In this document: positions 1-64,000 of the stretch, piece by piece
How the letters are laid out: every line of letters starts with the position of its first letter
How positions within the stretch are numbered: position 1 is the stretch's first letter
NCBI RefSeq assembly: GCF_014698995.1
Contig: NZ_JACWZZ010000002.1
Coordinates: 930,001 to 994,000, forward strand
Source of the DNA: Hymenobacter duratus
Lineage (GTDB): Bacteria; Bacteroidota; Bacteroidia; Cytophagales; Hymenobacteraceae
Length of the DNA: 64,000 bases
Reading direction: 5' to 3'
The notes under the pieces: model-generated
Seen by the model: the letters and a program-made list of their open reading frames with translations, nothing else
Told to the model about the DNA's origin: nothing
The model's database searches: none
Made by a program: the position numbers and the translations under genes

Positions 1-278
1 CCGGTCCGCACCCGATTCAGGGCATCGGGGCGGGCTTTATCCCGGCCAACCTGCATACCGAAGTGCTGGACGGCACTATTCAGATTTCGCAACAGGAGGC
101 TTTTGATATGACCCGCCGCGCAGCCCGCGAAGAAGGATTGTTCATTGGTGTATCGTCGGGCGCCTCACTGGCGGCCGTGGCCAAGAAGCTAAGCGAAGTA
201 CCCCAGGGTGGCCGCGTGCTTACCTTCTGCTACGATACCGGTGAGCGGTACCTGTCGGTGGAAGGGTTGTTCGTATAG
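1..278 (+). CDS. cysK: Cysteine synthase (O-acetylserine sulfhydrylase), C-terminal fragment
   Basis: The gene enters from the left edge with its reading frame on base 3, so only about 92 C-terminal residues are visible. They begin [17 protein letters not shown], the phosphate-binding loop region typical of PLP-dependent cysteine synthases, and continue with the [10 protein letters not shown] segment that lies near the cofactor phosphate. The enzyme makes L-cysteine from O-acetylserine and sulfide in the cytoplasm. The fragment ends in [14 protein letters not shown], the usual C-terminus of CysK/CysM proteins, so the 3' end is intact. A strong hairpin follows 7 bases after the stop. CysK versus CysM cannot be settled from this part alone; CysK is more likely. 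Confidence 0.9.
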
Positions 279-285
279 ATGCCAC

Positions 286-340
286 ACCCCCATGAAAGAG
301 GGCCGCTTCCGGTTGGAAAGCGGCCCTCTTTCATGGGGGT
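286..340 (+). terminator. Hairpin terminator after cysK
   Basis: The arms 286-310 and 315-340 are complementary with one bulged base. The GGCCGCTTCC core faces GGAAAGCGGCC across a short loop. It starts just after the cysK stop codon. There is no long T-run after the right arm, so it may act with the next hairpin. Confidence 0.7.
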
Positions 341-371
341 ATGGCAGAGCAAGTGGATACGACGGAAAAGC

Positions 372-401
372 AAAAAGCCTGACCTTACGGTCAGGCTTTT
401 T
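372..401 (-). terminator. Terminator downstream of tRNA-Ala, probably bidirectional
   Basis: The 13-base arms 372-384 and 389-401 (AAAAAGCCTGACC and its complement) are perfect and enclose a 4-base loop. A- and T-runs at the two ends let it work in both directions. It lies 10 bases past the 3' end of the leftward tRNA gene and could also end cysK transcripts. Confidence 0.8.
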
Positions 402-411
402 GAAACAGAAG

Positions 412-485
<74 letters not shown>

Positions 486-523
486 GTTTTATAAGAGCCA
501 TCCGCCGGTTGCGTTTGGTGTGA

Positions 524-553
524 CAAAAGTACGGCGCGTTTCGGGTTCTGCAA
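524..553 (-). promoter_or_regulatory. Promoter of tRNA-Ala (TTG-N19-TACTTTTG)
   Basis: On the reverse strand a TTG at 553-551 is followed by 19 bases and then TACTTTTG at 531-524. This is a full match to the Bacteroidota -33/-7 promoter pattern (TTTG then TAnnTTTG). Transcription would start about 515-520, some 30 bases before the mature tRNA. Confidence 0.8.
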
Positions 554-599
554 GTATGCCAGCGAAAAAAACCAAAAAAACTTTGCAACTCAGACACAA

Positions 600-634
600 A
601 AAAAGCGGCTGGAGAAGCTCTCCAGCCGCTTTTT
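600..634 (-). terminator. Terminator after the DUF4397 lipoprotein gene
   Basis: The perfect 16-base arms 600-615 and 619-634 (core GCGGCTGGAGA) have A/T runs at both ends. It lies 24 bases beyond the stop codon of the leftward lipoprotein gene. Confidence 0.85.
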
Positions 635-658
635 ACCAATGACTCGTTTGAGTGTCAG

Positions 659-1459
659 TTAGTTGTGCTGGACCACCGAAATACCGAGTGGCGTGGCGGT
701 AGAACCGGCCGTTCCGCGTACATACAGCGTATAGATTTTGCCGGCTGCAAACGTAATTGGCTGAGCCGTACCAGCAATTGGCGTAGTAGCAGTGCTACGA
801 ACGTCCAGAGTGTAGGTACCAGCGGCTACCTCCGTGAAAGTGGCGAAGTTTACTGCGGTAGCTCCTGAGCCGGTGCTAATAGCTCTGGATGCCCGTGTAG
901 GAGCAGCCGTGAACAACGAAGCCTGGGTGATAGAATTGAAAATGCCATAGGTGCCCGTCGTTGCCAGATTCACAAAACGGATTTTGGCGTTGGTAGCTGT
1001 TGCCGGAGCAGCCAGGTTATCACTCAGAGCAATGGCCCGGATGCCCCCCAAATCGGTACCGGTACCGGTGCGCGTAGGAGCATCGGTTGAGAAAACCGTA
1101 TAGGAGCTACCCGATGCAAACTGCTGGCGCACAACACCGGGAACTACTTCCCCATTGGCATATTTCACGTTGTTCGGCGACACGATGCCAATCTGGCGCT
1201 GACCTGCCGGCACTGCGAAGTAGCCGGTTGTCGAGCTCAGATAACCGACTGACTGGCCCGTAGCAACGTTGTCGATGGTAACGGAACTGGTCTGGGAACC
1301 GGGCGAAGCATTTACGACCAAAACCCGGGCCGCGCTTACCGTGGAAGCCGTTACGGGCGACGGAGTCGGATAGTCCGGGTCGTCGCAGCCAACCAGCACG
1401 GCAGCTGCCGAAGCAGCCAGCGTGAGCTTGGCGAAGAGTGAAGAAGAAAGGAATTTCAT
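659..1459 (-). CDS. DUF4397 domain lipoprotein
   Basis: The 266-residue protein starts with a lipoprotein signal (hydrophobic stretch ending in LVGC at residue 25, followed by DDPD). The acidic residues after the Cys resemble the lipoprotein export signals described for Bacteroidota surface lipoproteins. The rest reads as one or two beta-rich repeats: ARVLVVNASPGSQTSSVTID, a YFAVPAGQRQIGI segment, then IRFVNLATTGTYGIF and YTLDVRSTATTPIAG. This is the pattern of DUF4397 domains. The function is unknown. It begins 36 bases after the TonB-dependent receptor gene and shares its terminator, so the two are probably one transcript. The place is one where SusD-like proteins often sit beside a receptor, but nothing in this sequence is SusD-like. 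Confidence 0.8.
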   Translation of the reverse strand: MKFLSSSLFAKLTLAASAAAVLVGCDDPDYPTPSPVTASTVSAARVLVVNASPGSQTSSVTIDNVATGQSVGYLSSTTGYFAVPAGQRQIGIVSPNNVKYANGEVVPGVVRQQFASGSSYTVFSTDAPTRTGTGTDLGGIRAIALSDNLAAPATATNAKIRFVNLATTGTYGIFNSITQASLFTAAPTRASRAISTGSGATAVNFATFTEVAAGTYTLDVRSTATTPIAGTAQPITFAAGKIYTLYVRGTAGSTATPLGISVVQHN

Positions 1460-1495
1460 GATAGAGTGCGTTTAGCGAAGTCTACTGACGACTGA

Positions 1496-4400
1496 TTAAA
1501 ACAGGTAACGAACGCCAAACTGAGCCTGCCAGCGCGAAGCCAGCTGATCCACCTGATAGCCAACCGTTGGGGTGGTAGAGGTACCGTTGCCGAAGCTGAA
1601 GGTAGGACGGCCCGTAGCGCCGTTTTCCAGACCCTGGTAGCGCAGCAGACCGTAGTTGCCGTTTGATACGAAGTAGTCGCGGCCCCACTCCTTGTTCAGC
1701 AGGTTGCCGAAGTTGATTACGTCAACCGACAGCTGGATAGTGTGCTCTTTGCCACCGATGGTGGTGTAGATATCCTGAAGCAGACGAACGTCTACTTTGT
1801 GCTGCCAAGGCGTACGGGCACCGTTACGGGCCGCGTATTCACCCCGGTGCTCTTTCAGGTAGTCATCATTCTCAATGAACGTATTCAATTCGCTCCAGAT
1901 CTGGTCGAGGTTGCGACGGTCATTCGGGCCATCCGTTACCAGCACGATTTCGTCGCGGGTGCGCGGGATGTAGACTAGGTCGTTGGAGTTAGTCGTGAAC
2001 TGACCACCGTCGTTGTTGAGGTCGCCACCGTAGTAGCTATACGAGAACGGCGTGCCCGACTGGCCATTGTAGAAGGCCGAGAACGTGGTAGCGAAGTGCT
2101 GGGCATAGGCCTTGCGGTACGACAGCGAAGCCAGTACGCGGTGGCGCAGGTCGAAGTTGGAGTACGACAGCGGCAGGCTGTTCGGACCGGCAACGTGCGG
2201 GTTGAATTCCCAGATGGAAACTGCCGTGGAGCTGGAGCCGGAGTACAGGTCGCGCGACTGGCCGTAGGTGTAGGCAGTGGTAGCGAACAGGTCGCTGTTT
2301 ACCTGCTTCTTCAGTTCGCCGGTTACGCTGTACTGGTAGCCTTTGCTGGTGTTGGTCAGCAGAATCACGTTGTTGAAGTCGCGGCTGTTGCGGTAGCGAG
2401 CGGTACCGGTAGGGTACACCGGACGACCATCACCCTGAATTACACCCGTTGGGTTCGACAGGTTAATGTCAACCGGCAGTACGTCGTTCAGCGTCTTGGA
2501 GTAGATACCTTCCAGCGTAGCTACGATGCCAGCTGGCAGACGGTAGTCCAGAGCGAAGTTGGTGCGCAGCAGTTGCGGGTTGCGGAAATCCTTGTCGGTT
2601 ACAGCAATGCTGCCCTTAGCGGCGGCGGCAGGCGTTGAGGCAATCCGGTCACGCAAGGTGGTGAAGTTGCCGCTCAGCTCGAGGCCGGCCTTAGAAGTGC
2701 TGTTGTTGGAATCGTAGGCAGCGAAGTCAACACCGGTGTTGCCGTACTGGTTGGAAATCCATACATAAGCCGGACGGCCTGTGAAGATACCAACACCACC
2801 ACGCACTTGGAACGTCTGGTTCTTGCGCACGTCCCAGTTGAAGCCGATACGCGGCGATACCTGCAGGCGCGACTTGGGCAGACGGTCGGTTTTCACGTCG
2901 TACGCACCACCGTTGGCAGTAGCCAGAGCGAAAGTAGAGTCAACCCGCTTGTTGTAAGATGGGTTGTCGAAGTAAACTGGCAGGTCAACGCGCAGACCCG
3001 TTGTGAAACGGAAGTTGTCAGTTACGTTGTACTCGTCCTGCACGAATGCACCGAACTGAGCAGCACCAAACTTAGCCGTGGGCTTGCCACCGGGCAGTGC
3101 GTAGTTCTGGCGGTAGCGGAAACCACTAGCATTCACGTCATTGGCCAGGAAAGCAGCCAGCGTGGGGTAGTTATAGCGGCCTTCCGTGCTCTGCACGAAC
3201 AGGTTGTCGAAACGGAAAATTTCGTTGTTCGTGCCGACCGTAATTACGTGCTTGCCGGCAAAAATATTGAAGTTGTCGTTGATTTCCAGGATGTCCTGGT
3301 CGAGGCGGTTAGCCACCGAGCTCAACTCAGAGCCGGCGAAAACCGAACCGTTGCCAATCGAAATTTCAATCGAGGGGAAACGGCTGCCTACCAACGAGCG
3401 GCTGTCGCGGATGCGCGAGTAGCCTACCAGCAAGCTGTTGGCGAAGCGGTTGCCGAAGCGGCTCTTCAGTTCCATAACCGTCGAGTTGGTCTTGCTCAGG
3501 AACTGGTAGCCGTTATTGCCGAAGCGGAAGTTGGTCAGGCTGCGGGTGATGTTATCGTCGGAAGCATCCACGAAGTTGTGGCGCAGCGTGAGCTGGTGGT
3601 CTTGGCTGATGTTCCAGTCGAGACGAGCGAAAGCCTTGTTACTACGGCGCTCAGCGTTTATCTCACCGAAAGCACCGGCATCATAGCCGTAACGGTCGCG
3701 CAGCGTGTTCGAAATATCCTGCAGCTGCTCCGTGCTTACGAAAGTCAGCAGGTCGGAGCCCGGGTTGTTGCTGATTTGGTCTTGCGAACCAGTGCGGAAC
3801 AACAGCGGAGCCGTACGGCGGGTAATTTCGCCGTTTACGAAGAAGAACAGTTTGTCCTTAATAACCGGACCACCGAGACGGAAGCCCGCCTGGTAGTCGT
3901 TGAATTTGTCGAGTTTGGTACGCTCACCGGCCGAGTTAGGCGTAGGGCTTTTGCCGGCCGTGTTCTGGTTGCGGCCAAATACGAAAGCCGAACCCGAGAA
4001 GTCGTTGGTACCGGAACGGGTAATGGCGTTGATACCACCACCGCTGAAACGGCCCTGACGCACGTCGTAGGGCGACAGAACTACCTGGAATTCCTGGATA
4101 GCGTCCAGCGAAATCGGGTTGGTGTTAGCCTGCCCACCGGGAGCACCCGTGCTGCCCAGACCGAAGAGGTCATTGTTGGAGGCACCGTCAATCTGAATGT
4201 TGTTGAAACGGCCGTTACGGCCGCCCAGCGAGCTACCGTTAGCCTGAGGCGTCAGACGCGTAAAGTCCTGGAAGCTACGCGAGATAGTAGGCAGACGCTC
4301 AATCTGTTCGCGCTGCACGTTAGTAGCAGCACCGTTGCGCTCCGAGTTCAACACCGGGTCGCGGCGGCCCGAAACCGTAACGCCGGCCAGCTCCGTGGTA

Positions 4401-4744
4401 GCATCGCTCAGGTTCAGGTCGAGGCGCAGGTTCTGGCCCAGGCTCAGGAAAATACCTTCGCGGCTGGCATCCTTATAGCCCACAAACGTTACGCGAACCG
4501 TGTACGGGCCACCTACGCGCATGTTCTGGATGTTGAAGCGACCTTCCGAATTGGTAGGTGCCACATACTGGGTGTTGGTAGGCGTGTGAACCACTATGAC
4601 CGTAGCCCCCGGCAAGCCGGCGCCTTCCTTGTCGGTGATGACACCGTTCATGGCCGACGTAGTGGTGCCCTGGCTCCAACCGGCATGCGCTGACAGCAGC
4701 GTCAGCAACAGCACAAGGAGGTGGCGTAAACGTAGGTGTTTCAT
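1496..4744 (-). CDS. TonB-dependent outer-membrane receptor with carboxypeptidase-like N-terminal domain (Oar-like)
   Basis: The 1082-residue protein starts at MKHLRLRHLL; an upstream in-frame start at 4795 would add 17 residues and overlap the predicted promoter. A signal peptide of about 25 residues ends near AHAGWSQ. Residues about 30-115 form a CarboxypepD_reg-like beta-sandwich (GVITDKEGAGLPGATVIV, GRFNIQNMRVGGPYTV). A TonB plug follows (REQIERLPTISRSFQDF, NIQIDGASNNDLFGLG). The remainder is a long barrel with alternating aromatic strands, ending in QAQFGVRYLF with a terminal aromatic residue. Such proteins take up large substrates across the outer membrane with TonB energy. The overall form is like the Oar group rather than SusC, and no SusD partner is present. 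The substrate cannot be told. The gene is leftward and precedes the DUF4397 lipoprotein. Confidence 0.9.
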   Translation of the reverse strand: MKHLRLRHLLVLLLTLLSAHAGWSQGTTTSAMNGVITDKEGAGLPGATVIVVHTPTNTQYVAPTNSEGRFNIQNMRVGGPYTVRVTFVGYKDASREGIFLSLGQNLRLDLNLSDATTELAGVTVSGRRDPVLNSERNGAATNVQREQIERLPTISRSFQDFTRLTPQANGSSLGGRNGRFNNIQIDGASNNDLFGLGSTGAPGGQANTNPISLDAIQEFQVVLSPYDVRQGRFSGGGINAITRSGTNDFSGSAFVFGRNQNTAGKSPTPNSAGERTKLDKFNDYQAGFRLGGPVIKDKLFFFVNGEITRRTAPLLFRTGSQDQISNNPGSDLLTFVSTEQLQDISNTLRDRYGYDAGAFGEINAERRSNKAFARLDWNISQDHQLTLRHNFVDASDDNITRSLTNFRFGNNGYQFLSKTNSTVMELKSRFGNRFANSLLVGYSRIRDSRSLVGSRFPSIEISIGNGSVFAGSELSSVANRLDQDILEINDNFNIFAGKHVITVGTNNEIFRFDNLFVQSTEGRYNYPTLAAFLANDVNASGFRYRQNYALPGGKPTAKFGAAQFGAFVQDEYNVTDNFRFTTGLRVDLPVYFDNPSYNKRVDSTFALATANGGAYDVKTDRLPKSRLQVSPRIGFNWDVRKNQTFQVRGGVGIFTGRPAYVWISNQYGNTGVDFAAYDSNNSTSKAGLELSGNFTTLRDRIASTPAAAAKGSIAVTDKDFRNPQLLRTNFALDYRLPAGIVATLEGIYSKTLNDVLPVDINLSNPTGVIQGDGRPVYPTGTARYRNSRDFNNVILLTNTSKGYQYSVTGELKKQVNSDLFATTAYTYGQSRDLYSGSSSTAVSIWEFNPHVAGPNSLPLSYSNFDLRHRVLASLSYRKAYAQHFATTFSAFYNGQSGTPFSYSYYGGDLNNDGGQFTTNSNDLVYIPRTRDEIVLVTDGPNDRRNLDQIWSELNTFIENDDYLKEHRGEYAARNGARTPWQHKVDVRLLQDIYTTIGGKEHTIQLSVDVINFGNLLNKEWGRDYFVSNGNYGLLRYQGLENGATGRPTFSFGNGTSTTPTVGYQVDQLASRWQAQFGVRYLF

Positions 4745-4792
4745 AAAAGGGGGTATTGGTGAGAAAAGAGGGGAGCTTGGTGAAAAGCGGCG

Positions 4793-4800
4793 CAAAATTA
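4793..4800 (-). promoter_or_regulatory. -7 box (TAATTTTG) for the TonB receptor gene
   Basis: This is an exact TAnnTTTG match on the reverse strand, 48 bases before the chosen ATG at 4744. The nearest TTG lies 15 bases upstream, shorter than the usual 19, so the -33 element is uncertain. Confidence 0.5.
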
Positions 4801-4890
4801 CATTCCAATTTACCGCAACACATTACCGAATCGTTATGATTGGCATGTTGCAACAGGGCCTAAATCCAAGACAAAGGTAAGGGGGAAATT

Positions 4891-5550
4891 CTACAATCTA
4901 GGCCGTACGGCCTTGATATAGCGACTTAAATAATAATCAGTTTCGAGGCTATTTTCAATCACTCCTGAGGAGCTGGAAGAATGTATAAACTGCACACCCT
5001 CAGGGGTTGCCTCCGTTACAAGACCTACATGCGTAATGGTATTGCTGCCAGGTGAAGCCCCGAAAAATACTAAATCTCCTACCTTCAGATCCTGCGGTTT
5101 TACGGGCTCACCCCACAGGGCCTGCTCATTGCTGGAGCGCGGAATTGCCACATTAATAGCTGCGAAGGAATTGTAAAGCAGTCCGGAACAGTCCATCCCC
5201 AGCCGGGAAGTGCCGCCGTACTTATAAGGAGTGCCCTGGTAAGAACGCGCGGTTTCAATCACCGTCACGATTTCGCGGCTGGCGTTAGCGGGCGTGCTGC
5301 GCCGCTTCGTCACGATTTTGGCTTTGCCCGAGGCAGTAGTTGCCTTGGCCTTCGATTTGGAAGTGGGGGCACCACCCCGGCGGCGGCGCTCTTCGGCCTT
5401 GATGCGCGCCATGTCGCGGGCCGAGTGGTAGCGGCCGTTCCGGTAGTTGACCTTCTTCGAGCCACTGCAGCTGGCCAACCAGCCCAGCAACATCAGCATA
5501 AGTACTGGCCACCAAATACGCCTCTGCGCTGAATGATGTACCTTCGTCAT
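4891..5550 (-). CDS. NlpC/P60-family peptidoglycan hydrolase lipoprotein
   Basis: The 219-residue protein has a lipoprotein-type signal (LGWLASC). A basic, Lys/Arg/Ala-rich linker (residues about 35-85) precedes a C-terminal NlpC/P60 domain with catalytic Cys121 in DCSGLLY, His174 in THVGLV and a third residue, His190, in FIHSSSSSG. Family members cut the D-Glu to diaminopimelate bond in peptide stems during wall turnover. The start at 5550 (MTKVHHS) is preferred over 5562 and 5589 because a perfect -7 box ends 17 bases before it and the earlier codons would not be in the transcript. It is divergent from glcD. Confidence 0.88.
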   Translation of the reverse strand: MTKVHHSAQRRIWWPVLMLMLLGWLASCSGSKKVNYRNGRYHSARDMARIKAEERRRRGGAPTSKSKAKATTASGKAKIVTKRRSTPANASREIVTVIETARSYQGTPYKYGGTSRLGMDCSGLLYNSFAAINVAIPRSSNEQALWGEPVKPQDLKVGDLVFFGASPGSNTITHVGLVTEATPEGVQFIHSSSSSGVIENSLETDYYLSRYIKAVRPRL

Positions 5551-5567
5551 GTGTTCCCGCATCGGGT

Positions 5568-5575
5568 CAAAGATA
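5568..5575 (-). promoter_or_regulatory. -7 box (TATCTTTG) for the NlpC/P60 gene
   Basis: This is an exact TAnnTTTG match on the reverse strand, 17 bases before the ATG at 5550, giving a leader of roughly 10 bases. No clear -33 TTG is seen at the usual spacing. Confidence 0.55.
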
Positions 5576-5604
5576 GGCAAAACAGCCATTTGGCGCCTCT
5601 ATAT

Positions 5605-7026
<1,422 letters not shown>

Positions 7027-7048
7027 TCCTACGACAACTTATTCACTA

Positions 7049-7082
7049 AAAAGGCCCACCGGACCATTCCGGCGGGCCTTTT
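7049..7082 (+). terminator. Bidirectional terminator between glcD and the glycosyltransferase gene
   Basis: The arms 7049-7063 and 7068-7082 (core GGCCCACCGGA, one G-T type pair) have A/T runs at both ends. The hairpin serves two convergent genes. Confidence 0.85.
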
Positions 7083-7086
7083 CCAT

Positions 7087-8145
7087 TCAGGCAGGCAGTT
7101 CTTTCAACGCCTTATCCAGTTGCCGGAAAAGCTCCGTATTGCCCGCCTGCTGGTAGTGGCTCAGGGCTTGGGCAAAACTGCCGATGTCGTAGAGAAAGGC
7201 TTTGAGGTGGTCGGCGGTGAGCGTGTCGAAGTGGCGACCGTAGCCGAGCTTTTCTATTTCGGCAGCGTTGAGGAACTGCTCGAACTGGGCCGGAATGGGT
7301 ACGGCGCAGATGGGCTTGCGCAGGTACACGGCCTCACTAATCAGCGAGAAGCCGCCATTCGTGACAACGGCCCGGGCCGAGGCCAGATCCTCGATAAAAC
7401 CTTGCTCGCTGAAGGCTTTCAACTGCACGTTGCCGTGGCTTTCCTCCTTGTTGAAGCCATACACCCGGAATTCCTGCTCGGGCATTGTTTGCAGCAGCGG
7501 CACCAGGTCTTTCTGGTTGGTGGCCGACTGGTACATCAGCACGTGCTGGCCGGTGGTGGGCCGGGCCGCCAGAATTTCGGGCCGGATGATGGGCGGCACC
7601 AGCGTGGTGTTCGGCTTGATGACCGGCAGCGGGAAAAACGTGCTGACAAAATAATGCCGGCTGCGCGGCAGCTTGGCCCGCACAATGGCCCGCGCCAGCG
7701 CCAGGTTGTCGCGCTCCTGCGGCGGCACCGCCACGTCCAGCCGGGCCCGACTGATGATCTGCATGTTGTCGATGCTGATGACGGGCAGGCGCTTCCATTT
7801 GGCAAACAAGTAGCTGAACGACTCGAAATCGGAAATCACCACGTCGAATTCCACGCCGCACAGCAGCTCCCGGTACTTGCGGAAGTTGACGAGCAGATTT
7901 TCCGGCGCTGTGCGCAGGGTGAGCACGGCCGTACGCGAGCGACTGACGCTGAGGTTTTTGTAGGCCAGATGGTAGCCACGGATTTCGTGCACCCGGCCCG
8001 GAAACGTGCGGCTTAACAGCTGAAAGGCGCGGGCGCTACTCACGACGCACACCTCGTGCCCCTGCTCCAACAGGTGTTGAATGACGACTTTGCTGCGGGT
8101 CGCGTGGCCCATGCCTTCACCGGGCACTCCGTATAGTATGTTCAT
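7087..8145 (-). CDS. Glycosyltransferase with GT28/MurG-like fold (Glyco_trans_1_3 type)
   Basis: The 352-residue protein begins MNILYGVPGEGMGHATRSK, the glycine-rich N-terminal nucleotide-sugar fold of GT-B enzymes in this family. The C-terminal half holds VVTNGGFSLISEAVYLRKPI, the region that in GT28-like enzymes contacts the nucleotide and includes the conserved Gly-Gly and Glu. No signal peptide or membrane segment is present, so it is probably cytoplasmic or peripheral on the membrane. The acceptor and sugar donor are unknown. I chose the ATG at 8145; a TTG directly upstream at 8148 is in frame. It is a single leftward gene that shares a terminator with glcD. Confidence 0.75.
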   Translation of the reverse strand: MNILYGVPGEGMGHATRSKVVIQHLLEQGHEVCVVSSARAFQLLSRTFPGRVHEIRGYHLAYKNLSVSRSRTAVLTLRTAPENLLVNFRKYRELLCGVEFDVVISDFESFSYLFAKWKRLPVISIDNMQIISRARLDVAVPPQERDNLALARAIVRAKLPRSRHYFVSTFFPLPVIKPNTTLVPPIIRPEILAARPTTGQHVLMYQSATNQKDLVPLLQTMPEQEFRVYGFNKEESHGNVQLKAFSEQGFIEDLASARAVVTNGGFSLISEAVYLRKPICAVPIPAQFEQFLNAAEIEKLGYGRHFDTLTADHLKAFLYDIGSFAQALSHYQQAGNTELFRQLDKALKELPA

Positions 8146-8388
8146 CAAGGCGAAGTAAAACCTAAAATTCGGCTTACCGAAAACGCAGTTCTGGCCCGTT
8201 CGGAAACACCGCGCCCACCGCTACTAAGCGCAAGCAGCCAGGCGGCCAGGAACTGAAGCGTGCCTTCCTTGCAGGGCAGTCGGAACCGGTTTAGAGGAAC
8301 GGCTGGAGGAAAAGTGGCTACTTTCGGCCTGATTTTGGCGTATGCGCCATTTCCGCCCGTTTTTTCTCTTTGCGTCTGCCTGCTGCGT

Positions 8389-9306
8389 ATGAACCGCTCT
8401 ACTTTCTTCCGCCCCGCTTTAGGGCTTGCTGTTGCCACCTCGCTGCTTGCCACGGCCTGCTCCGCTCCACGTGCCATTACCAGCACGGGCAAAGTCACGC
8501 CGCGCGGCGAGTTCCGGGGCGGTGGCAACCTGTCGTTCAACGTAGCTACCGAAACTATCAGCAAAACGGGCTCCGCGCTGCTATCCGCCGCTTCCGAGGC
8601 AGCCAGCAAGGACACCGTAGGCTACTCCGGCACCATCGAGAAGCTGCAGCTGGCGGCCCTGGCCTACGTGCTCGACCCGGTGCGCGTCACCCCCGACCTG
8701 TACGTCCGCTACGGCGTGGTTGAGCGGATTGACGTGGGCTATAAATATGCGTTTGGCTCGCACGTTTTCGATGCCATGTTCCAGTTTATGGGGCCTACCG
8801 GCACGCCGGAGCAACCCGGTGGGCAGTCGGGAGCCATGTATGGCAGCATCGGACTGCAGTTTGCCACGCAGCGTGCCAAGCTGCCCAGCGTGCCTTTCCT
8901 GGATGATGTGGCCGACGTGCTCGGCTTCCGGGCCACGCGCAAAGACCTGATTGTCCCGTTGGTATTCAGCCACTCGTTCGGGCCGGAGGAGGAAATTGGG
9001 GCCGTTTCCTATGGGGTTGTGTATTCGCGCTCTTTCCTGCGCTATGGATTTGAGGCGCAGAAGGTGTACACGCCCGGTGGCAAAGTGCCTAGCCTGCCGC
9101 TGCAAACTAACAGCTACGGATCTTTCGGGGCCTTTGCCAACGCCAAAATCGGCTACCGCTACGTGTATTTCATTCCTTCGCTGAGCATCTACTACCAGAA
9201 CTACGGTACCTACCAGCTGCTCAACAATGCCAGCGGCCAGCTCAGCGGCCTCACCATTGTGCCCAGTGTCGGGCTGCAGTTCCGGGTGCCTTCCACCCGC
9301 CGATAG
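8389..9306 (+). CDS. Putative outer-membrane lipoprotein, beta-rich
   Basis: The 305-residue protein starts with a lipoprotein signal (SLLATACS). The mature part is rich in short alternating strands with aromatic ends (YVRYGVVERIDVGYKYAFG, IGYRYVYFIPSLSIYYQNYG) and ends in VGLQFRVPSTRR, which suggests a beta-barrel or beta-sandwich at the outer membrane. I do not recognise a named family. The ATG at 8389 is chosen because the signal peptide starts there; earlier in-frame codons give no sensible N-terminus. It stands alone, rightward, with about 240 bases upstream. Confidence 0.7.
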   Translation: MNRSTFFRPALGLAVATSLLATACSAPRAITSTGKVTPRGEFRGGGNLSFNVATETISKTGSALLSAASEAASKDTVGYSGTIEKLQLAALAYVLDPVRVTPDLYVRYGVVERIDVGYKYAFGSHVFDAMFQFMGPTGTPEQPGGQSGAMYGSIGLQFATQRAKLPSVPFLDDVADVLGFRATRKDLIVPLVFSHSFGPEEEIGAVSYGVVYSRSFLRYGFEAQKVYTPGGKVPSLPLQTNSYGSFGAFANAKIGYRYVYFIPSLSIYYQNYGTYQLLNNASGQLSGLTIVPSVGLQFRVPSTRR

Positions 9307-9347
9307 AAAGCGGCGGCAAAACGCTTTTTAAAGGCTGCCTAGCTGCA

Positions 9348-10103
9348 TCAGCTTCTCGCCCGGCTGCCCTTCAGCCAGGCAGCCAGCAGCGGCACAGCAA
9401 AAATGGCGACTGTAAGTAGCGTCAGGCCGATATCGGCGGTTTCGCTGCCGAGAAAGTGGCTGACCGGATGCTGTGGGAAATAGTGTTCCACCAACGACAG
9501 CAGCAGCTTCAGGCCCAGCAGCCCGATAACGACGAAAGCAGCGGTTTCCAGAAACGGATATTTGGCCATCAGCAGCACAAACGCCTGCGCCACCAGCCGC
9601 ATAGCCAGAATACCGATAAACACGCCGGTGCAAATCAGAATCAGGTTGTCGGTGAAGGCCACGACGGCAAATACGTTGTCGATGGAAAAGGCCAGATCCA
9701 TCAGTTCAATCAGGGCCACGGTAGCCCAGAACGGCCCCAGCAGGCCCAGCGTACTGCGGTATAGCCAGCTTTGGTGCTTGCTGACTTCTTCTTCCTCGGT
9801 GCTGCGCTTGGCCTTGAACTGGGCATATACCAGATATAGCAGGTACAGGCCGCCCAGCGGTTTGAGAAACCAGAACTCAATCAGAAACGAGGCAAACAGA
9901 ATGCACAGCCCCCGAAACACGTAGGCCCCGATGATGCCGTAGCGCAGGGCCTTGTGCTGCTGGTGCTTGGGCAGGTCGCTGACCATGGTAGCCAGCACGG
10001 CCGCATTGTCCACGGAAAGCAGACTTTCGATAATGACCAGATTGCCCACGATGGCCAGCGCGGCCAAAGGGTTGTCGAGAATTTGCTGCAGATGAATGTT
10101 CAT
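9348..10103 (-). CDS. TerC family integral membrane protein
   Basis: The 251-residue protein has about seven membrane helices. It carries the paired acidic motifs of the TerC/YkoY family: IESLLSVDNAAVLA near residue 25 and IELMDLAFSIDNVFAVVAF near residue 131. Members are thought to move metal ions; bacterial relatives have been tied to manganese export and to metalation of exported enzymes. A charged loop (KRSTEEEEVSKHQ) lies on the likely cytoplasmic side. A near-match to the -7 box (TACTTTCG, 10112-10119, reverse strand) lies only 8 bases before the ATG. It is divergent from xdhA. No tellurite-resistance genes are nearby. Confidence 0.88.
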   Translation of the reverse strand: MNIHLQQILDNPLAALAIVGNLVIIESLLSVDNAAVLATMVSDLPKHQQHKALRYGIIGAYVFRGLCILFASFLIEFWFLKPLGGLYLLYLVYAQFKAKRSTEEEEVSKHQSWLYRSTLGLLGPFWATVALIELMDLAFSIDNVFAVVAFTDNLILICTGVFIGILAMRLVAQAFVLLMAKYPFLETAAFVVIGLLGLKLLLSLVEHYFPQHPVSHFLGSETADIGLTLLTVAIFAVPLLAAWLKGSRARS

Positions 10104-10258
10104 GCGAAGCGCGAAAGTACGCGGATTCGGGAGTACGGTGAAACAAGTCTTGTTGGGCTATGTGGTGGATGCAGCTTCGAAAAGATGCGGTCTGGCCACG
10201 TTTTGCTTCCCCCGAAACTCCGTAACTTGCCTTTCCTGCTCCGGAAAATACTCCCACC

Positions 10259-11758
10259 ATGCTTCACTTTTACCTCAACGACCACCGCATCAGCACGGCT
10301 GAGCCGGCGGGCAGCGCGCTGCTCGATTTTATCCGCTACCAGCAGCACCTGAAAGGCACCAAAATCGGGTGCCGCGAGGGCGACTGTGGGGCCTGCACCG
10401 TGCTGGTAGGCGAGCTGAGTGCCGACGGCCAGACCGTGCGCTACCAGAGCATGACCTCCTGCCTGACCCCGCTCGGCAATGCCCACGGCAAGCACATCGT
10501 GACGGTAGAAGGCATTAACGCGGCCAGTGGCCAACTCACGCCGGTTCAGCAGGCCATTGTGCAGGAAGGCGGCTCGCAGTGCGGCTTTTGCACCGTTGGC
10601 TTCGTCATGTCGCTCACCGGGCATAGCCTCAGTAACAAGCCTGCCACTCCGGAAACTGGCCTCGCCGCTATTGATGGCAATATTTGCCGCTGCACCGGTT
10701 ACAAAAGCCTGGAGCGCGCCACGGCCGTCCTCACTGGCCAGCTGCAGGAGCGCCCCGCCACTGAGGCCCTGAACTGGCTGGCTGAGCAGCAATTTGTCCC
10801 GGCGTATTTCACAGAAATGGCCGGCCGGCTGGCTGCATTGCAGGCCGAGCTGCACGAGCCTGCCATGCACGCCACCGGTATAGGCGGCCTTACCAACGGC
10901 TCGTTCGTGAATGGCCCCAATGGATTTGCGTCGGCGGCCCGGCAGGTGCTGGGCGGTGGCACCGATTTGCTGGTGCAGCGCCTTGAGCAGCTCCGCGAAA
11001 TACCGGTACGCCTCGTGTTCGACTTGGCGGAGCTTCGCGGCATTTCGCCGGTTGATGCCGAAGGGTACGTAACGCTGGGAGCGGCCACCACTGCCGAGCA
11101 GCTGCGGGCTTCCCAAATGATGAACGAGCTGTTTCCGCGGCTGCCCGAGTATCTGAAGCTGGTGTCGAGCACACCGATTCGGAACATGGGTACGGTGGCC
11201 GGCAACTTCATCAATGCCTCCCCCATCGGCGACCTGACCATCTTTTTCCTGGCGCTGGACACGGAAGTTACCCTGGCGGCCCCCACCAGCGACACCCGCA
11301 CGTTGCCTTTGCACGAGCTGTATCTGGGGTATAAGCAGTTGGCCAAAGAGCTGGAGGAACAGGTGGTTTCCATCCGTTTCCGGCCCCCCCGGCCGGGTGA
11401 GTTCTTCCATTTTGAGAAAGTATCGAAGCGCACCCACCTCGATATTGCCAGCGTAAACTCGGCGGCCTGGCTGCAAGCCAAAGACGGCATCATTCAGTCG
11501 GCGCGTATTTCGGCGGGTGGCGTGGGACCGGTACCGCTGCGCCTCCACCGCACGGCGGCGTTTCTGGAAGGGCGCGAAGTCAGCATCGAAACGCTGCAGG
11601 CCGCTAACCATGTTGCCCAGCAGGAAATTCATCCCATCAGTGATGCCCGCGGCTCGGCCGAGTACAAGCGCCTGCTGCTGCGCCAGCTACTGTTCGCGCA
11701 CTTCCTGCAGTTTTTCCCCGAGCAACTTGCTATGCGAGAGTTGCTAGCGGTTAACTAA
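10259..11758 (+). CDS. xdhA: Xanthine dehydrogenase small subunit (2Fe-2S and FAD)
   Basis: The 499-residue protein has a plant-type [2Fe-2S] domain with Cys38, Cys43, Cys46 and Cys68, and a second [2Fe-2S] domain with Cys108, Cys111, Cys143 and Cys145 (CGFC and ICRCTGY). An FAD-binding domain follows (LGGGTDLLVQ, then TPIRNMGTVAGNFINASPIGD). This is the XdhA layout. It passes electrons from the molybdenum subunit to the acceptor during oxidation of hypoxanthine to xanthine and urate. It heads a rightward operon with xdhB 80 bases downstream, a small membrane gene and xdhC. Three reverse-strand frames through this gene are open for long stretches, but they are composition effects. Confidence 0.95.
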   Translation: MLHFYLNDHRISTAEPAGSALLDFIRYQQHLKGTKIGCREGDCGACTVLVGELSADGQTVRYQSMTSCLTPLGNAHGKHIVTVEGINAASGQLTPVQQAIVQEGGSQCGFCTVGFVMSLTGHSLSNKPATPETGLAAIDGNICRCTGYKSLERATAVLTGQLQERPATEALNWLAEQQFVPAYFTEMAGRLAALQAELHEPAMHATGIGGLTNGSFVNGPNGFASAARQVLGGGTDLLVQRLEQLREIPVRLVFDLAELRGISPVDAEGYVTLGAATTAEQLRASQMMNELFPRLPEYLKLVSSTPIRNMGTVAGNFINASPIGDLTIFFLALDTEVTLAAPTSDTRTLPLHELYLGYKQLAKELEEQVVSIRFRPPRPGEFFHFEKVSKRTHLDIASVNSAAWLQAKDGIIQSARISAGGVGPVPLRLHRTAAFLEGREVSIETLQAANHVAQQEIHPISDARGSAEYKRLLLRQLLFAHFLQFFPEQLAMRELLAVN

Positions 11759-11838
11759 TCTTATCTATTTCTCAGGTTCTTTTCGTCTGCATCCCGGTAC
11801 CCGGGATTTCCCAACGTCTGCCTTCTCCTGCTACATCT

Positions 11839-14163
11839 ATGAACCACCTTGACCCGGTGCGCCACGTGCGCGGCGAATCTTCCTACCTCGATGATATTCC
11901 GGTGCAGCAGGGCACGCTTTACGCGGCCGTGTTTGAGGCGGCAGTAGCGCACGGGCGGCTCCGAGGACTGGATCTGGCAGCGGCCCGGGCGGCACCCGGC
12001 GTGGTCCGCATCCTCACGGCCCACGACGTGCCGGGCGAAAACCAGATTGGCGGCATCGTGCCCGATGAGCCGGTGCTGGCGGAGGGCACCGTGCATTTCC
12101 GGGGGCAGCCAATAGCGCTGGTACTGGCTCACACCGAGCGGCAGGCCCAGGCCGCCCTACACCTTATCAAAGCCGACATTGAGCCCCTGCCCATCATCAC
12201 CGACCCGCGGGTGGCAGCAGCCCACAACGAGTTGATTGTGCCGCCCCGCACCTTCCGTATCGGCGACTCGCGCACGGCCTGGGCCGACTGCACGCACGTG
12301 TTTGAAGGCGTAGCCGAAAGTGGCGGGCAGGAGCACCTGTACATCGAAACGCAGGGTGCCTACGCCTTTCCTACCGAAATGGGTGGGGTACGCATCGTGT
12401 CGTCTACGCAGGGCCCAACGGCGGTGCAGCGCCACACGGCGCACGTGCTGGGCATCGGGATGCACCAGGTAGAAGTGGACGTGACGCGGCTGGGCGGTGG
12501 TTTCGGGGGCAAGGAAGACCAGGCTACGCCCTGGGGTGTGCTGGCCGCGCTGGGGGCTTTCCTGACGCGCCGCCCCGTGAAGCTGGTGCTGGACCGCATG
12601 GCCGATATGCGCATGACCGGCAAGCGCCACCCCTACTCCTCCGACTTCCGAATCGGGCTGGATGCGGACCTGAAAATCGTGGCCTACGAAGTCACGTTCT
12701 ACCAGAATGCCGGGGCCGCCGCCGACCTGTCGCCGGCCGTGCTGGAGCGCACGCTGTTCCATTGCACCAACTCATATTTCATTCCCAACGTGACGGCCAC
12801 TGCCTACAGCTGCCGCACCAATCTACCGCCTAACACGGCTTTCCGGGGGTTTGGGGGGCCGCAGGGCATGTTCGTAATAGAGTCGGCCATTGCAAAGGCA
12901 GCTGAGGAACTGGGCGTGCCGGCCAGCGAGATTCAGCGGCGCAACCTGCTGCGCGAAAATGACCTGCTGCCCTACCGCCAGCCCGCCGAAATGTGCCACG
13001 CCGAGCAAGCCTGGGACACCGCCGCTGACCTCTACAACCTACCGCGCCTGCGAGAGGAAGTGGCCGAGTTCAACCAACAGAATGAGCGCCTGAAAAAGGG
13101 CCTGTCGGTGATGCCCATCTGCTTCGGCATCAGCTTCACCAAAACGCCCATGAACCAGTCGCGCGCGTTGGTGCACATCTACACCGATGGCACGGTGGGC
13201 GTGAGCACCGGCGCGGTGGAAATGGGCCAGGGCGTGAACACCAAAATTGCGCAGGTAGCAGCCCAGACGCTGGGTATCTCCATTAATCGGGTGAAGGTGG
13301 AAAGCACTAACACTACCCGTGTAGCCAATACCTCACCCAGCGCCGCCAGCGCCACCGCCGACCTCAACGGCAAAGCCACCGAAATGGCCTGCCAGGCCTT
13401 GCGCGAGCGGCTGCTGCGCCACGCCAGCACCGAGTACACGCTCAACTACGAAGGCCTCGAAATCAGGAACGAGCAGGTGCTGGCCGCCGGCGCACCCGCC
13501 GAAACTACCTGGGAGAAGCTGGTATCGTCGGCGTACTGGCGGCGCGTGAGCCTAACCGAAAACGCTCATTACGCCACTCCCGACATCCATTTCGATGCCA
13601 CCATCGAGCAAGGCTACCCCTTCGCTTACCACGTATATGGCACGGCCCTCACCGTTGTCACGGTAGACTGCCTGCGCGGCACCTACGAGCTGGACGCCGT
13701 GCATATTGCCCACGACTTCGGGCAGAGCATGAACCCGGCCGTAGACCGGGGCCAGATTGAGGGTGGCGCGGTGCAGGGCATCGGCTGGATGACCATGGAG
13801 GAGCTGATTTACAATGAGGAAGGCCGCCTGCTCAGCAACTCGCTCAACTCCTACAAAATCCCGGACCTGTACGCCGCGCCCAAGGTGCTGGACGTGCATT
13901 TTCTGGATACGCCTGGCCACCCACGGGCTATTTTCCGCTCCAAGGCCGTGGGTGAGCCGCCGCTGATGTATGGCATCGGGGCCTATTTCGCCATCCGCGA
14001 CGCGGTTCGGGCCTTCCGTCCAGGCCACCAGCCCACCTTCTCGGCACCTTTCACTCCCGAAAAGGTGCTGCTCAACCTATATCCTCCCGTTTCTGCCCGT
14101 TCCGCTGCTGCTTGGTCCTCCGTTTCCACTTCCATCCCCGCAACCACCTCCGCGGCCTCCTGA
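11839..14163 (+). CDS. xdhB: Xanthine dehydrogenase large subunit, molybdopterin-binding
   Basis: The 774-residue protein holds the two aldehyde-oxidase/xanthine-dehydrogenase domains. It starts MNHLDPVRHVRGESSYLDD, carries GGGFGGKEDQ near residue 219, a GQGVNTKIAQVAAQTLG cofactor segment, and the catalytic glutamate Glu706 in KAVGEPP. Together with XdhA it oxidises purines in the cytoplasm. The family normally ends close to the LLNLYP segment. Here about 25 Ser/Ala-rich residues follow (the frame overlapping the next gene), which looks like drift into the downstream coding region. The overlap with the next gene is 52 bases. Confidence 0.95.
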   Translation: MNHLDPVRHVRGESSYLDDIPVQQGTLYAAVFEAAVAHGRLRGLDLAAARAAPGVVRILTAHDVPGENQIGGIVPDEPVLAEGTVHFRGQPIALVLAHTERQAQAALHLIKADIEPLPIITDPRVAAAHNELIVPPRTFRIGDSRTAWADCTHVFEGVAESGGQEHLYIETQGAYAFPTEMGGVRIVSSTQGPTAVQRHTAHVLGIGMHQVEVDVTRLGGGFGGKEDQATPWGVLAALGAFLTRRPVKLVLDRMADMRMTGKRHPYSSDFRIGLDADLKIVAYEVTFYQNAGAAADLSPAVLERTLFHCTNSYFIPNVTATAYSCRTNLPPNTAFRGFGGPQGMFVIESAIAKAAEELGVPASEIQRRNLLRENDLLPYRQPAEMCHAEQAWDTAADLYNLPRLREEVAEFNQQNERLKKGLSVMPICFGISFTKTPMNQSRALVHIYTDGTVGVSTGAVEMGQGVNTKIAQVAAQTLGISINRVKVESTNTTRVANTSPSAASATADLNGKATEMACQALRERLLRHASTEYTLNYEGLEIRNEQVLAAGAPAETTWEKLVSSAYWRRVSLTENAHYATPDIHFDATIEQGYPFAYHVYGTALTVVTVDCLRGTYELDAVHIAHDFGQSMNPAVDRGQIEGGAVQGIGWMTMEELIYNEEGRLLSNSLNSYKIPDLYAAPKVLDVHFLDTPGHPRAIFRSKAVGEPPLMYGIGAYFAIRDAVRAFRPGHQPTFSAPFTPEKVLLNLYPPVSARSAAAWSSVSTSIPATTSAAS

Positions 14164-14606
14164 TTTATGCGGCCGGCGACACCGCCGCAGCACTTTTACT
14201 GCATCAATTTTCCGTAGGCCGCCTGCTGGGCATGGCGCTGGTCGGGGGCTTACTGTACTCGCTGGAAGTGCCGGCGTATTTCAGCTGGATAGACCGGCAG
14301 GTACCCCCTGCCCCGGGCCTCAAGCGGCGCCTAGGGCGGGCGGCGCTGTCGCTGCTCTACTTCAATCCGCTCTGGATAGCGCGGCACATGCTGTTTATCC
14401 AGCTGTTTTCGGGCCACGCCGACCAGATTTCCACGGGTCTACTGGCCGTGGCGCTGCGCTCCTTCCTGCTGAATGTGCCGGTTTCCTTCGCTGCCAACTA
14501 CCTTATCCAGAACCACATTCCGCCGCGGCGGCGTTTTCTGGCCAGCGCCCTGTTTTCGGGGCTGATGGCGGTGTACTATGCCCTCAGCGCAACCTGGCTG
14601 AAATAG
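14112..14606 (+). CDS. Small membrane protein in the xanthine dehydrogenase operon
   Basis: The 164-residue protein has about four hydrophobic segments. It is read from a TTG at 14112, inside the end of xdhB in another frame; no upstream ATG exists in this frame, and the first internal Met (14232) would remove the first helix. The order of helices and the C-terminal part (VSFAANYLIQNHIPPRRRF, then ALFSGLMAVYYALSATW) faintly resemble the Mpv17/PMP22 family, but I would not name it on that. Its position between xdhB and xdhC suggests a purine-related or envelope role. Codon use in this frame is normal for the window, so I think it is real. Confidence 0.6.
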   Translation: MVLRFHFHPRNHLRGLLIYAAGDTAAALLLHQFSVGRLLGMALVGGLLYSLEVPAYFSWIDRQVPPAPGLKRRLGRAALSLLYFNPLWIARHMLFIQLFSGHADQISTGLLAVALRSFLLNVPVSFAANYLIQNHIPPRRRFLASALFSGLMAVYYALSATWLK

Positions 14607-14743
14607 AAGGGTTTGCCCGTTGAATTTAGAGTTAATAGCTGAACCGTTTTCCTGCTTTCCTTATTATATTGGAGTACGCTAATACTTTCCCGCCAGCCTT
14701 CGTCGTGGACGACCTATCCGCTACTCCCTCGCGCCCCCGCGAC

Positions 14744-15703
14744 ATGCTGGTGTGGAAGCACGCCGCGGCCAGCCTACGCGCTGGTATTCCGACGGCCCTG
14801 CTCTGCGTAGTGCGTAGCGAAGGTTCCAGTCCCGGTCGGCAGGGGTTCAAGATGAGCGTGACGGCCACTGGGCTGGCTGGCTCTATCGGGGGCGGCATCA
14901 TGGAGCACAAGCTGGTAGAGTTGGTACGGGCCCGACTGCGCGAAGGCGACTACACCCCCGAAATCCGGCGGCAGGTGCACCGCGCCCACGCCCGCTCCGA
15001 CCGGTCGGGCATGATCTGCTCCGGCGAGCAGGAAATTCTGCTGTTGCCATTGCGCGCCGAGTACCTGCCCAGTCTGGAGGCCTGCAAGCGCGCCCTGCGT
15101 CAGTCGGGCGGTTTCCGCTGGGCAGTAACCGCCGACAGCGGCCCCCGCGTAGTGGCCGATACCGATGTCACGGCTCCGCTTAGCCGCTACCAGCCGGGCG
15201 AGAACTGGCAGTACGAGGAAAAGCTGGGCTTTCGCGACCAACTCACTATAGTGGGGGGCGGGCACGTGAGCCTAGCCCTGTCGCGGACATTGAGCACCCT
15301 GGACTTTGATATTACCGTGCTCGACGACCGGCCGGCGCTACATACCCATCTGCTCAACCCCTACGCCCACCACAAACGCACTGTTCCGTACGACAAACTG
15401 GCCCCGGAAGTCCCGGAAGGACCGCACCAGTACGTGGTTATTATGACGGTAGGATACCGAACCGATGCCGTGGCACTACGTCAGTTGCTGCATCATCAAG
15501 TGCGGTATCTGGGGGTGCTGGGCAGCTCCAATAAGATAACCCATCTGCTGCAGGAGTTGCGCGCCGCCGGCACCGACGAAGCAGTTCTGAGCCGGATACA
15601 TGCCCCCATCGGCCTACCGATTCATAGCCGCACCCCCGAGGAAATAGCTATCAGCATAGCGGCCGAAATAATTCGGGTACGGAATACGCCCGAATCAGAA
15701 TAA
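14744..15703 (+). CDS. xdhC: XdhC-type molybdenum cofactor insertion factor
   Basis: The 319-residue protein has the XdhC/CoxI N-terminal domain (VRSEGSSPGRQGFKMSV, GSIGGGIMEHKLVELV) and a C-terminal Rossmann-like domain (IVGGGHVSLALS, YLGVLGSSNKITHLL, HAPIGLPIHSRTPEEIAISI). XdhC proteins bind molybdenum cofactor, help its sulfuration and hand it to XdhB. The start is uncertain: ATG at 14744 gives the family's usual N-terminus (MLVWKHAAASLRAG), while a TTG at 14669 would add 25 residues. It is the last gene of the xdh operon, 137 bases after the small membrane gene. Confidence 0.9.
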   Translation: MLVWKHAAASLRAGIPTALLCVVRSEGSSPGRQGFKMSVTATGLAGSIGGGIMEHKLVELVRARLREGDYTPEIRRQVHRAHARSDRSGMICSGEQEILLLPLRAEYLPSLEACKRALRQSGGFRWAVTADSGPRVVADTDVTAPLSRYQPGENWQYEEKLGFRDQLTIVGGGHVSLALSRTLSTLDFDITVLDDRPALHTHLLNPYAHHKRTVPYDKLAPEVPEGPHQYVVIMTVGYRTDAVALRQLLHHQVRYLGVLGSSNKITHLLQELRAAGTDEAVLSRIHAPIGLPIHSRTPEEIAISIAAEIIRVRNTPESE

Positions 15704-15754
15704 GGCACTAGTTGGTGGTGCTACCCTGGCTTTTTAAGAGCCAACAGAAAGCGG

Positions 15755-16351
15755 CTAGTTTTCCGTCATGTGGTTGCCGTCGAGGTAGCCTTCGGTGAAG
15801 ACGCGGTACTGGTCGAAGATGGAGCGGACGGAGCGGCGCAGAATGATTTCGGCCTGCGGACCGCTGGGCACCGTGACGCCGGAAGCGTAGCCGTTCCAAA
15901 CGGCGCGGTTGGTCCGGTTGTCGATGAGCGTAATGAGCAGGGTTCCTTCGGCCAGCAGCATCCGCTGGGGCTGGTAGCCCTGGCGGTAATCAGAGGGTGT
16001 TTCCTCATCTTCTACTTTTTCTTCCTTCACCCAACGGCTGATTTCCTCCTGCACGTAGCCGCGGAAACGCATGTCGCCTTCGAAAACTCGAAAGTTTACC
16101 AGCAGATCGGGGCGGCGCTTGTTGGTTTTGTAGCCCTGCACTTTGAGCCGAAGCCGGATGGCGTCGCGCACAGCTTCGCCCAGCTTGCTGGTATCAGAGG
16201 CTAGCCCGTCGCCGGTAACAAATTCGTAGGTGCGGTAGCGGCGGAAGTTGCCTGCGTAGCTGTAATCCGATTCAATACGGGCCTCGCGGGCGGCAAAGCA
16301 ACCAGAAAGGGCCAGAGCCAGCCCCACAAAAAGGGTAATCGACGGTTTCAT
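15755..16351 (-). CDS. DUF4136 domain lipoprotein
   Basis: The 198-residue protein starts at MKPSITLFVG with a lipoprotein signal ending in LALSGC. The following sequence, SDYSYAGNFRRYRTYEFV, then IRLRLKVQGYKTNKRRPDL, LVNFRV and LLITLIDNRTNRAVWNGYAS, is the usual DUF4136 pattern. The family is found in outer-membrane or periplasmic lipoproteins of unknown function. An earlier in-frame Met at 16384 gives a poorer signal peptide. It is convergent with xdhC and has no clear operon partner. Confidence 0.85.
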   Translation of the reverse strand: MKPSITLFVGLALALSGCFAAREARIESDYSYAGNFRRYRTYEFVTGDGLASDTSKLGEAVRDAIRLRLKVQGYKTNKRRPDLLVNFRVFEGDMRFRGYVQEEISRWVKEEKVEDEETPSDYRQGYQPQRMLLAEGTLLITLIDNRTNRAVWNGYASGVTVPSGPQAEIILRRSVRSIFDQYRVFTEGYLDGNHMTEN

Positions 16352-16459
16352 ACGCAGCACTAATGGTGGGTGACACACCATCAAGTTACGAAACTGCGGG
16401 CTTGTTAGGAACTGATTGTCAGACAGAAAATCGATAAAAAATTTGTCGTGACCCGGCTA

Positions 16460-17044
16460 CTACCGGGTCAGCTGTAGCACGGGGGTTTCGGCAGTGTATA
16501 TTTCCCCGGTGCCAAGCCGGTAGCGGACCCGAAACTGCTGCGGCCCGGCCTGGGCTGGCGAGGTTTTGAAGCGCAGCCGGGGAGCGTATGCCTGGTTGCC
16601 ACGGGGCGAAAACTCCTGCCCGGTTTCAGTATCCAGCAGCAAATCATTGAGCGAGGCCCCAGCCGGATGCGCGGCGTCGTAGGCAAAGCGGCTCCGTATC
16701 ACCACCGAATCGAGAGGCTGCCTAGTTCCCAGGTACCCGGGTGCCGGGGTGGGCGGGCAGGCATAGGCCGCCGGCAGCCACCCACCGGAAGGCGCAGACT
16801 GGTAGCCATAGTACGTGGTTTGCAGCTGCACACTCAGCAGCAGGTCGGGGGCCGGCACCGGCTCGTTGGGGCCGGGCGAGGCACCTGTGGTTTGGCGGCT
16901 GGCAGCCAGCGCCAGGCCCGTGATGGTATAGTAGCGCGCCACGTTCCCAATCCGGCACCCATCATCTTTGGTGCAGCTCAGCAGCACCGAGCCGGCCAGC
17001 GGCGCCACCAGCAATACGATACCAAGGAGCAGTTTTCTGGTCAT
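16460..17044 (-). CDS. Lipoprotein, tandem paralogue A (DUF5034-like)
   Basis: The 194-residue protein has a lipoprotein signal (GSVLLSC) followed by TKDDGC. It shares its layout with the next upstream gene: a Cys soon after the lipid anchor, a central SVQLQTTYYG-type strand, the motif DSVVIRSRFAYDAAHPAGAS, LNDLL, and a closing QQFRVRYRLGTGEIYTAET. The form resembles the short Bacteroidota lipoproteins of DUF5034; I hold that family name loosely. The function is unknown. It follows paralogue B by 41 bases, on the same strand, and the two are probably cotranscribed duplicates. Confidence 0.75.
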   Translation of the reverse strand: MTRKLLLGIVLLVAPLAGSVLLSCTKDDGCRIGNVARYYTITGLALAASRQTTGASPGPNEPVPAPDLLLSVQLQTTYYGYQSAPSGGWLPAAYACPPTPAPGYLGTRQPLDSVVIRSRFAYDAAHPAGASLNDLLLDTETGQEFSPRGNQAYAPRLRFKTSPAQAGPQQFRVRYRLGTGEIYTAETPVLQLTR

Positions 17045-17085
17045 GACGTAGCGGGAGGTGTCTGTACGATGTGCGCAGCCGCAGG

Positions 17086-17658
17086 TCAGGGCCGGATTTC
17101 AATGGCTACCGTTTCGGAGGTGTACACTTCCCCGTTGGTTTGGTGGTAGCGCACCCGAAACTGCTGCGTGGCAGAGCTGACTGGGGCCTGCCGGAGCCGA
17201 AACACCGGATACGGGATGCCCCCGACCGGCTTGGGCACAGCCAGCCACTCGCGGAGCGAAATCGGCTGGCCATATTCGTTTTGCAGCTGCACCACGTCGT
17301 TGAGCGACGTGCCCGCCGGATGCTGAGTGTCGTAATCGTAGCGGCTGGTAACGATTAGCGAGTCGATGGATTCCGTGTAGGACGGATCGGCAGGTTCGCA
17401 GGCCATAGCGGCAAAGCCCCCTGCTGATGCGGGCTGCGCACTATACAGCTTGGTGTCCAAGCGAATGAGGAGTTGCAGCTCGGCCGTCGATACGCTTTGT
17501 CCGGTAGTCAGCACCTGCCCCACGGCGCCAGCAGGCTGTTGCAGCAGCAGTGCCTGCATCCCCACAATATCGAAGTATTCCTTCTTGAAAGGGCCGCACT
17601 TTTCGCAGGCCGGCAACCCGACGCTGACCAGCGCCACTAGTAGTAATTTTCTCACCAT
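17086..17658 (-). CDS. Lipoprotein, tandem paralogue B (DUF5034-like)
   Basis: The 190-residue protein has a short lipoprotein signal (SVGLPACEKCG). It aligns with paralogue A through DSLIVTSRYDYDTQHPAGTS, LNDVV and QQFRVRYHQTNGEVYTSET, but differs strongly in the middle. The Cys-x2-Cys after the cleavage site (CEKC) may be a lipidated Cys plus a disulfide or metal ligand. It is the first gene of the pair. No partner with a known role lies next to it. Confidence 0.75.
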   Translation of the reverse strand: MVRKLLLVALVSVGLPACEKCGPFKKEYFDIVGMQALLLQQPAGAVGQVLTTGQSVSTAELQLLIRLDTKLYSAQPASAGGFAAMACEPADPSYTESIDSLIVTSRYDYDTQHPAGTSLNDVVQLQNEYGQPISLREWLAVPKPVGGIPYPVFRLRQAPVSSATQQFRVRYHQTNGEVYTSETVAIEIRP

Positions 17659-17725
17659 GATACCTAAGGCTTGCTTTTATCTGGAGGATAACTTTTTCTT
17701 CCAGCAGGTTGCAACCTACTCAAGT

Positions 17726-18178
17726 TTAGGCCGCCAACTCCTTTTCCAGCACAATGGTCAGTCCGCGGGTGCCCTGCATTGTCCCGATGATATTGAAGCC
17801 GTGACGCAGGTTCAGCAGCAGCATGGCGCGCCAGCGGTTGTAGGTGTGCGTGCGGATATGCTGGTAGCCCTGCTCCCGGCACCAGGCATGCTGTTGGCGC
17901 ATCAGCTCTGCCGCTATTCCCTGCCCCCGAAAATCAGGATGCACGCCGCCCAGCCAGCTGTAGTAGTGGCCCGGTTTCCGCTCGTAGCCCAACTTACAGC
18001 CCACCAGCTCTTCACCGATGTAAGCTAACCACGCCTGCACCGGCTGATGCTGCTGTTGGTAGCGCAAGTCGGCGGCGAGTTCCGCCACGGGGCTTTGCAG
18101 AACGGTAGCCAACAGCGCCGCAACTGCTGCCGGCATTTCGACAGAGAGAGACGGATGAAACGAATACACGACGTTCAT
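17726..18178 (-). CDS. GNAT-family N-acetyltransferase
   Basis: The 150-residue protein shows the acetyl-CoA binding motif A of the GNAT fold: LGGVHPDFRGQGIAAELMRQ near residues 75-95, followed by a helix (HAWCREQGYQHIRTHTYNRWRAML) and a LRHGFNIIGTMQG strand. The acceptor substrate is unknown; small proteins of this type modify amines, peptides or ribosomal proteins. I start at MNVVYSFHP (18178); an in-frame Met at 18199 would add seven residues. It is a single leftward gene. Confidence 0.85.
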   Translation of the reverse strand: MNVVYSFHPSLSVEMPAAVAALLATVLQSPVAELAADLRYQQQHQPVQAWLAYIGEELVGCKLGYERKPGHYYSWLGGVHPDFRGQGIAAELMRQQHAWCREQGYQHIRTHTYNRWRAMLLLNLRHGFNIIGTMQGTRGLTIVLEKELAA

Positions 18179-18222
18179 GCGAGAGGAGCTGGCTGGCATG
18201 GTTCCAGTGGCGGCAGACGAAG

Positions 18223-18480
18223 CTACTGTGGTGCTTGCCGGCGTTTCAGCTCTTCTCTGATCTGGTTGTACGCCACCACACCTGGCATCAGCGTGACGAA
18301 TGCAGCCGAGCCGACAACCAGCAAGCCGTACGACCTTTTCTTGAGTATCACCACATACAGGATGATAGCCAGCGCCACTCCCATCACGATGCCCAGCCCG
18401 ATGATGGCACCTTGCAGCTTTTGTTTTCTCGCGTACAGCTCCTCTATTGTGAGTTGCGTCAGGTCCTGGGGTGCTTTCAT
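18223..18480 (-). CDS. Small two-helix membrane protein A
   Basis: The 85-residue protein has an acidic N-terminal helix (LTQLTIEELYARKQKL) and two membrane segments (about residues 24-45 and 51-70), ending in a basic tail (REELKRRQ). It is similar in plan to the protein encoded at 18599-18865. I recognise no named family. Codon use fits the window and the start ATG is clear. The function is unknown. Confidence 0.6.
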   Translation of the reverse strand: MKAPQDLTQLTIEELYARKQKLQGAIIGLGIVMGVALAIILYVVILKKRSYGLLVVGSAAFVTLMPGVVAYNQIREELKRRQAPQ

Positions 18481-18598
18481 CCGAATTTCGTGCTATTTAA
18501 CTAGCAGGCAAAGCAAAAGCGCCAGCCTGTATTCTTACTTGCCAGTCGGCCGCCCCTGGTGCGCGTGAACGTTGAAACAGCACGGCAAGGGCAGCGCA

Positions 18599-18865
18599 TT
18601 ACCTGATATTCCGGGCGCTGATTTCCGTCTGGATTCGTTTGAGGGTTTGCTTTCTGATGCGGGCGTTTCTGAACACCAGGGTTATCAAAAACAGGGGAAT
18701 GGCTATGTACACGAGGCCAAAGCCATTCCGCACCACGCCAAATAGCATGATCCCAACCAGAAAGCCTATCAGTACGGCCGACAGCATTTCATTTCTCTTG
18801 GCCACTTTCTCCGCAGCCAGCAGCTCGTCCAGAGGCAGGTCGGCGTAGTTCTTGTCGTCCGTCAT
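18599..18865 (-). CDS. Small two-helix membrane protein B
   Basis: The 88-residue protein starts at MTDDKNYADLPLDELLAA. It has two membrane segments (about 30-50 and 53-70) and a basic C-terminal helix (RKQTLKRIQTEISARNIR). With protein A it shares a leucine/glutamate helix, a GFLVGI-type first membrane segment and a closing Lys/Arg helix, so the two look like diverged duplicates. An in-frame Met at 18943 would put an unlikely extra 26 residues in front. The function is unknown. Confidence 0.6.
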   Translation of the reverse strand: MTDDKNYADLPLDELLAAEKVAKRNEMLSAVLIGFLVGIMLFGVVRNGFGLVYIAIPLFLITLVFRNARIRKQTLKRIQTEISARNIR

Positions 18866-18970
18866 ATCGTAGGCTACCATGAGGCTGGGAATGCCGCAGC
18901 TACCAGCTGTTCTGCTGCCACTCACGGCCCCAAGCAGCGGCAATATACCTACCGCGTCGGAAACCGCACC

Positions 18971-20854
18971 CTACCGATACCCGGCCGCCTGCAGCTGAAA
19001 CAGCTCGGCGTAGCGGCCACCGCGGGCCAATAGCTCCTCGTGGCTTCCGATTTCCACGAACTGCCCGTGCTCAATCACCAGAATCCGGTCGGCCATGCGC
19101 ACAGTACTGAAGCGGTGGCTGATGAGGATAGCGGTTTTGCCCTGCGTGAGGTCTTTGAAGCGCTGAAACACCTCGTATTCGGCGCGGGCATCAAGGGCGG
19201 CGGTGGGCTCGTCGAGGATGAGCAGTTGGGCGTCGCGCATGTAGGCGCGGCCGAGGGCAATTTTCTGCCACTCGCCGCCGCTCAAATCCACGCCGCCGTT
19301 GAAGCGGCGCCCAATCATCTGCTCGTAGCCGCCAGGCAGCTTGGCAATGACGGAATCGGCGAGGCTGAGGCTGGCGGCCTGCTCGATACGCGGGCGGTTA
19401 TCCTTTTCTTCGATGCGGCCCACGGCCAGGTTCTGGCCCGCCGGCAGCTGGAAACGCACAAAATCCTGAAATATCACCCCGATTTCCTGGCGCAGCTCGG
19501 CAGGGTCGTACTCGCGCAGGTCGTAGCCGTCGAGCAGGATGCGGCCTTCGGTGGGGTCGTAGAGGCGGGCCAGCAGCTTGACGAGCGTGGTTTTGCCGGC
19601 CCCATTCTCACCTACCAGCGCCAGCTTCTCGCCAGCCTGCAGCGTGAAATTGAGGTTGCGTAATGCCCATTTTTCGGCATTGCGGTACTTGAAGCCCACG
19701 TTTTCAAACTGAAACCCTTGCCGAATGGGCCGGGGGAAGGGTATGGGTCTTTCGCCCGTCAGCTCCTGGCGCACAATGCGCGGCTTGAGGTGGAAGAAGT
19801 CGAAAAAGTCCTGCAGATACAGCGCGCCTTCGGCCACGGTGCTGAAGCGGCTCAGAATGCCTTCGAGCAGGCCCCGCATGCGGGCAAACGAACCGGCCAA
19901 AAACGTGAGCTGCCCAATGCTGACGCGCCCGTACACGGCCTGACTGATGATGTAGACGTAGGCCGCGTAATAGCCGGCCGCGCCCACCGCCGCGAAAAAA
20001 GCGCCCCAGCCCGCCCGCCGAATCACGAGGTCCTTATTTTTCTGGTAGAACTCATCAGAAAGCAGCTTAAACCGGTCAATCAGGAAGCTGCTGAGGCCAA
20101 AAATCTTGACTTCCTTGGCCGTTTCGTCGGAAGCGCCGGTCTGGCGCAGGTAGTCCAGCTCGCGCCGCTCGGGTGTCCACCCGTGCACCAGCGAGTAGCT
20201 GCGCTCATTGAAGTGCGACTCGCCCAGAAAAGCCGGCACCACGGCCAGCAGCAGCAGCCCCAGCAGCCACGGATTGAAGGCCACCAGCCCCACGGCCAGA
20301 AAGCCCATGGTGATGATATCCTGGGCCTGGCTGAGCACCTGGGCCATCAGCACGGTGCGCGAGAGAGTCTGGCGGCGTGCCCGCTCCAGCTTGTCATAGA
20401 ACGCACTGTCTTCGAACTGGTCGAGGTCCAGCTCGGCGGCGTGCTGCATGAGGCGCACTGATGTCTGATTCGCGAACAGGTCGCCGAGCAGCGAGTCCAG
20501 CAGCGCCACGCCCCGGCCCAGCGCGTCGGACAGGATGGCGAGGCCAAACTCCAGCGCCACCAGCGTGAGCACCGGGGCCAGCACCCGCTCGGGAACGGGC
20601 TGTTGGCTGAGCTGCACCACGGCGTCCAGAATCAGCTGGCCCACATACAGCATGGCTACCGGCAGCGCCGCCCGCAGCAAACGCAGCGCCACGTTGCCGA
20701 GCGTGAGGGCCGGGCTGGTCTGCCAGATCAGGCGCAGAAACTCCGGTAGATTTTTGAGGGCCGAAAACCGTTCCCGCACCGTGAGGGCAGGTTTGCCTTC
20801 CGGGCGGGGCCGTTTGGCCGAAACGGCATTGAAAAGCGAAGAAAACCAGGACAT
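18971..20854 (-). CDS. ABC transporter, fused permease and ATPase (exporter type)
   Basis: The 627-residue half-transporter has an N-terminal membrane domain of about six helices and a C-terminal ATPase domain. The latter holds Walker A GENGAGKTT, a Q-loop in GVIFQDFVRF, the signature LSGGEWQKIALGRA, Walker B LLILDEPTAALD and the switch His in ISHRFSTVRMADRI. Such proteins work as homodimers in the inner membrane and export lipids, peptides or drugs. The substrate is not evident. I start at MSWFSSLF (20854); the frame is open 81 bases further, but no signal supports that. It is divergent from the serpin gene. Confidence 0.9.
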   Translation of the reverse strand: MSWFSSLFNAVSAKRPRPEGKPALTVRERFSALKNLPEFLRLIWQTSPALTLGNVALRLLRAALPVAMLYVGQLILDAVVQLSQQPVPERVLAPVLTLVALEFGLAILSDALGRGVALLDSLLGDLFANQTSVRLMQHAAELDLDQFEDSAFYDKLERARRQTLSRTVLMAQVLSQAQDIITMGFLAVGLVAFNPWLLGLLLLAVVPAFLGESHFNERSYSLVHGWTPERRELDYLRQTGASDETAKEVKIFGLSSFLIDRFKLLSDEFYQKNKDLVIRRAGWGAFFAAVGAAGYYAAYVYIISQAVYGRVSIGQLTFLAGSFARMRGLLEGILSRFSTVAEGALYLQDFFDFFHLKPRIVRQELTGERPIPFPRPIRQGFQFENVGFKYRNAEKWALRNLNFTLQAGEKLALVGENGAGKTTLVKLLARLYDPTEGRILLDGYDLREYDPAELRQEIGVIFQDFVRFQLPAGQNLAVGRIEEKDNRPRIEQAASLSLADSVIAKLPGGYEQMIGRRFNGGVDLSGGEWQKIALGRAYMRDAQLLILDEPTAALDARAEYEVFQRFKDLTQGKTAILISHRFSTVRMADRILVIEHGQFVEIGSHEELLARGGRYAELFQLQAAGYR

Positions 20855-21015
20855 ACGGCGGCTATACGGCACACTTCGGGCCGGAGTACACGGGCGGCCG
20901 TTTTGGCAGAACAAACCACCAATAACAACATGCAACCTTTCTTATATACCAGAGCTCTTAGAAAGGAAGCCTTTCTAGCTTTTCATTGCTTGACTCCACC
21001 TTTACTCGCTTTGCT

Positions 21016-22263
21016 ATGAAACACTTTATTCCTTCCAAAGCCACGCTACTGAGTTTAGCCGGGGCTGCTCTTCTGTTTTCAGCCTGCCAGAAAGAAGGCA
21101 CACCCGAAGCCGACCCTGGCAATGAACCGAAAACTCGCCCACTCACGGCGCAGGAAGTCCAGACCCTGAGCAGCACCAACGACTTCGGCTACCGCACTTT
21201 CGCGGCGCTTCGTACGGGTGCGGGCAGCAGCAATCTGTTTATCTCGCCGCTCAGTATTTCGGCAGCCCTCACCATGACCTACAACGGCGCCGACGGCACA
21301 ACCAAAGACGCCATGCGCCAGACGCTGGGATTTACGGGCCAGACCGACGCGGCCATCAATCAGTCGTTTAAGTCGTTGTTTGAGCTGCTGACCACTATCG
21401 ACCGGACTGTGGAGTTTGCGGCGGCCAACTCTATCTGGCACGGGCAGCAATACACGCTTCAGGTACCGTTTGCGCAGACCAATCAGCTGCATTTCGACGC
21501 CACGCTGCGGGCGGTGAATTTCAGTGACGTAAGCACTAAAAACGCCATCAACCAGTGGGTAAGCGACAAAACCAAGGCCCGCATTACCAGCATCGTGGAG
21601 CAGACGAGCGCCGATGATGTGATGTACCTGATTAACGCCATCTATTTCAAAGGGTCGTGGGCCAGGAAATTTGACAAAACGCTCACGCGAAAATCTACTT
21701 TCCACAAGGAAGACGGCTCCACGGCTTCCGTGGATTTTATGACGCTCAAAAACGGCTCGTACAGCTACTATGCTGATGCCACCAAGCAGGTAATCGACCT
21801 GCCCTACGGCAACAAGCAGTTCAGCATGACGGTGATAGTACCCAGCGGCTCCGCCACGCTGGCCACCGTCAGCAGCCAGCTCACCAGCGCCAACCTGGAT
21901 ACCTGGCTGGCCGCAGCCACAACCAGCAGCTGGGAGCTGCGCATGCCCAAGTTCCGGATGGAATACAAAAAGGAACTAAGCAACATCCTGACGCAACTGG
22001 GCATGGGAGAGGCTTTCACGGAGCGGGCCAACTTCAGCCGAATGCTGCAGAACTCCAGCCAAGGCTTGGCTATCAGCAAAGTAGAGCACAAAACGTTTTT
22101 GGAAGTAGATGAGGAAGGTACCGAAGCAGCAGCTGTTACGTCGGTGGGCGTGGTGACTACCTCTATTCCACCTACTATTAGCGTTGACAGGCCTTTTCTG
22201 TTTCTGATCCGGGAAAAGTCGTCTAATGCTGTGCTGTTCATGGGGCAGCTGGTGCAGCCGTAA
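21016..22263 (+). CDS. Serpin-family protease inhibitor, lipoprotein
   Basis: The 415-residue protein has a lipoprotein signal (AALLFSAC) and then a complete serpin fold: NLFISPLSISAALTMTYNGA, an AINQWVSDKTKARI helix, YLINAIYFKGSW, and KVEHKTFLEVDEEGTEAAAV leading into the reactive-centre loop. The hinge (EEGTEAAA, small residues at P12-P10) is of the inhibitory kind. Aligned to alpha-1-antitrypsin at the following SIPP segment, P1 is Thr and P1' is Ser. It ends DRPFLFLIREKSSNAVLFMGQL, as serpins do. It is likely anchored to the outer membrane and guards against a serine or cysteine protease. The ATG at 21016 starts the signal peptide. Confidence 0.95.
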   Translation: MKHFIPSKATLLSLAGAALLFSACQKEGTPEADPGNEPKTRPLTAQEVQTLSSTNDFGYRTFAALRTGAGSSNLFISPLSISAALTMTYNGADGTTKDAMRQTLGFTGQTDAAINQSFKSLFELLTTIDRTVEFAAANSIWHGQQYTLQVPFAQTNQLHFDATLRAVNFSDVSTKNAINQWVSDKTKARITSIVEQTSADDVMYLINAIYFKGSWARKFDKTLTRKSTFHKEDGSTASVDFMTLKNGSYSYYADATKQVIDLPYGNKQFSMTVIVPSGSATLATVSSQLTSANLDTWLAAATTSSWELRMPKFRMEYKKELSNILTQLGMGEAFTERANFSRMLQNSSQGLAISKVEHKTFLEVDEEGTEAAAVTSVGVVTTSIPPTISVDRPFLFLIREKSSNAVLFMGQLVQP

Positions 22264-22274
22264 ATGCTGCGTAC

Positions 22275-22340
22275 CAAAAAAGTCGGGTCGCTGCGTTGAT
22301 GTCTGTTGCAGCAGGCGAAATGCCGCCCGGCTTTTTTGTA
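22275..22340 (+). terminator. Likely terminator after the serpin gene
   Basis: AAAAAAGTCGGG near 22276 pairs with CCCGGCTTTTTT near 22327-22338 with one G-T pair, across a longer loop that has its own GCTGC/GCAGC pairing. The T-run at the end suits rightward termination. Confidence 0.6.
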
Positions 22341-22359
22341 GCGGCGCCAGCCGGCTGGC

Positions 22360-22620
22360 TCAGCGGTTCATGATTTTGCCTTGGTTGTCCCAGTGGCTGG
22401 ACCGCACTTGCTGGCTGCCGGGCTCACGCTTGATAGTACGCGTGAACCGCTCACCGGAAATGGTACCATCGGGGCGGCGCCGGCCGAAAAACAGCGTCAT
22501 GGGCTCGCCTTCCTTATTGGTCAGAAAGGTGATGTCATAGCCTTTGAATACGTCGTCGATTCGCGCTGAAGGCTCATATAGCTTGCTCAGCTTCTTATCA
22601 AGCTCGGGGTGGAGTGGCAT
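22360..22620 (-). CDS. Small protein of unknown function
   Basis: The 86-residue protein, MPLHPELDKKLSKLYEPSAR onwards, has no signal peptide or membrane segment. It holds a beta-rich part (YDITFLTNKEGEPMTLFFGR) and is strongly basic (RRRPDG, RTIKREPGSQQ, SSHWDNQGKIMNR). I do not recognise a family. Its codon use and clear end support a real gene; an upstream in-frame Met at 22656 is less likely. It is convergent with the serpin gene. The character suggests a cytoplasmic protein that may bind nucleic acid, but that is a guess. Confidence 0.5.
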   Translation of the reverse strand: MPLHPELDKKLSKLYEPSARIDDVFKGYDITFLTNKEGEPMTLFFGRRRPDGTISGERFTRTIKREPGSQQVRSSHWDNQGKIMNR

Positions 22621-22730
22621 AGTGAGGCAAGGTTGATGCAGGCTTTCGTACGGCATCCTTTCTCCGTAGGATATTGTCGGGCTTTGCTCTCCCGATGGTT
22701 TAACACCCTGTTTTGACCGTCATGCCAAAC

Positions 22731-22770
22731 ACAACAAAGCCCCGACTCATGCGAGTCGGGGCCTTGTTGT
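22731..22770 (-). terminator. Terminator after the catalase gene
   Basis: The perfect 18-base arms 22731-22748 and 22753-22770 (core AAAGCCCCGACTC) enclose the loop ATGC. It lies 24 bases past the catalase stop. Confidence 0.85.
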
Positions 22771-22793
22771 ATTTGACGAGGTTTTCGGTAGTG

Positions 22794-24467
22794 CTAGTAA
22801 GGCTGGGCGTTGTGCGCCGTGGCTTCGGCCTGTTCCACAGCAGCGGCAGCTTTGCCTTCGTTGTACTGGTTGCCTCCTTCGGCCGTTTTACCGGCGCGGG
22901 CGGCTTTCAGGCCTTCGGCCAAGCGGTTGCCCCAGTCCGGGTCGCAGTTGGTGCAGAGTTCCACCATCTTGTCGCTCACCTTGTGGTCAGCATCGGCCAG
23001 GGCGCCCACCATGTTGTTGATGAGGTCGTCTCGTTCCCAGTCTTCGTGCAGGCGGTACCGCTCGCCGGCCTGCTTGAAGTTGTTCTGCCGGTCAATGGTC
23101 TGGCGGATGAGGCGGCCCGTGTACTCCGGCGTGTGTTCCGGAGCAGAGCGGGGCGCTTCTTTCAGGCCGTTGAGGCTGCTGGGCTCGTAGTTGATATGGT
23201 TGTTCTGGCCGGGTACCGTGTCCACGTGGTAGGCCATCTGGCCGTCGCGCTGGTTGGTGGCCACGTGCTTTTTGGGCGCGTTGATGGGCAGTTGCAGGTA
23301 GTTGGTGCCCACCCGGTAACGCTGCGTATCGGAGTAGGAGAACGTGCGGCCCTGCAGCATCTTGTCGTCGGAGAAGTCGAGGCCATCCACCAGCACCCCC
23401 GTGCCAAATGCCACCTGCTCTACCTCAGCGAAGTAGTTTTCGGGGTTCCTGTTCAGGGTCATCTTGCCCACCGGCAGGAACGGGAACTGGTCTTCCGGCC
23501 AGATTTTGGTATCGTCCAGCGGGTCGAAGTCCAGCTCCGGATGCTCCCCGTCAGACATTATCTGCACGCACAGCTCCCACTGCGGGAAATTGCCGGCTTT
23601 GATATTGTCGAACAGGTCTTGGGTGGCGTGGTTGAAGTTCTTGCCCTGGATAACCTCGGCTTCCGCTGCTGTCAGGTTTTTGATGCCCTGCAGCGGCTCC
23701 CAGTGGTATTTCACCAGCACGGCCTCACCGGCGGCATTCACCCACTTATAGGTATTCACGCCCGAGCCCTGCATCTGGCGGTAGTTGGCCGGAATGCCCC
23801 ACGGCGAAAACAGGAAGCTGACCATGTGCATGGCTTCCGGCGTGTTGCAGATGAAGTCGAAAATACGCTCCCCGCTCTGGCGGTTGGTGACCGGGTCCGG
23901 CTTCTGCGAGTGAATCAGGTCCGGGAACTTCATGGCGTCCCGAATAAAGAACACTTTCAGGTTGTTGCCTACCAGGTCCCAGTTGCCGTCTTCGGTGTAG
24001 AATTTCACGGCAAAGCCGCGTGGGTCGCGCAGAGTTTCGGGCGAGTGGCCGCCGTGGCCTACGGTGCTGAAACGCACGAATACCGGCGTCTCTTTGCCGG
24101 CCGTGTTGAAGAGCTTGGCGCGGGTGTATTTCTCAATGGGCTCGTTGCCTACTTTGCCATAGGCCTCAAACACGCCGTGCGCACCGGCGCCGCGGGCGTG
24201 CACCACCCGTTCCGGCACCCGTTCCCGGTCGAAGTGGCTGATTTTTTCCAGAAACGCATACTGCTCCAGCGTGGCCGGGCCACGGCTGCCCACAGTGCGC
24301 AGGTTCTGGTTGTTGGTCAGCGGGTGGCCCTGGCGGGTGGTCAGGGTCTGAGGGTTCTCGCCGTCGGCGGTGCGCTGGTCTACGGAGCTGCCGGCACCCG
24401 TGACGGCCGTGCCGGTACCGTTACCGGAAGTGGCGCCGTTCTGTCCTGTATTCTGATCTTGTGCCAT
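22794..24467 (-). CDS. katA: Heme catalase
   Basis: The 557-residue protein shows the catalytic His segment [17 protein letters not shown], the distal-side [36 protein letters not shown], and the proximal Tyr ligand in [15 protein letters not shown]. It breaks down hydrogen peroxide in the cytoplasm. Most small-subunit catalases are nearer 490-500 residues; here about 45 extra N-terminal residues are rich in Gly, Thr, Ala and Gln ([20 protein letters not shown]) and look disordered. The C-terminus ends in an Ala/Glu-rich helix. The 224 bases to the divergent MFS gene should hold its promoter; I see only a 7-of-8 box (TACCTTAG, 24495-24502). katA is used as the common symbol. Confidence 0.93.
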
Positions 24468-24677
24468 GAGTATATAGGGTTAGAGGTTGCGTGACTAAGG
24501 TACCATGTTGGGTGGTCGGCTGGCCGTGATACGGCTTACAAAATTTGGGGTAAATGCAGTAGCTGCTGCCCTGCTGTAACAGGCTGCCGCCTGCCGGTAT
24601 CAGGCGTTGAACAGGGTGGCGGCCCTAATGATTCGGGAATAAGAGCCGCTGTTCTGGCCTTGCCCGGCCGCGCCGGC

Positions 24678-24685
24678 TACCTTTG
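24678..24685 (+). promoter_or_regulatory. -7 box (TACCTTTG) for the MFS gene
   Basis: This exact TAnnTTTG match ends only 6 bases before the ATG at 24692. A TTG at 24660-24662 is 15 bases upstream, shorter than the usual 19. If it is used, the message is leaderless or nearly so. Confidence 0.5.
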
Positions 24686-24691
24686 TGGCCC

Positions 24692-25885
24692 ATGCCCGCT
24701 ACCACCACTACCCGTACCTACAGCGCCGGCTTCTGGCTGATGTGCCTGTCGTCGTTCTTCTTTTTCATGAGCTTCAACATGCTGCTGCCCGAGCTGCCCG
24801 CGTACCTCACGCGGCTGGGCGGCGGCGAATACAAGGGCTTCATCATTGCTCTTTTCACGCTCACGGCCGGCATCTCGCGGCCCTTCAGCGGCAAGCTGGC
24901 CGACACCGTAGGACGGATTCCGGTGATGGTGTTCGGCTCGCTGGTGTGCTTTATTTGCGGCTTCTTCTACCCCTGGACTACCACCGTGGCGGGCTTTCTG
25001 GGGCTGCGGCTGCTGCACGGCTTCAGCACTGGTTTTAAACCCACCGGCACCGCCGCTTTCATTGCCGATATCATTCCGCTGGAGCGCCGCGGCGAGGCCA
25101 TGGGCCTGCTGGGCGTGGCGGGCTCCTTGGGCATGGCGGCCGGGCCGGCTGTGGGGCCGCTCATTACGGCGGCATTTTCCCTCAACACCCTGTTCTATTG
25201 TTCCTCGGGGCTGGCGCTGCTGAGCCTAGCTGTGCAGGGCACCATGACCGAAACCTTACCGCAGGCGCAGCGCCAGAAGTTCAGCTGGAGCCTGCTGCGC
25301 CTCAACTGGGGCGAGATTCTGGAACCGCAGGTGCTGGCTCCGGCTGTCGTGACGCTGCTGTGCCTGTTCCCGTTTGGCGCCATCCTGACCGTGGTGCCCG
25401 ACCAGAGTGAGGCGCTGGGCCTGGCCGACCACAGCAAGGGCCTGTTTTACACCTGCTACACACTGGCCTCATTGGTGGTACGTCTGCTGGCCGGCCGCGC
25501 TTCCGACACGTATGGCCGGGTGCCCGTTCTGCGCCTGTCCACGGCCCTCATGGTACTGTCGTTGGGCATCCTGATGCTGGCAGACCGGTCGGTGCCGCTG
25601 TTTCTGGGCTCGGCGGTGCTGTTCGGGCTGGCTACGGGCCTCAACTCCCCTACCCTCTACGCCTGGACCATCGACCTGAGCCACCCCGAGCGGCGCGGGC
25701 GGGCCGTAGCTACCATGTACATTGCTCTGGAAGTGGGTATCGGGCTGGGGGCCCTGCTGGGCGGCTGGCTCTTCAGCAACCAGATTGCGCGCCTGCCCTA
25801 CGTGCACGGCCTGAGCACGGCCCTGACGCTGGTGGCACTGGTCTATTTGCTGGTGGGTGTGCGGGCCAAGCAGCCGGCAGCCTAA
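24692..25885 (+). CDS. Major facilitator superfamily transporter
   Basis: The 397-residue inner-membrane protein has 12 predicted helices in two halves. Each half has the loop 2-3 motif of the superfamily: GKLADTVGRIPVMVFG near residue 68 and GRASDTYGRVPVLRLS near residue 270. It probably exports or takes up a small molecule by proton exchange; drug-efflux relatives have this length. The ATG at 24692 is chosen; a TTG three codons earlier is in frame. It stands alone and is divergent from catalase. Confidence 0.88.
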   Translation: MPATTTTRTYSAGFWLMCLSSFFFFMSFNMLLPELPAYLTRLGGGEYKGFIIALFTLTAGISRPFSGKLADTVGRIPVMVFGSLVCFICGFFYPWTTTVAGFLGLRLLHGFSTGFKPTGTAAFIADIIPLERRGEAMGLLGVAGSLGMAAGPAVGPLITAAFSLNTLFYCSSGLALLSLAVQGTMTETLPQAQRQKFSWSLLRLNWGEILEPQVLAPAVVTLLCLFPFGAILTVVPDQSEALGLADHSKGLFYTCYTLASLVVRLLAGRASDTYGRVPVLRLSTALMVLSLGILMLADRSVPLFLGSAVLFGLATGLNSPTLYAWTIDLSHPERRGRAVATMYIALEVGIGLGALLGGWLFSNQIARLPYVHGLSTALTLVALVYLLVGVRAKQPAA

Positions 25886-26313
25886 GCGTCGGGCGTTGCG
25901 CTATTGGGCGTAGCGTATGCTATTCGAATTGATACCGACTATACCTTACCGTACTTCAGGCTGATTCATCAACTGCTACAGTAGCCGAGCGAAGCCGAAC
26001 CATGGCTTGGCGCCGCTACTTCTATGCGTAAGAGAAACACAGTCCGGCTGAGTATTCTGCCTTGCACGAATTGCACCAGCGGGCGGCAGCTAAGTGCGCC
26101 GAAATGCTGGTGGTGACCCGGAAATAACCCTGCTTCATTTTTTCTTCATAATTGGTATAGGCCGATATAGAAAAAGTGCTGACCTTTATACTTCCGTAAT
26201 TCTGCCTGTGCCCTATCCGGCATATTTCTTCCTTTATCTATCTTCTTTTCCCGGCTTCTGGCGGGGACAAGTCGCTCTTCAGCTGACTTTTTACATTCCA
26301 CTCACTTTACTGT
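25886..26313. other. 428-base intergenic region without a gene
   Basis: I find no supportable coding frame here. An imperfect inverted repeat (25981-25996 with 26004-26019, 13 of 16 pairs) could end the MFS transcript, but it lacks a T-run. From about 26130 the sequence becomes clearly AT-rich (TTCATTTTTTCTTCATAATT) up to the next start codon, as expected for the promoter of the DUF3857 operon. No full TAnnTTTG box is seen. Confidence 0.5.
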
Positions 26314-28371
26314 ATGACAACACGTGTACTCCGCGGGCTAAGCCTGCTGGCAGTGGTGGCTTGTGCCGCTGCTACTCCGGCATCTGCCCAAACAGATCCT
26401 ATCAAATTTGGGAAGCCCGACCCTAAGGATTTTGAGGCCAAGAATTTCGTGGCCGACAGCGCCGCCGAGGCCGTGGTACTTTGCGACTATGGTCGTTCCC
26501 GCTTCGAGTACGCCGACGGTGATTTCCGCGTCGTATTTGACCGGATTACGCGCATCAAAATCCTGAAGAAATCCGGTTACGACTGGGCAACGGTGAAGGT
26601 GCCGCTTTACCACCAGGCGGGCCGCGAGGAGAAGCTGCTGAACCTGCGCGGCTATACCTACAACCTGGTAAACGGGCAGATTGCGAAGGAGAAATTTGAC
26701 GACGCTACCACCTTCCGGGAAGAAGCCAACAGCAACGTGACGATGCGCAAGTTCACGCTGCCCAACGTGCGCGAGGGAGCCGTTATTGAATACGCCTACA
26801 CCGTTCAGTCTGATTTCACTTTCAACTTCCAGGATTGGCAGTTTCAGGAGTCCATTCCGGTGCGCTGGAGCGAGTACCGGGCTTCGATTCCGGCGTATTT
26901 CGACTACAAGATTCTGATGCAGGGCTATGTTCCGCTGACAGTGGCAGAACATTCGGAAGGCTCTATGCAGGCAACAGTACGGCAGGAAGGCGGCTACGTC
27001 GGCGGCGGCTTCAACACGCAGCGGGTGGCCGGCTCAGCCTCGTCGGTGGTGCTGCCCCTGAAAACGCACCGTTGGGCCGCGCAAAATGTGCCGGCTTTTC
27101 GGAACGAGCCTTTCATGACTTCGTCTCGGGACTACGTTTCCCGCCTCGACTTCGAGTTGGCCGGCGTGAAGTGGGAAGGCCAGCCGTACCGGCCGGTTTC
27201 CGACTCGTGGGAGAAAATCAACGATGACCTGCTGGCTGACGAGAATTTTGGCGCCCAACTCAAGCGCGGCGGCTTCCTGAAGGAACAACTGACGCCGCTA
27301 CTGGCCAAAACCACCGACCCTGCCGCCCGCATTGCAGCCGTGCACGACCTGGTGCGCAAATCGGTGAAGTACAACGGGCGCGACTGGTATTACAGCAGTA
27401 CCTCGCTGCGCAAGGCCTACGACCAGCACCGAGGCAACGCAGCCGATGTAAACCTGCTGCTGATTGCGGCGTTGCGGGAGGCTGGCTTCCAGGCCAACCC
27501 GGTGTTGCTGAGCACCCGCGACCATGGCTTTGTCAACACGGATTTCATGCCGCTGCTTTCGCGCTTCAACTACGTAGTGGCGCATGTAGCACTGCCGGAA
27601 GGCAAGGAAATGCTGCTGGACGCTACCGAAGAGTTGGTTCCGTGCGGTATGCTGCCCACACGCTGCCTCAACATAACCGGCCGCCTCATTATGCCCAAAC
27701 CAGCTGACTCCCGCTGGATCAGTCTGGTTCCGCAGCAGCGCCTCACCGAGTACCAGCAGATTCAGCTGACGCTGGACGATAAAGGTGGCTACACGGGCAA
27801 GATCCACTCGGAGCACGGTGGCTACGCCGGCCTGGCCCAGCGTGACAAGCTGCGCGAGAAAGGAGAAAAGAAGTTCGTGGAAGAAATGCTGCAGGGCCGC
27901 GAAGGCTGGAATGTGAGCAAGTACCAGTTTGCCCAGCGCGACGCCCTCGACAAGCCTCTGGCCTTCGACTATGAGGTGAACGTAGCGGGCAGCGACGCCC
28001 AGGCGGGCATGCTGTATCTGCGCCCGCTGCAGCATTTCGGCAACAGCAAAAACCCGTTTGTGCACGAAAACCGCCAGTTCCCGGTAGACTTCGGCTGCCT
28101 CGTGGACGAAACCCTGGTGATGACCCTAACCCTGCCAGCCGGCTATGAGGTGGAAGAGCTTCCGAAACCGGCCGCCGTAATGCTGCCGGACAATGGTGGC
28201 CGCTTCATGTACCAGGTGCAGCCTGGTGCCAATGGCACGCTGCAGCTGGTGAGCCGGCTGAGCCTGAGCCGGCCTGTGTACTCGGCCGAATCTTATGCGG
28301 ATCTGCGCGAATTCTACCGCTTGGTGGTAGCCAAGCAGGCGGAGCAGATTGTGTTAAAAAAGAAATCCTAA
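26314..28371 (+). CDS. DUF3857 / transglutaminase-fold exported protein, catalytic residues lost
   Basis: The 685-residue protein has a signal peptide (cut near ATPASAQ). An N-terminal DUF3857 domain follows (about residues 50-250, with KFTLPNVREGAVIEYAY) and then a transglutaminase-like core (AAVHDLVRKSVKYNGRDW). The expected catalytic positions read Ala376, Tyr420 and Asp436 (GNAADVN, RFNYVVAHV, LLDATEE), so the Cys and His of the triad are missing. It is probably a periplasmic binding or structural protein. The GTG start of a paralogue that kept Cys and His lies only 4 bases after its stop, so the two should be made together. The function of DUF3857 is unknown. Confidence 0.88.
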   Translation: MTTRVLRGLSLLAVVACAAATPASAQTDPIKFGKPDPKDFEAKNFVADSAAEAVVLCDYGRSRFEYADGDFRVVFDRITRIKILKKSGYDWATVKVPLYHQAGREEKLLNLRGYTYNLVNGQIAKEKFDDATTFREEANSNVTMRKFTLPNVREGAVIEYAYTVQSDFTFNFQDWQFQESIPVRWSEYRASIPAYFDYKILMQGYVPLTVAEHSEGSMQATVRQEGGYVGGGFNTQRVAGSASSVVLPLKTHRWAAQNVPAFRNEPFMTSSRDYVSRLDFELAGVKWEGQPYRPVSDSWEKINDDLLADENFGAQLKRGGFLKEQLTPLLAKTTDPAARIAAVHDLVRKSVKYNGRDWYYSSTSLRKAYDQHRGNAADVNLLLIAALREAGFQANPVLLSTRDHGFVNTDFMPLLSRFNYVVAHVALPEGKEMLLDATEELVPCGMLPTRCLNITGRLIMPKPADSRWISLVPQQRLTEYQQIQLTLDDKGGYTGKIHSEHGGYAGLAQRDKLREKGEKKFVEEMLQGREGWNVSKYQFAQRDALDKPLAFDYEVNVAGSDAQAGMLYLRPLQHFGNSKNPFVHENRQFPVDFGCLVDETLVMTLTLPAGYEVEELPKPAAVMLPDNGGRFMYQVQPGANGTLQLVSRLSLSRPVYSAESYADLREFYRLVVAKQAEQIVLKKKS

Positions 28372-28375
28372 GTCT

Positions 28376-30331
28376 GTGGCCTTCCTCCTGAAGCGCACCT
28401 GCCGGGCAGCCCTAGCGGCGCTGAGCCTATTGGCAGGCAGCCCGGTGCTGGCCGGCCAGCCACCCAAATATCCGGTGGCCGACATTCCGGGCTCGTTGCG
28501 CGAAAATGCACACGCCGTTGTCCGCTTCTCCGATGAAACCCTGCTGGTAAAGTCGGCAGGCCGCACCATCGAGACTGTACGCCGCGCCGTCACCATTTTT
28601 GATGAAGCCGGCGCGCACCATGCCCAGGAGCTGGTCTATTATGACCAGCTCAATACCGTGAGCTACCTGCGCGGCAGCGCCTATGCTACCGATGGCCGCC
28701 TGCTACGCACCCTGAAAGCATCGGAAATCGGAGACATCTCGCTTTCCGATGGGTTCAGCCTCGCCAACGACGGCCGGGGCCGGGTAGCCGACCTGCGCCA
28801 GCCGGTGTATCCTTACACAGTAGAGTTCGAGTACGAAGTCAACTCCACTAACACGCTGTTCTACTCCACCTGGCGGCCGCAGGCCCGCGAGCAACTGGCC
28901 GTGGAGCAGGCCACTTTCCGAGTACTGACGCCCGCCGAGTTGCCCCTGCGCTACCAGGAGCGCGACCTGCCAGCCGGCACCACAGTGGCCCGCACCTCGG
29001 TTTCGGCGGCGCTGCAGAGCTACGAGTGGCAGGTGCGGAATCTGGCGGCAGTGGAAGCAGAACCCGACGGGCCGCCAGTGGGCGAAACGACACCGGTGGT
29101 CTTCACAGCGCCTACGCAGTTTGAGGTACAGGGCCACGTTGGTACGCTTACTTCGTGGCAGGCACTGGGGCTGTGGAACTATCAGCTCAATGCCGGCCGC
29201 GACGAGCTGCCGGTAGCCGTTCAGGAGAAGATCCGGGCATTGGTGCAGGGCGAAACCGATGAGCGGGCGCGCATCCGGAAAGTGTACGAGTGGCTGCAGG
29301 CCAACACCCGCTACATCTCGGTGCAGCTGGGCATCGGTGGCTGGCAGACGTTTCCAGCCAGCAGCGTAGCGGCCAGCGGCTACGGCGACTGTAAAGCCCT
29401 CACCAACTACTGCCAAGCCCTGCTGAAAACGGCCGGTATTACGGGATACTGCGCTCTGGTACGCGCCAATGAAGAGGATGTCCGGACTGAGTTTCCGAGC
29501 CAGCAGTTCAACCATGTGGTGCTGTGCGTGCCGCTGCAGAAATCCGCCAAGCGCGATACCGTCTGGCTGGAATGCACGAGCCAGACCAACCCGTTCGGCT
29601 ACATGAGCAGCTTTACCGGCAACCGCCACGCGCTGCTTATCACGCCCCAGGGTGGCCGCGTGGTGCGCACGCCACAGTATCTGGCCGCCGAAAACCGCCG
29701 GGAGCGGCTGGCCGATGTGTACCTAGATGCGCAGGGCAGTGCTACAGCCAACATCCGGACGCGCCGCTCCGGCCTGGAGCAGGACCGATATGAGGCCCTG
29801 GCCGGTACGTCGAATGCCGCCGACCAGAAAAAAATAATGGCTGAAAACCTGCCGCTGGCCAACTTCAGCATCAGCAAGCTCAGCTACGCTCAGGACCGGC
29901 GCAGTATAGTGCCTGTGCTCACCGAAAACCTAGGCCTGACGCTGCCGGGCTGGGCTTCGGTATCGGGCAAGCGGGCTTTCCTGACTCCTAACCTGCTCAG
30001 CCGCTGGAGCGCGCTGCCTGCCACGGTGGGCGAACGACGCACTGCCATCTGGCTCGACAACTCATTCAGCTACTCCGACACAGTCCGCATTCATGTGCCG
30101 GCCGGCTTCAAGCCCGAAAGCATACCCGCCCCGGTACAACTTAGCACCACTTTCGGTACGTATTCCAGCCAGGTGCAGGCCCTGCCCGATGGCACGCTGC
30201 TGTATGTCCGGCGCCTGCTCATGCCGCGCACCCGCTTCCCCAAGACCGATTTTCCGGCCTATCAGGATTTCCGGCGGCGCATCAGCTCCGCCGATAAAGC
30301 GCAGGTTGTACTCGTGAAAACCGACGCCTAG
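28376..30331 (+). CDS. DUF3857 / transglutaminase-like exported protein with Cys and His kept
   Basis: The 651-residue protein starts at GTG (28376), 4 bases after the previous gene, and has a signal peptide (MAFLLKRTCRAALAALSLLA, cut near VLAGQ). It has a DUF3857 domain (about residues 50-240) and a transglutaminase-like core with Cys339 in YGDCKALTNYC, His380 in FNHVVLCV and Glu399 in WLECTSQTNPFGY, where Asp is usual. It ends with a beta domain. It could make or cut amide bonds in periplasmic proteins or wall peptides; no substrate is known. A 62-base palindrome follows the stop. Confidence 0.88.
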   Translation: MAFLLKRTCRAALAALSLLAGSPVLAGQPPKYPVADIPGSLRENAHAVVRFSDETLLVKSAGRTIETVRRAVTIFDEAGAHHAQELVYYDQLNTVSYLRGSAYATDGRLLRTLKASEIGDISLSDGFSLANDGRGRVADLRQPVYPYTVEFEYEVNSTNTLFYSTWRPQAREQLAVEQATFRVLTPAELPLRYQERDLPAGTTVARTSVSAALQSYEWQVRNLAAVEAEPDGPPVGETTPVVFTAPTQFEVQGHVGTLTSWQALGLWNYQLNAGRDELPVAVQEKIRALVQGETDERARIRKVYEWLQANTRYISVQLGIGGWQTFPASSVAASGYGDCKALTNYCQALLKTAGITGYCALVRANEEDVRTEFPSQQFNHVVLCVPLQKSAKRDTVWLECTSQTNPFGYMSSFTGNRHALLITPQGGRVVRTPQYLAAENRRERLADVYLDAQGSATANIRTRRSGLEQDRYEALAGTSNAADQKKIMAENLPLANFSISKLSYAQDRRSIVPVLTENLGLTLPGWASVSGKRAFLTPNLLSRWSALPATVGERRTAIWLDNSFSYSDTVRIHVPAGFKPESIPAPVQLSTTFGTYSSQVQALPDGTLLYVRRLLMPRTRFPKTDFPAYQDFRRRISSADKAQVVLVKTDA

Positions 30332-30341
30332 AAGACTAGTA

Positions 30342-30403
30342 TACCCCCGCAACGCAACGGCCCGCCAGAACTTGTTCTGGCGGGCCGTTGCGTTGCGGGG
30401 GTA
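30342..30403. repeat. Perfect 30-bp palindrome with 2-base centre, after the DUF3857 pair
   Basis: Arms 30342-30371 and 30374-30403 are perfectly complementary (start TACCCCCGCAACGCAACGG), with TT between them. No T-run follows on either strand. It may be a terminator of unusual length or a structural or repeat element. Confidence 0.85.
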
Positions 30404-30622
30404 CCGAATCACTCCACACGGTTACTTAGCATTCCTATCCACAAACAGCACCTTACTAACTCATAAACAGCTCTATATCTATATTATCTGACGTTGCATG
30501 TTTTTCTTCATTGAGGACTCAACGCCCAAAAACTGATGCCTGAGCACGCCAAGCCATGTGTAAAAAACAGTATCTTAGGGCCTTCTATTTTCTTTGACTT
30601 TTCCATTTCCAAAGCACAATTT

Positions 30623-33600
30623 ATGTTGCAAACCTTTACCTCCTCGCGGCGCACATGGCGGCCGGCCCTGTTGGGCGGCTTGCTGTTGGCGGCGGCCGGG
30701 TCGCCATTATCGGTGTCGGCTCAACGCGTGTTGTGGGCCGATGCGACCGAAGCATTGCCTACCGCTGCCCGCACCACCACCCAAGCCCTGCGGCAGTACC
30801 GTTCCGTAACTATGCAGCTGCCCGCCATGCGCGCGGCGCTGGCAGCGGCTCCGGCCGAAGCCGGTTCGGGCGCCCGCAATTCCAGCACGGTTATCTCGCT
30901 ACCGCTGCCCGATGGCAGCTCGCAGCGCTTCCGCATCGTGCAGGTGCCCGTGATGGCACCACAGCTGGCGGCAAAGTACCCGCAGATCCGCACGTATGAG
31001 GCGCAGGGCATCGATGACCCCAGCGCCACGGCCCGCCTCGATATTTCGCCGGCTGGCTTCCACGCCATGATTACGACTGCGTCGCGCACCATCTTCATTG
31101 ATCCAGTTTCGCCGACCGACAATACCCACCTGGTGTTCGACCGGACGTCCATGAACAAGGACAACGTACGGTTCGAGTGCCTGACTGCAGGTTCGGCTAT
31201 TGGGGCAGCAGGCTCGGTGCTGACACCGCCGATGCCCGCAGCCATTCCGAACGGCGCGACGCTGAAAACCTATCGGCTGGCCGTTTCCTGTACCGGTGAG
31301 TATGCAGTAGCTGTGTGCGCTCCGGCTGCACCCACCACGGCCCTGACTCTCTCTAAAATCGTTACGTCGGTGAACCGGGTTAGCGGTGTGTACGAGAAGG
31401 AAATTGCGGCCCGCCTGGTGCTGATTCCGAAAAACGACACGCTTGTGTTCCTGAACGGCACTACGGACCCCTTCACGAACAACTCCTCAACTACGCTGCT
31501 GACGGAAAATCAGGCTGTCGTGACGGCCCGTATCGGTGCTGCCAACTACGACATCGGCCACGTATTTGCTACTGGTGATGGTGGCGTAGCCCAGCTGCGC
31601 AGCCTGTGCGCTTCCAACGGCAAAGCCCGCGGTATGACTGGCCGGCCTGCTCCCTTCGGTGACGCCTTCGACATCGACTACGTAGCCCACGAAATCGGCC
31701 ACCAGTTTGGCGGCAACCACACATTCAACGGTACGATTGGCTCGTGCAGCGGCGGTAACCGCTCGGCTTCCGCAGCCTACGAGCCGGGCTCCGGCACGAC
31801 CATCATGGCCTACGCCGGCATCTGTGGCGCCGACAACACGCAGAACAACTCCGATCCGTATTTCCACTCCTATAGCTTTGATGAGCTGGTAGCCCACATG
31901 GCGGCTGGCGGCAACTGCGGGGTGAACACGCCTACCGGCAACAATGCGCCGGTGGTAAACGCCGGGGCCAACTACCGCATTCCGCTCAGCACGCCGTTCG
32001 AGCTGACTGGTTCGGCTACCGACCCCAATGGTGATGCCCTGACGTATAGCTGGGAGCAATTCAACCTGGGGCCGGGCGGTGCTCCTAACTCGCCGACCGG
32101 CGATGCGCCGATTTTCCGCGCCTACGCTCCGGTGGCCTCCCCTACCCGTACTTTCCCTGCTACCCTGACGCCAACCGGCGCGCTGGGCGCGCTGCTCACC
32201 AACACGCAGGTGCGCGGCGAGATTCTTCCCTCGTACGCCCGCCGGCTGGTATTCCGCTTTGTAGCTCGCGACAACCGCGTAGGCGGCGGCGGGGTTGACT
32301 ATGACTCGATGAACGTAGCTGTAGTTGGTACGGCCGGTCCGTTCCTGGTAACGCTCCCCAACACGGCTTCGGCCTCGTGGCAGGCAGGTGCACCGCAGCA
32401 GGTGGCCTGGGATGTAGCCAACACGACTGCTGCGCCCATCAGCGCTGCCAACGTAGACATTCTGCTCTCAACTGATGGTGGCCGCACGTTCCCTACGACT
32501 CTGCTGGCTAACACGCCCAACGACGGCTACGAGAATGTGACGGTGCCTGCATCCGTGGCCGCTACCACTAGCGCCCGTATCAAGGTGAAGGCTTCCGGCA
32601 ACGTGTTCTTCGACCTGTCGAACCAGAATTTCTCTATCACGAACTCCGGCGCGCCTACCTTCTTCCTGGCTCCGGTAGCTACGCAGATTGCTGCATTTTG
32701 CCCGGGTGCTTCTTCCACGTTTGACCTCAACGTGGGTCAGATTCAGTCGTTCACCGGTCAGGTAGCGTTGTCGGCCACCAGCCTGCCAGCAGGCATAACG
32801 GTGACGTATAACAACGCCACAACGGCGGCCGGCACCACGGTGCAGGCAACGGTTGCGGTAGCCGCTGGCACCGCTGGCGGTACGTACACTATCAACCTGA
32901 CGGGCACGAGCGGCAGCATCACCCAGACGCAACAGTACACGTTCACGGTACTGCCCAGCGCTACTGCCGCCGCTGTTCCGGTAAGCCCGGTTGCAGCCCA
33001 GGTGGTGAGCCCCCGGCCCCGCCTGACCTGGAGCGCTGTGCCGAACGCAACGGCTTACGAGGTACAGGTAGCGTCTGATGCCAGCTTCGCAAACGTGCTG
33101 CTCACCCAGACCAACGTAACGGGCACCAACTTCACGGTGGCTTCGCCGGCGCTGACCACGGGCACGACTTACTACTGGCGCGTACGCGGCACCAGCCCCT
33201 GTGGTGTTGCGCCTTACTCGGTAATTTCTTCGTTCCAGATTGGCACGCTGTCCTGCTTCACGGCTGTTGCAACGCAGATTCCGGTGAACATTCCGTTTGG
33301 TGCTACGCCAACCGTAACGTCGGTTATCAATGTGCAGAATGGCGAGCGGGTGGGCAACATCCGTATCCGCAACCTGGCCATCACGCACCCCGATGTAAGT
33401 GAGCTGACCATTTCGCTGACGAACCCAGCAGGCCGCACGGCCGTGTTGCTGGCGAATGCCTGCCCCGGCACTTCCGATATCAACCTGACGCTGAGCGAAG
33501 ATGCTGCTTCGGCCATCACCTGCCCGCTTACCGGCGGCGCTACCTACCGCCCGGCCAACTCGCTGGCTAACCTGCTCAACGATGCTGCCACCGGCAACTG

Positions 33601-34249
33601 GACGCTGAGCATTGCCGACAACAACCCGAGCAATGGTGGCCAATTGACTGGCTGGACGCTGGAGCTTTGCACCCTGGCTGAGCCGCCTGCAGCACCAGCC
33701 TCCCTGACGGCTCTGCTGAACGGCGTAACGAACAACCGCGCAAACGTAGACCTGATCTGGCTGGACAATGCCACCAACGAAACCGGCTACCAGGTAGAAC
33801 GCACGGGCGCTGGCAACACCGTCTACACCCTTCTGGCTACGTTGCCCGCTAACTCGACTTACTATGCGGACCAGATCAGCGGCGCCAATGGCAATTACTG
33901 CTACCGCGTACGGGCCATTAGCGGGGCTGCCACTTCGGCTTACTCCAATGAGGCCTGCGTTGGCGTAACAACACTGGCTACCCAGAACGAAGCGCTGCTG
34001 CGGGGTGTGGAAGTATATCCTAACCCCAGCAATGGCCTGTTCCAGGTGAAAGTAGACAATGCCCAGCGTGGTACTGTTACGCTGCGCGTGACGGATGCTC
34101 TGGGCCGCACGGTGAGCCGCACTGCGCTCAGCAAGGCAGGCGCGCCGCTCCAGCACGCTCTTGACCTGAGCAAGCTGAGCAGCGGTGTATACCAGCTGCA
34201 CCTAGATATGCCGGAAGGCACCGCCGTAGTGAAACTGCTGAAGCAATAA
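30623..34249 (+). CDS. T9SS-exported metzincin metalloprotease with P domain
   Basis: The 1208-residue protein starts at MLQTFTSSRR with a signal peptide (cut near LSVSAQ). After a propeptide-like stretch comes a reprolysin-type zinc protease domain with HEIGHQFGGNH at residues 356-366 and a Met-turn in TIMAYAGIC. Downstream are an Ig/PKD-like module (about 440-570), an FN3-like module (about 790-870), a proprotein-convertase P domain (about 876-1016), a second FN3 (about 1020-1115), and a T9SS type A sorting domain (about 1128-1208: EVYPNPSNGLFQVKV, closing VVKLLKQ). It should be secreted and act on extracellular protein. Possible -7 sequences at 30589-30596 match 7 of 8. Confidence 0.92.
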   Translation: MLQTFTSSRRTWRPALLGGLLLAAAGSPLSVSAQRVLWADATEALPTAARTTTQALRQYRSVTMQLPAMRAALAAAPAEAGSGARNSSTVISLPLPDGSSQRFRIVQVPVMAPQLAAKYPQIRTYEAQGIDDPSATARLDISPAGFHAMITTASRTIFIDPVSPTDNTHLVFDRTSMNKDNVRFECLTAGSAIGAAGSVLTPPMPAAIPNGATLKTYRLAVSCTGEYAVAVCAPAAPTTALTLSKIVTSVNRVSGVYEKEIAARLVLIPKNDTLVFLNGTTDPFTNNSSTTLLTENQAVVTARIGAANYDIGHVFATGDGGVAQLRSLCASNGKARGMTGRPAPFGDAFDIDYVAHEIGHQFGGNHTFNGTIGSCSGGNRSASAAYEPGSGTTIMAYAGICGADNTQNNSDPYFHSYSFDELVAHMAAGGNCGVNTPTGNNAPVVNAGANYRIPLSTPFELTGSATDPNGDALTYSWEQFNLGPGGAPNSPTGDAPIFRAYAPVASPTRTFPATLTPTGALGALLTNTQVRGEILPSYARRLVFRFVARDNRVGGGGVDYDSMNVAVVGTAGPFLVTLPNTASASWQAGAPQQVAWDVANTTAAPISAANVDILLSTDGGRTFPTTLLANTPNDGYENVTVPASVAATTSARIKVKASGNVFFDLSNQNFSITNSGAPTFFLAPVATQIAAFCPGASSTFDLNVGQIQSFTGQVALSATSLPAGITVTYNNATTAAGTTVQATVAVAAGTAGGTYTINLTGTSGSITQTQQYTFTVLPSATAAAVPVSPVAAQVVSPRPRLTWSAVPNATAYEVQVASDASFANVLLTQTNVTGTNFTVASPALTTGTTYYWRVRGTSPCGVAPYSVISSFQIGTLSCFTAVATQIPVNIPFGATPTVTSVINVQNGERVGNIRIRNLAITHPDVSELTISLTNPAGRTAVLLANACPGTSDINLTLSEDAASAITCPLTGGATYRPANSLANLLNDAATGNWTLSIADNNPSNGGQLTGWTLELCTLAEPPAAPASLTALLNGVTNNRANVDLIWLDNATNETGYQVERTGAGNTVYTLLATLPANSTYYADQISGANGNYCYRVRAISGAATSAYSNEACVGVTTLATQNEALLRGVEVYPNPSNGLFQVKVDNAQRGTVTLRVTDALGRTVSRTALSKAGAPLQHALDLSKLSSGVYQLHLDMPEGTAVVKLLKQ

Positions 34250-34264
34250 GCAGCGGCTGCTTTT

Positions 34265-34309
34265 ACATAAAAAGGGCGGCTTCCCATTGGGAAGCCGCCC
34301 TTTTTATGT
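34265..34309 (+). terminator. Terminator after the metalloprotease gene
   Basis: Perfect 21-base arms (34265-34285 and 34289-34309; core AAAGGGCGGCTTCCC) enclose a 3-base loop and include A/T runs on both sides. It lies 16 bases after the stop. Confidence 0.88.
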
Positions 34310-34409
34310 CTTGTTGGTTCACGTGCTTTTTGGGACAGAAACACTACAGTTCACTGTCATATGCGGCTGGATGCTGCTGGGCTTACATAGTCCACTTATG
34401 GAGGCCGTG

Positions 34410-36593
34410 CTAGAACCGGTAGCGGACCTGGGCTTTGAATTCGGTACGGCGAGGTCCCTGAATTTCCTCCAGGCCTGAGCCGACAGTGTTCTGGTAGCGG
34501 TAGTGGGTTTCGGCCAGCCGCAGCCAGAACGTGAGGTGACGGCTGCAGTTGATTTCGGCAATACCATATATGCGCGTGCCCTGCCCCGAAAGTGCCGGCA
34601 CCGAAAACGCGTACAGCACGTCCTGCTCAAACACGTATTGCCGGGTATCGTAGCTGTCGGTATCGAAGATGGCATAGCGGGCCGTGAGACGCAGCCGACG
34701 GCCTACCGCAACAGAAGCGTCCTGCGCCAGTACATAGCCCCGCTGCCATGGGCCATTATCTTCGCGGTAGCGGCTGGCCTGCACCCGTGTGCGCAGCCCC
34801 AGAATGAGCGTCGGGTTAGCATCGTAGTACAGCAGCAGACTCTGGCGCGTAGTCGGTACGGGCAGCGGCGCCGGCTGGTCAGTGCTGGCATCATAGTCTT
34901 TCTGGCGGCTCCGGATCTGAGCGTAGAGCAGGCTAGTTTTCGTGGGCGAGTACGCCACTCGTGCCAGCCAGTCGTGCCCCGCCGAAGGCGCACCTACCCC
35001 ATATTTCAGCCATGGAAACCGGAACTGGTCGTAGTAAGCCGACACTTCCCACCGGGCTACCGGCCGCAGCTTCAGCCCCAGGTACAGGCCGCTTTCGTTG
35101 ATGTTGCGGGTGTTTTCACTCAAGGCATTGCCATAGAGCGTATGAAAGTCGCGGGAGTAGTGCCGCACCAGCGCCGACACATCAATAGTAGGTGCGAGAC
35201 TGGCCAGCACGCCGTTTACCGTGCCCCACCCGCCGCTGCTGCTGCGCGCCGTTTCGCCAAACAGCAGCACATTGCCCCGTACGTAGCTGTAGTGCGCCCC
35301 CAAGGCCAGATTGTGAGTTCCTCGAAACTCGTATTGGTTGTACAGTTCGGGCCGACGCTGAATGGCCTTATCGAAATGCGTATCGACGGCCGTGAGGCCG
35401 GCTGACAGGTGGCCGCTGCGGCTGGTGTAGCCCAGGTTACCGCCCGCTACGGTTTCGCGCAGCGTCTGGCGGTTGGCCAGCTCACTGGCCGTCCGGTGAA
35501 AACCAGTCAGCAGAAAACCTGACGAAAACTCATCAAACTCCGCCAGCGAGTCGGCGGCCTGCTGCACGTTGGCATCTACCCGCTTGCGCGATACGAAGCC
35601 GGTAGCGCGCACCGTAGGCGACAAACTGACGGTAGCAGCCGCGCCCCGGAAGAAGGTGCTTTCCAGGATGGAAGAATACGGCCGCACGCCCACCGAACTG
35701 CGGCGCAGCGTGGTAATGGTTTCGGCCCCCTTGCCTACCTGCAGCCCCGACGACAGCAGCAGCCCCTGCCCAAACTGCAGCTGATAGTCGCCGACGGCCA
35801 GCGTGCGGAGCTTGCCCCGTTCCTGCAGCACAAAGTGCGCCGACAGGAAATCGGGGCCGTAGGTGCGGGCCGTGGGGTTCCAGAGCAACTGTTCGCCCGC
35901 GTCTTTTTCGGCAGTTATGCCCAGGCTGAAGTCTTTGGCGTGGCTGACGCGGTAGCGCAGCATCAGCTTATCGGGCGAGCCTAAGTAACGGGTAGGCCCC
36001 TGGCCCAGGCTGTCGGTGGGGGCAGTGGTGTAGCCTTTGCGGGTTTGCAGCACCCGCTCGTAGCGCATAAACAGCGCATTGTTGTCTTCCTTGAACACCC
36101 GCTGCCACAACGGCCCGCGCAACGCATTAGCGCCCCCGGCAGCCTGCGCCGTCACGAAAGGGGCTATGCGGTAGATACTACGCAAATCGAAGCTCGGAAC
36201 AGCCTGCAGCTCATACAGGCTGAGCAGCGGACCGCGCTGCTGGCGGTATTCCAGCAGCTTACTGATCTGGTTTTCGGACAGCAGCAGCAGGCCCCGCAGG
36301 TCTTCGCGGGAAGCTGAGTTCAGGCTGAGCGGCGTCTGGTAGTACTGCAGCAGCGTTTCGTACAGGTCCTCGTAGGGTACCTGGTCACTCTGGATTTCAG
36401 CAAACAGCTCCTGCGTCAGCCGGTCCAGGTCGGCGGCGGGGCGCACGTACTCCTGCGCCTGGGCTGCCAGCGGCAACAGCAGAGCCAGTACCGCCGCAAC
36501 CCGCCACTTTGCGCAGCCAGTTTTAGTATGAGGCAACATGGTGCGAGGCGCGAAACCAAACGCGCTGCACTGCGCTACGCGGGCTGACCTCAT
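34410..36593 (-). CDS. Outer-membrane barrel protein with N-terminal helix-hairpin-helix (ComEA-like) domain
   Basis: The 727-residue protein has a signal peptide (hydrophobic AAVLALLLPLAAQAQ) and a helix-hairpin-helix region at about residues 88-145 (PLSLNSASREDLRGLLLL, then QISKLLEYRQQRGPLLSLYE). This is the ComEA-type fold that binds DNA backbones. About 500 residues of alternating strands follow, ending in FKAQVRYRF, which looks like a beta-barrel. The ATG at 36593 overlaps the TGA of the upstream gene (ATGA), pointing to coupled translation; a start at 36539 would give a more usual signal length. It follows the PorV/PorQ-like gene in one operon. A DNA-binding role is inference only. Confidence 0.8.
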   Translation of the reverse strand: MRSARVAQCSAFGFAPRTMLPHTKTGCAKWRVAAVLALLLPLAAQAQEYVRPAADLDRLTQELFAEIQSDQVPYEDLYETLLQYYQTPLSLNSASREDLRGLLLLSENQISKLLEYRQQRGPLLSLYELQAVPSFDLRSIYRIAPFVTAQAAGGANALRGPLWQRVFKEDNNALFMRYERVLQTRKGYTTAPTDSLGQGPTRYLGSPDKLMLRYRVSHAKDFSLGITAEKDAGEQLLWNPTARTYGPDFLSAHFVLQERGKLRTLAVGDYQLQFGQGLLLSSGLQVGKGAETITTLRRSSVGVRPYSSILESTFFRGAAATVSLSPTVRATGFVSRKRVDANVQQAADSLAEFDEFSSGFLLTGFHRTASELANRQTLRETVAGGNLGYTSRSGHLSAGLTAVDTHFDKAIQRRPELYNQYEFRGTHNLALGAHYSYVRGNVLLFGETARSSSGGWGTVNGVLASLAPTIDVSALVRHYSRDFHTLYGNALSENTRNINESGLYLGLKLRPVARWEVSAYYDQFRFPWLKYGVGAPSAGHDWLARVAYSPTKTSLLYAQIRSRQKDYDASTDQPAPLPVPTTRQSLLLYYDANPTLILGLRTRVQASRYREDNGPWQRGYVLAQDASVAVGRRLRLTARYAIFDTDSYDTRQYVFEQDVLYAFSVPALSGQGTRIYGIAEINCSRHLTFWLRLAETHYRYQNTVGSGLEEIQGPRRTEFKAQVRYRF

Positions 36594-37444
36594 GGCTGCT
36601 TCCCGCTGAAAGCCAGACTAACGCCCAGGTGCTGGCTTAGTCCCAGCGCCGTATGCCAGGCCGCCGCATAGTCGATTTGGAGTGCACCGGCCTGGAAGCC
36701 TACGCCTCCGGTGGTTTCCTGCGTGAGGGTGCGCAGCCCGGCCCGCAAGGCCAGTGCGTCAATCACGCGGTATTCCAGGCCGGCCTTAAAATCGGCTGAC
36801 TGCTCTACTTCCTTCTCGGTTTCGATGTTGAGCAGCACTTTGGCAGTAGGCCGATACGAAAGGCCCGCCTTGAGCACGGTGGGCACCCGCTCCTGCTGAT
36901 ACTCGGCCAGTCTGGCCTGGTTCAGGTTGTAGAGGTAGGCCCCGAATACCAGCCGCTTGGGTATCAGCTCAGCCTGCCCGCCCAACGATACGGCTACCGC
37001 CCGCTTGCTGCCCAGCCCTTCGATGCTGACCTGCAGCATATCTACCCGCCCGCCGATGCTCACGAGGCCGCCCCGGTAGCCGTAGCCGGCCCCTACGCGC
37101 TGCTCGCTGTAGAGCTTGCCACCAAACCGTTCCGCTTCAAACCCCACGACCCCACGGCTGGCCTGGCCGTTCTCTATCTTGCCTAAAGGCACCGCGGCTG
37201 CCAGCGCTACCGTATTCAGAGCCGATAATAAGTAGCGGTTTTCGGCGTACACGCCCACCGTCGGGGCGTTGAGCTGGCCCAGTCCGGCCACGTTATTGCC
37301 AATGGCCCATACGTCGCTGAGCGTGACGGAAGCATTGCCGAGGGCTGCCGCCCGGGCGCCTCTTGTGCCGGGCCCATTGCCCTGAGCATAACCTGATACT
37401 GCCAGCAAAAGCAAGCCACCAGAGCACACGTAATTCTTCAGCAT
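36590..37444 (-). CDS. PorV/PorQ-like outer-membrane beta-barrel protein
   Basis: The 284-residue protein has a signal peptide (LLLLAVSGYAQ). Its mature N-terminus, GARAAALGNASVTLSDVWAI followed by NNVAGLGQL, is the hallmark of the PorV/PorQ (FadL-like) barrel group. PorV takes part in T9SS export, shuttling cargo at the outer membrane; many relatives of this kind have no known role. It is the first gene of a two-gene operon, with its stop overlapping the start of the HhH-domain barrel gene. A good promoter lies just upstream. I would not call it PorV itself, only a member of that family. Confidence 0.75.
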   Translation of the reverse strand: MLKNYVCSGGLLLLAVSGYAQGNGPGTRGARAAALGNASVTLSDVWAIGNNVAGLGQLNAPTVGVYAENRYLLSALNTVALAAAVPLGKIENGQASRGVVGFEAERFGGKLYSEQRVGAGYGYRGGLVSIGGRVDMLQVSIEGLGSKRAVAVSLGGQAELIPKRLVFGAYLYNLNQARLAEYQQERVPTVLKAGLSYRPTAKVLLNIETEKEVEQSADFKAGLEYRVIDALALRAGLRTLTQETTGGVGFQAGALQIDYAAAWHTALGLSQHLGVSLAFSGKQP

Positions 37445-37466
37445 AGCTATATAAAATAAGACGAAT

Positions 37467-37497
37467 GAAATGTAGGATAAAAACCCTGATTACCAAA
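37467..37497 (-). promoter_or_regulatory. Promoter of the PorV-like/HhH-barrel operon
   Basis: On the reverse strand TTTG (37497-37494) is followed by 19 bases and TACATTTC (37474-37467), 7 of 8 to the -7 consensus. It ends 22 bases before the ATG at 37444. Confidence 0.7.
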
Positions 37498-37598
37498 GCC
37501 TGAGGCACTTTTGCGCAATTTTCTTTGCGGCCGCCGCTACGCCTTGGGCAAGCCCTCTGCACAGGCCAAACCAGCAGACTAGCGTGCCTGAGTTCAGG

Positions 37599-38900
37599 CT
37601 AGGCAGTCAGCAGTTTCCACCAGGAAGCCCAGTCCCAGTCGTTGTCGGTCGGGAAGCAGGTTTCGTAAGCAAAGCTGAGCTTCAGGTTGTAGGCAATCAG
37701 CAGCACCAGCCCCAGGGCCAGCACCCCACGCCAGCGCGAGTTGGCCCCTCGCTGCAGGGCCACGCCCAGCGGCAGGGCCAGCACCGGCAAAAAATCGACG
37801 AAGCCACGGTGACCATAGCTGCAGCCCAGCGTATAGGCCCACCACGCCGCGTAGGTGTAGGAAACCCCCAGCGCAACCATTGCCACCAGCGCCGCCGTAG
37901 CCGGGCGGCTGCGCCATAGCAGCACTAAGCCTACGGGCACCAGCAGCAACACCGGGTTGTAGAGAAACAGCCCGTCTTCGGGTGCCAGCCACACTTCCAG
38001 CAGCTTAGGGCGGGCCCAATATGGAAAGCCTTCCTGCCCATAACTGTACGTGAGCATGGATCCTTTGAGGTACTGATAGTAGGCCAACTGGGGCAGCAGC
38101 AACAGACCTACGCAGCCGACCAGTACCGCCAGCACCCGCAGGCTCAGCAATTCTTGTAGCCGCTGCCGCAACCCGGCGCTATCGGCCACTCCCCACAGCA
38201 ACAACGGCGCCGCCCACACAGCGTCAATCGGGCGCAGGGCCACAATGAGGGCCAGCGCTAGTCCAATCTGCAGCCATATACCCAACGCGGAGTTGCGGCC
38301 CGTGCTGGCTGGCTGAAGGCGGTGCAGACCGTGCAGCAGCAGCGCAAACGCGAAAAAGGCGTACACGTGCGACATGCCCGTTTCGATGATGGCGTAAAAC
38401 CCCAGGTTGGTACCCAGCAACAGCACGGCCAGCGTAAGCACTGCCTGCCTGCCGGTCAGCCCTTGTTGCAGCACCCGCCAGAGCAGCCCCAGCCCTAGCA
38501 GCACATAGAACACGGCCGCAATATCAATGGACTTGTGCTCCAGCTTGGAGAAACCCGTCTTTTCGGTGCTCAGGGCATGGGCCGTCAGCCAGAACGGGCT
38601 TTGCAGCAGCGCCACGCCATACGGGTACTTGGTTATCACCTTGCCCGTAGTCCGGTCCAGTTGGAATCCTTTGCCGGTTCTGAACTCCACGCTATCCGGA
38701 AAAGCGCGGGCATCGAAGCCGTAGAGAAAGGTAGCTGGCAGGTACACATAGTAGCCGGCTTTGTCGGCCCACACCTCGCTTTTGTAAGTGAAGCGGCCCG
38801 CTTTGGACGTGGCGTGGCGGTTGAGGGTGAGCACCAGCAGGGCAGCGGCCAGCACCAGCCAGCAGCCTGCGGTGCGGAGGGAGGCAGCCGTTATTTGCAT
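37599..38900 (-). CDS. Polytopic membrane protein, probable GT-C type glycosyltransferase
   Basis: The 433-residue protein has about nine to ten membrane helices. After the first helix comes a loop with VWADKAGYYVYLPATFLYG, an acidic/aromatic segment like the catalytic loop of lipid-linked GT-C enzymes. A conserved region follows with YPYGVALLQSPFWLTAHAL. I start at MQITAASLRTAG (38900); a Met at 38981 would add 27 residues lying over the hairpin region. The sugar and acceptor are unknown. It is leftward, between the PorV-like operon and the S46 peptidase gene. The family is known to me only as uncharacterised Bacteroidota membrane proteins. Confidence 0.7.
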   Translation of the reverse strand: MQITAASLRTAGCWLVLAAALLVLTLNRHATSKAGRFTYKSEVWADKAGYYVYLPATFLYGFDARAFPDSVEFRTGKGFQLDRTTGKVITKYPYGVALLQSPFWLTAHALSTEKTGFSKLEHKSIDIAAVFYVLLGLGLLWRVLQQGLTGRQAVLTLAVLLLGTNLGFYAIIETGMSHVYAFFAFALLLHGLHRLQPASTGRNSALGIWLQIGLALALIVALRPIDAVWAAPLLLWGVADSAGLRQRLQELLSLRVLAVLVGCVGLLLLPQLAYYQYLKGSMLTYSYGQEGFPYWARPKLLEVWLAPEDGLFLYNPVLLLVPVGLVLLWRSRPATAALVAMVALGVSYTYAAWWAYTLGCSYGHRGFVDFLPVLALPLGVALQRGANSRWRGVLALGLVLLIAYNLKLSFAYETCFPTDNDWDWASWWKLLTA

Positions 38901-38982
38901 AGAAAGCAGGAGGTCATACGAGCCGCAAACAACGGGAAATACCCGCGTATTCCGACGCACCACTAGTCGTTTCCAATGCAAA

Positions 38983-39012
38983 ACGCCCCAACATCTTCCG
39001 ATGCTGGGGCGT
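38983..39012 (-). terminator. Terminator-like hairpin after the S46 peptidase gene
   Basis: ACGCCCCAACATC (38983-38995) pairs with GATGCTGGGGCGT (39000-39012), one mismatch. It lies 29 bases beyond the stop of the leftward peptidase gene. It has only a short T-run. Confidence 0.6.
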
Positions 39013-39040
39013 CTGTTAGCTTCAGAGCGAAGCGGGCTGC

Positions 39041-41347
39041 TTACATGCCAGCCGCTGCGCCTTCTTTGGCTTTCTTCTTCTTGACCTTGGTTTTCTGACC
39101 GTCTTCGGTCTTCACCTTCATCTTTTCCACGTCGCTCAGGCCAGCGGCCGAAGCCGTAGGAGCGCCCACGCCGGGGTTGGGGCCGTTATTTACTACGGTC
39201 ATTTCATCCACGATGTGCTTGGCACCGCCCAGCTTCTCGATGCACCACAGCACGTAGCGGATATCCACGTTGATGCAGCGCTTCAGCTCCGGGTCGTAGG
39301 CCAGGTCGCCGGTCATGGCTTCCCAGTTGCCATCGAAAGCCAGGCCAATCAGCTCGCCGCGGCCGTTGATAACGGGGGAGCCGGAGTTGCCGCCCGTAAT
39401 GTCGTTGTCGGTGATGAAAGCCACGGGCAGGTTGCCCTCTTTGTCAGCAAACCGGCCGTAATCTTTCATTTTCAGCAGTTCCAACTCTTTCTGGGGCACT
39501 ACAAACTCCGGGTTGGTGGCGTCTTCCTTTTCCAGAATGCCCTGGGCTGTGGTTTTGTAGTCGTAGCTCACCGCGTCGCGGCCCTTATAGGGGCGCACGG
39601 TACCATAGCTCAGGCGGATGGTGGAGTTAGCATCGGGCGAGTACACCTTCTGCGTGTTTTTCTCGCGCAGCGCGGCTACATACAGGCGGTTGGCGCGCGT
39701 CAGGCCGCTCTGCAGGGCCTGCATTTTGGGCAAAATATTCTGGGTGTAGTTTGTGTACACCGAGTTGAACGTCTTGAAGCCAGGGTCGGCCTCCAGCTTC
39801 GCCAGCGAAGGCGCGGCTAGGAAAGCATTCACCTTGGCTTCCGAAGTCAGGAAGGAATTGGCATACACGTAGTCGGCGTATTTCTGCATGGAGCCGCCGT
39901 ACTGCTTCTTTACGGTCTGGAATACGTCGGGCTGCTGCTCGGCGGGCACATCCTTCATGTACAGGCCCATGAGGGCGGCAAACACCTTTTTGTCGGTAGA
40001 GGCGCTGTAGTCCTTGAAATACTCAGCTACCGGCTCCTTTAGGTCGGCGGTGGCTTTGCTGATGGCAGCTTTGTCGGCGGGCGTGGCTTTGAGGGCCATG
40101 TACAGCGGCATCATGCGCGAAGACAGCGTGATGATTTCGGTGCCGAAAGCAGCCTCGTTCACGTAGTTGGCGCTCAGGTTGTACTGGCGCAGACCAGCGT
40201 AGGCCTGGTTGATGCTGTTCAGGGCTTCGCCGTACTGCTGGCCGCGGGCCGGATCCTGGGCAATCCACTGCATCAGGGAAGCTTCCTCGGCTTTCTTGGC
40301 ATCCACCGTTTTCAGGCGGTTCATGCCCTCATTCTGGCCGATGAAGTACTTCCAGTAGTTGGCAATGTTGGCGTATTTTGAGGCATACTTCAGGCGCAAA
40401 GCGGCGTCCTGGTCCATGTCCTCTTTCCACAGCTTCAGGCGCGTGTCGCGCAGCTTGATGCGGGCGGGGTTGCTCTGGTCGAGCGTCATCTGCAGGCCGG
40501 CGGCGGGCAGGAAGCGCTGCGTGCGGCCCGGAAAGCCGAACACCATGGCAAAGTCGCCTTCGCTCACGCCCTGCAGGCTTACGGGCAGGTGCTTCTTGGG
40601 CACATACGGAATGTTGTCGGCCGCGAAGCCGGCCGTAGGCTTGTTGTCTTTGGAGGCGTACACGCGGAACATGGAGAAGTCGCCGGTGTGGCGGGGCCAC
40701 ATCCAGTTGTCGGTGTCGCCGCCGAACTTGCCCACGGCTTCGGCCGGAGCACCTACCAGGCGCACGTCGCCGAAGCGCTGGTACACGAAAAGGTAGTACT
40801 CGTTGCCGCCGAACATGTCGCGCACATAGGCGACGTACTGGCCGTTTTCCTTGGCCGCGTCGGCCATTTCCTTCTGACGCTTCTGCACCGTTGCCACGCG
40901 TTCCTGCTCAGGCGTGGCAGCCGTAATGCCTTCCAGCACCTTGCCGGTCACGTCTTCCATGCGCACCAGAATATCCACGAACAGACCTGGGTTGGTTTTT
41001 TCCTCGGCGCGGGTGGCCGCGAAGAAGCCTTTTTCCAGGATGTTGTTCTGAGGGGTGCTGTGGCTCTGGATGGCGTCGTAGCCGCAGTGGTGGTTGGTGA
41101 GCAGCAGGCCCTGGCTGCTGACGAATTCACCGGTGCAGAAGCCGCCCAGCTGCACTACCGCATCTTTCAGCGAGGCATTGTTGACGTCGTAAATTTCTTC
41201 GGCCGTGAGCTTGAGGCCTTTCTTCTGCATGTCGGCCTGGTTGAGCCGTTTCACGAACAGGGGCAGCCACATGCCTTCATCGGCACGGGCCGTGATGGGC
41301 AGTAGCAGCGTTAGCAGCAGGGCCTTGGCCCAGTTGTTCTTGCGCAT
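39041..41347 (-). CDS. S46-family dipeptidyl-peptidase (DPP7-like)
   Basis: The 768-residue protein has a signal peptide (ALLLTLLLPITARA) and the S46 catalytic triad: His in TNHHCGYDAIQ (residues 86-87), Asp in RHTGDFSMFR and Ser in GGNSGSPV. In the S1 pocket region after the Ser, the position equivalent to 673 of Porphyromonas DPP7/DPP11 reads Gly (FDGNWEAM). This is the DPP7 pattern, which cuts dipeptides with bulky or hydrophobic P1 residues; DPP11 has Arg there. It works in the periplasm on peptides from extracellular proteases. The last 30 residues are Lys-rich (KVKKKKAKEGAAAGM), an unusual basic tail. It stands alone, leftward. Confidence 0.93.
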   Translation of the reverse strand: MRKNNWAKALLLTLLLPITARADEGMWLPLFVKRLNQADMQKKGLKLTAEEIYDVNNASLKDAVVQLGGFCTGEFVSSQGLLLTNHHCGYDAIQSHSTPQNNILEKGFFAATRAEEKTNPGLFVDILVRMEDVTGKVLEGITAATPEQERVATVQKRQKEMADAAKENGQYVAYVRDMFGGNEYYLFVYQRFGDVRLVGAPAEAVGKFGGDTDNWMWPRHTGDFSMFRVYASKDNKPTAGFAADNIPYVPKKHLPVSLQGVSEGDFAMVFGFPGRTQRFLPAAGLQMTLDQSNPARIKLRDTRLKLWKEDMDQDAALRLKYASKYANIANYWKYFIGQNEGMNRLKTVDAKKAEEASLMQWIAQDPARGQQYGEALNSINQAYAGLRQYNLSANYVNEAAFGTEIITLSSRMMPLYMALKATPADKAAISKATADLKEPVAEYFKDYSASTDKKVFAALMGLYMKDVPAEQQPDVFQTVKKQYGGSMQKYADYVYANSFLTSEAKVNAFLAAPSLAKLEADPGFKTFNSVYTNYTQNILPKMQALQSGLTRANRLYVAALREKNTQKVYSPDANSTIRLSYGTVRPYKGRDAVSYDYKTTAQGILEKEDATNPEFVVPQKELELLKMKDYGRFADKEGNLPVAFITDNDITGGNSGSPVINGRGELIGLAFDGNWEAMTGDLAYDPELKRCINVDIRYVLWCIEKLGGAKHIVDEMTVVNNGPNPGVGAPTASAAGLSDVEKMKVKTEDGQKTKVKKKKAKEGAAAGM

Positions 41348-41421
41348 AACAATGAGTGGGAATTAGGGAAAGGAAAGCCGGGCGTCCTCTATCGGGCAAC
41401 CCGCCTCCAAAGCTACAAAAA

Positions 41422-41447
41422 GGCCCGGCTCCTTGCGGAGCCGGGCC
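41422..41447 (-). terminator. Terminator after the T9SS cargo gene
   Basis: The perfect 11-base arms 41422-41432 and 41437-41447 (GGCCCGGCTCC and its complement) enclose the loop TTGC. On the reverse strand a T5 run follows. It lies 24 bases past the stop. Confidence 0.8.
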
Positions 41448-41470
41448 GGTATAAACTTCGGAGTCGCTTT

Positions 41471-42907
41471 CTACTCGCGCAGCACCCGGGCCACGTAGCG
41501 GCGGCCATCGGGGGCGGTGCCCGTGAGTAGGTACAGGCCGGCCGGCACTTCACCCAGAGGTAGGGCTTGCCCCTCCGTGCTGGTTACAGCGCGGGTAGCC
41601 GGCCAGTGGCGCACAGTGCGGCCCAGCGCATCGCGCAGCACTAGCTCACCGGCCAGGGGCTGGCCACTCCGGACACGCAGCTGCGACTGCCCCGCTCCCA
41701 CCGGATTGGGCCAGGCTGCTAAGGCCAGCACCGGCTGCCGGGCGGGCGCCTGGGTACTGAGGGTGCGCCAGGCCGCTTGCCGCCCAAAAAACAGGTCGGC
41801 AAGACCCAGCGGCCCTTGCGTGGCGTAGCCGCTGAACACGTAGTTGCCCGTACCGGCTTCCACTTCCAGCCCGTTCACAAACTCGTCGCCGCCCGTGCGA
41901 TAGAGCACCGTATCGCGTAGCACCTGGCCGGTGGGCGTCACCTTGCTCAGGTACACCCGGGTGCCGCTGTTGGCGTACACGCCCCCGGCTACCACCAGGT
42001 TGCCATCGGGCAGCGGCCGCACTAGTCGGGCCGAGCCGTAGGTGCGGAAGCCATTGGGCGCGGTGTAAGGCAGCAGCCTGGTCCAAAGGGTATCCAGGGC
42101 GGCATTGAAGCGAATGAGCCGGCCGTCCTGGCAGGCCAGGTAGCCGCTTTGCACCGGCATTGGCAAAACGCTATTCAGGAAACTAGAAGCTCTACCATAC
42201 AACGGCTTCACCTGATCTACTACGCCAGTCTCCGTCAGATGTAGCAGCTTTCGTTCATTCCCAACAACGCCTTTTGAATTCAGTACCCAGTACCCGCCTC
42301 GGCTCGAGTTTTCTTTGAATAGAGCTGTAACATTACCAATATCAGTCGCATCATACGTTATATTGGTTTGGGCCAGTACCTGACCCGCGGAGCTAATTTT
42401 CAGCCATTGCGGAAAAGTGTTCAGCGAACCGGTCAACACGAAATTCCCATCGTTGCCAAGTATCAGACTGGAATAGAAATCACCCGTTGGGCCGTTGGTA
42501 TAGCGGGTCCAGAGCGTATCGCCTTGCGGAGTTAACAGCACCAGCATGGCTTCATCAATGAAGCCTCCGGTAGTACGGTCGCCGCCGGAAGTGGCAACAA
42601 GTACTTGCCCCGCTGCATTTTCGCACACCGCCCGTACCTGCACGGAAGTGAAGTGCGGCAGTTTTCGCGCGCGGGTCCAGAGGGTGTCACCTAACGCATT
42701 TGTACGCACCAAGAAGAGTCGTCCATCAGCCTGAGGACCGGCCTTACTTTGGCTTCCTACCACCAAATAGCCTCCACTCTGCATAGCCGTTATATACCCT
42801 CCCATTTCCTCTCCCGCCGAGCCATACACACGCTGTTGTAGTAACTGCGCCTTGGCGGGCCAGGCCAGTAGCAATATAAGCCAGCAGAATCCAATGATGC
42901 GTTTCAT
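41471..42907 (-). CDS. T9SS cargo protein, beta-propeller-like
   Basis: The 478-residue protein starts at MKRIIGFCWLILLLAWPAKA, a clear signal peptide. The body is made of repeats with the form 'GDTLWTR' (GDTLWTRARKLP, GDTLWTRYTNG, LDTLWTRLLPY) and GYLVVGSQSKAG-type strands, as in seven-bladed propellers with delta-60-like repeats. It ends in a T9SS type A sorting domain (AWPNPVGAGQSQLRVRSG, VLRDALGRTVRHW, GEVPAGLYLLTG). It is exported and attached to the surface or released; its binding partner is unknown. The middle (about 42150-42450) is poorer in GC than its flanks. Confidence 0.85.
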   Translation of the reverse strand: MKRIIGFCWLILLLAWPAKAQLLQQRVYGSAGEEMGGYITAMQSGGYLVVGSQSKAGPQADGRLFLVRTNALGDTLWTRARKLPHFTSVQVRAVCENAAGQVLVATSGGDRTTGGFIDEAMLVLLTPQGDTLWTRYTNGPTGDFYSSLILGNDGNFVLTGSLNTFPQWLKISSAGQVLAQTNITYDATDIGNVTALFKENSSRGGYWVLNSKGVVGNERKLLHLTETGVVDQVKPLYGRASSFLNSVLPMPVQSGYLACQDGRLIRFNAALDTLWTRLLPYTAPNGFRTYGSARLVRPLPDGNLVVAGGVYANSGTRVYLSKVTPTGQVLRDTVLYRTGGDEFVNGLEVEAGTGNYVFSGYATQGPLGLADLFFGRQAAWRTLSTQAPARQPVLALAAWPNPVGAGQSQLRVRSGQPLAGELVLRDALGRTVRHWPATRAVTSTEGQALPLGEVPAGLYLLTGTAPDGRRYVARVLRE

Positions 42908-43045
42908 AGCAAATAAGCAAAGCTGGATAGCCATGGGGGTAAGCAGTAATGATACAATATAGCCGAACGCAATGAAATTGGGCGCACCAGTACCTTCGCC
43001 CGCACCTTCCGGATTTATTCCGCACCGTTTGCGGTTCTTTGCGGC

Positions 43046-43267
43046 ATGTCGTCTTTGTTTCGTCAGCTTTTTCTGGGGCTGCTGTGGGTATACCGGCACC
43101 TGATTTCGCCCCTTACGCCGGCAAGCTGCCGCTACACACCCACCTGCTCGGCCTACGCGGTGGAGGCCATTGAGAAGTACGGCCCCTGGCGCGGCGGCCG
43201 GCTGGCCCTGCGCCGCATCGGCCGCTGCCACCCCTGGGGCGGCCACGGCCACGACCCTGTTCCGTAG
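43046..43267 (+). CDS. yidD: Membrane protein insertion efficiency factor YidD
   Basis: The 73-residue protein matches the YidD family from end to end: a short hydrophobic N-terminus ([15 protein letters not shown]), [37 protein letters not shown] and GGHGHDPVP, with the conserved cysteines. It helps the YidC/Sec pathway insert inner-membrane proteins. In many bacteria it lies by rnpA and rpmH; here it is isolated, divergent from the T9SS cargo gene. Confidence 0.95.
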
Positions 43268-43414
43268 CCCAATGCTCAGCCGGCGTTGCGCACGCCGCTA
43301 TGCAGGCTCGATACCAAACGCGCCACCGCATGGGCACATTTTCCGTACAAGGCATAGTCAGCTGCTCCGGCTCTTTGGGTCGGGCAGCTTTTTTTTCACT
43401 TATGCCTACTTCCG

Positions 43415-44317
43415 ATGCCCAGAATATTTCTGCTTAGCCTTGGCCTGATTACGATGCTGAGTACTGCCTGCTCACAGGCCCAGAGCGACACGGCCAAGGA
43501 GATGAACGACGCGCCTAAAACCGAAAAGAAAAAAGGCAAAAAAGGTAAGAAGGACAAGGCAAGCAGTGGTTCGGTGGCTTCTCTGCAACCGGTAGGCGAG
43601 CTGCAGGGCGGCATTCCGGAAAGCTCCGGGCTGGCGCATGGCGGCCGCCCCGGCACCTTCTATACCCACGGCGACGCCGGTACCAGCTCTACTCTGTACC
43701 TCATCAATGAGCAGGGCGAGAAGCTGGGCGAGCGGGAATTGTCCGTCCGCAACATCGACTGGGAAAGTCTCGCGGACGATGGCAAAGGCACCGTTTTCGT
43801 GACGGATGCCGGCAACAACAACAATTCCCGTCGCGACCTGGCCATCTACCGCGTCAATCCGCAGCAACCCGATAACGTGGGAAAAATCAGTTTCCGCTAC
43901 CCCGACCAGTCGGCCTTCCCGCCCCCGAAAGAGGAGCGCAACTTCGACTGTGAGGCTTCGCTCTGGCACGATGGTAAAGTGTATCTGTTCACGAAGGACC
44001 GGGCCAACCAGAGCACCAGCAAAGTGTACAGCGTATCGGACCAGCCCGGCTCCTACGTGGCCGAGTCGCTGGCCAAACTGCGCATTTCCGGCGAAGTAAC
44101 CGGTGCCGACCTCAGCCCGGACGGCCGTCATCTGGCACTGCTGGGCCGTCAGGAGTTGTATCTTTTTGAAGGAAATGACCTGAACAGTGCCTTGAAAGCC
44201 ACACCCAAAAACATTTCCCTGAAAGGAGCGGGCCAAACGGAAGGTGTACTGTTTCTCGACAACGGCACGCTGCTCATCAGCACCGAAGAAGGAGCTCTTT
44301 ACCGGTACAAGCTCTGA
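43415..44317 (+). CDS. Lipoprotein with beta-propeller-like fold and Lys-rich linker
   Basis: The 300-residue protein has a lipoprotein signal (LITMLSTACS), a linker rich in Lys (KTEKKKGKKGKKDK, residues about 35-50), and a domain with repeated Asp/Gly strands: FYTHGDAGTSSTLYLI, NIDWESLADDGKG, FVTDAGNNNNSRRDLAIYRV, DCEASLWHDGKVYLF and GADLSPDGRHLALLG. This is like the SdiA-regulated/NHL-type propellers of Bacteroidota, with a likely calcium or ligand site. The activity is unknown. The start at 43415 opens the signal peptide. Confidence 0.75.
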   Translation: MPRIFLLSLGLITMLSTACSQAQSDTAKEMNDAPKTEKKKGKKGKKDKASSGSVASLQPVGELQGGIPESSGLAHGGRPGTFYTHGDAGTSSTLYLINEQGEKLGERELSVRNIDWESLADDGKGTVFVTDAGNNNNSRRDLAIYRVNPQQPDNVGKISFRYPDQSAFPPPKEERNFDCEASLWHDGKVYLFTKDRANQSTSKVYSVSDQPGSYVAESLAKLRISGEVTGADLSPDGRHLALLGRQELYLFEGNDLNSALKATPKNISLKGAGQTEGVLFLDNGTLLISTEEGALYRYKL

Positions 44318-44336
44318 TAGCACTGGTCTTATTTGG

Positions 44337-44380
44337 CCACAAAAAAGCCGCCTGCTCTGGAGCAGGCGGCTTTTTTGTGG
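44337..44380. terminator. Bidirectional terminator between the lipoprotein gene and lgt
   Basis: The perfect 20-base arms 44337-44356 and 44361-44380 (core AAAAAGCCGCCTGCT) have A6 and T6 runs. It serves two convergent genes. Confidence 0.9.
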
Positions 44381-44389
44381 CTGTTGGAC

Positions 44390-45394
44390 TCATGCTTTGA
44401 TGGTCTTCTTGTCTTTGGCTTCCTGCTCTTCCAGGTCGCGGGGAGCGTAGCCGTACGGGTTCTTGGGGTCTTTGCCGGCCCGCCACAGCACCCACAGCCC
44501 CACCAGAATTAGAGGCAGACTCAGAATCTGGCCCATGTTCAGAGGCAGCTTGTCTTCAAAGGCTTCCTGGTTTTCCTTCAGGAACTCGCCCAGGAACCGC
44601 TGCGTGAACAGCAGCACCACAAACAACCCAAATAGCAAGCCGCGGGGCGTACGGTCTTTGGTGCGGTTCCACATGCCGTACAGCACCACTAGCAGCAAAA
44701 TACAGAACGCAGCTTCGTAAATCTGGGTGGGATGGCGCGGCACCGCCATCGGCGAATCGGCCGCAACGGGTGTGCCGGCAGGCAACAGGCGGTAGGCGCG
44801 GCTGCCGTCAGTGCGCATGATGGGCTCGGCCGCTACCTGTACCGCACCGGCTGGCAACGGCTGCACAGCGGGTTTGAGGTGTTCCGCGTCGCGCACAAAC
44901 ACAAAGGCCCAGGGTTTATCCGTCGGCTCCCCCACAATTTCCGAGTTCATCAGGTTGCCCAGGCGAATCATGGCCCCGCCCAGCGCCACCACAATCACAA
45001 TCCGGTCAAGCACCCAGAGGTAATCGAACTTGTTGTTGCGCGCAAACAGATAGGTAGCCAGCAAGATGCCCAGCGTGGCACCGTGGCTGGCCAGGCCCCC
45101 TTCCCAGATCTTAAAAATCTCCCAGAAATGCTCACTGGTAAGGTAATATGCCGGGTCGTAGAACAGCACGTGGCCCAGCCGCGCCCCCAGAATAGTGCCT
45201 ACCAGCATGTAAATGGTGATGACATCAACCCAGCGCGGCGACACCCGCTCTGACTTGTAGATGTGCGACAGAATGAACGTGCCGAACACAAAGCCCGACA
45301 TAAACAACAGCCCGTACCACCGCAGCGTCAGCGGCCCGATTTCGGCCAGAATCGGATTGGTGTTCCAGGTGATATAGGAGAGAAACGAGAGCAT
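44390..45394 (-). CDS. lgt: Prolipoprotein diacylglyceryl transferase
   Basis: The 334-residue inner-membrane protein has about seven helices. It carries IRLGNLMNSEIVGEPTDK, the Lgt signature with the conserved Arg, Asn and Glu, RHPTQIYEA, and the C-terminal RFLGEFLKENQ. It moves diacylglycerol from phosphatidylglycerol to the lipobox Cys of prelipoproteins, of which this window encodes several. A loop of about 40 residues before RHPTQIYEA is longer than in the usual enzyme (about 270-290 residues). I start at MLSFLSYITWN; a -7 box lies 21 bases upstream. Confidence 0.95.
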   Translation of the reverse strand: MLSFLSYITWNTNPILAEIGPLTLRWYGLLFMSGFVFGTFILSHIYKSERVSPRWVDVITIYMLVGTILGARLGHVLFYDPAYYLTSEHFWEIFKIWEGGLASHGATLGILLATYLFARNNKFDYLWVLDRIVIVVALGGAMIRLGNLMNSEIVGEPTDKPWAFVFVRDAEHLKPAVQPLPAGAVQVAAEPIMRTDGSRAYRLLPAGTPVAADSPMAVPRHPTQIYEAAFCILLLVVLYGMWNRTKDRTPRGLLFGLFVVLLFTQRFLGEFLKENQEAFEDKLPLNMGQILSLPLILVGLWVLWRAGKDPKNPYGYAPRDLEEQEAKDKKTIKA

Positions 45395-45415
45395 AGGTTC
45401 AGTGCAGGTAGGAGG

Positions 45416-45423
45416 CAAAGGTA
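45416..45423 (-). promoter_or_regulatory. -7 box (TACCTTTG) for lgt
   Basis: This exact TAnnTTTG match on the reverse strand ends 21 bases before the lgt ATG at 45394. No -33 TTG is seen at 19 bases. Confidence 0.5.
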
Positions 45424-45454
45424 GGAGTTGTGCATGAAGCGCTGATGTGCGGCG

Positions 45455-47389
45455 TTACAGCGCGTTCAACTCCTCGGTGTAGCCGCCGCTCAGAATAGGA
45501 AAGCGCAGCCAGGAGCGCGGGTCCACGTTGTAGTCGTCGAGGTGGAAGCTGGGGGCGTACCGTTCGCGCTTCCACTGGTTGCGGCTCCAGAGGCTGTAGA
45601 ACCGCTTCACGTAGGTTTTGAGCTGCTCGGGGTCAGCGGCGGGGTCTTCCTGCCGAAGCGTAGCCAGCACCTGCTGCGGGCTGAGCCGGTCGTAGAAAGC
45701 CAGCCGCTCGATGCGGTTGAGCAGCACATAGGGCATCAGGTCCCGCTCGTCGGTTTGCTTGTCTTCCAGGGGGCGCAGCTCGGCGGTGGGCTGCAGGCCG
45801 TTCACGTGGCGCAGCGCGGGGTAGTTCAGCTCGGTTTCGGCCCAGCGCAGCCACTTTTTCACGAAGTCCTTATCAACACCGGCAATGGGCGAGATGCTGC
45901 CGGCCGTGTCGCCATCCATGGTGCAGTAGCCCACGCTGGCCTCCGAGCGGTTGGACGTGGTAATGAGCAGGCAGTTCTGCACATTGGCCAGCAGCCAGAT
46001 AGCCGGGGCCCGCACACGCGCCTGAATGTTCTGCAGGGCCAGGTCATCGGTTTTCCAGGTCAACTGGCGGTGCAGGGCATTTTCGATTTTGCCGACGTAG
46101 CCCTCCACTTCCTGGTCAATTTCCCAGTTATAAAACACGGCACCCAGCGAATCAGCCAGCTCTTTTGCCGAGTTAAACGTGTCGTCGGACGAGTTGACGG
46201 TGCCCTGATAAGCGCAAGTCAGCAGGCGCTGCGTGATTCGCTGGTTGGTGGTTGCCTGCGCCCTGTTGGGCTCTGCTAGTGAAGCGTCTTTGGGACCGGG
46301 GGCATCCTGGTCGGCTACAGCCACAGCCGGGCCGGCCATCAGCTCGATTTCCTCCGCCGTGAAGCAGCCGGATCGGCGCATAAATTCAGCCGTGCCTAGC
46401 TCTGCCGCACCCAAACGAATCATTTCGGCCACCGCTACGGCACACATGCACGAGTCGGCGCCGCCGCTCAGGCTCAGCACAAAGCCACGGCTGCGGGCCT
46501 TGCGCAGGTAGTCGAACAGGGCCAGGCTCAGCGCCTGGTTCAGTTCCCGATACTCATCGGGCGCGGGCAGCGGCTGGATTTCTTCGGCACGAGGCTGTTC
46601 GGCGGCAAAATCCACGTCCACGCACTCCATGTCTACTTCCTTGAAGCTCATGAGCTGGTTGCGCAGCAGCAAATGGCCGTTGCGGGCTACCAGAATTTCG
46701 CCGTCGTACACGGTACGGCCGGCTTCATTGCCGAGCAGGTTAGCATAGAGGTAGGTGCAGTTGAACGTGCGCGAAGCCTTGGTCACCAGTTGGTAGCGCA
46801 CATCGGTTTTGCTCATGGCAAAGTGGCTCGCCGACGGATTTACAATCAGGTCTACGCGGCCCATGAGGCGGCAGGCGGGGCGCACGTCATCAGGACACCA
46901 TGCATCCTCACAGATTTCAAACCCAAACTTCACACCCTGATGCTCGAAAATCAGGTCGCCGAGTGTCCACTCCTCCCCTTCCCACTGTACGGTGGTGGTT
47001 TCGCCAGCTGGCCAGGGCTGGAAAAAGCGTGGCTCGTAATGGACACCGTCGTTGGCGAGAAACTGCTTGGCCGCGAAGCCCAAAATCTGTCCGTCGCGGA
47101 GCACGGCGGCTGTGTTGTAGGTCCGGTGGTTGAGCCGGATGGGCAGGCCCACCACCACGCAGATACCTTCAGTCCAGGGCCGCACCTGCTGCAGATGTGC
47201 CAGCGCCGACTCGGGCAGCCAGTCGCTCAGAAACAGGTCTTCGCAGTTGTAGCCCGTCAGGCACAGCTCCGGCAGGCACAGCAGCTGCACGCCGGCGGCT
47301 TTGGCCTGCTCGATGGCCTCGCGGATGGTGCGCAGGTTATGGGTCCAGTCAAACGGTATCTGGTTGAGAGCGGCGCCGGCTATTCGCAT
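45455..47389 (-). CDS. nadE: Glutamine-dependent NAD+ synthetase
   Basis: The 644-residue enzyme joins an N-terminal CN-hydrolase (glutaminase) domain and a C-terminal NAD synthetase domain. The first shows the Glu-Lys-Cys triad: Glu in LPELCLTGYN, Lys in AAKQFLAND and Cys in FEICEDAWCP. The second shows the ATP-PPi loop LSLSGGADSCMC and NRSEASVGYCTMDGDTAGSI. It amidates deamido-NAD+ with ammonia released from glutamine. It is a single leftward gene between rnc and lgt. Start and length fit the family. Confidence 0.95.
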   Translation of the reverse strand: MRIAGAALNQIPFDWTHNLRTIREAIEQAKAAGVQLLCLPELCLTGYNCEDLFLSDWLPESALAHLQQVRPWTEGICVVVGLPIRLNHRTYNTAAVLRDGQILGFAAKQFLANDGVHYEPRFFQPWPAGETTTVQWEGEEWTLGDLIFEHQGVKFGFEICEDAWCPDDVRPACRLMGRVDLIVNPSASHFAMSKTDVRYQLVTKASRTFNCTYLYANLLGNEAGRTVYDGEILVARNGHLLLRNQLMSFKEVDMECVDVDFAAEQPRAEEIQPLPAPDEYRELNQALSLALFDYLRKARSRGFVLSLSGGADSCMCAVAVAEMIRLGAAELGTAEFMRRSGCFTAEEIELMAGPAVAVADQDAPGPKDASLAEPNRAQATTNQRITQRLLTCAYQGTVNSSDDTFNSAKELADSLGAVFYNWEIDQEVEGYVGKIENALHRQLTWKTDDLALQNIQARVRAPAIWLLANVQNCLLITTSNRSEASVGYCTMDGDTAGSISPIAGVDKDFVKKWLRWAETELNYPALRHVNGLQPTAELRPLEDKQTDERDLMPYVLLNRIERLAFYDRLSPQQVLATLRQEDPAADPEQLKTYVKRFYSLWSRNQWKRERYAPSFHLDDYNVDPRSWLRFPILSGGYTEELNAL

Positions 47390-47453
47390 GGGTCGAGAGA
47401 AGGTTAGTCCTGCAAATCAACTCCATTTTGGCGGATTGGGTTGCTGCCACCTG

Positions 47454-47528
47454 TTCACCAAAGCCCAAGGCCCTGCCGCAGAAACCACATATCGTTGTTT
47501 CTGCGGCAGGGCCTTGGGCTTTGGTGAA
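47454..47528. repeat. Perfect 32-bp inverted repeat between nadE and rnc
   Basis: Arms 47454-47485 and 47497-47528 are perfectly complementary over 32 bases, with an 11-base centre (47486-47496). No T-run follows on either strand. It begins 65 bases upstream of the nadE start and ends 20 bases past the rnc stop, so it could end rnc transcription or act as a structured element. Confidence 0.85.
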
Positions 47529-47547
47529 TGTCTGTTTGCGCGCTGCG

Positions 47548-48288
47548 CTATACCCCCAGCGTGGCCAGAGCCCGCTCGGCGGCCAGCTGTTCGGCCTGCT
47601 TTTTGGAAAGCCCCATGCCAGTGGCCACTACCTCATCGTCGAGCACGACAGAAGCTGTAAACTCCATCACGCCGCCGGGACGTGCTTCGCCGTTGAGTTC
47701 GTAGCGAATGGCTTTGCCGTGGCGCTGCGCCCACTCAATGAGTTTGCTCTTGAAGTTGGCCGTGGTTTCAGTGAGGGATTTCACGTCCACGAACGGCTTG
47801 ACGAGGCGGCTGAGCACAAACTTGCGGGCCGCTTTGTAGCCTTGGTCGAGGTAAACGGCGCCGACTAAAGCCTCCAGCGCGTTGCCGTTCACGGAGCGCG
47901 AACGGGCGGCCCGGCCTTGGCCGGGGTCCAGTTGCACTAGTTTGTCAAGACCGAGTTTCAGAGCCAGCGCATTCAGGCTTTCCCGGTTCACGATACGGCT
48001 GCGCATCTCGGTCAGGAAGCCTTCCTGCTCGTACGGAAACTTGCGGAACAGATACTCGGCTACGACCGTGCCCAGCACGGCGTCGCCCAGAAACTCCAGC
48101 CGCTCGTTGCTTTGGTTGCGGCCGGCTTCCGTGGTTTGCTGCTTCACCACCGACGAATGGGTAAAGGCCAAATGGTAAAGCCGCACGTTTTGAGGCGTGC
48201 GGCCGGTTACCGTAGCAATTGCCTGGCGGAAGGCCTTATCCTGGCCCAGCATCCGCCGAAAAAACCCGAACAAGGGCAAGCGGCTCAT
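47548..48288 (-). CDS. rnc: Ribonuclease III
   Basis: The 246-residue enzyme has the catalytic signature NERLEFLGDAVLGTVV with the metal-binding Glu and Asp, NALEALVGAVYLDQGY with the second acidic pair, and a C-terminal double-stranded RNA-binding domain (FKSKLIEWAQRHGKAI, then GLSKKQAEQLAAERAL). It processes rRNA and structured RNA. It follows fabF by 5 bases in the acpP-fabF-rnc operon, the order usual in bacteria. The N-terminus has a short basic extension (MSRLPLFGFFRRMLG). Confidence 0.96.
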   Translation of the reverse strand: MSRLPLFGFFRRMLGQDKAFRQAIATVTGRTPQNVRLYHLAFTHSSVVKQQTTEAGRNQSNERLEFLGDAVLGTVVAEYLFRKFPYEQEGFLTEMRSRIVNRESLNALALKLGLDKLVQLDPGQGRAARSRSVNGNALEALVGAVYLDQGYKAARKFVLSRLVKPFVDVKSLTETTANFKSKLIEWAQRHGKAIRYELNGEARPGGVMEFTASVVLDDEVVATGMGLSKKQAEQLAAERALATLGV

Positions 48289-48293
48289 GGCGG

Positions 48294-49544
48294 CTATTCC
48301 TGAAACCTGCGGAACACCACCGACGTGTTGTGCCCGCCAAACCCGAACGTGTTGCTCATCGCCACGTTCACTTCACGCGTCTGCGCGGCATTGAACGTGA
48401 AGTTCAGGCGCGCATCCAGTTCCGGGTCGTCAGTAGAATGGTTGATGGTGGGCGGTATCACGCCGTGCTGAATAGCCAGGATGCTAGCTACTGCCTCAAT
48501 ACCACCCGCACCACCCAGCAAGTGGCCGGTCATGCTCTTGGTAGAGCTGATGTTGAGGTTGTAGGCATGCTCACCAAACACCTTCTGGATAGCCTTGATT
48601 TCGGCTCCGTCGCCGAGCGGAGTGCTGGTGCCGTGGGTGTTGATGTAATCAACATCTTCCGGCTTGATGCCTGCATCGCGCAGGGCATTCTGCATAACCA
48701 GCACCACACCTTCGCCCGTTGGGTCCGGCGCCGTAATATGGTAGGCATCCGACGACAAGCCTCCCCCGATAATTTCGGCGTAGATCTTGGCGCCACGGGC
48801 CTGCGCGTGCTCGTAGGCTTCCAGTACCAGCGCACCGGCGCCCTCACCCAACACGAAACCGTCACGCTCCTTGTCGTAGGGGCGGGAAGCCGTCAGGGCG
48901 TCATCGTTCCGCTCGCTCATGGCTTTGAGGGCGTTGAAGCCCCCAACGCCTGCTTCCGTAATAGCCGCTTCGGAACCGCCCGTCACCACCGCATCGGCCA
49001 TGCCGAGACGTATGTAGTTGTAGGCGGCCACAATAGCGTCAGACGAGGAAGCGCAAGCCGAGGTAGTCACGAAGTTGGGGCCCCGGAAACCATTCTTGAT
49101 GGAGATGTTTCCCGACGAGCTGTCGGCAATCATCTTCGGAATGAAGAACGGGTTGTAGCGTGGCGTTCCATCGCCTTTCGCGAAGTTGAAGCTCTCGTCC
49201 TGGAAGGTTTTCAGCCCCCCAATACCCGAGCCCCAGATAACTCCCACCCGATCCTTATTCACACCTTCCAGCAAGCCGGCGTCCTGGATGGCCTCGTCGC
49301 TGGCGATAACCGCAAACTGCGTGAACAGGTCCATTTTCCGACCTTCCTTGCGGTCAAAATAATCGTCTGGGTTGTAGTTCTTCACTTCGCAGGCGAAGCG
49401 GGTCTTGAACTTGCTGGCGTCGAAGCGGGTAATGGGCGCCGCACCGCTTACGCCGGTGCGCAGACCTTCCCAGTAAGCCGGGACGGTGCTGCCTAGCGGC
49501 GTGATGGCACCCAGGCCAGTAACGACAACTCTCCGAAAAGCCAT
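48294..49544 (-). CDS. fabF: 3-oxoacyl-ACP synthase II
   Basis: The 416-residue enzyme carries the Cys-His-His triad: Cys in TTSACASSSDA, His in NTHGTSTPLGDGAE and His in STKSMTGHLLGGAGG. It extends fatty acids by condensing acyl-ACP with malonyl-ACP in the cytoplasm. I start at MAFRRVVVTGLGA, the conserved beginning; a Met 12 codons upstream is unlikely. It lies 93 bases after acpP and just before rnc. Confidence 0.96.
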   Translation of the reverse strand: MAFRRVVVTGLGAITPLGSTVPAYWEGLRTGVSGAAPITRFDASKFKTRFACEVKNYNPDDYFDRKEGRKMDLFTQFAVIASDEAIQDAGLLEGVNKDRVGVIWGSGIGGLKTFQDESFNFAKGDGTPRYNPFFIPKMIADSSSGNISIKNGFRGPNFVTTSACASSSDAIVAAYNYIRLGMADAVVTGGSEAAITEAGVGGFNALKAMSERNDDALTASRPYDKERDGFVLGEGAGALVLEAYEHAQARGAKIYAEIIGGGLSSDAYHITAPDPTGEGVVLVMQNALRDAGIKPEDVDYINTHGTSTPLGDGAEIKAIQKVFGEHAYNLNISSTKSMTGHLLGGAGGIEAVASILAIQHGVIPPTINHSTDDPELDARLNFTFNAAQTREVNVAMSNTFGFGGHNTSVVFRRFQE

Positions 49545-49637
49545 AGGCGGGCAGAGATTACGAAAAAGGTGGAAAAGCAAAACGGCCGGCGGCAGGCCGG
49601 CCGGAATGCGCGAAAACCGTAGAAAGTGCCGCTAATA

Positions 49638-49874
49638 CTACTTAGCGTGCTCTTCGAGGTAGCTGATAGCCTGACCCACGGTGCCGATGTTTTCGGCCTG
49701 GTCGTCTGGGATAGATACGTTGAATTCTTTTTCAAATTCCATGATCAGCTCCACCGTGTCGAGCGAGTCGGCACCCAGGTCGTTGGTGAACGAAGCCTCG
49801 GGAGTAACTTCCGATGCTTCTACGCCTAGTTTGTCGATGATGATGGCTTTTACTTTTTCTGCAATTTCAGACAT
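49638..49874 (-). CDS. acpP: Acyl carrier protein
   Basis: The 78-residue acidic protein holds Ser37 in [12 protein letters not shown], the site of phosphopantetheine attachment, and the usual four-helix pattern ([20 protein letters not shown]). It carries acyl chains for fatty-acid and lipid synthesis. It is first in the acpP-fabF-rnc operon and is divergent from the IPExxxVDY gene. No clear -7 box precedes it; a 7-of-8 match (GATGTTTG, reverse strand) lies at 49932-49939. Confidence 0.97.
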
Positions 49875-50003
49875 TTCCGTGGGGGTTTAGAGAAAACTCG
49901 CCACAAATAACACCATCTTCCCTAACATTTTCAAACATCGTCTTCCGAATCTTCCGGGTATAAGATTCTGGCCGGGGTGGTTCGTTTCGGGTTGGGCGGT
50001 GTG

Positions 50004-50011
50004 TACTTTTG
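50004..50011 (+). promoter_or_regulatory. -7 box (TACTTTTG) for the IPExxxVDY-family gene
   Basis: This exact TAnnTTTG match ends 25 bases before the ATG at 50037. No TTG lies at the usual 19-base distance. Confidence 0.5.
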
Positions 50012-50036
50012 CGCGTCACTGCCTTGGTGCCCGTTT

Positions 50037-50465
50037 ATGAAAACCTTCACACTGGACGTAGAATACGAGTGCGACTTCGACCTGTTCGGGGTAGTTTCGT
50101 CGAGCCGGGAGCATATACTGGCCTGGCAGCTCAACCAGTCTTTGCGGCTGCGGCTCGTGAAACAGCAGGACCTTATCTACGACCTGCTCAACCAGGGCCG
50201 GCTCGTCATCAGCAACTACCTGCACGCCACCGAGCACTTCACGCTGCGGCTGCTGCGCAACCGCTCCATCGACCCCTCGGTGCTGAAAAAGCCCTTTCTG
50301 GCGCCCGATGTCAAGGAATACGACTACCTGATTCAGGTGAACAACGGCAGCGGCGAGCTGGCCGGCGAGGCGCTCCTGACCCAACTGACGGCCCTTCCGG
50401 TGGTGCAGTACGCCTGCCAATTTGACCCGAATTCGTTGAAGTTTAAAGAAAATTTGCTCTTTTGA
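50037..50465 (+). CDS. IPExxxVDY family protein
   Basis: The 142-residue cytoplasmic protein begins MKTFTLDVEYECDFDLFGVV. It has the family's namesake motif in a variant form, FLAPDVKEYDYLIQV, where I, E and V of IPExxxVDY read A, D and Y. It ends CQFDPNSLKFKENLLF. The family is found in Bacteroidota and often lies between the acpP-fabF-rnc genes and pyk, as here. Its function is unknown. The -7 box places the start of transcription just before the ATG at 50037. It is probably cotranscribed with pyk, although a palindromic repeat separates them. Confidence 0.85.
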   Translation: MKTFTLDVEYECDFDLFGVVSSSREHILAWQLNQSLRLRLVKQQDLIYDLLNQGRLVISNYLHATEHFTLRLLRNRSIDPSVLKKPFLAPDVKEYDYLIQVNNGSGELAGEALLTQLTALPVVQYACQFDPNSLKFKENLLF

Positions 50466-50475
50466 AGCCCGGACG

Positions 50476-50562
50476 CAGCACGAAGCTCCCGCTCCGTGCA
50501 TCGTGGAAAGCTGCTCGTAACGACGGCACGAACGATGTGCGAAACGGGAGCTTCGCGCTGCC
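50476..50562. repeat. Palindromic repeat, 30-base arms, between IPExxxVDY and pyk genes
   Basis: GCAGCACGAAGCTCCCG... at 50476-50505 is complementary to 50533-50562 with a few mismatches, enclosing 27 bases. The GC-rich arms and free position in intergenic DNA resemble REP/MITE-like elements known in many bacteria. No transposase gene is near. Confidence 0.65.
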
Positions 50563-50615
50563 TGCCAGGCCCGGCCTGCGGGCTATTTTTCACCTGTCAT
50601 TTGTCATTCTACTGC

Positions 50616-52055
50616 ATGGAAACCCGGCCTCATTTTAACAAAACAAAAATCGTTGCCACCGTCGGCCCCGCTTCCAACACCTACGAAAAGCTGGGCATGC
50701 TCATGCGCGAAGGAGTGGATGTGTTCCGCCTCAACTTCTCACACGGCACCCACGAAGACCACTTGTCCGTTATCAACACGGTGCGCCGCCTCAACAAAGA
50801 CATGCGCATGAACGTGGGCCTGCTCCAGGATTTGCAGGGCCCCAAGATTCGTCTCGGCGAAGTAGAGGGCGGCGGCGTCGAAATCAAGGCCGGCGACAAG
50901 ATCAAGCTGGTGTGCGGCGAGAAGGAAATCAGCACGGCCACGCGTCTGAGCACGATTTACCTGGGCCTGGCCCGCGACGTGAAGCCCGGCGACATGATCC
51001 TCATCGATGATGGCAAGATTGAGCTGCGCGTGCTGGCCACCGACCGGGACCAGGAAGTGGACGTGGAAGTCATCTACGGGGGCCTCGTGAAGCCCCGCAA
51101 AGGCATCAACCTGCCCGACTCCGAGGTGTCGGCCCCGAGCATGACGGAGAAGGACATCGAGGATCTGAAATTCGGCCTCGAAAACGACGTAGACTGGGTG
51201 GCGCTGTCGTTTGCGCGCCGCGCCGAGGACATCCGCTTTATCAAGAGCCTGATTGCGGAAAGCGGCAAAACGGCCCGCGTAATTGCCAAGATTGAGACGC
51301 CTGAGGGCCTCAGAAACCTCGACGAAATCATTGCCATTACCGATGCCGTAATGGTAGCCCGCGGCGACCTGGGCGTGGAAGTGAAGATGGAAGAGGTGCC
51401 GATGGCTCAGAAGAGGATTGTGGAGAAGTGCAACAAAGCCGGCAAACCGGTGATTGTGGCCACTCAGATGATGGAAAGCATGATTACGGCCCCCCGCCCG
51501 ACGCGCGCCGAAACCAGCGACGTGGCCAATGCTGTGCTCGACGGGGCCGATGCCGTGATGCTGTCGGCGGAAACAGCCGTGGGTGCCTACCCGGCCGAAG
51601 TAATCCGCTCGATGGTGGGCACTATTCTGAGCGTGGAAACGCAGCGGGATTCGCTCTACCACCACTGGTTCCCCATCGACCCAACGTCGCCTTCGTTCAT
51701 GGTCGACAGCGTGCTGTCGGCGGCCTGCCACCTGGCCAAAAACACGGGTGCCCAGGCTATTACGGGCATGACGCACCGCGGCTATACGGCCTTCCAGATT
51801 GCCAAATACCGCCCCAAGGCCAACATCTTTATCTTCACCGACAACCGCTCCCTGCTCACGACGCTGAGCCTGATCTGGGGCGTGCGCGGCTTCTACTACG
51901 ACCGGATGGTGAGCACCGACAGCTCCGTTTCGGACATCAAATACGTGCTGACCACCACAGGCCACCTGAACAAGGGCGACGTGTTCATCAACACAGCGTC
52001 GATGCCCATCAACGAGAAGGGCAAAACCAACATGGTGAAAGTAAGCGTGGCATAA
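50616..52055 (+). CDS. pyk: Pyruvate kinase
   Basis: The 479-residue enzyme starts METRPHFNKTKIVATVGPAS, with the substrate-binding Arg/Asn region (FRLNFSHGTHEDH), the catalytic Lys in AKIETPEGLRN, ARGDLGVEV, and the MMESMITAPRPTRAE active-site segment. It makes pyruvate and ATP from phosphoenolpyruvate and ADP. A 7-of-8 -7 box (TATTTTTC, 50584-50591) lies 24 bases before the start. The earlier in-frame Met at 50496 lies inside the palindromic repeat and is rejected. Confidence 0.96.
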   Translation: METRPHFNKTKIVATVGPASNTYEKLGMLMREGVDVFRLNFSHGTHEDHLSVINTVRRLNKDMRMNVGLLQDLQGPKIRLGEVEGGGVEIKAGDKIKLVCGEKEISTATRLSTIYLGLARDVKPGDMILIDDGKIELRVLATDRDQEVDVEVIYGGLVKPRKGINLPDSEVSAPSMTEKDIEDLKFGLENDVDWVALSFARRAEDIRFIKSLIAESGKTARVIAKIETPEGLRNLDEIIAITDAVMVARGDLGVEVKMEEVPMAQKRIVEKCNKAGKPVIVATQMMESMITAPRPTRAETSDVANAVLDGADAVMLSAETAVGAYPAEVIRSMVGTILSVETQRDSLYHHWFPIDPTSPSFMVDSVLSAACHLAKNTGAQAITGMTHRGYTAFQIAKYRPKANIFIFTDNRSLLTTLSLIWGVRGFYYDRMVSTDSSVSDIKYVLTTTGHLNKGDVFINTASMPINEKGKTNMVKVSVA

Positions 52056-52073
52056 ACTTCTCCCGGCTTTCGC

Positions 52074-52117
52074 ACAGAAAAAGGCCCGCCTGAATGCTCA
52101 GGTGGGCCTTTTTCTGT
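52074..52117 (+). terminator. Bidirectional terminator between pyk and the T9SS cargo gene
   Basis: Arms 52074-52093 and 52098-52117 (core AAAAAGGCCCGCCTGA, one G-T pair) with A5/T5 runs. It serves two convergent genes. Confidence 0.88.
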
Positions 52118-52140
52118 GATGCGCCAGGCGCACCTGCTTT

Positions 52141-53652
52141 CTAATGCTGCAGCCGCAGGTGTTGCGGCGCCTCTCCCGGCGCCTGCACTTCTACAACATA
52201 CAAACCGCCAGCCAGCCGCTGGAGCGGCAGCGTAGTGGTGGTCTGCCCAGCCGCCAGCTGCTGGATCAGTACGGCACGTCCCAGATTGTCGAGTACGCGT
52301 ACGGTGGTGGCTACGCGCGCCGGGGCGGGCAGCGTGAGCGTGGCGGTTTCGGCGGCCGGATTCGGGTACAGCTGGAACGTGGCGGCCCGTTGCGCGGCCT
52401 TGGTGGGCAGCAGCGTGGCAAAGTCGGTGCGGGAGCCGCAGGTCTGCACGCTGCCGCCGGCGGTGCGGCGGGAGTAGCTGAGACGGTACTCATACTGCAT
52501 CACGGGGCCCACACCTTCGGCCACTAGTTGATTCCAGCCAGCAGCGTCAATGCCCGGCGTGTAGGTATATGTGTTGGAGCCGAAACCACCATACAGTACT
52601 TCCTGCCGGAGCAGCGCCGGTCCGCTACAGGCAACGCCAGGCCGGGTTGCTACCACTGGGTACCCCATCATCAACGAGTTGGAACTGGTAGCCAGTACTC
52701 GATACTCATACGCCAGCAAGTCTGGATTTACGAGCCGGGCTTGGCTGTTGGCGTAGGTCTGATTGCCAGCCCAGCGCCCTGTACGACGTGAAGCAGACAT
52801 ACGGACCGTTGTAACAGGCGAGAGAGTAGTACCCGTACCGAAGCAGCCCGGCGCGTTACTATAGCTTATTTTGCTCTGCTGCTGAAAGCGGTACACTACA
52901 CTATCAGGCGTTACCTGCCGGGTCAACACTTTGCGCAGCAGCCAGCCCTGGTAGCAGGGGAAAGAAACTATCATAATAGGCTCCTGCTCGTAGCCCAACT
53001 CGTCGCCGGGCTGCAGATCCAGCAGCGTAAGCGGGTTGTAGTAGCTCAGGCCAGCCGGCGCGGGGCGGCGGGCCAGCGTGAGCATGGGAGCTCCCGGCGC
53101 GTAGAAGCGCAGGTTTTGAGGAGCTGATACCAAGCCGTAGTTCTTGCTCAGCACAACGTTAACCCCCGGTGTGCCGACCCTGAAGGTTACTACTGAGTCC
53201 TGCACCCCATCAATTAGGGCCGTACCGCGCGAAACCAGAGTCGTCGTCACGCCTACATCCAGATTGAGACTTTGCCAAGTAGTACCAACCCGCGCAAATG
53301 GCTTCATTACTACCCCGTAGTCGAGACTAAATCCGTTGACAGTGCCCCCATTCCAGAACAACATATACGTACGGTCCGCCGAATTGTAGCGCATTTGCTG
53401 CCCAAACTGGTTGTTGCGCGACTTTTGCCACTGGTAGCTGCTTGCGCGCCGCATGATGTGGTTGAAGTAATACACCGAGTCGGAGCCAATCACACCTGCG
53501 GAATCGAGGCGCAATGTCAGAATAGTGTCGGCGGAGGCTCCTCGGAAGGCGTGCACGTCGCCGTTGGGGCGGAAAGGTCGCCAGTTTTGGGCCGGGGCGC
53601 GCAAGCCGCACAGGCAGGCACACAGAATCAATAAAGGGTAGAGTTTCTTCAC
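52141..53652 (-). CDS. T9SS cargo protein of unknown function
   Basis: The 503-residue protein is read from GTG at 53652, giving a good signal peptide (KKLYPLLILCACLCGLRAPAQ); no ATG lies between it and the terminator region upstream. The body (about residues 25-420) is beta-rich, with DTILTLRLDSAGVIGSDSVYY and YNPLTLLDLQPGDELGYEQ, and I do not recognise a named family. It ends in a T9SS type A sorting domain (FQLYPNPAAETATLTLPAPA, VRVLDNLGRAVLIQQL, GGLYVVEVQAPGE). The product should be secreted or surface-attached. It is convergent with pyk. Confidence 0.8.
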   Translation of the reverse strand: MKKLYPLLILCACLCGLRAPAQNWRPFRPNGDVHAFRGASADTILTLRLDSAGVIGSDSVYYFNHIMRRASSYQWQKSRNNQFGQQMRYNSADRTYMLFWNGGTVNGFSLDYGVVMKPFARVGTTWQSLNLDVGVTTTLVSRGTALIDGVQDSVVTFRVGTPGVNVVLSKNYGLVSAPQNLRFYAPGAPMLTLARRPAPAGLSYYNPLTLLDLQPGDELGYEQEPIMIVSFPCYQGWLLRKVLTRQVTPDSVVYRFQQQSKISYSNAPGCFGTGTTLSPVTTVRMSASRRTGRWAGNQTYANSQARLVNPDLLAYEYRVLATSSNSLMMGYPVVATRPGVACSGPALLRQEVLYGGFGSNTYTYTPGIDAAGWNQLVAEGVGPVMQYEYRLSYSRRTAGGSVQTCGSRTDFATLLPTKAAQRAATFQLYPNPAAETATLTLPAPARVATTVRVLDNLGRAVLIQQLAAGQTTTTLPLQRLAGGLYVVEVQAPGEAPQHLRLQH

Positions 53653-53727
53653 GGAGAATGAGTTTAGGGTTACAAAAACAGAATACGACGCCAAAAAGAT
53701 AGGAAATATTCGATATGAATGAAACGC

Positions 53728-53761
53728 GAGAAGGCCCTGCACTTGCGCGCAGGGCCTTCTC
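53728..53761 (-). terminator. Terminator after rpsT
   Basis: The perfect 13-base arms 53728-53740 and 53749-53761 (GAGAAGGCCCTGC and its complement) enclose an 8-base loop. It lies 31 bases beyond the rpsT stop. On the reverse strand only a weak T-run follows. Confidence 0.75.
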
Positions 53762-53792
53762 TATACAAAGAGCAGAAAGTTACTGGTGCTGC

Positions 53793-54050
53793 TTAGGCGG
53801 CCAGCGACTTCACGAACTTAGCCAGCTTCGATTTGTTGTTGGCGGCTTTGTTCTTGTGGATGATGTTCTTTTTGGCCAGACGGTCCAGCATCGACGATAC
53901 TTTCTTCAGCAGCTCCTGAGCGGCCGAAGCATCGGTGGTGGCGCGCAGCTTCTTAACAGCCGTGCGGGTAGATTTTGCCTGGTAACGGTTCAGCACGCGC
54001 TTAGCTTCGTTGGAACGGATGCGCTTGAGGGCTGACTTATGATTTGCCAT
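53793..54050 (-). CDS. rpsT: 30S ribosomal protein S20
   Basis: The 85-residue basic protein begins MANHKSALKRIRSNEAKRVL and ends KAANNKSKLAKFVKSLAA, the standard S20 sequence, which binds 16S rRNA early in 30S assembly. It is a single gene with a full promoter upstream (TTTG-N19-TACCTTTG, 54100-54130) and a hairpin downstream. Confidence 0.97.
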   Translation of the reverse strand: MANHKSALKRIRSNEAKRVLNRYQAKSTRTAVKKLRATTDASAAQELLKKVSSMLDRLAKKNIIHKNKAANNKSKLAKFVKSLAA

Positions 54051-54099
54051 GAGTAGGAGAAATGAACGTTCTGCTCGGTTTCAATTCGGATTGGGTGGG

Positions 54100-54130
54100 C
54101 AAAGGTAAGGCTTTGGATGGAAAGTGCAAA
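54100..54130 (-). promoter_or_regulatory. rpsT promoter (TTTG-N19-TACCTTTG)
   Basis: On the reverse strand TTTG (54130-54127) stands 19 bases before a perfect -7 box TACCTTTG (54107-54100). Transcription would start near 54093, giving a leader of about 40 bases, long enough for S20 feedback control. Confidence 0.85.
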
Positions 54131-54228
54131 CTGTAGCCAGCGAATTTCCTGTCCTTTTCTCTGCTGGCGGCTCCACCGGGGGCCGGATTATAACCGTAGG
54201 CATGCAGAACTTTTTTCAGCAAAAAAGG

Positions 54229-54258
54229 TTGAAAACCCATTGCAAAGCACTAAATTTT
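54229..54258 (+). promoter_or_regulatory. Possible promoter of the YheT-like hydrolase gene
   Basis: TTG (54229-54231), 19 bases and TAAATTTT (54251-54258), 7 of 8 to the -7 consensus. It lies 60 bases before the ATG at 54319. Confidence 0.5.
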
Positions 54259-54318
54259 ATACCTGCACCACCGGGCACCCCATCACCACACCTTACGCGG
54301 CCATGCCGCCCTGGCCCC

Positions 54319-55302
54319 ATGCCTCTCATTACGGAATCCAGCTATCAGCCGCCCTTTTATCTGTTCAACGGGCACCTGCAGACCATCGTGCCCAGCCTCT
54401 GGCGGGAGGTCCCGGATGTGCGCTACCAGCGGGAGCGGGTGGAAACGGCCGACGGAGACTTTCTGGACCTCGACTGGTCGCGGCTGACCGACCGGACGGC
54501 TGATACGCTCTGCCTGGTGTCGCATGGGCTGGAAGGCGATGCGGGGCGGCCGTATGTGCGGGGGATGGTGCGTGCCCTCAACAAAGCAGGGTTTGATGCG
54601 TTGGCCTGGAACTACCGCAGCTGCAGCGGCGAAATGAACCGCCTGCTCCGCTCCTACCACCTCGGCGACACCGACGACCTGGATTTTGTGGTACGCCACG
54701 CCCTGAGCAAGCTCCGCTATAGCCGAGTGTTCCTGACAGGGTTTTCGGCCGGCGGCAACGTGACGCTGAAGTATCTGGGGGAGCAGCCGGAGCGGGTGCC
54801 GCGGGAAGTGGAGCGTGCCGCCGTTTTCTCCGTCCCGACCGACCTCAAGGCCAGTTCCTACCACATTGCCCGGTTCGAAAACCGAGTATATCTGAACCGT
54901 TTCCTCAAGACGTTGCGCGAGAAGATGCGCCAGAAGGCCGCCCTACTCCCCGACCAAGTTGACCTCACCGACCTCGACCTACTCCAGGATTTCCCGCAGT
55001 TCGACGACCGGTTTACGGCGCCTATGCACGGCTTTAAGTCGGCGGAGGAGTATTACGAGCACGCCAGCTCCGGGCGCTACCTCAGCGGCATCCGCATCCC
55101 GACGCTGCTCGTTAACGCTCAGAACGACCCGTTCCTACCGCCCACCTGTTTCCCCCGCGACGCTGCATCGCACAGCGAGTTTGTGTTCCTGGAAACGCCT
55201 TCCGATGGCGGCCACGTCGGCTTCGGCGAAGGCACGCCCGATGGGGAGTATTACTCGGAACGCCGCGCCGTAGAGTTTCTGACGGCGGAAGTGCCCGGAT
55301 GA
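54319..55302 (+). CDS. Alpha/beta hydrolase, YheT family
   Basis: The 327-residue protein starts MPLITESSYQPPFYLFNGHLQT, the YheT-like N-terminus. It has the catalytic Ser in LTGFSAGGNVTLKYLGE (GxSxGG), Asp in NAQNDPFLP and His in SDGGHVGF. It is probably a cytoplasmic esterase or lipid/carboxylic-ester hydrolase; the substrate is unknown. An in-frame start 65 codons upstream has no family support. It is divergent from rpsT. Confidence 0.9.
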   Translation: MPLITESSYQPPFYLFNGHLQTIVPSLWREVPDVRYQRERVETADGDFLDLDWSRLTDRTADTLCLVSHGLEGDAGRPYVRGMVRALNKAGFDALAWNYRSCSGEMNRLLRSYHLGDTDDLDFVVRHALSKLRYSRVFLTGFSAGGNVTLKYLGEQPERVPREVERAAVFSVPTDLKASSYHIARFENRVYLNRFLKTLREKMRQKAALLPDQVDLTDLDLLQDFPQFDDRFTAPMHGFKSAEEYYEHASSGRYLSGIRIPTLLVNAQNDPFLPPTCFPRDAASHSEFVFLETPSDGGHVGFGEGTPDGEYYSERRAVEFLTAEVPG

Positions 55303-55351
55303 TTACTATGGTCATCCTGAAAACAATGAAGTACAGGAAGCAAAATATTTA

Positions 55352-55696
55352 TTATAAGCACTTGACTACCACCGTATCTGTTACGCTATATGCCTCGCCT
55401 CTATAAGTACCACATATGGTTATGCTTGCTTCAGGGCACTGACCATGTATTGTTACCCGGAAAGTTTGATTAGGCGTTTCCTCACCAGAATACCACAAGT
55501 TATATCCCTCTTCTTCGCCAATTAATCTCATTAGCTGCGGGTTTTCTAGCAAATCATTTTTGATAGCAAATAGAAAACGGGGTGTGCGGGCAAAAACAAA
55601 ATATGCTGCGCACCCCAGAGAAAAAACAAAGCAGAAGCCAACGAAAAAGTATGAGAAACGATTGAAGTGCGTCAAAAACGCTTTAAAGGAATTCAT
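55352..55696 (-). CDS. Small membrane-anchored protein, weakly Coa1-like, in an AT-rich island
   Basis: The 114-residue protein has one N-terminal membrane helix (FSYFFVGFCFVFSLGCAAYF) and a C-terminal globular domain: AIKNDLLENPQLMRLIGEEE, then FRVTIHGQCPEASITICGTY. The helix, the A..L..NP...LGE-type helix and the following beta strands are like the bacterial Coa1 (cytochrome oxidase assembly factor 1) fold, but the match is faint and I hold it lightly. GC content is much lower than its neighbours. It lies between yheT and rsmG genes. The function is unknown. Confidence 0.5.
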   Translation of the reverse strand: MNSFKAFLTHFNRFSYFFVGFCFVFSLGCAAYFVFARTPRFLFAIKNDLLENPQLMRLIGEEEGYNLWYSGEETPNQTFRVTIHGQCPEASITICGTYRGEAYSVTDTVVVKCL

Positions 55697-55880
55697 GCTG
55701 GTAAGCGCCAGAAGAAGAACATAACTAACTGTATCTTTTCAGAGATAAGCCAGCAAGTATCTAGGGCAAATACGCGCGGCATAACTACTATGGGACAAAA
55801 GTTTACAAAACGTTAGTCCAGATTTTATTTACCCTTTGCTTGTTGCGGGGAGCATTTTCCAAAACAATATGAACTTATAA

Positions 55881-56513
55881 TCACCCTCTCCCACTCGAGT
55901 TAGTAGGCACAAACACCACCTTCTTCGTCTCGAAGAACTCCTCGGTGTAGAAGTCACTAAGGTTATACACTGTGGCTTTGAGGCCGGATTCCTCGATTTC
56001 TTCGGTCAGGTCGCCGCCTTTGAGGTAATAGAGGCCACTGGTGGCGTCGCCGTTGGGCTTGTAGCGGTGCGCAATCCAAGTGTGGAAGGTGGCAAGGCGG
56101 GCCACGGCACGGCTCACCACATAGTCGTACTTGGTGCGCAACTGCTCGGCCCGGATCTGCTCGGCCGTCACGTTGGTCAGGTTCAGGTCGTGGGCCATTT
56201 CCTGCACCGCGTGTATCTTCTTGCCAATGCTGTCGACGAGGTGAAATTTCACTTCCGGAAACAGAATAGCCAGCGGCAGGCCCGGTAGGCCACCACCCGT
56301 ACCCACATCCAGCACCGAGCTGCCAGCCGGAAACTCAATCACCTTGGCAATGCCCAGCGAGTGCAGAAAGTGGCGCTCCGCGAGGTTGTCCACGTCGGTG
56401 CGGGCCACGAGGTTGAGCTTCTCGTTCCAGCCGCGAAACTCGGTATCGAGCCGCTCAAAAAGCTGGCGCTGGTGGTCGGTGAGATGTGGGAAGTAGTGGT
56501 TGAGGATGTGCAT
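55881..56513 (-). CDS. rsmG: 16S rRNA (guanine527-N7)-methyltransferase
   Basis: The 210-residue enzyme has the SAM-binding motif SVLDVGTGGGLPGLPLAI, LVDSIGKKIHAV, and the VVSRAVARLATF segment of the RsmG family. It methylates G527 of 16S rRNA; loss gives low-level streptomycin resistance in several bacteria. A perfect -7 box ends only 7 bases upstream of the ATG, so the transcript may have almost no leader. It is leftward, with the AT-rich island downstream. Confidence 0.95.
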   Translation of the reverse strand: MHILNHYFPHLTDHQRQLFERLDTEFRGWNEKLNLVARTDVDNLAERHFLHSLGIAKVIEFPAGSSVLDVGTGGGLPGLPLAILFPEVKFHLVDSIGKKIHAVQEMAHDLNLTNVTAEQIRAEQLRTKYDYVVSRAVARLATFHTWIAHRYKPNGDATSGLYYLKGGDLTEEIEESGLKATVYNLSDFYTEEFFETKKVVFVPTNSSGRG

Positions 56514-56520
56514 GGTGCGG

Positions 56521-56528
56521 CAAAGGTA
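56521..56528 (-). promoter_or_regulatory. -7 box (TACCTTTG) for rsmG
   Basis: This exact TAnnTTTG match on the reverse strand ends 7 bases before the rsmG ATG (56513). No clear -33 TTG. Confidence 0.5.
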
Positions 56529-56535
56529 AAAACGT

Positions 56536-56634
56536 CTGTCATCCTGAGCAGCGCGAAGGAGCTTATCCCGCTAGAACAAGTCGTACGCTAGTCATTTAGG
56601 CATGGCAAGGTCCTTCGCAAGCTCAGGATGACAG
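56536..56634. repeat. Dispersed palindromic repeat (CTGTCATCCTGAGC family)
   Basis: CTGTCATCCTGAGCAGCGCG... (56536-56562) is the inverted copy of 56610-56634, with a few mismatches, across about 47 bases. The related element at 59741-59857 starts GTCATGCTGAGCG. Such elements recur in intergenic DNA of Hymenobacter-like genomes, as far as I recall; they are REP/MITE-like. Confidence 0.7.
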
Positions 56635-56654
56635 ATAAGAAATAGCAGCCATAA

Positions 56655-56682
56655 AAAAGCCCCGACCTGCGCCGGGGCTTTT
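56655..56682 (-). terminator. Terminator after the sigma factor gene
   Basis: The perfect 10-base arms 56655-56664 and 56673-56682 (AAAAGCCCCG and its complement) enclose an 8-base loop. It lies 3 bases beyond the sigma factor stop and gives a T-run on the reverse strand. Confidence 0.8.
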
Positions 56683-56685
56683 CAC

Positions 56686-57303
56686 TTATATGATTTCCTT
56701 TTTGTTCTTCACCATGTCATAGAGCAGCTCACGGGCACGGTGCAGTTGGGCTTTCACGGTGCCGAGCGGGGCTTTCAGCTCCTGCGCAATTTCCTCGTAG
56801 CTCAGCTCATCGAAGTAGCGCAGCGTCACGAGGCGCTGGTACTTATCGGGCAGCCGCGACACCACGTGCTGCATGATTTCGATTTTCTGGTTTTTGATGG
56901 TCGTCTCCTGCGGGTTCAGGTTCTGGTCGCGGAAGTCGATGGTAATTTCGTCGCCGTTATCGATTTTGATGGCCGAGTCAATCGACATCGTTTTGATTTT
57001 ATTCTTGCGAATAAAATCGATGCAGTTGTTGGTGGCAATGCGGAACAGCCAGGTACTGAAGGCAAATTCCGGGTTGAACTTGTGCAGGTTGCGGAAAGCT
57101 TTAGCAAACGCTTCGATAGTGAGGTCCTCGGCATCGTCGGGGTTGCGCACCATTTTCAGCACTACGTGGTACACCGGCTTTTTATAGATCTGCATTAGCT
57201 CGGCGTAGGCCTTCTCATCACTATTCTCCACGGCGGCACGAATCAGCTTGAAGTCGTGCTTGGCTTTGGCAGAGAATTGTTTTTCCTGATTGTTTACTTC
57301 CAT
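56686..57303 (-). CDS. RNA polymerase sigma factor, ECF (RpoE-like) group
   Basis: The 205-residue protein has region 2 (DLTIEAFAKAFRNLHKF, then FSTWLFRIATNNCIDFIRK) and region 4 (LPDKYQRLVTLRYFDELSYE, then APLGTVKAQLHRARELL). It has no region 1 or 3. It starts at 57303, inside the end of the upstream glycosyltransferase gene (10-base overlap), so translation is likely coupled. No anti-sigma factor lies beside it. In Bacteroidota, ECF sigmas of this type are often housekeeping-like and recognise envelope or stress promoters. Lys/Asn-rich codons make it somewhat AT-richer than its neighbours. Confidence 0.92.
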   Translation of the reverse strand: MEVNNQEKQFSAKAKHDFKLIRAAVENSDEKAYAELMQIYKKPVYHVVLKMVRNPDDAEDLTIEAFAKAFRNLHKFNPEFAFSTWLFRIATNNCIDFIRKNKIKTMSIDSAIKIDNGDEITIDFRDQNLNPQETTIKNQKIEIMQHVVSRLPDKYQRLVTLRYFDELSYEEIAQELKAPLGTVKAQLHRARELLYDMVKNKKEII

Positions 57304-58454
57304 CGGAGGTTGCGGTAGAGGAACAGCGACATTCCCAGAGCGAGATAATAAAAAAAGTAGACAACATCCAGCACAGGCAGCAACGCCACCGGCAACGGGT
57401 CGTCGAGGCGTCGGCTGAGACGCTGATAGGTGAAGCAAACTATTGCGGTACGCACCACCCACAGCCCGGCCAAAGGTATCCAATCGGGCCGGGAAAACAG
57501 CAACGGGATGCTGACCCCATAGAAAAGCAGATTGCTCCCTATAAAGTTTCCCAGACGCAGCCTGTCAGAAAACCGGTAGCTCCGGCCTGCTGACAAATGC
57601 CGCCGCTTTTGCCGCCACCAGCCCTTCCAAGTGTGGGAGGGCTCGGAGAGCGTATGAGCGGCCGGCTCGGCCACCACAGCCACCCGCGCACCACGCGCCA
57701 CGGCGTCCTGCACCAGCAGGTCGTCGTCGCCGGAAAGACTGCGGATATGGGAAGCAAACCCCTTCGTGGAGGTGAATACCTGCCGGGTGTAGGCCAGATT
57801 ACGGCCCACTCCCATGTAGGGCTTGCCCCGCCACGCGAAAGACAGATACTGTCCGCCGGTAAGCAGGGTTTCAAACCGGATTAATTTATTTAAAAAACCC
57901 TCTTCCGGGGCATACGCTGAGTACCCCAGCACCATGTCGGCGGGCTGCCGGAAGCCGTGCTGCATCCGGCTGATCCAGTGGCTGGTAGCCGGGATGCAGT
58001 CGGCGTCGGTGAAGAGCAGGTGTGGGTAGCGGGCCGTTTTGATGCCGAGCGTGAGGGCATATTTCTTGGGCGCCAGGCCAGCCGGTGTGCGGTCTACCGT
58101 CACGAGACGCACGTTGGGATAATATTGCGCAAGCTGCTGCACATACAGAAAGGTGTCGTCGTCGGAACGGTCGTCGATGAGCACGATTTCGAAGCCGGCG
58201 GGATATTCCTGGGTCAGCAACAGGGGCAGCAGGCGGCGCAGGTTTTCCAGCTCGTTGTGGGCGCACACCAGCACCGATACCGGCTGGGCAGCGGCTTCGT
58301 CGGGCTCCGGCTCGGGCGGGCGGCGGGCGAAGGGCAGGAAGTAGTAGGCGGCGTAATACAGCTGCACCAGCACGCAGGCCAGCAGCAGCCAGATGGCCGG
58401 AGAAAAATCGAACAACAAAGCGGGGGCAGTGAATTGGTCCGCAAAAGTAGGCAT
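57294..58454 (-). CDS. Membrane glycosyltransferase, family 2
   Basis: The 386-residue protein has an N-terminal membrane helix (AIWLLLACVLVQLYYAAYY), a GT2 domain with VSVLVCAHNE, the UDP-binding LIDDRSDDDT, DADC (metal-binding) and SGDDD, and QKRRHLSAG (the QxxRW-like site), then two or three C-terminal helices. It adds sugar to a lipid or polysaccharide acceptor at the inner membrane. The start at 58454 is doubtful because a perfect -7 box lies just downstream of it; a TTG at 58418 is a possible start. It overlaps the sigma factor gene by 10 bases. Confidence 0.85.
   Translation of the reverse strand: MPTFADQFTAPALLFDFSPAIWLLLACVLVQLYYAAYYFLPFARRPPEPEPDEAAAQPVSVLVCAHNELENLRRLLPLLLTQEYPAGFEIVLIDDRSDDDTFLYVQQLAQYYPNVRLVTVDRTPAGLAPKKYALTLGIKTARYPHLLFTDADCIPATSHWISRMQHGFRQPADMVLGYSAYAPEEGFLNKLIRFETLLTGGQYLSFAWRGKPYMGVGRNLAYTRQVFTSTKGFASHIRSLSGDDDLLVQDAVARGARVAVVAEPAAHTLSEPSHTWKGWWRQKRRHLSAGRSYRFSDRLRLGNFIGSNLLFYGVSIPLLFSRPDWIPLAGLWVVRTAIVCFTYQRLSRRLDDPLPVALLPVLDVVYFFYYLALGMSLFLYRNLRWK
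58442..58449 (-). promoter_or_regulatory. -7 box (TACTTTTG) near the GT2 start
   Basis: This exact TAnnTTTG match on the reverse strand lies 3 bases inside the gene if it starts at 58454. If used, the true start is further on (perhaps the TTG at 58418). No -33 TTG is seen. Confidence 0.35.
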
Positions 58455-58469
58455 TCGGGGTGGGCGGAG

Positions 58470-58477
58470 TACCTTTG
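58470..58477 (+). promoter_or_regulatory. -7 box (TACCTTTG) for tgt
   Basis: This exact TAnnTTTG match lies 107 bases before the ATG at 58585, or 56 bases before the alternative ATG at 58534. No -33 TTG is seen. Confidence 0.45.
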
Positions 58478-58584
58478 CAACTGACTTAGTTGGCGGTTGC
58501 CGCTGGCCGGTTTGCGGGTCGTTGTCTTATCCAATGGCCCCAACCCCGCTCCTGCTGCCCGCCCCCGACAACCCACTTCCCCGC

Positions 58585-59715
58585 ATGACCTTCGACCTCG
58601 TAGCCAACGACCCGCACACCAAAGCCCGCGCCGGCGTGGTGCACACGGCCCATGGCGCCATAGAAACCCCCATTTTCATGCCCGTCGGGACGGCCGGCAC
58701 GGTGAAGGCCGTGCAGCAGCGCGACCTGAAAAACGACGTGCAGGCCCAGATTATTCTCGGCAACACCTACCACCTCTACCTGCGCCCCGGCCTGGATGTG
58801 CTGCGCCAGGCCGGTGGCCTGCACAAGTTCAACGGCTGGGACCGGCCCATTCTCACCGATTCGGGAGGCTACCAGGTGTACTCGCTGAGTGGCACGCGAA
58901 AAATCAAGGAGGAAGGCGTGAAGTTCCGCTCCCACATTGATGGCAGCCAGCATTTGTTTTCGCCGGAAGGCGTGATGGACATTCAGCGCACCATCGGGGC
59001 CGACATCATCATGGCCTTCGACGAGTGCACGCCCTGGCCCTGCGAGTATGACTACGCCGCCCGCTCCCTCGACATGACGCACCGCTGGCTGAAGCGCTGC
59101 ATTCAGCGTTTCGACAGCACCGAGGGCCACTACGGCTACCAGCAGACACTCTTCCCGATTGTGCAGGGCTCCACGTTCAAGGATCTGCGCGTGAAGTCGG
59201 CAGAGTTTATTGCCGAGCAGGGCCGTGAGGGCAACGCCATTGGCGGCCTGAGCGTGGGCGAGCCGGCCGACATGATGTACGAAATGACCGAGCTGGTCTG
59301 CGACATCCTACCCAAAGACAAGCCGCGCTACCTGATGGGCGTGGGCACCCCGGCCAATATCCTGGAGAATATTGCGTTGGGCGTGGACATGTTCGACTGC
59401 GTGATGCCGACCCGCAACGCCCGCAACGGCATGCTGTTCACCACGCAGGGCATCATGAACGTGACCAACAAGAAGTGGGAAACCGACTTCGAGCCGATAG
59501 ATGCTGAACTGGGTGGCTACGTTAGCACGTTCTATTCGCGCAGCTATGTGCGGCACCTGTTCCAGAGCAAGGAAATGCTGGGGCCGCAGATTGCCTCCGT
59601 TCACAACCTCACCTTCTATCTGTGGCTCGTGAAGCAGGCCCGCCAGCAGATTTTGGCCGGCACTTTCCGCGAGTGGAAGGAGAAGATGGTGAAGCAGGTA
59701 ATGACGCGGCTGTAG
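58585..59715 (+). CDS. tgt: Queuine tRNA-ribosyltransferase, zinc ligands absent
   Basis: The 376-residue enzyme has the base-exchange residues: DSGGYQVYSL, FDECTPWPCEYDYA, PIVQGSTFKDLR, GGLSVGEP, YLMGVGTP and the nucleophile Asp in MFDCVMPTRNARNG. It swaps guanine-34 for a queuosine precursor in tRNAs for His, Tyr, Asn and Asp. The C-terminal zinc site (Cys-x-Cys-x2-Cys then His) reads ELGGYVSTFYSRSYVRHLF: the cysteines are Leu, Gly and Ser, though the His in SVHNLTF remains. I recall related Bacteroidota enzymes that also lack it. The start could also be 58534 (17 more residues). Confidence 0.93.
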   Translation: MTFDLVANDPHTKARAGVVHTAHGAIETPIFMPVGTAGTVKAVQQRDLKNDVQAQIILGNTYHLYLRPGLDVLRQAGGLHKFNGWDRPILTDSGGYQVYSLSGTRKIKEEGVKFRSHIDGSQHLFSPEGVMDIQRTIGADIIMAFDECTPWPCEYDYAARSLDMTHRWLKRCIQRFDSTEGHYGYQQTLFPIVQGSTFKDLRVKSAEFIAEQGREGNAIGGLSVGEPADMMYEMTELVCDILPKDKPRYLMGVGTPANILENIALGVDMFDCVMPTRNARNGMLFTTQGIMNVTNKKWETDFEPIDAELGGYVSTFYSRSYVRHLFQSKEMLGPQIASVHNLTFYLWLVKQARQQILAGTFREWKEKMVKQVMTRL

Positions 59716-59740
59716 GTTTGTTCTTCATTTAGGAAAAACC

Positions 59741-59857
59741 GTCATGCTGAGCGAAGCGGAGCGGAGTCGAAGCATCTCTACATCTGGCTAATTAACCAAC
59801 ATTACAACGAAGCGGTAGAGATGCTTCGACTCCGGCTTCGCCTGCGCTCAGCATGAC
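59741..59857. repeat. Dispersed palindromic repeat (GTCATGCTGAGCG family)
   Basis: The arms 59741-59781 and 59815-59857 are inverted copies (GTCATGCTGAGCG... and ...CGCTCAGCATGAC), about 41-43 bases long with a few mismatches, around a 33-base AT-rich centre. It lies between tgt and the LptF/LptG gene, ending 31 bases before the latter's ATG. It resembles the second element at 56536-56634. Confidence 0.75.
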
Positions 59858-59888
59858 GTTCTTTTGCGTGACGTTCTAACACACACCA

Positions 59889-60965
59889 ATGCGCATCCTC
59901 GACAAATACATTCTTCAGAAATTCCTCACGGCCTTCTTCTTCACGGTGGTGGTGCTGGTGATGGTGATTTGCGTGATTGACTTCACGGAGAAGAACGACG
60001 ACTTTATCCAGCACAATCTGGGGGCGTGGCAGATTATCACGGAGTATTACGTGAACCTGTTTCCGTACTACGCCAATCTGCTCTCCCCTATCACCGTGTT
60101 TATTGCGGTGGTCTTCGTGACGGCGCAATTGGCAGCGCGCACCGAAATTGTGGCTATTCTGGCTTCGGGCGTGAGTTTTAAGCGGCTGCTGGTGCCGTAT
60201 ATGATGGGTAGTCTGGTACTGGGCATCATCACAATGGCCCTCACCGGCTGGATCATTCCGTACGCCAACAAGACGCGGGTGGAGTTTGAGCGGAAGTACA
60301 TCAAAAACCCCTACCGCTTCAGTGGCCGCAACGTGCACATCAAGGTCGGGCCGAAGAGCTACGCCTTCATGGAGAGCTACGACAACGTGAACAACGTGGG
60401 CTACAAGTTTGCGCTGGAAACCATTGAGGGCACGCTACTCAAGCGCCGCCTGACGGCCGAAGCCATTACCTGGGACTCGACGAAGCGCGCCTGGCGCCTG
60501 ACGCCGCAGCTCGTGCGCACGTTCCGGGGCCAGCAGGAAACGCTGCTTTCCTTGCCTGCCCGCGACACTACACTCAACCTCTATCCCAAGGATTTTGCCA
60601 GCACCTACCGCCTCAGCGAAACGCTCACGCTGCCCGAGCTGAACAACTTCATTCAGCAGAAGATAGAGCGGGGCGCGGCCGATACGCAGATCTATCTGAG
60701 CGAGAAATACGAGCGGTACGCCTATCCGTATGCCATTTTCATCCTCACCATCATCGGCGTGATTATGAGTGCGCGCAAAAGCCGGGCGGGCGTGGGCGGG
60801 CAGATTGCGCTGGGCTTCGTGCTGGCCTTTGTGTTCATCATCTTCGTGATTCTGAGCCGCAACTTCGCGCAGGTCGGCTCCCTTTCGCCACTGCTGGCCG
60901 CCTGGATTCCCAGCATCGTTTTCACTGGCATCGGGCTGGTACTCTACCGCGTAGTGCCACGCTAG
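59889..60965 (+). CDS. LPS export permease, LptF/LptG (YjgP/YjgQ) family
   Basis: The 358-residue inner-membrane protein has six helices around a large periplasmic beta-jellyroll domain (about residues 130-260: VHIKVGPKSYAFMESYDNVN, RLTAEAITWDSTKRAWRL). It starts MRILDKYILQKFLTAFFF and ends LVLYRVVPR. With a partner permease and LptB it extracts LPS from the inner membrane. Bacteroidota usually have one or two such genes; whether this is LptF or LptG cannot be told here. A 7-of-8 -7 box (TTCTTTTG, 59859-59866) overlaps the end of the repeat. Confidence 0.9.
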   Translation: MRILDKYILQKFLTAFFFTVVVLVMVICVIDFTEKNDDFIQHNLGAWQIITEYYVNLFPYYANLLSPITVFIAVVFVTAQLAARTEIVAILASGVSFKRLLVPYMMGSLVLGIITMALTGWIIPYANKTRVEFERKYIKNPYRFSGRNVHIKVGPKSYAFMESYDNVNNVGYKFALETIEGTLLKRRLTAEAITWDSTKRAWRLTPQLVRTFRGQQETLLSLPARDTTLNLYPKDFASTYRLSETLTLPELNNFIQQKIERGAADTQIYLSEKYERYAYPYAIFILTIIGVIMSARKSRAGVGGQIALGFVLAFVFIIFVILSRNFAQVGSLSPLLAAWIPSIVFTGIGLVLYRVVPR

Positions 60966-60969
60966 CTTC

Positions 60970-61046
60970 ATTGAGTGAATGAGTAGGTGAGTGAATAGCT
61001 GTTGCCTCCTCACCTGGTTATTCACTCATTCACCCATTCACCCAAT
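60970..61046. repeat. Imperfect inverted repeat overlapping the EamA gene start
   Basis: The arms 60970-60997 and 61019-61046 are complementary at 23 of 28 positions. Both are made of TTCACTCA/TGAGTGAA-like heptads. The right arm ends at the first two bases of the start codon (ATG 61045). Confidence 0.6.
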
Positions 61047-62019
61047 GTTAAAAGACTACCTGCGCCTGCATTTCATTGTCCTGCTCTGGGGCTTCACGGC
61101 CATTCTGGGCAAGCTGATTTCGGTGCCGCCGGTAGAGCTGGTGTTCTGGCGGACGCTGCTGGCGGCGGCCGGGCTGCTGGCGCTGCTGGCCCTGCGGCGG
61201 CAGCCGTGGCGCATGCCGGCCGGCGAGGCGCTGCGCCTGCTGGGCGTGGGCGCGCTGGTGGCCGCCCACTGGATTACGTTTTTTCTGGCGGCTCGCCTCT
61301 CGTCGGTGAGCGTATGCCTGGCCGGAATGGCCACGCTGGCCCTCTGGACGTCGTTGCTGGAGCCGCTGCTGCTGTGGCGACGGGTGCGTTTCTACGAAGT
61401 AGGCCTGGGCCTGCTGACGATGGTGGGCCTTTACATTGTGGCGCAGGCCGTATACGGCCACCCGGCCCCGGCGGCGGAAGGCGCGGTTTCGGAGCAGGGG
61501 CAGCTGCTGGGGCTGGGTGTGGCGGTTATTTCGGCGGGCCTGTCGGCGCTGTTCAGCGTACTGAACTCCACGCTGGTCAAGCGCCACACGCCTGTGCGCC
61601 TCACGCTCTACGAAATGGCCGGCGCCTGCCTGAGCATCGTGCTGTTTATGCCCGTCTACAGCCACTATTTCACGGAAGGCCGCGGCCTGCAGCTGGCCCT
61701 GAGCGGCTACGACTGGCTGTGGATGTTTCTGCTGGCCGGCGTCTGCACGGTGTATGCCTTTTCCTCATCGGTAGAGCTGATGAAGCGCATTTCAGCCTTC
61801 GTCGTGAACCTGACCGTTAATCTGGAGCCGGTGTATGGCATTTTACTGGCCGTGGGCATGTACGCGCTACGGGTGCCGGGTTTTGGGCAGGAGCGCCTTT
61901 CCACGGGCTTCTATATCGGTACGCTGGTCATTCTGCTCAGTGTGCTTATCCATCCGGTGCTGGACCAGTGGAACAAGCGCCGCCAGCGCAAAGCGGAAGC
62001 GGCGGAAGCCGTAGTGTAG
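61045..62019 (+). CDS. EamA-family (DMT superfamily) transporter
   Basis: The 324-residue protein has 10 predicted helices in two EamA halves. The first begins LHFIVLLWGFTAILGKLISV with the usual 'VFWRTLLAAAGLL' segment; the second includes SAGLSALFSVLNSTLVKRHT and FVVNLTVNLEPVYGILLAV. Family members export or import amino acids, nucleotides or other metabolites. The substrate is unknown. The ATG at 61045 is chosen; an in-frame codon at 60991 lies in the repeat. It precedes ispE on the other strand, convergent. Confidence 0.88.
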   Translation: MLKDYLRLHFIVLLWGFTAILGKLISVPPVELVFWRTLLAAAGLLALLALRRQPWRMPAGEALRLLGVGALVAAHWITFFLAARLSSVSVCLAGMATLALWTSLLEPLLLWRRVRFYEVGLGLLTMVGLYIVAQAVYGHPAPAAEGAVSEQGQLLGLGVAVISAGLSALFSVLNSTLVKRHTPVRLTLYEMAGACLSIVLFMPVYSHYFTEGRGLQLALSGYDWLWMFLLAGVCTVYAFSSSVELMKRISAFVVNLTVNLEPVYGILLAVGMYALRVPGFGQERLSTGFYIGTLVILLSVLIHPVLDQWNKRRQRKAEAAEAVV

Positions 62020-62026
62020 CGTTATG

Positions 62027-62845
62027 CTACAGCCGCCCGTCCCAGACCAGATACTCTGTTGGCAACTCCATTTTCGGGGGCTGCTCCTGGCCCGGAAACA
62101 GGCCGTACACGGCCGAGCCGGAACCGGAAAGGCTGGCATAGGCAGCACCGGCCTCATATAGCTTACGCTTGATTTCACCGAGCACCGGGTAGAAAGGTGT
62201 CAGGGCATCTTCGAAATCGTTGCTGATGGTGTCGCGCCAGGTTTCCAACGGCTGCGCCAATGCCTGCCGTAGCTCGTGGCGGGGCGGGCGGGGCGTCACG
62301 CGGCTGTACGCTTCACCCGTGCTGACGTGCAGCCCCGGATACACCACTTTGCAGGCGGTGCCCGTCAGGTTGAGGCTGATGTCCTCGAATACGTCGCCTT
62401 TCTCGTACGCGAAAACGGGCTTGTTTCGAACGAAAAAGGCGCAGTCGGAGCCCAGCCGGCGGGCATAGCTTTCCAGGGTTTCAGCCGTCAGATTCAGCGC
62501 GAACAGGTCGTTCAAAGCCTTCAGCGCAAACGCTGCATCGGCCGAGCCGCCGCCCAGCCCCGCCCCGATGGGCACCACTTTATGCAGGTGCATCTGCACG
62601 GGCGGCAGCTCAAAATCGTCGCTCAGCAGCTCGTAGGCGCGGCGGCACAGGTTGGTGGCCGGGTCGCCGGGCACCGGAATGCCGGTGAGGCTGAGCGTGG
62701 TTTCGGGGCCGGCGGCGGGCAGCACTTCCAGCGCATCGCACCAGGGCAGCGGCACAAACACCGATTCGAGGTTACGGAAACCGTCGGGACGCATGGCCGT
62801 GACGTAGAGGCCGAGGTTGAGTTTGGCGTTCGGAAAAACGAGCAT
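62027..62845 (-). CDS. ispE: 4-diphosphocytidyl-2-C-methyl-D-erythritol kinase
   Basis: The 272-residue enzyme belongs to the GHMP kinases: MLVFPNAKLNLGLYVTAMRP, the ATP loop VPIGAGLGGGSADAAFAL, and C-terminal YASLSGSGSAVYGLFPG. It phosphorylates CDP-methylerythritol in the MEP route to isoprenoids. The start at 62845 is the conserved MLVFPNAKLNLGL; the frame is open 111 bases upstream but that part is not like the family. It lies convergent with the EamA gene, 7 bases apart, and divergent from the glycan genes. Confidence 0.95.
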   Translation of the reverse strand: MLVFPNAKLNLGLYVTAMRPDGFRNLESVFVPLPWCDALEVLPAAGPETTLSLTGIPVPGDPATNLCRRAYELLSDDFELPPVQMHLHKVVPIGAGLGGGSADAAFALKALNDLFALNLTAETLESYARRLGSDCAFFVRNKPVFAYEKGDVFEDISLNLTGTACKVVYPGLHVSTGEAYSRVTPRPPRHELRQALAQPLETWRDTISNDFEDALTPFYPVLGEIKRKLYEAGAAYASLSGSGSAVYGLFPGQEQPPKMELPTEYLVWDGRL

Positions 62846-62963
62846 GCGGCAGAAGCTTTTTGGGCCGGCCGCTGGTCTTCTCACTTTACGCGAGGCGGCG
62901 GGCCGGCAGAAGACGCAAGCTAAAGCACAGAATCGGAAGTCGCGCCAACGCAGCATTTCCTTC

Positions 62964-62971
62964 TATTTTTG
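62964..62971 (+). promoter_or_regulatory. -7 box (TATTTTTG) for the sugar transferase gene
   Basis: This exact TAnnTTTG match ends 32 bases before the ATG at 63004. No TTG is seen at 19 bases. Confidence 0.5.
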
Positions 62972-63003
62972 GCCTTTTCCCATCTGCTCGCTTAACTGCC
63001 CGT

Positions 63004-63654
63004 ATGTCCGCTGCTGAATCTGCCGGCTGGTACCCTCGCTGGGGCAAGCGCGCCCTAGATGTGCTGCTGGCCGCGCCCCTACTGCTGCTGGCGCTGCCGC
63101 TGCTGCTGCCGGCCGCGGTGGCGCTGGCCGTGCAGAACGGCGGCCCCTGGCTGTTTCGGCAGTTGCGGCCGGGCCTGCACGGGCATCTTTTCCCGCTCTA
63201 CAAGCTCCAGACCATGACCTCCGCCCGCGACCAGCACGGCCAGCTGCTCCCCGACGCCCGGCGTCTGCCGCGCCTGGGCCGCTGGCTCCGGGCCAGCTCC
63301 GTAGACGAGCTGCCGCAGCTCTGGAACGTGCTGCGCGGCGACATCAGCCTGGTAGGTCCGCGGCCACTGCTGCCGGAGTATCTGCCGCTGTATTCGCCGG
63401 AACAGGCCCGCCGCCACGCGGTGCGGCCCGGCATCACGGGCTGGGCTCAGATAAATGGCCGCAATGCTATCAGCTGGGAGCAGAAATTCCGGTACGACGT
63501 CTGGTACGTCGAGAACCTGAGCTTTGCGCTGGACCTGCGGATCCTGCTGCGCACGGCCGGCCGCGTGCTGCGGGCCCATGATATCAGCGCCCCCGGCCAC
63601 GCCACCACAGAGGCCTTCCGGGGCACTCCTTCCTCCCCCGACTCTTCCCTATGA
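63004..63654 (+). CDS. Undecaprenyl-phosphate sugar-1-phosphate transferase (PglC/WcaJ type)
   Basis: The 216-residue protein has an N-terminal re-entrant membrane segment (LDVLLAAPLLLLALPLLLPA) and a catalytic domain with SSVDELPQLWNVLRGDISLV, GPRPLL, ITGWAQINGRN and WYVENLSFALDLRIL. It moves a sugar phosphate from a UDP-sugar to undecaprenyl phosphate, the first step in making a repeat unit for O-antigen, capsule or glycan. It is short, like PglC. The last bases (ATGA) overlap the start of the next gene, so the two are translated together. The sugar, probably a bacillosamine-type acetamido sugar given the partner, is inferred. Confidence 0.93.
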   Translation: MSAAESAGWYPRWGKRALDVLLAAPLLLLALPLLLPAAVALAVQNGGPWLFRQLRPGLHGHLFPLYKLQTMTSARDQHGQLLPDARRLPRLGRWLRASSVDELPQLWNVLRGDISLVGPRPLLPEYLPLYSPEQARRHAVRPGITGWAQINGRNAISWEQKFRYDVWYVENLSFALDLRILLRTAGRVLRAHDISAPGHATTEAFRGTPSSPDSSL

Positions 63655-64000
63655 TACCTGCTTCAACTGCCACAACTGCACGCGCTGCTGGCGCAACGCC
63701 CCAGCCCTTGGTGATTTTGGGGGCCGGCGGCCTGGGCCGCGAGGTGCTGGTGCTGGTGCGCCAGCTGAATGAGCAACGCCCGGTCTGGGACCTACGGGGC
63801 TTTTATGACGACGTGCGCCCCGCCACCGATACCATCAACGGCCTGCCCTACCTCGGCACCGCTGCCGACCTGAATGCCACCGTTACGCCCCTGCACGTAG
63901 TGGTGGCGGTGGGCAGCAGCCAGGGCCGGGCGGCAGTGGTGGAACGGCTGAACTCCCCCAGGCTTTCGTTTCCCACCCTTATTCACCCCAGCGTTGCCTG
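63651..64000 (+). CDS. PglD-like sugar O/N-acyltransferase, N-terminal part (runs off the window)
   Basis: The gene starts ATG at 63651 inside the ATGA overlap with the sugar transferase and is open to the right edge. The visible 116 residues show the PglD/NeuD N-terminal Rossmann-like domain: PLVILGAGGLGREVLVLVRQ, WDLRGFYDD, LHVVVAVGSSQGRAAVVERL and PTLIHPSVA. The left-handed beta-helix acyltransferase domain should follow outside the window. It acetylates an amino sugar before or after transfer to the lipid carrier. It marks the start of a surface-glycan locus. Confidence 0.85.
   Translation, partial: MIPASTATTARAAGATPQPLVILGAGGLGREVLVLVRQLNEQRPVWDLRGFYDDVRPATDTINGLPYLGTAADLNATVTPLHVVVAVGSSQGRAAVVERLNSPRLSFPTLIHPSVA

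Follow-up and report, generated by a model that had tools for sequence, protein, structure and literature searches.

What does a large outer-membrane barrel with a helix-hairpin-helix (HhH) domain do, and why is it encoded together with a small PorV-like barrel? The question is raised by two genes in a 64,000-nucleotide stretch of Hymenobacter duratus DNA (the window). The initial annotation had read these genes as a coupled pair with a possible role in DNA uptake, arguing from the HhH domain as a DNA binder.

The gene pair and the predicted structure of its products

Both genes are situated on the minus strand of the window, in the places given to them by the initial annotation. The first (36590..37444) encodes a PorV/PorQ-like small barrel of 284 amino acids. 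The second (34410..36593) encodes the HhH-barrel of 727 amino acids and shares an ATGA stop/start overlap with the first (36590..36593). A second ATG in the HhH-barrel gene, at codon 19 (36539), is also a possible start; the signal peptide would then be shorter and more typical. The assigned start and the overlap are accordingly tentative. A promoter-like site of the Bacteroidetes type, TTTG-N19-TACATTTC, is indeed present upstream of the pair (37467..37497, minus strand). It differs at one position from TAnnTTTG, the consensus element of Bacteroidetes promoters. The relaxed form of the motif occurs twice in the window versus 0.38 times expected from 50 single-base shuffles, a weak statistic that makes the promoter suggestive only.

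The first product matches the NCBIfam family PorV_fam with an E value of 1.2e-10, as expected of the PorV/PorQ-like barrel that had been annotated, but the score of 41.5 bits is under the cut-off of 90. It scores 11.1 bits against PorV (cut-off 250) and 13.1 bits against PorQ (cut-off 220), and is also below the cut-off of PorV2. PorV_fam is matched at E <= 0.001 by 34 of 37 PorV-like orthologues. Judged from its sequence, the first product is a divergent relative of PorV and PorQ.

The only family that exceeds its Pfam threshold in the HhH-barrel is HHH_3 (PF12836), which matches residues 88-148 (36150..36332, minus strand) with 27.5 bits against a cut-off of 27. The ComEA model TIGR01259 (comE) gives 13.3 bits and does not reach its cut-off of 152.35. 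A first AlphaFold2 run on a 15-sequence alignment was poor (pLDDT 64); the run on a 75-sequence alignment gave a mean pLDDT of 88.2 and a pTM of 0.85. In this model the helices at residues 96-100, 107-120, 126-131 and 137-146 follow each other in the order of an HhH fold, and residues 172-726 (34416..36080, minus strand) form 24 predicted strands, each of at least nine residues. The HhH fold and the beta barrel of the initial annotation are thus both borne out by structure prediction. The chain does end in an aromatic residue, F.

Comparison of the predicted barrel with solved structures found no close structural relative. The FimD and PapC ushers are the best match over the length of the whole barrel (359-387 residues aligned, rmsd 3.8-5.0, Z 13-15; for FimD 366 residues, rmsd 3.9, Z 15.1). 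The alginate exporter AlgE has a higher score over a part of the barrel (Z 17.9, 280 residues), and TonB-dependent receptors were also among the matches, which are those of generic barrels. A sequence search of the PDB found no relative of the barrel: the best hit, 6hiv (E 0.003), was to an unrelated stretch, and the next were to the HhH of a mitochondrial transcription elongation factor (E 0.12 or worse). The HhH-barrel resembles the ushers in its 24-strand size and course, with the entire barrel aligning. However, no usher family is among its Pfam matches, no chaperone or pilus genes were seen at the loci, and its N-terminal domain is an HhH. The shared size is no proof of descent. A 24-strand barrel of usher size is predicted to be wide. 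The inward strand residues have a net positive charge in 71 of 75 family members, a count for which the inward face was chosen by family hydropathy, with no other barrel family as a control.

ComEA is a small DNA binder, periplasmic or membrane-anchored, whose DNA-binding hairpin motif is GhG. This motif is found in the first hairpin of none of the 75 HhH-barrel members and in the second hairpin of 13; the window protein has it in neither hairpin. One of the 13, L155, reaches 48.3 bits with TIGR00426, a model of the ComEA repeat, where 53.1 are needed. The N-terminal domain is acidic, having a mean net charge of -10 over the 75 members (-5 in the window protein), and the HhH stretch has a mean of -1 (+1 in the window protein). 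The HhH-barrel thus has in common with ComEA (HHH_3, TIGR00426, TIGR01259) an N-terminal (HhH)2 domain, but differs from it in the predicted fusion to 24 strands, in the degenerate hairpins, and in scores far below the ComEA cut-offs. On the residues seen, a ComEA-like grip on DNA by the window protein appears unlikely. Treating the HhH as a proven DNA binder was rejected because of the degenerate hairpins and the acidic charge, and the argument from HhH to DNA binding in the initial annotation is not supported. An acidic gate within a basic barrel is possible.

Distribution of the barrel and its relation to the T9SS

In an even sample of 296 genomes of the phylum, the barrel was found in 225 at 1e-5 and in 200 at 1e-40, a threshold that, like the 1e-80 and the 500 bits (for the RS04915 type) used below, was fixed after the score gaps were known. 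It is present in 36 of 39 genomes of the genus and order. The idea of a curiosity of one window was rejected, since the barrel is found across the phylum. The candidate system of the initial annotation is real as a pair; it is widespread and old and not confined to the window.

A PorV-like ORF accompanies the barrel at 29 of 30 loci of the same genome and its relatives, L027 being the exception. Of 60 distant loci, 41 have a PorV-like gene that precedes the barrel gene on its own strand; two of the 41 are weak or 5 kb away. Clustering gave 44 loci that have the two genes, and in 40 of them the intergenic gap lies between -95 and +89 bases. Eighty genomes were chosen for comparison, 44 with a strong barrel and 36 without any barrel match, and a PorV-like orthologue was found in 31 and 2 of these, respectively, at a threshold of 130 bits, likewise fixed after the score gaps were known; lowering it to 100 bits would add one barrel-negative genome, G135, to the positives. 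Four genomes (G117, G163, G308 and G325) have the two genes on separate contigs, both nonetheless being present. Among SprA-positive genomes only, the PorV-like gene is present in 30 of 34 with the barrel versus 2 of 35 without it (Fisher test, 6e-13). The two genes are thus not mostly apart in the genomes sampled, and their arrangement at the loci above is a coupling beyond chance. The pair is genuine, and it is both conserved and old.

SprA is absent from 65 of the 200 strong-barrel genomes. Of these 65, 62 belong to family f30 (genomes of 1.6-3.3 Mb), which appears to be Chlorobiaceae-like, two to f24, and one (G040) to f17. Conversely, SprA is present in 93 of the 96 genomes that lack a strong barrel. 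The PorV-like gene was found in only one of ten SprA-negative genomes with the barrel. Together with the barrel genomes that lack SprA, this is read here as a barrel that works without the T9SS and a PorV-like partner that belongs to T9SS-bearing cells. Like PorV and PorQ of the T9SS, the PorV_fam-matching first product occurs mainly in T9SS-positive genomes. Unlike them, it scores below their cut-offs and is tied to the HhH-barrel, not to the presence of the T9SS alone.

The commonest further neighbour of the pair is porD, which adjoins it divergently at 33 of 60 distant loci (identified by PF16119 or NF052317 in two members and by blastp clustering in the others). Of 31 f18 genomes in which sprA and the barrel share a contig, 22 have the two within 60 kb of each other. 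Otherwise the neighbours mostly differ between families and have no common substrate theme. SusC/SusD genes are downstream at four f18 loci (three followed as a pair). The scan covered 95 of 165 picked neighbours, and a competence theme was absent among these 95, save for comEC and one NamZ gene. This lone NamZ (DUF1343) neighbour is convergent and occurs only at locus L201 of genome G102. The downstream c17 genes were considered as NamZ and rejected, being isocitrate/isopropylmalate dehydrogenases.

Competence genes and near-exclusivity with the RA0C_RS04915 type

According to the available text of a study of Riemerella anatipestifer (PMC8459023), natural transformation requires ComEC, DprA, ComF and RecA and four more proteins. 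These are RS04915, an outer-membrane protein with CarboxypepD_reg; RS04920, with DUF5689 and DUF5017; RS02645, with three HhH; and RS09020, with DUF1343. The requirement for RS04915 and RS04920 is described there for transposon mutants. In the window genome, ComEC is matched with an E value of 4.5e-55, and a separate ORF of 359 amino acids matches HHH_3 three times. The product of this ORF also has a hydrophobic stretch at the N-terminus and a hairpin with the canonical GIG.

RA0C_RS04915/RS04920 is like the present pair in that an outer-membrane barrel is encoded with a second envelope protein (as far as described in the same text, PMC8459023). Genomes having it, like those having the HhH-barrel, also have ComEC and HhH proteins. 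By its distribution, it fills the niche that the HhH-barrel has in other genomes. However, the RS04915 type is about 910 amino acids long, has CarboxypepD_reg (in f20 members) and no HhH, and is unrelated in sequence: hhalign of the two profiles (A3 for the HhH-barrel, A4 for the RS04915 type) gave a probability of 0.2%. Its partner carries DUF5689 (DUF5017 in one case), whereas the partner of the HhH-barrel is a PorV-like barrel. The type was traced through DUF5689 as the adjacent upstream gene of about 860-950 amino acids, and the link of profile A4 to the Riemerella protein is through domains and the pairing of the genes rather than through a sequence alignment. CarboxypepD_reg was found in the two members scanned from f20, which appears to be Flavobacteriaceae-like, where the partner has DUF5689 and once also DUF5017; the two f18 members scanned are without it. 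Full-length matches to A4 exceed 500 bits and the next best is at 255. The listed A4 matches of the window genome are at C2:781-784 kb, away from the barrel.

The two barrels are nearly exclusive of each other. In the 73 genomes of the window's class, the HhH-barrel (E <= 1e-80) is present in 29 and the RS04915 type (>500 bits) in 45. Both occur in 6 genomes, the HhH-barrel alone in 23, the RS04915 type alone in 39, and neither in 5 (Fisher test, 8e-9). In f18, with 106 genomes of 86 genera, the counts are 45 and 49, with neither barrel in 15 and both in three (G129, G335 and G402) where 20.8 were expected (Fisher test, 4e-13). Outside the class, a strong barrel is present in 171 of 223 genomes, with no RS04915-type protein above 500 bits among the matches listed.

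The genomes are related to one another, which weakens this evidence, and the tree-corrected support is mixed. On SprA trees the barrel changes its state about six times in the class (58 of the 73 genomes, four lacking SprA and f20 being subsampled), about five times in f18 and about eight times in the combined tree. The f18 tree comprised 60 of 97 newly listed genomes and nine others; second members of a genus, genomes with partial SprA and then roughly every fifth genome were dropped, and G402, which has both barrels, was retained while G403 was left out instead. For the combined tree of 118 genomes, Pagel's test gave a likelihood ratio of 23.9 (p 8e-5), the rate at which the RS04915 type is gained being 3.7 without the barrel versus 0.30 with it, though tests of this type can be over-generous if events are few. 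Six independent pairs in the class gave 2.9 opposite, 0 the same and 3.1 with no difference (median p 0.25). In f18, three pairs on supported branches gave 2.1 opposite and 0.2 the same, which is not significant. Six pairs in the combined tree gave 2.3, 0.2 and 3.5, respectively (median p 0.5).

In f17, comEC is directly downstream of the barrel, with gaps of 6, 5 and -7 bases in G118, G176 and G040 (5- and 6-base gaps at loci L194 and L195, a 7-base overlap at L196); in G160 it is adjacent by coordinates. This holds for all four strong-barrel f17 genomes of the sample, three other f17 genomes being without a strong barrel, and is probably the result of one ancestral event. ComEC is found in 288 of the 296 genomes. 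Seven of the eight genomes that lack it, all of family f50, are also without a barrel match, the eighth (G297) having the barrel. Since ComEC is nearly universal and was lost in one clade, its co-occurrence with the barrel is weak evidence.

A proposed role and its rivals

The favoured reading, with a chance just short of even, is that the 727-amino acid protein forms the outer-membrane component of a natural-transformation machine with which Bacteroidota and their relatives take up DNA independently of a pilus. The barrel would pass double-stranded DNA into the periplasm, as RA0C_RS04915/RS04920 would in Riemerella, and separate ComEA-type proteins, such as the three-HhH protein of the window genome, and ComEC would then take over the DNA. 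At the periplasmic end, the HhH domain fused to the barrel would probably be a gate or a contact for a partner, and not the main DNA binder here. The PorV-like protein would probably serve the barrel only in cells with the T9SS, where it may, for example, bring or hold a T9SS-exported surface protein.

DNA uptake is favoured by the near-exclusivity with a type that is needed for Riemerella transformation, by the comEC gene of f17, by the absence of the barrel from most ComEC-less genomes (of one family), and by the width and inward charge predicted for the barrel. It is also favoured by the statement, in the available text of PMC11532111, that the crossing of the outer membrane by DNA is unclear in P. 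gingivalis. In the Bacteroidota literature examined, uptake through a type IV pilus secretin was not known. The non-significant independent pairs, the genomes with both barrels or with neither, the hairpins without GhG and the acidic N-terminal domain stand against it, as do porD as the commonest neighbour, sprA nearby in f18 and the missing competence theme. The uptake idea of the initial annotation is thus retained on the grounds of near-exclusivity and of comEC in f17, its original HhH argument being weak.

Two other readings are serious rivals. The PorV/PorQ-like first gene, the divergent porD, the proximity of sprA in f18 and the preference of the PorV-like gene for SprA-positive barrel genomes would all suit a T9SS accessory, in which the PorV-like protein would carry or anchor some T9SS cargo and dock onto the HhH-barrel in the outer membrane. 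This is considered rather unlikely, because so many strong-barrel genomes lack SprA and nearly all genomes without a strong barrel have it. Moreover, in the available text of PMC10994853 the T9SS of F. johnsoniae is not detectably affected by loss of PorD. A core part of the T9SS was rejected on the 65 strong-barrel genomes without SprA.

Unlikely, too, is a general role in transporting or exporting some other polymer or a nutrient across the outer membrane, with the HhH as a structural plug or partner domain and the exclusivity a product of lineage and lifestyle. The degenerate hairpins, the acidic domain, AlgE among the best partial fold matches, the independent-pairs tests and the SusC/SusD genes are consistent with it. 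However, the neighbours that vary by family show no common substrate, chance hardly explains both barrels in so few f18 genomes of so many genera, and the f17 comEC is directly downstream. Most improbable is a barrel that draws DNA in by using its own HhH domain as the receptor. The HHH_3 score above its cut-off, the minority of members with a second-hairpin GhG and the L155 score point that way, but GhG is missing from both hairpins of the window protein and of most other members, the domain is not basic, and the window genome has another protein, with three HhH matches and a canonical GIG hairpin.

The favoured reading, DNA uptake, may be extended, more tentatively and with some doubt, to the suggestion that the HhH-barrel is the long-sought outer-membrane DNA channel of much of Bacteroidota and of T9SS-less sister lineages. 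It would be a barrel with an acidic HhH gate, interchangeable with the unrelated RS04915/RS04920 and served by a PorV-like carrier, combining T9SS display and uptake in one machine. No description of the HhH-barrel was found in the openly licensed PMC literature, subscription papers and preprints being outside the scope of the search. The barrel offers a candidate single gene for deletion in a transformable host. Among harmless laboratory strains, Chlorobaculum tepidum undergoes natural transformation as a matter of routine (PMC3842273). If the reading is true, an unnamed barrel family present in about two-thirds of the sampled genomes would be the outer-membrane step of DNA uptake, two non-homologous solutions would replace each other, and uptake would be linked to the T9SS.

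Genes around the pair and its relatives

In the window, the pair is flanked by genes for a large reprolysin-like protein (30536-34249) and a WD-like repeat protein (41471-43252), one on either side. Judged by eye, the ends of both proteins carry PNP motifs and resemble T9SS sorting domains. In five barrel loci of one family of genomes, f18 (L197-L200 and L205), SusC-type genes lie downstream of the barrel gene, in most cases followed by a SusD gene. A divergent folD precedes the PorV-like gene in both of the loci scanned from this set.

A gene for NamZ (DUF1343) adjoins the barrel gene in a single genome, G102, where it is convergent and 14 bases away (L201:6763-7986). RS09020, a gene needed for transformation in Riemerella (PMC8459023), belongs to this family too.

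Interrupted frames

The barrel frame of one f18 genome (G359:C1:832966-834789) contains 13 in-frame TGA codons, with no TAA or TAG, and scores below its peers. The SprA frame of the same genome, unlike the barrel frame, is stop-free. The barrel frame may represent decay via an unusual route or something odder. In a Hymenobacter relative (L030, G009:C1:579088-581249), the barrel and PorV-like genes are each split into two frames, and are either pseudogenes or the result of sequencing errors.

ComEC length

Among the matches listed (G250 to G332), the ComEC open frames are about 510-880 amino acids long, mostly below 740, in the window's class, whereas those of other genomes are mostly 790-900. 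This difference hints that a domain of ComEC differs between the two.
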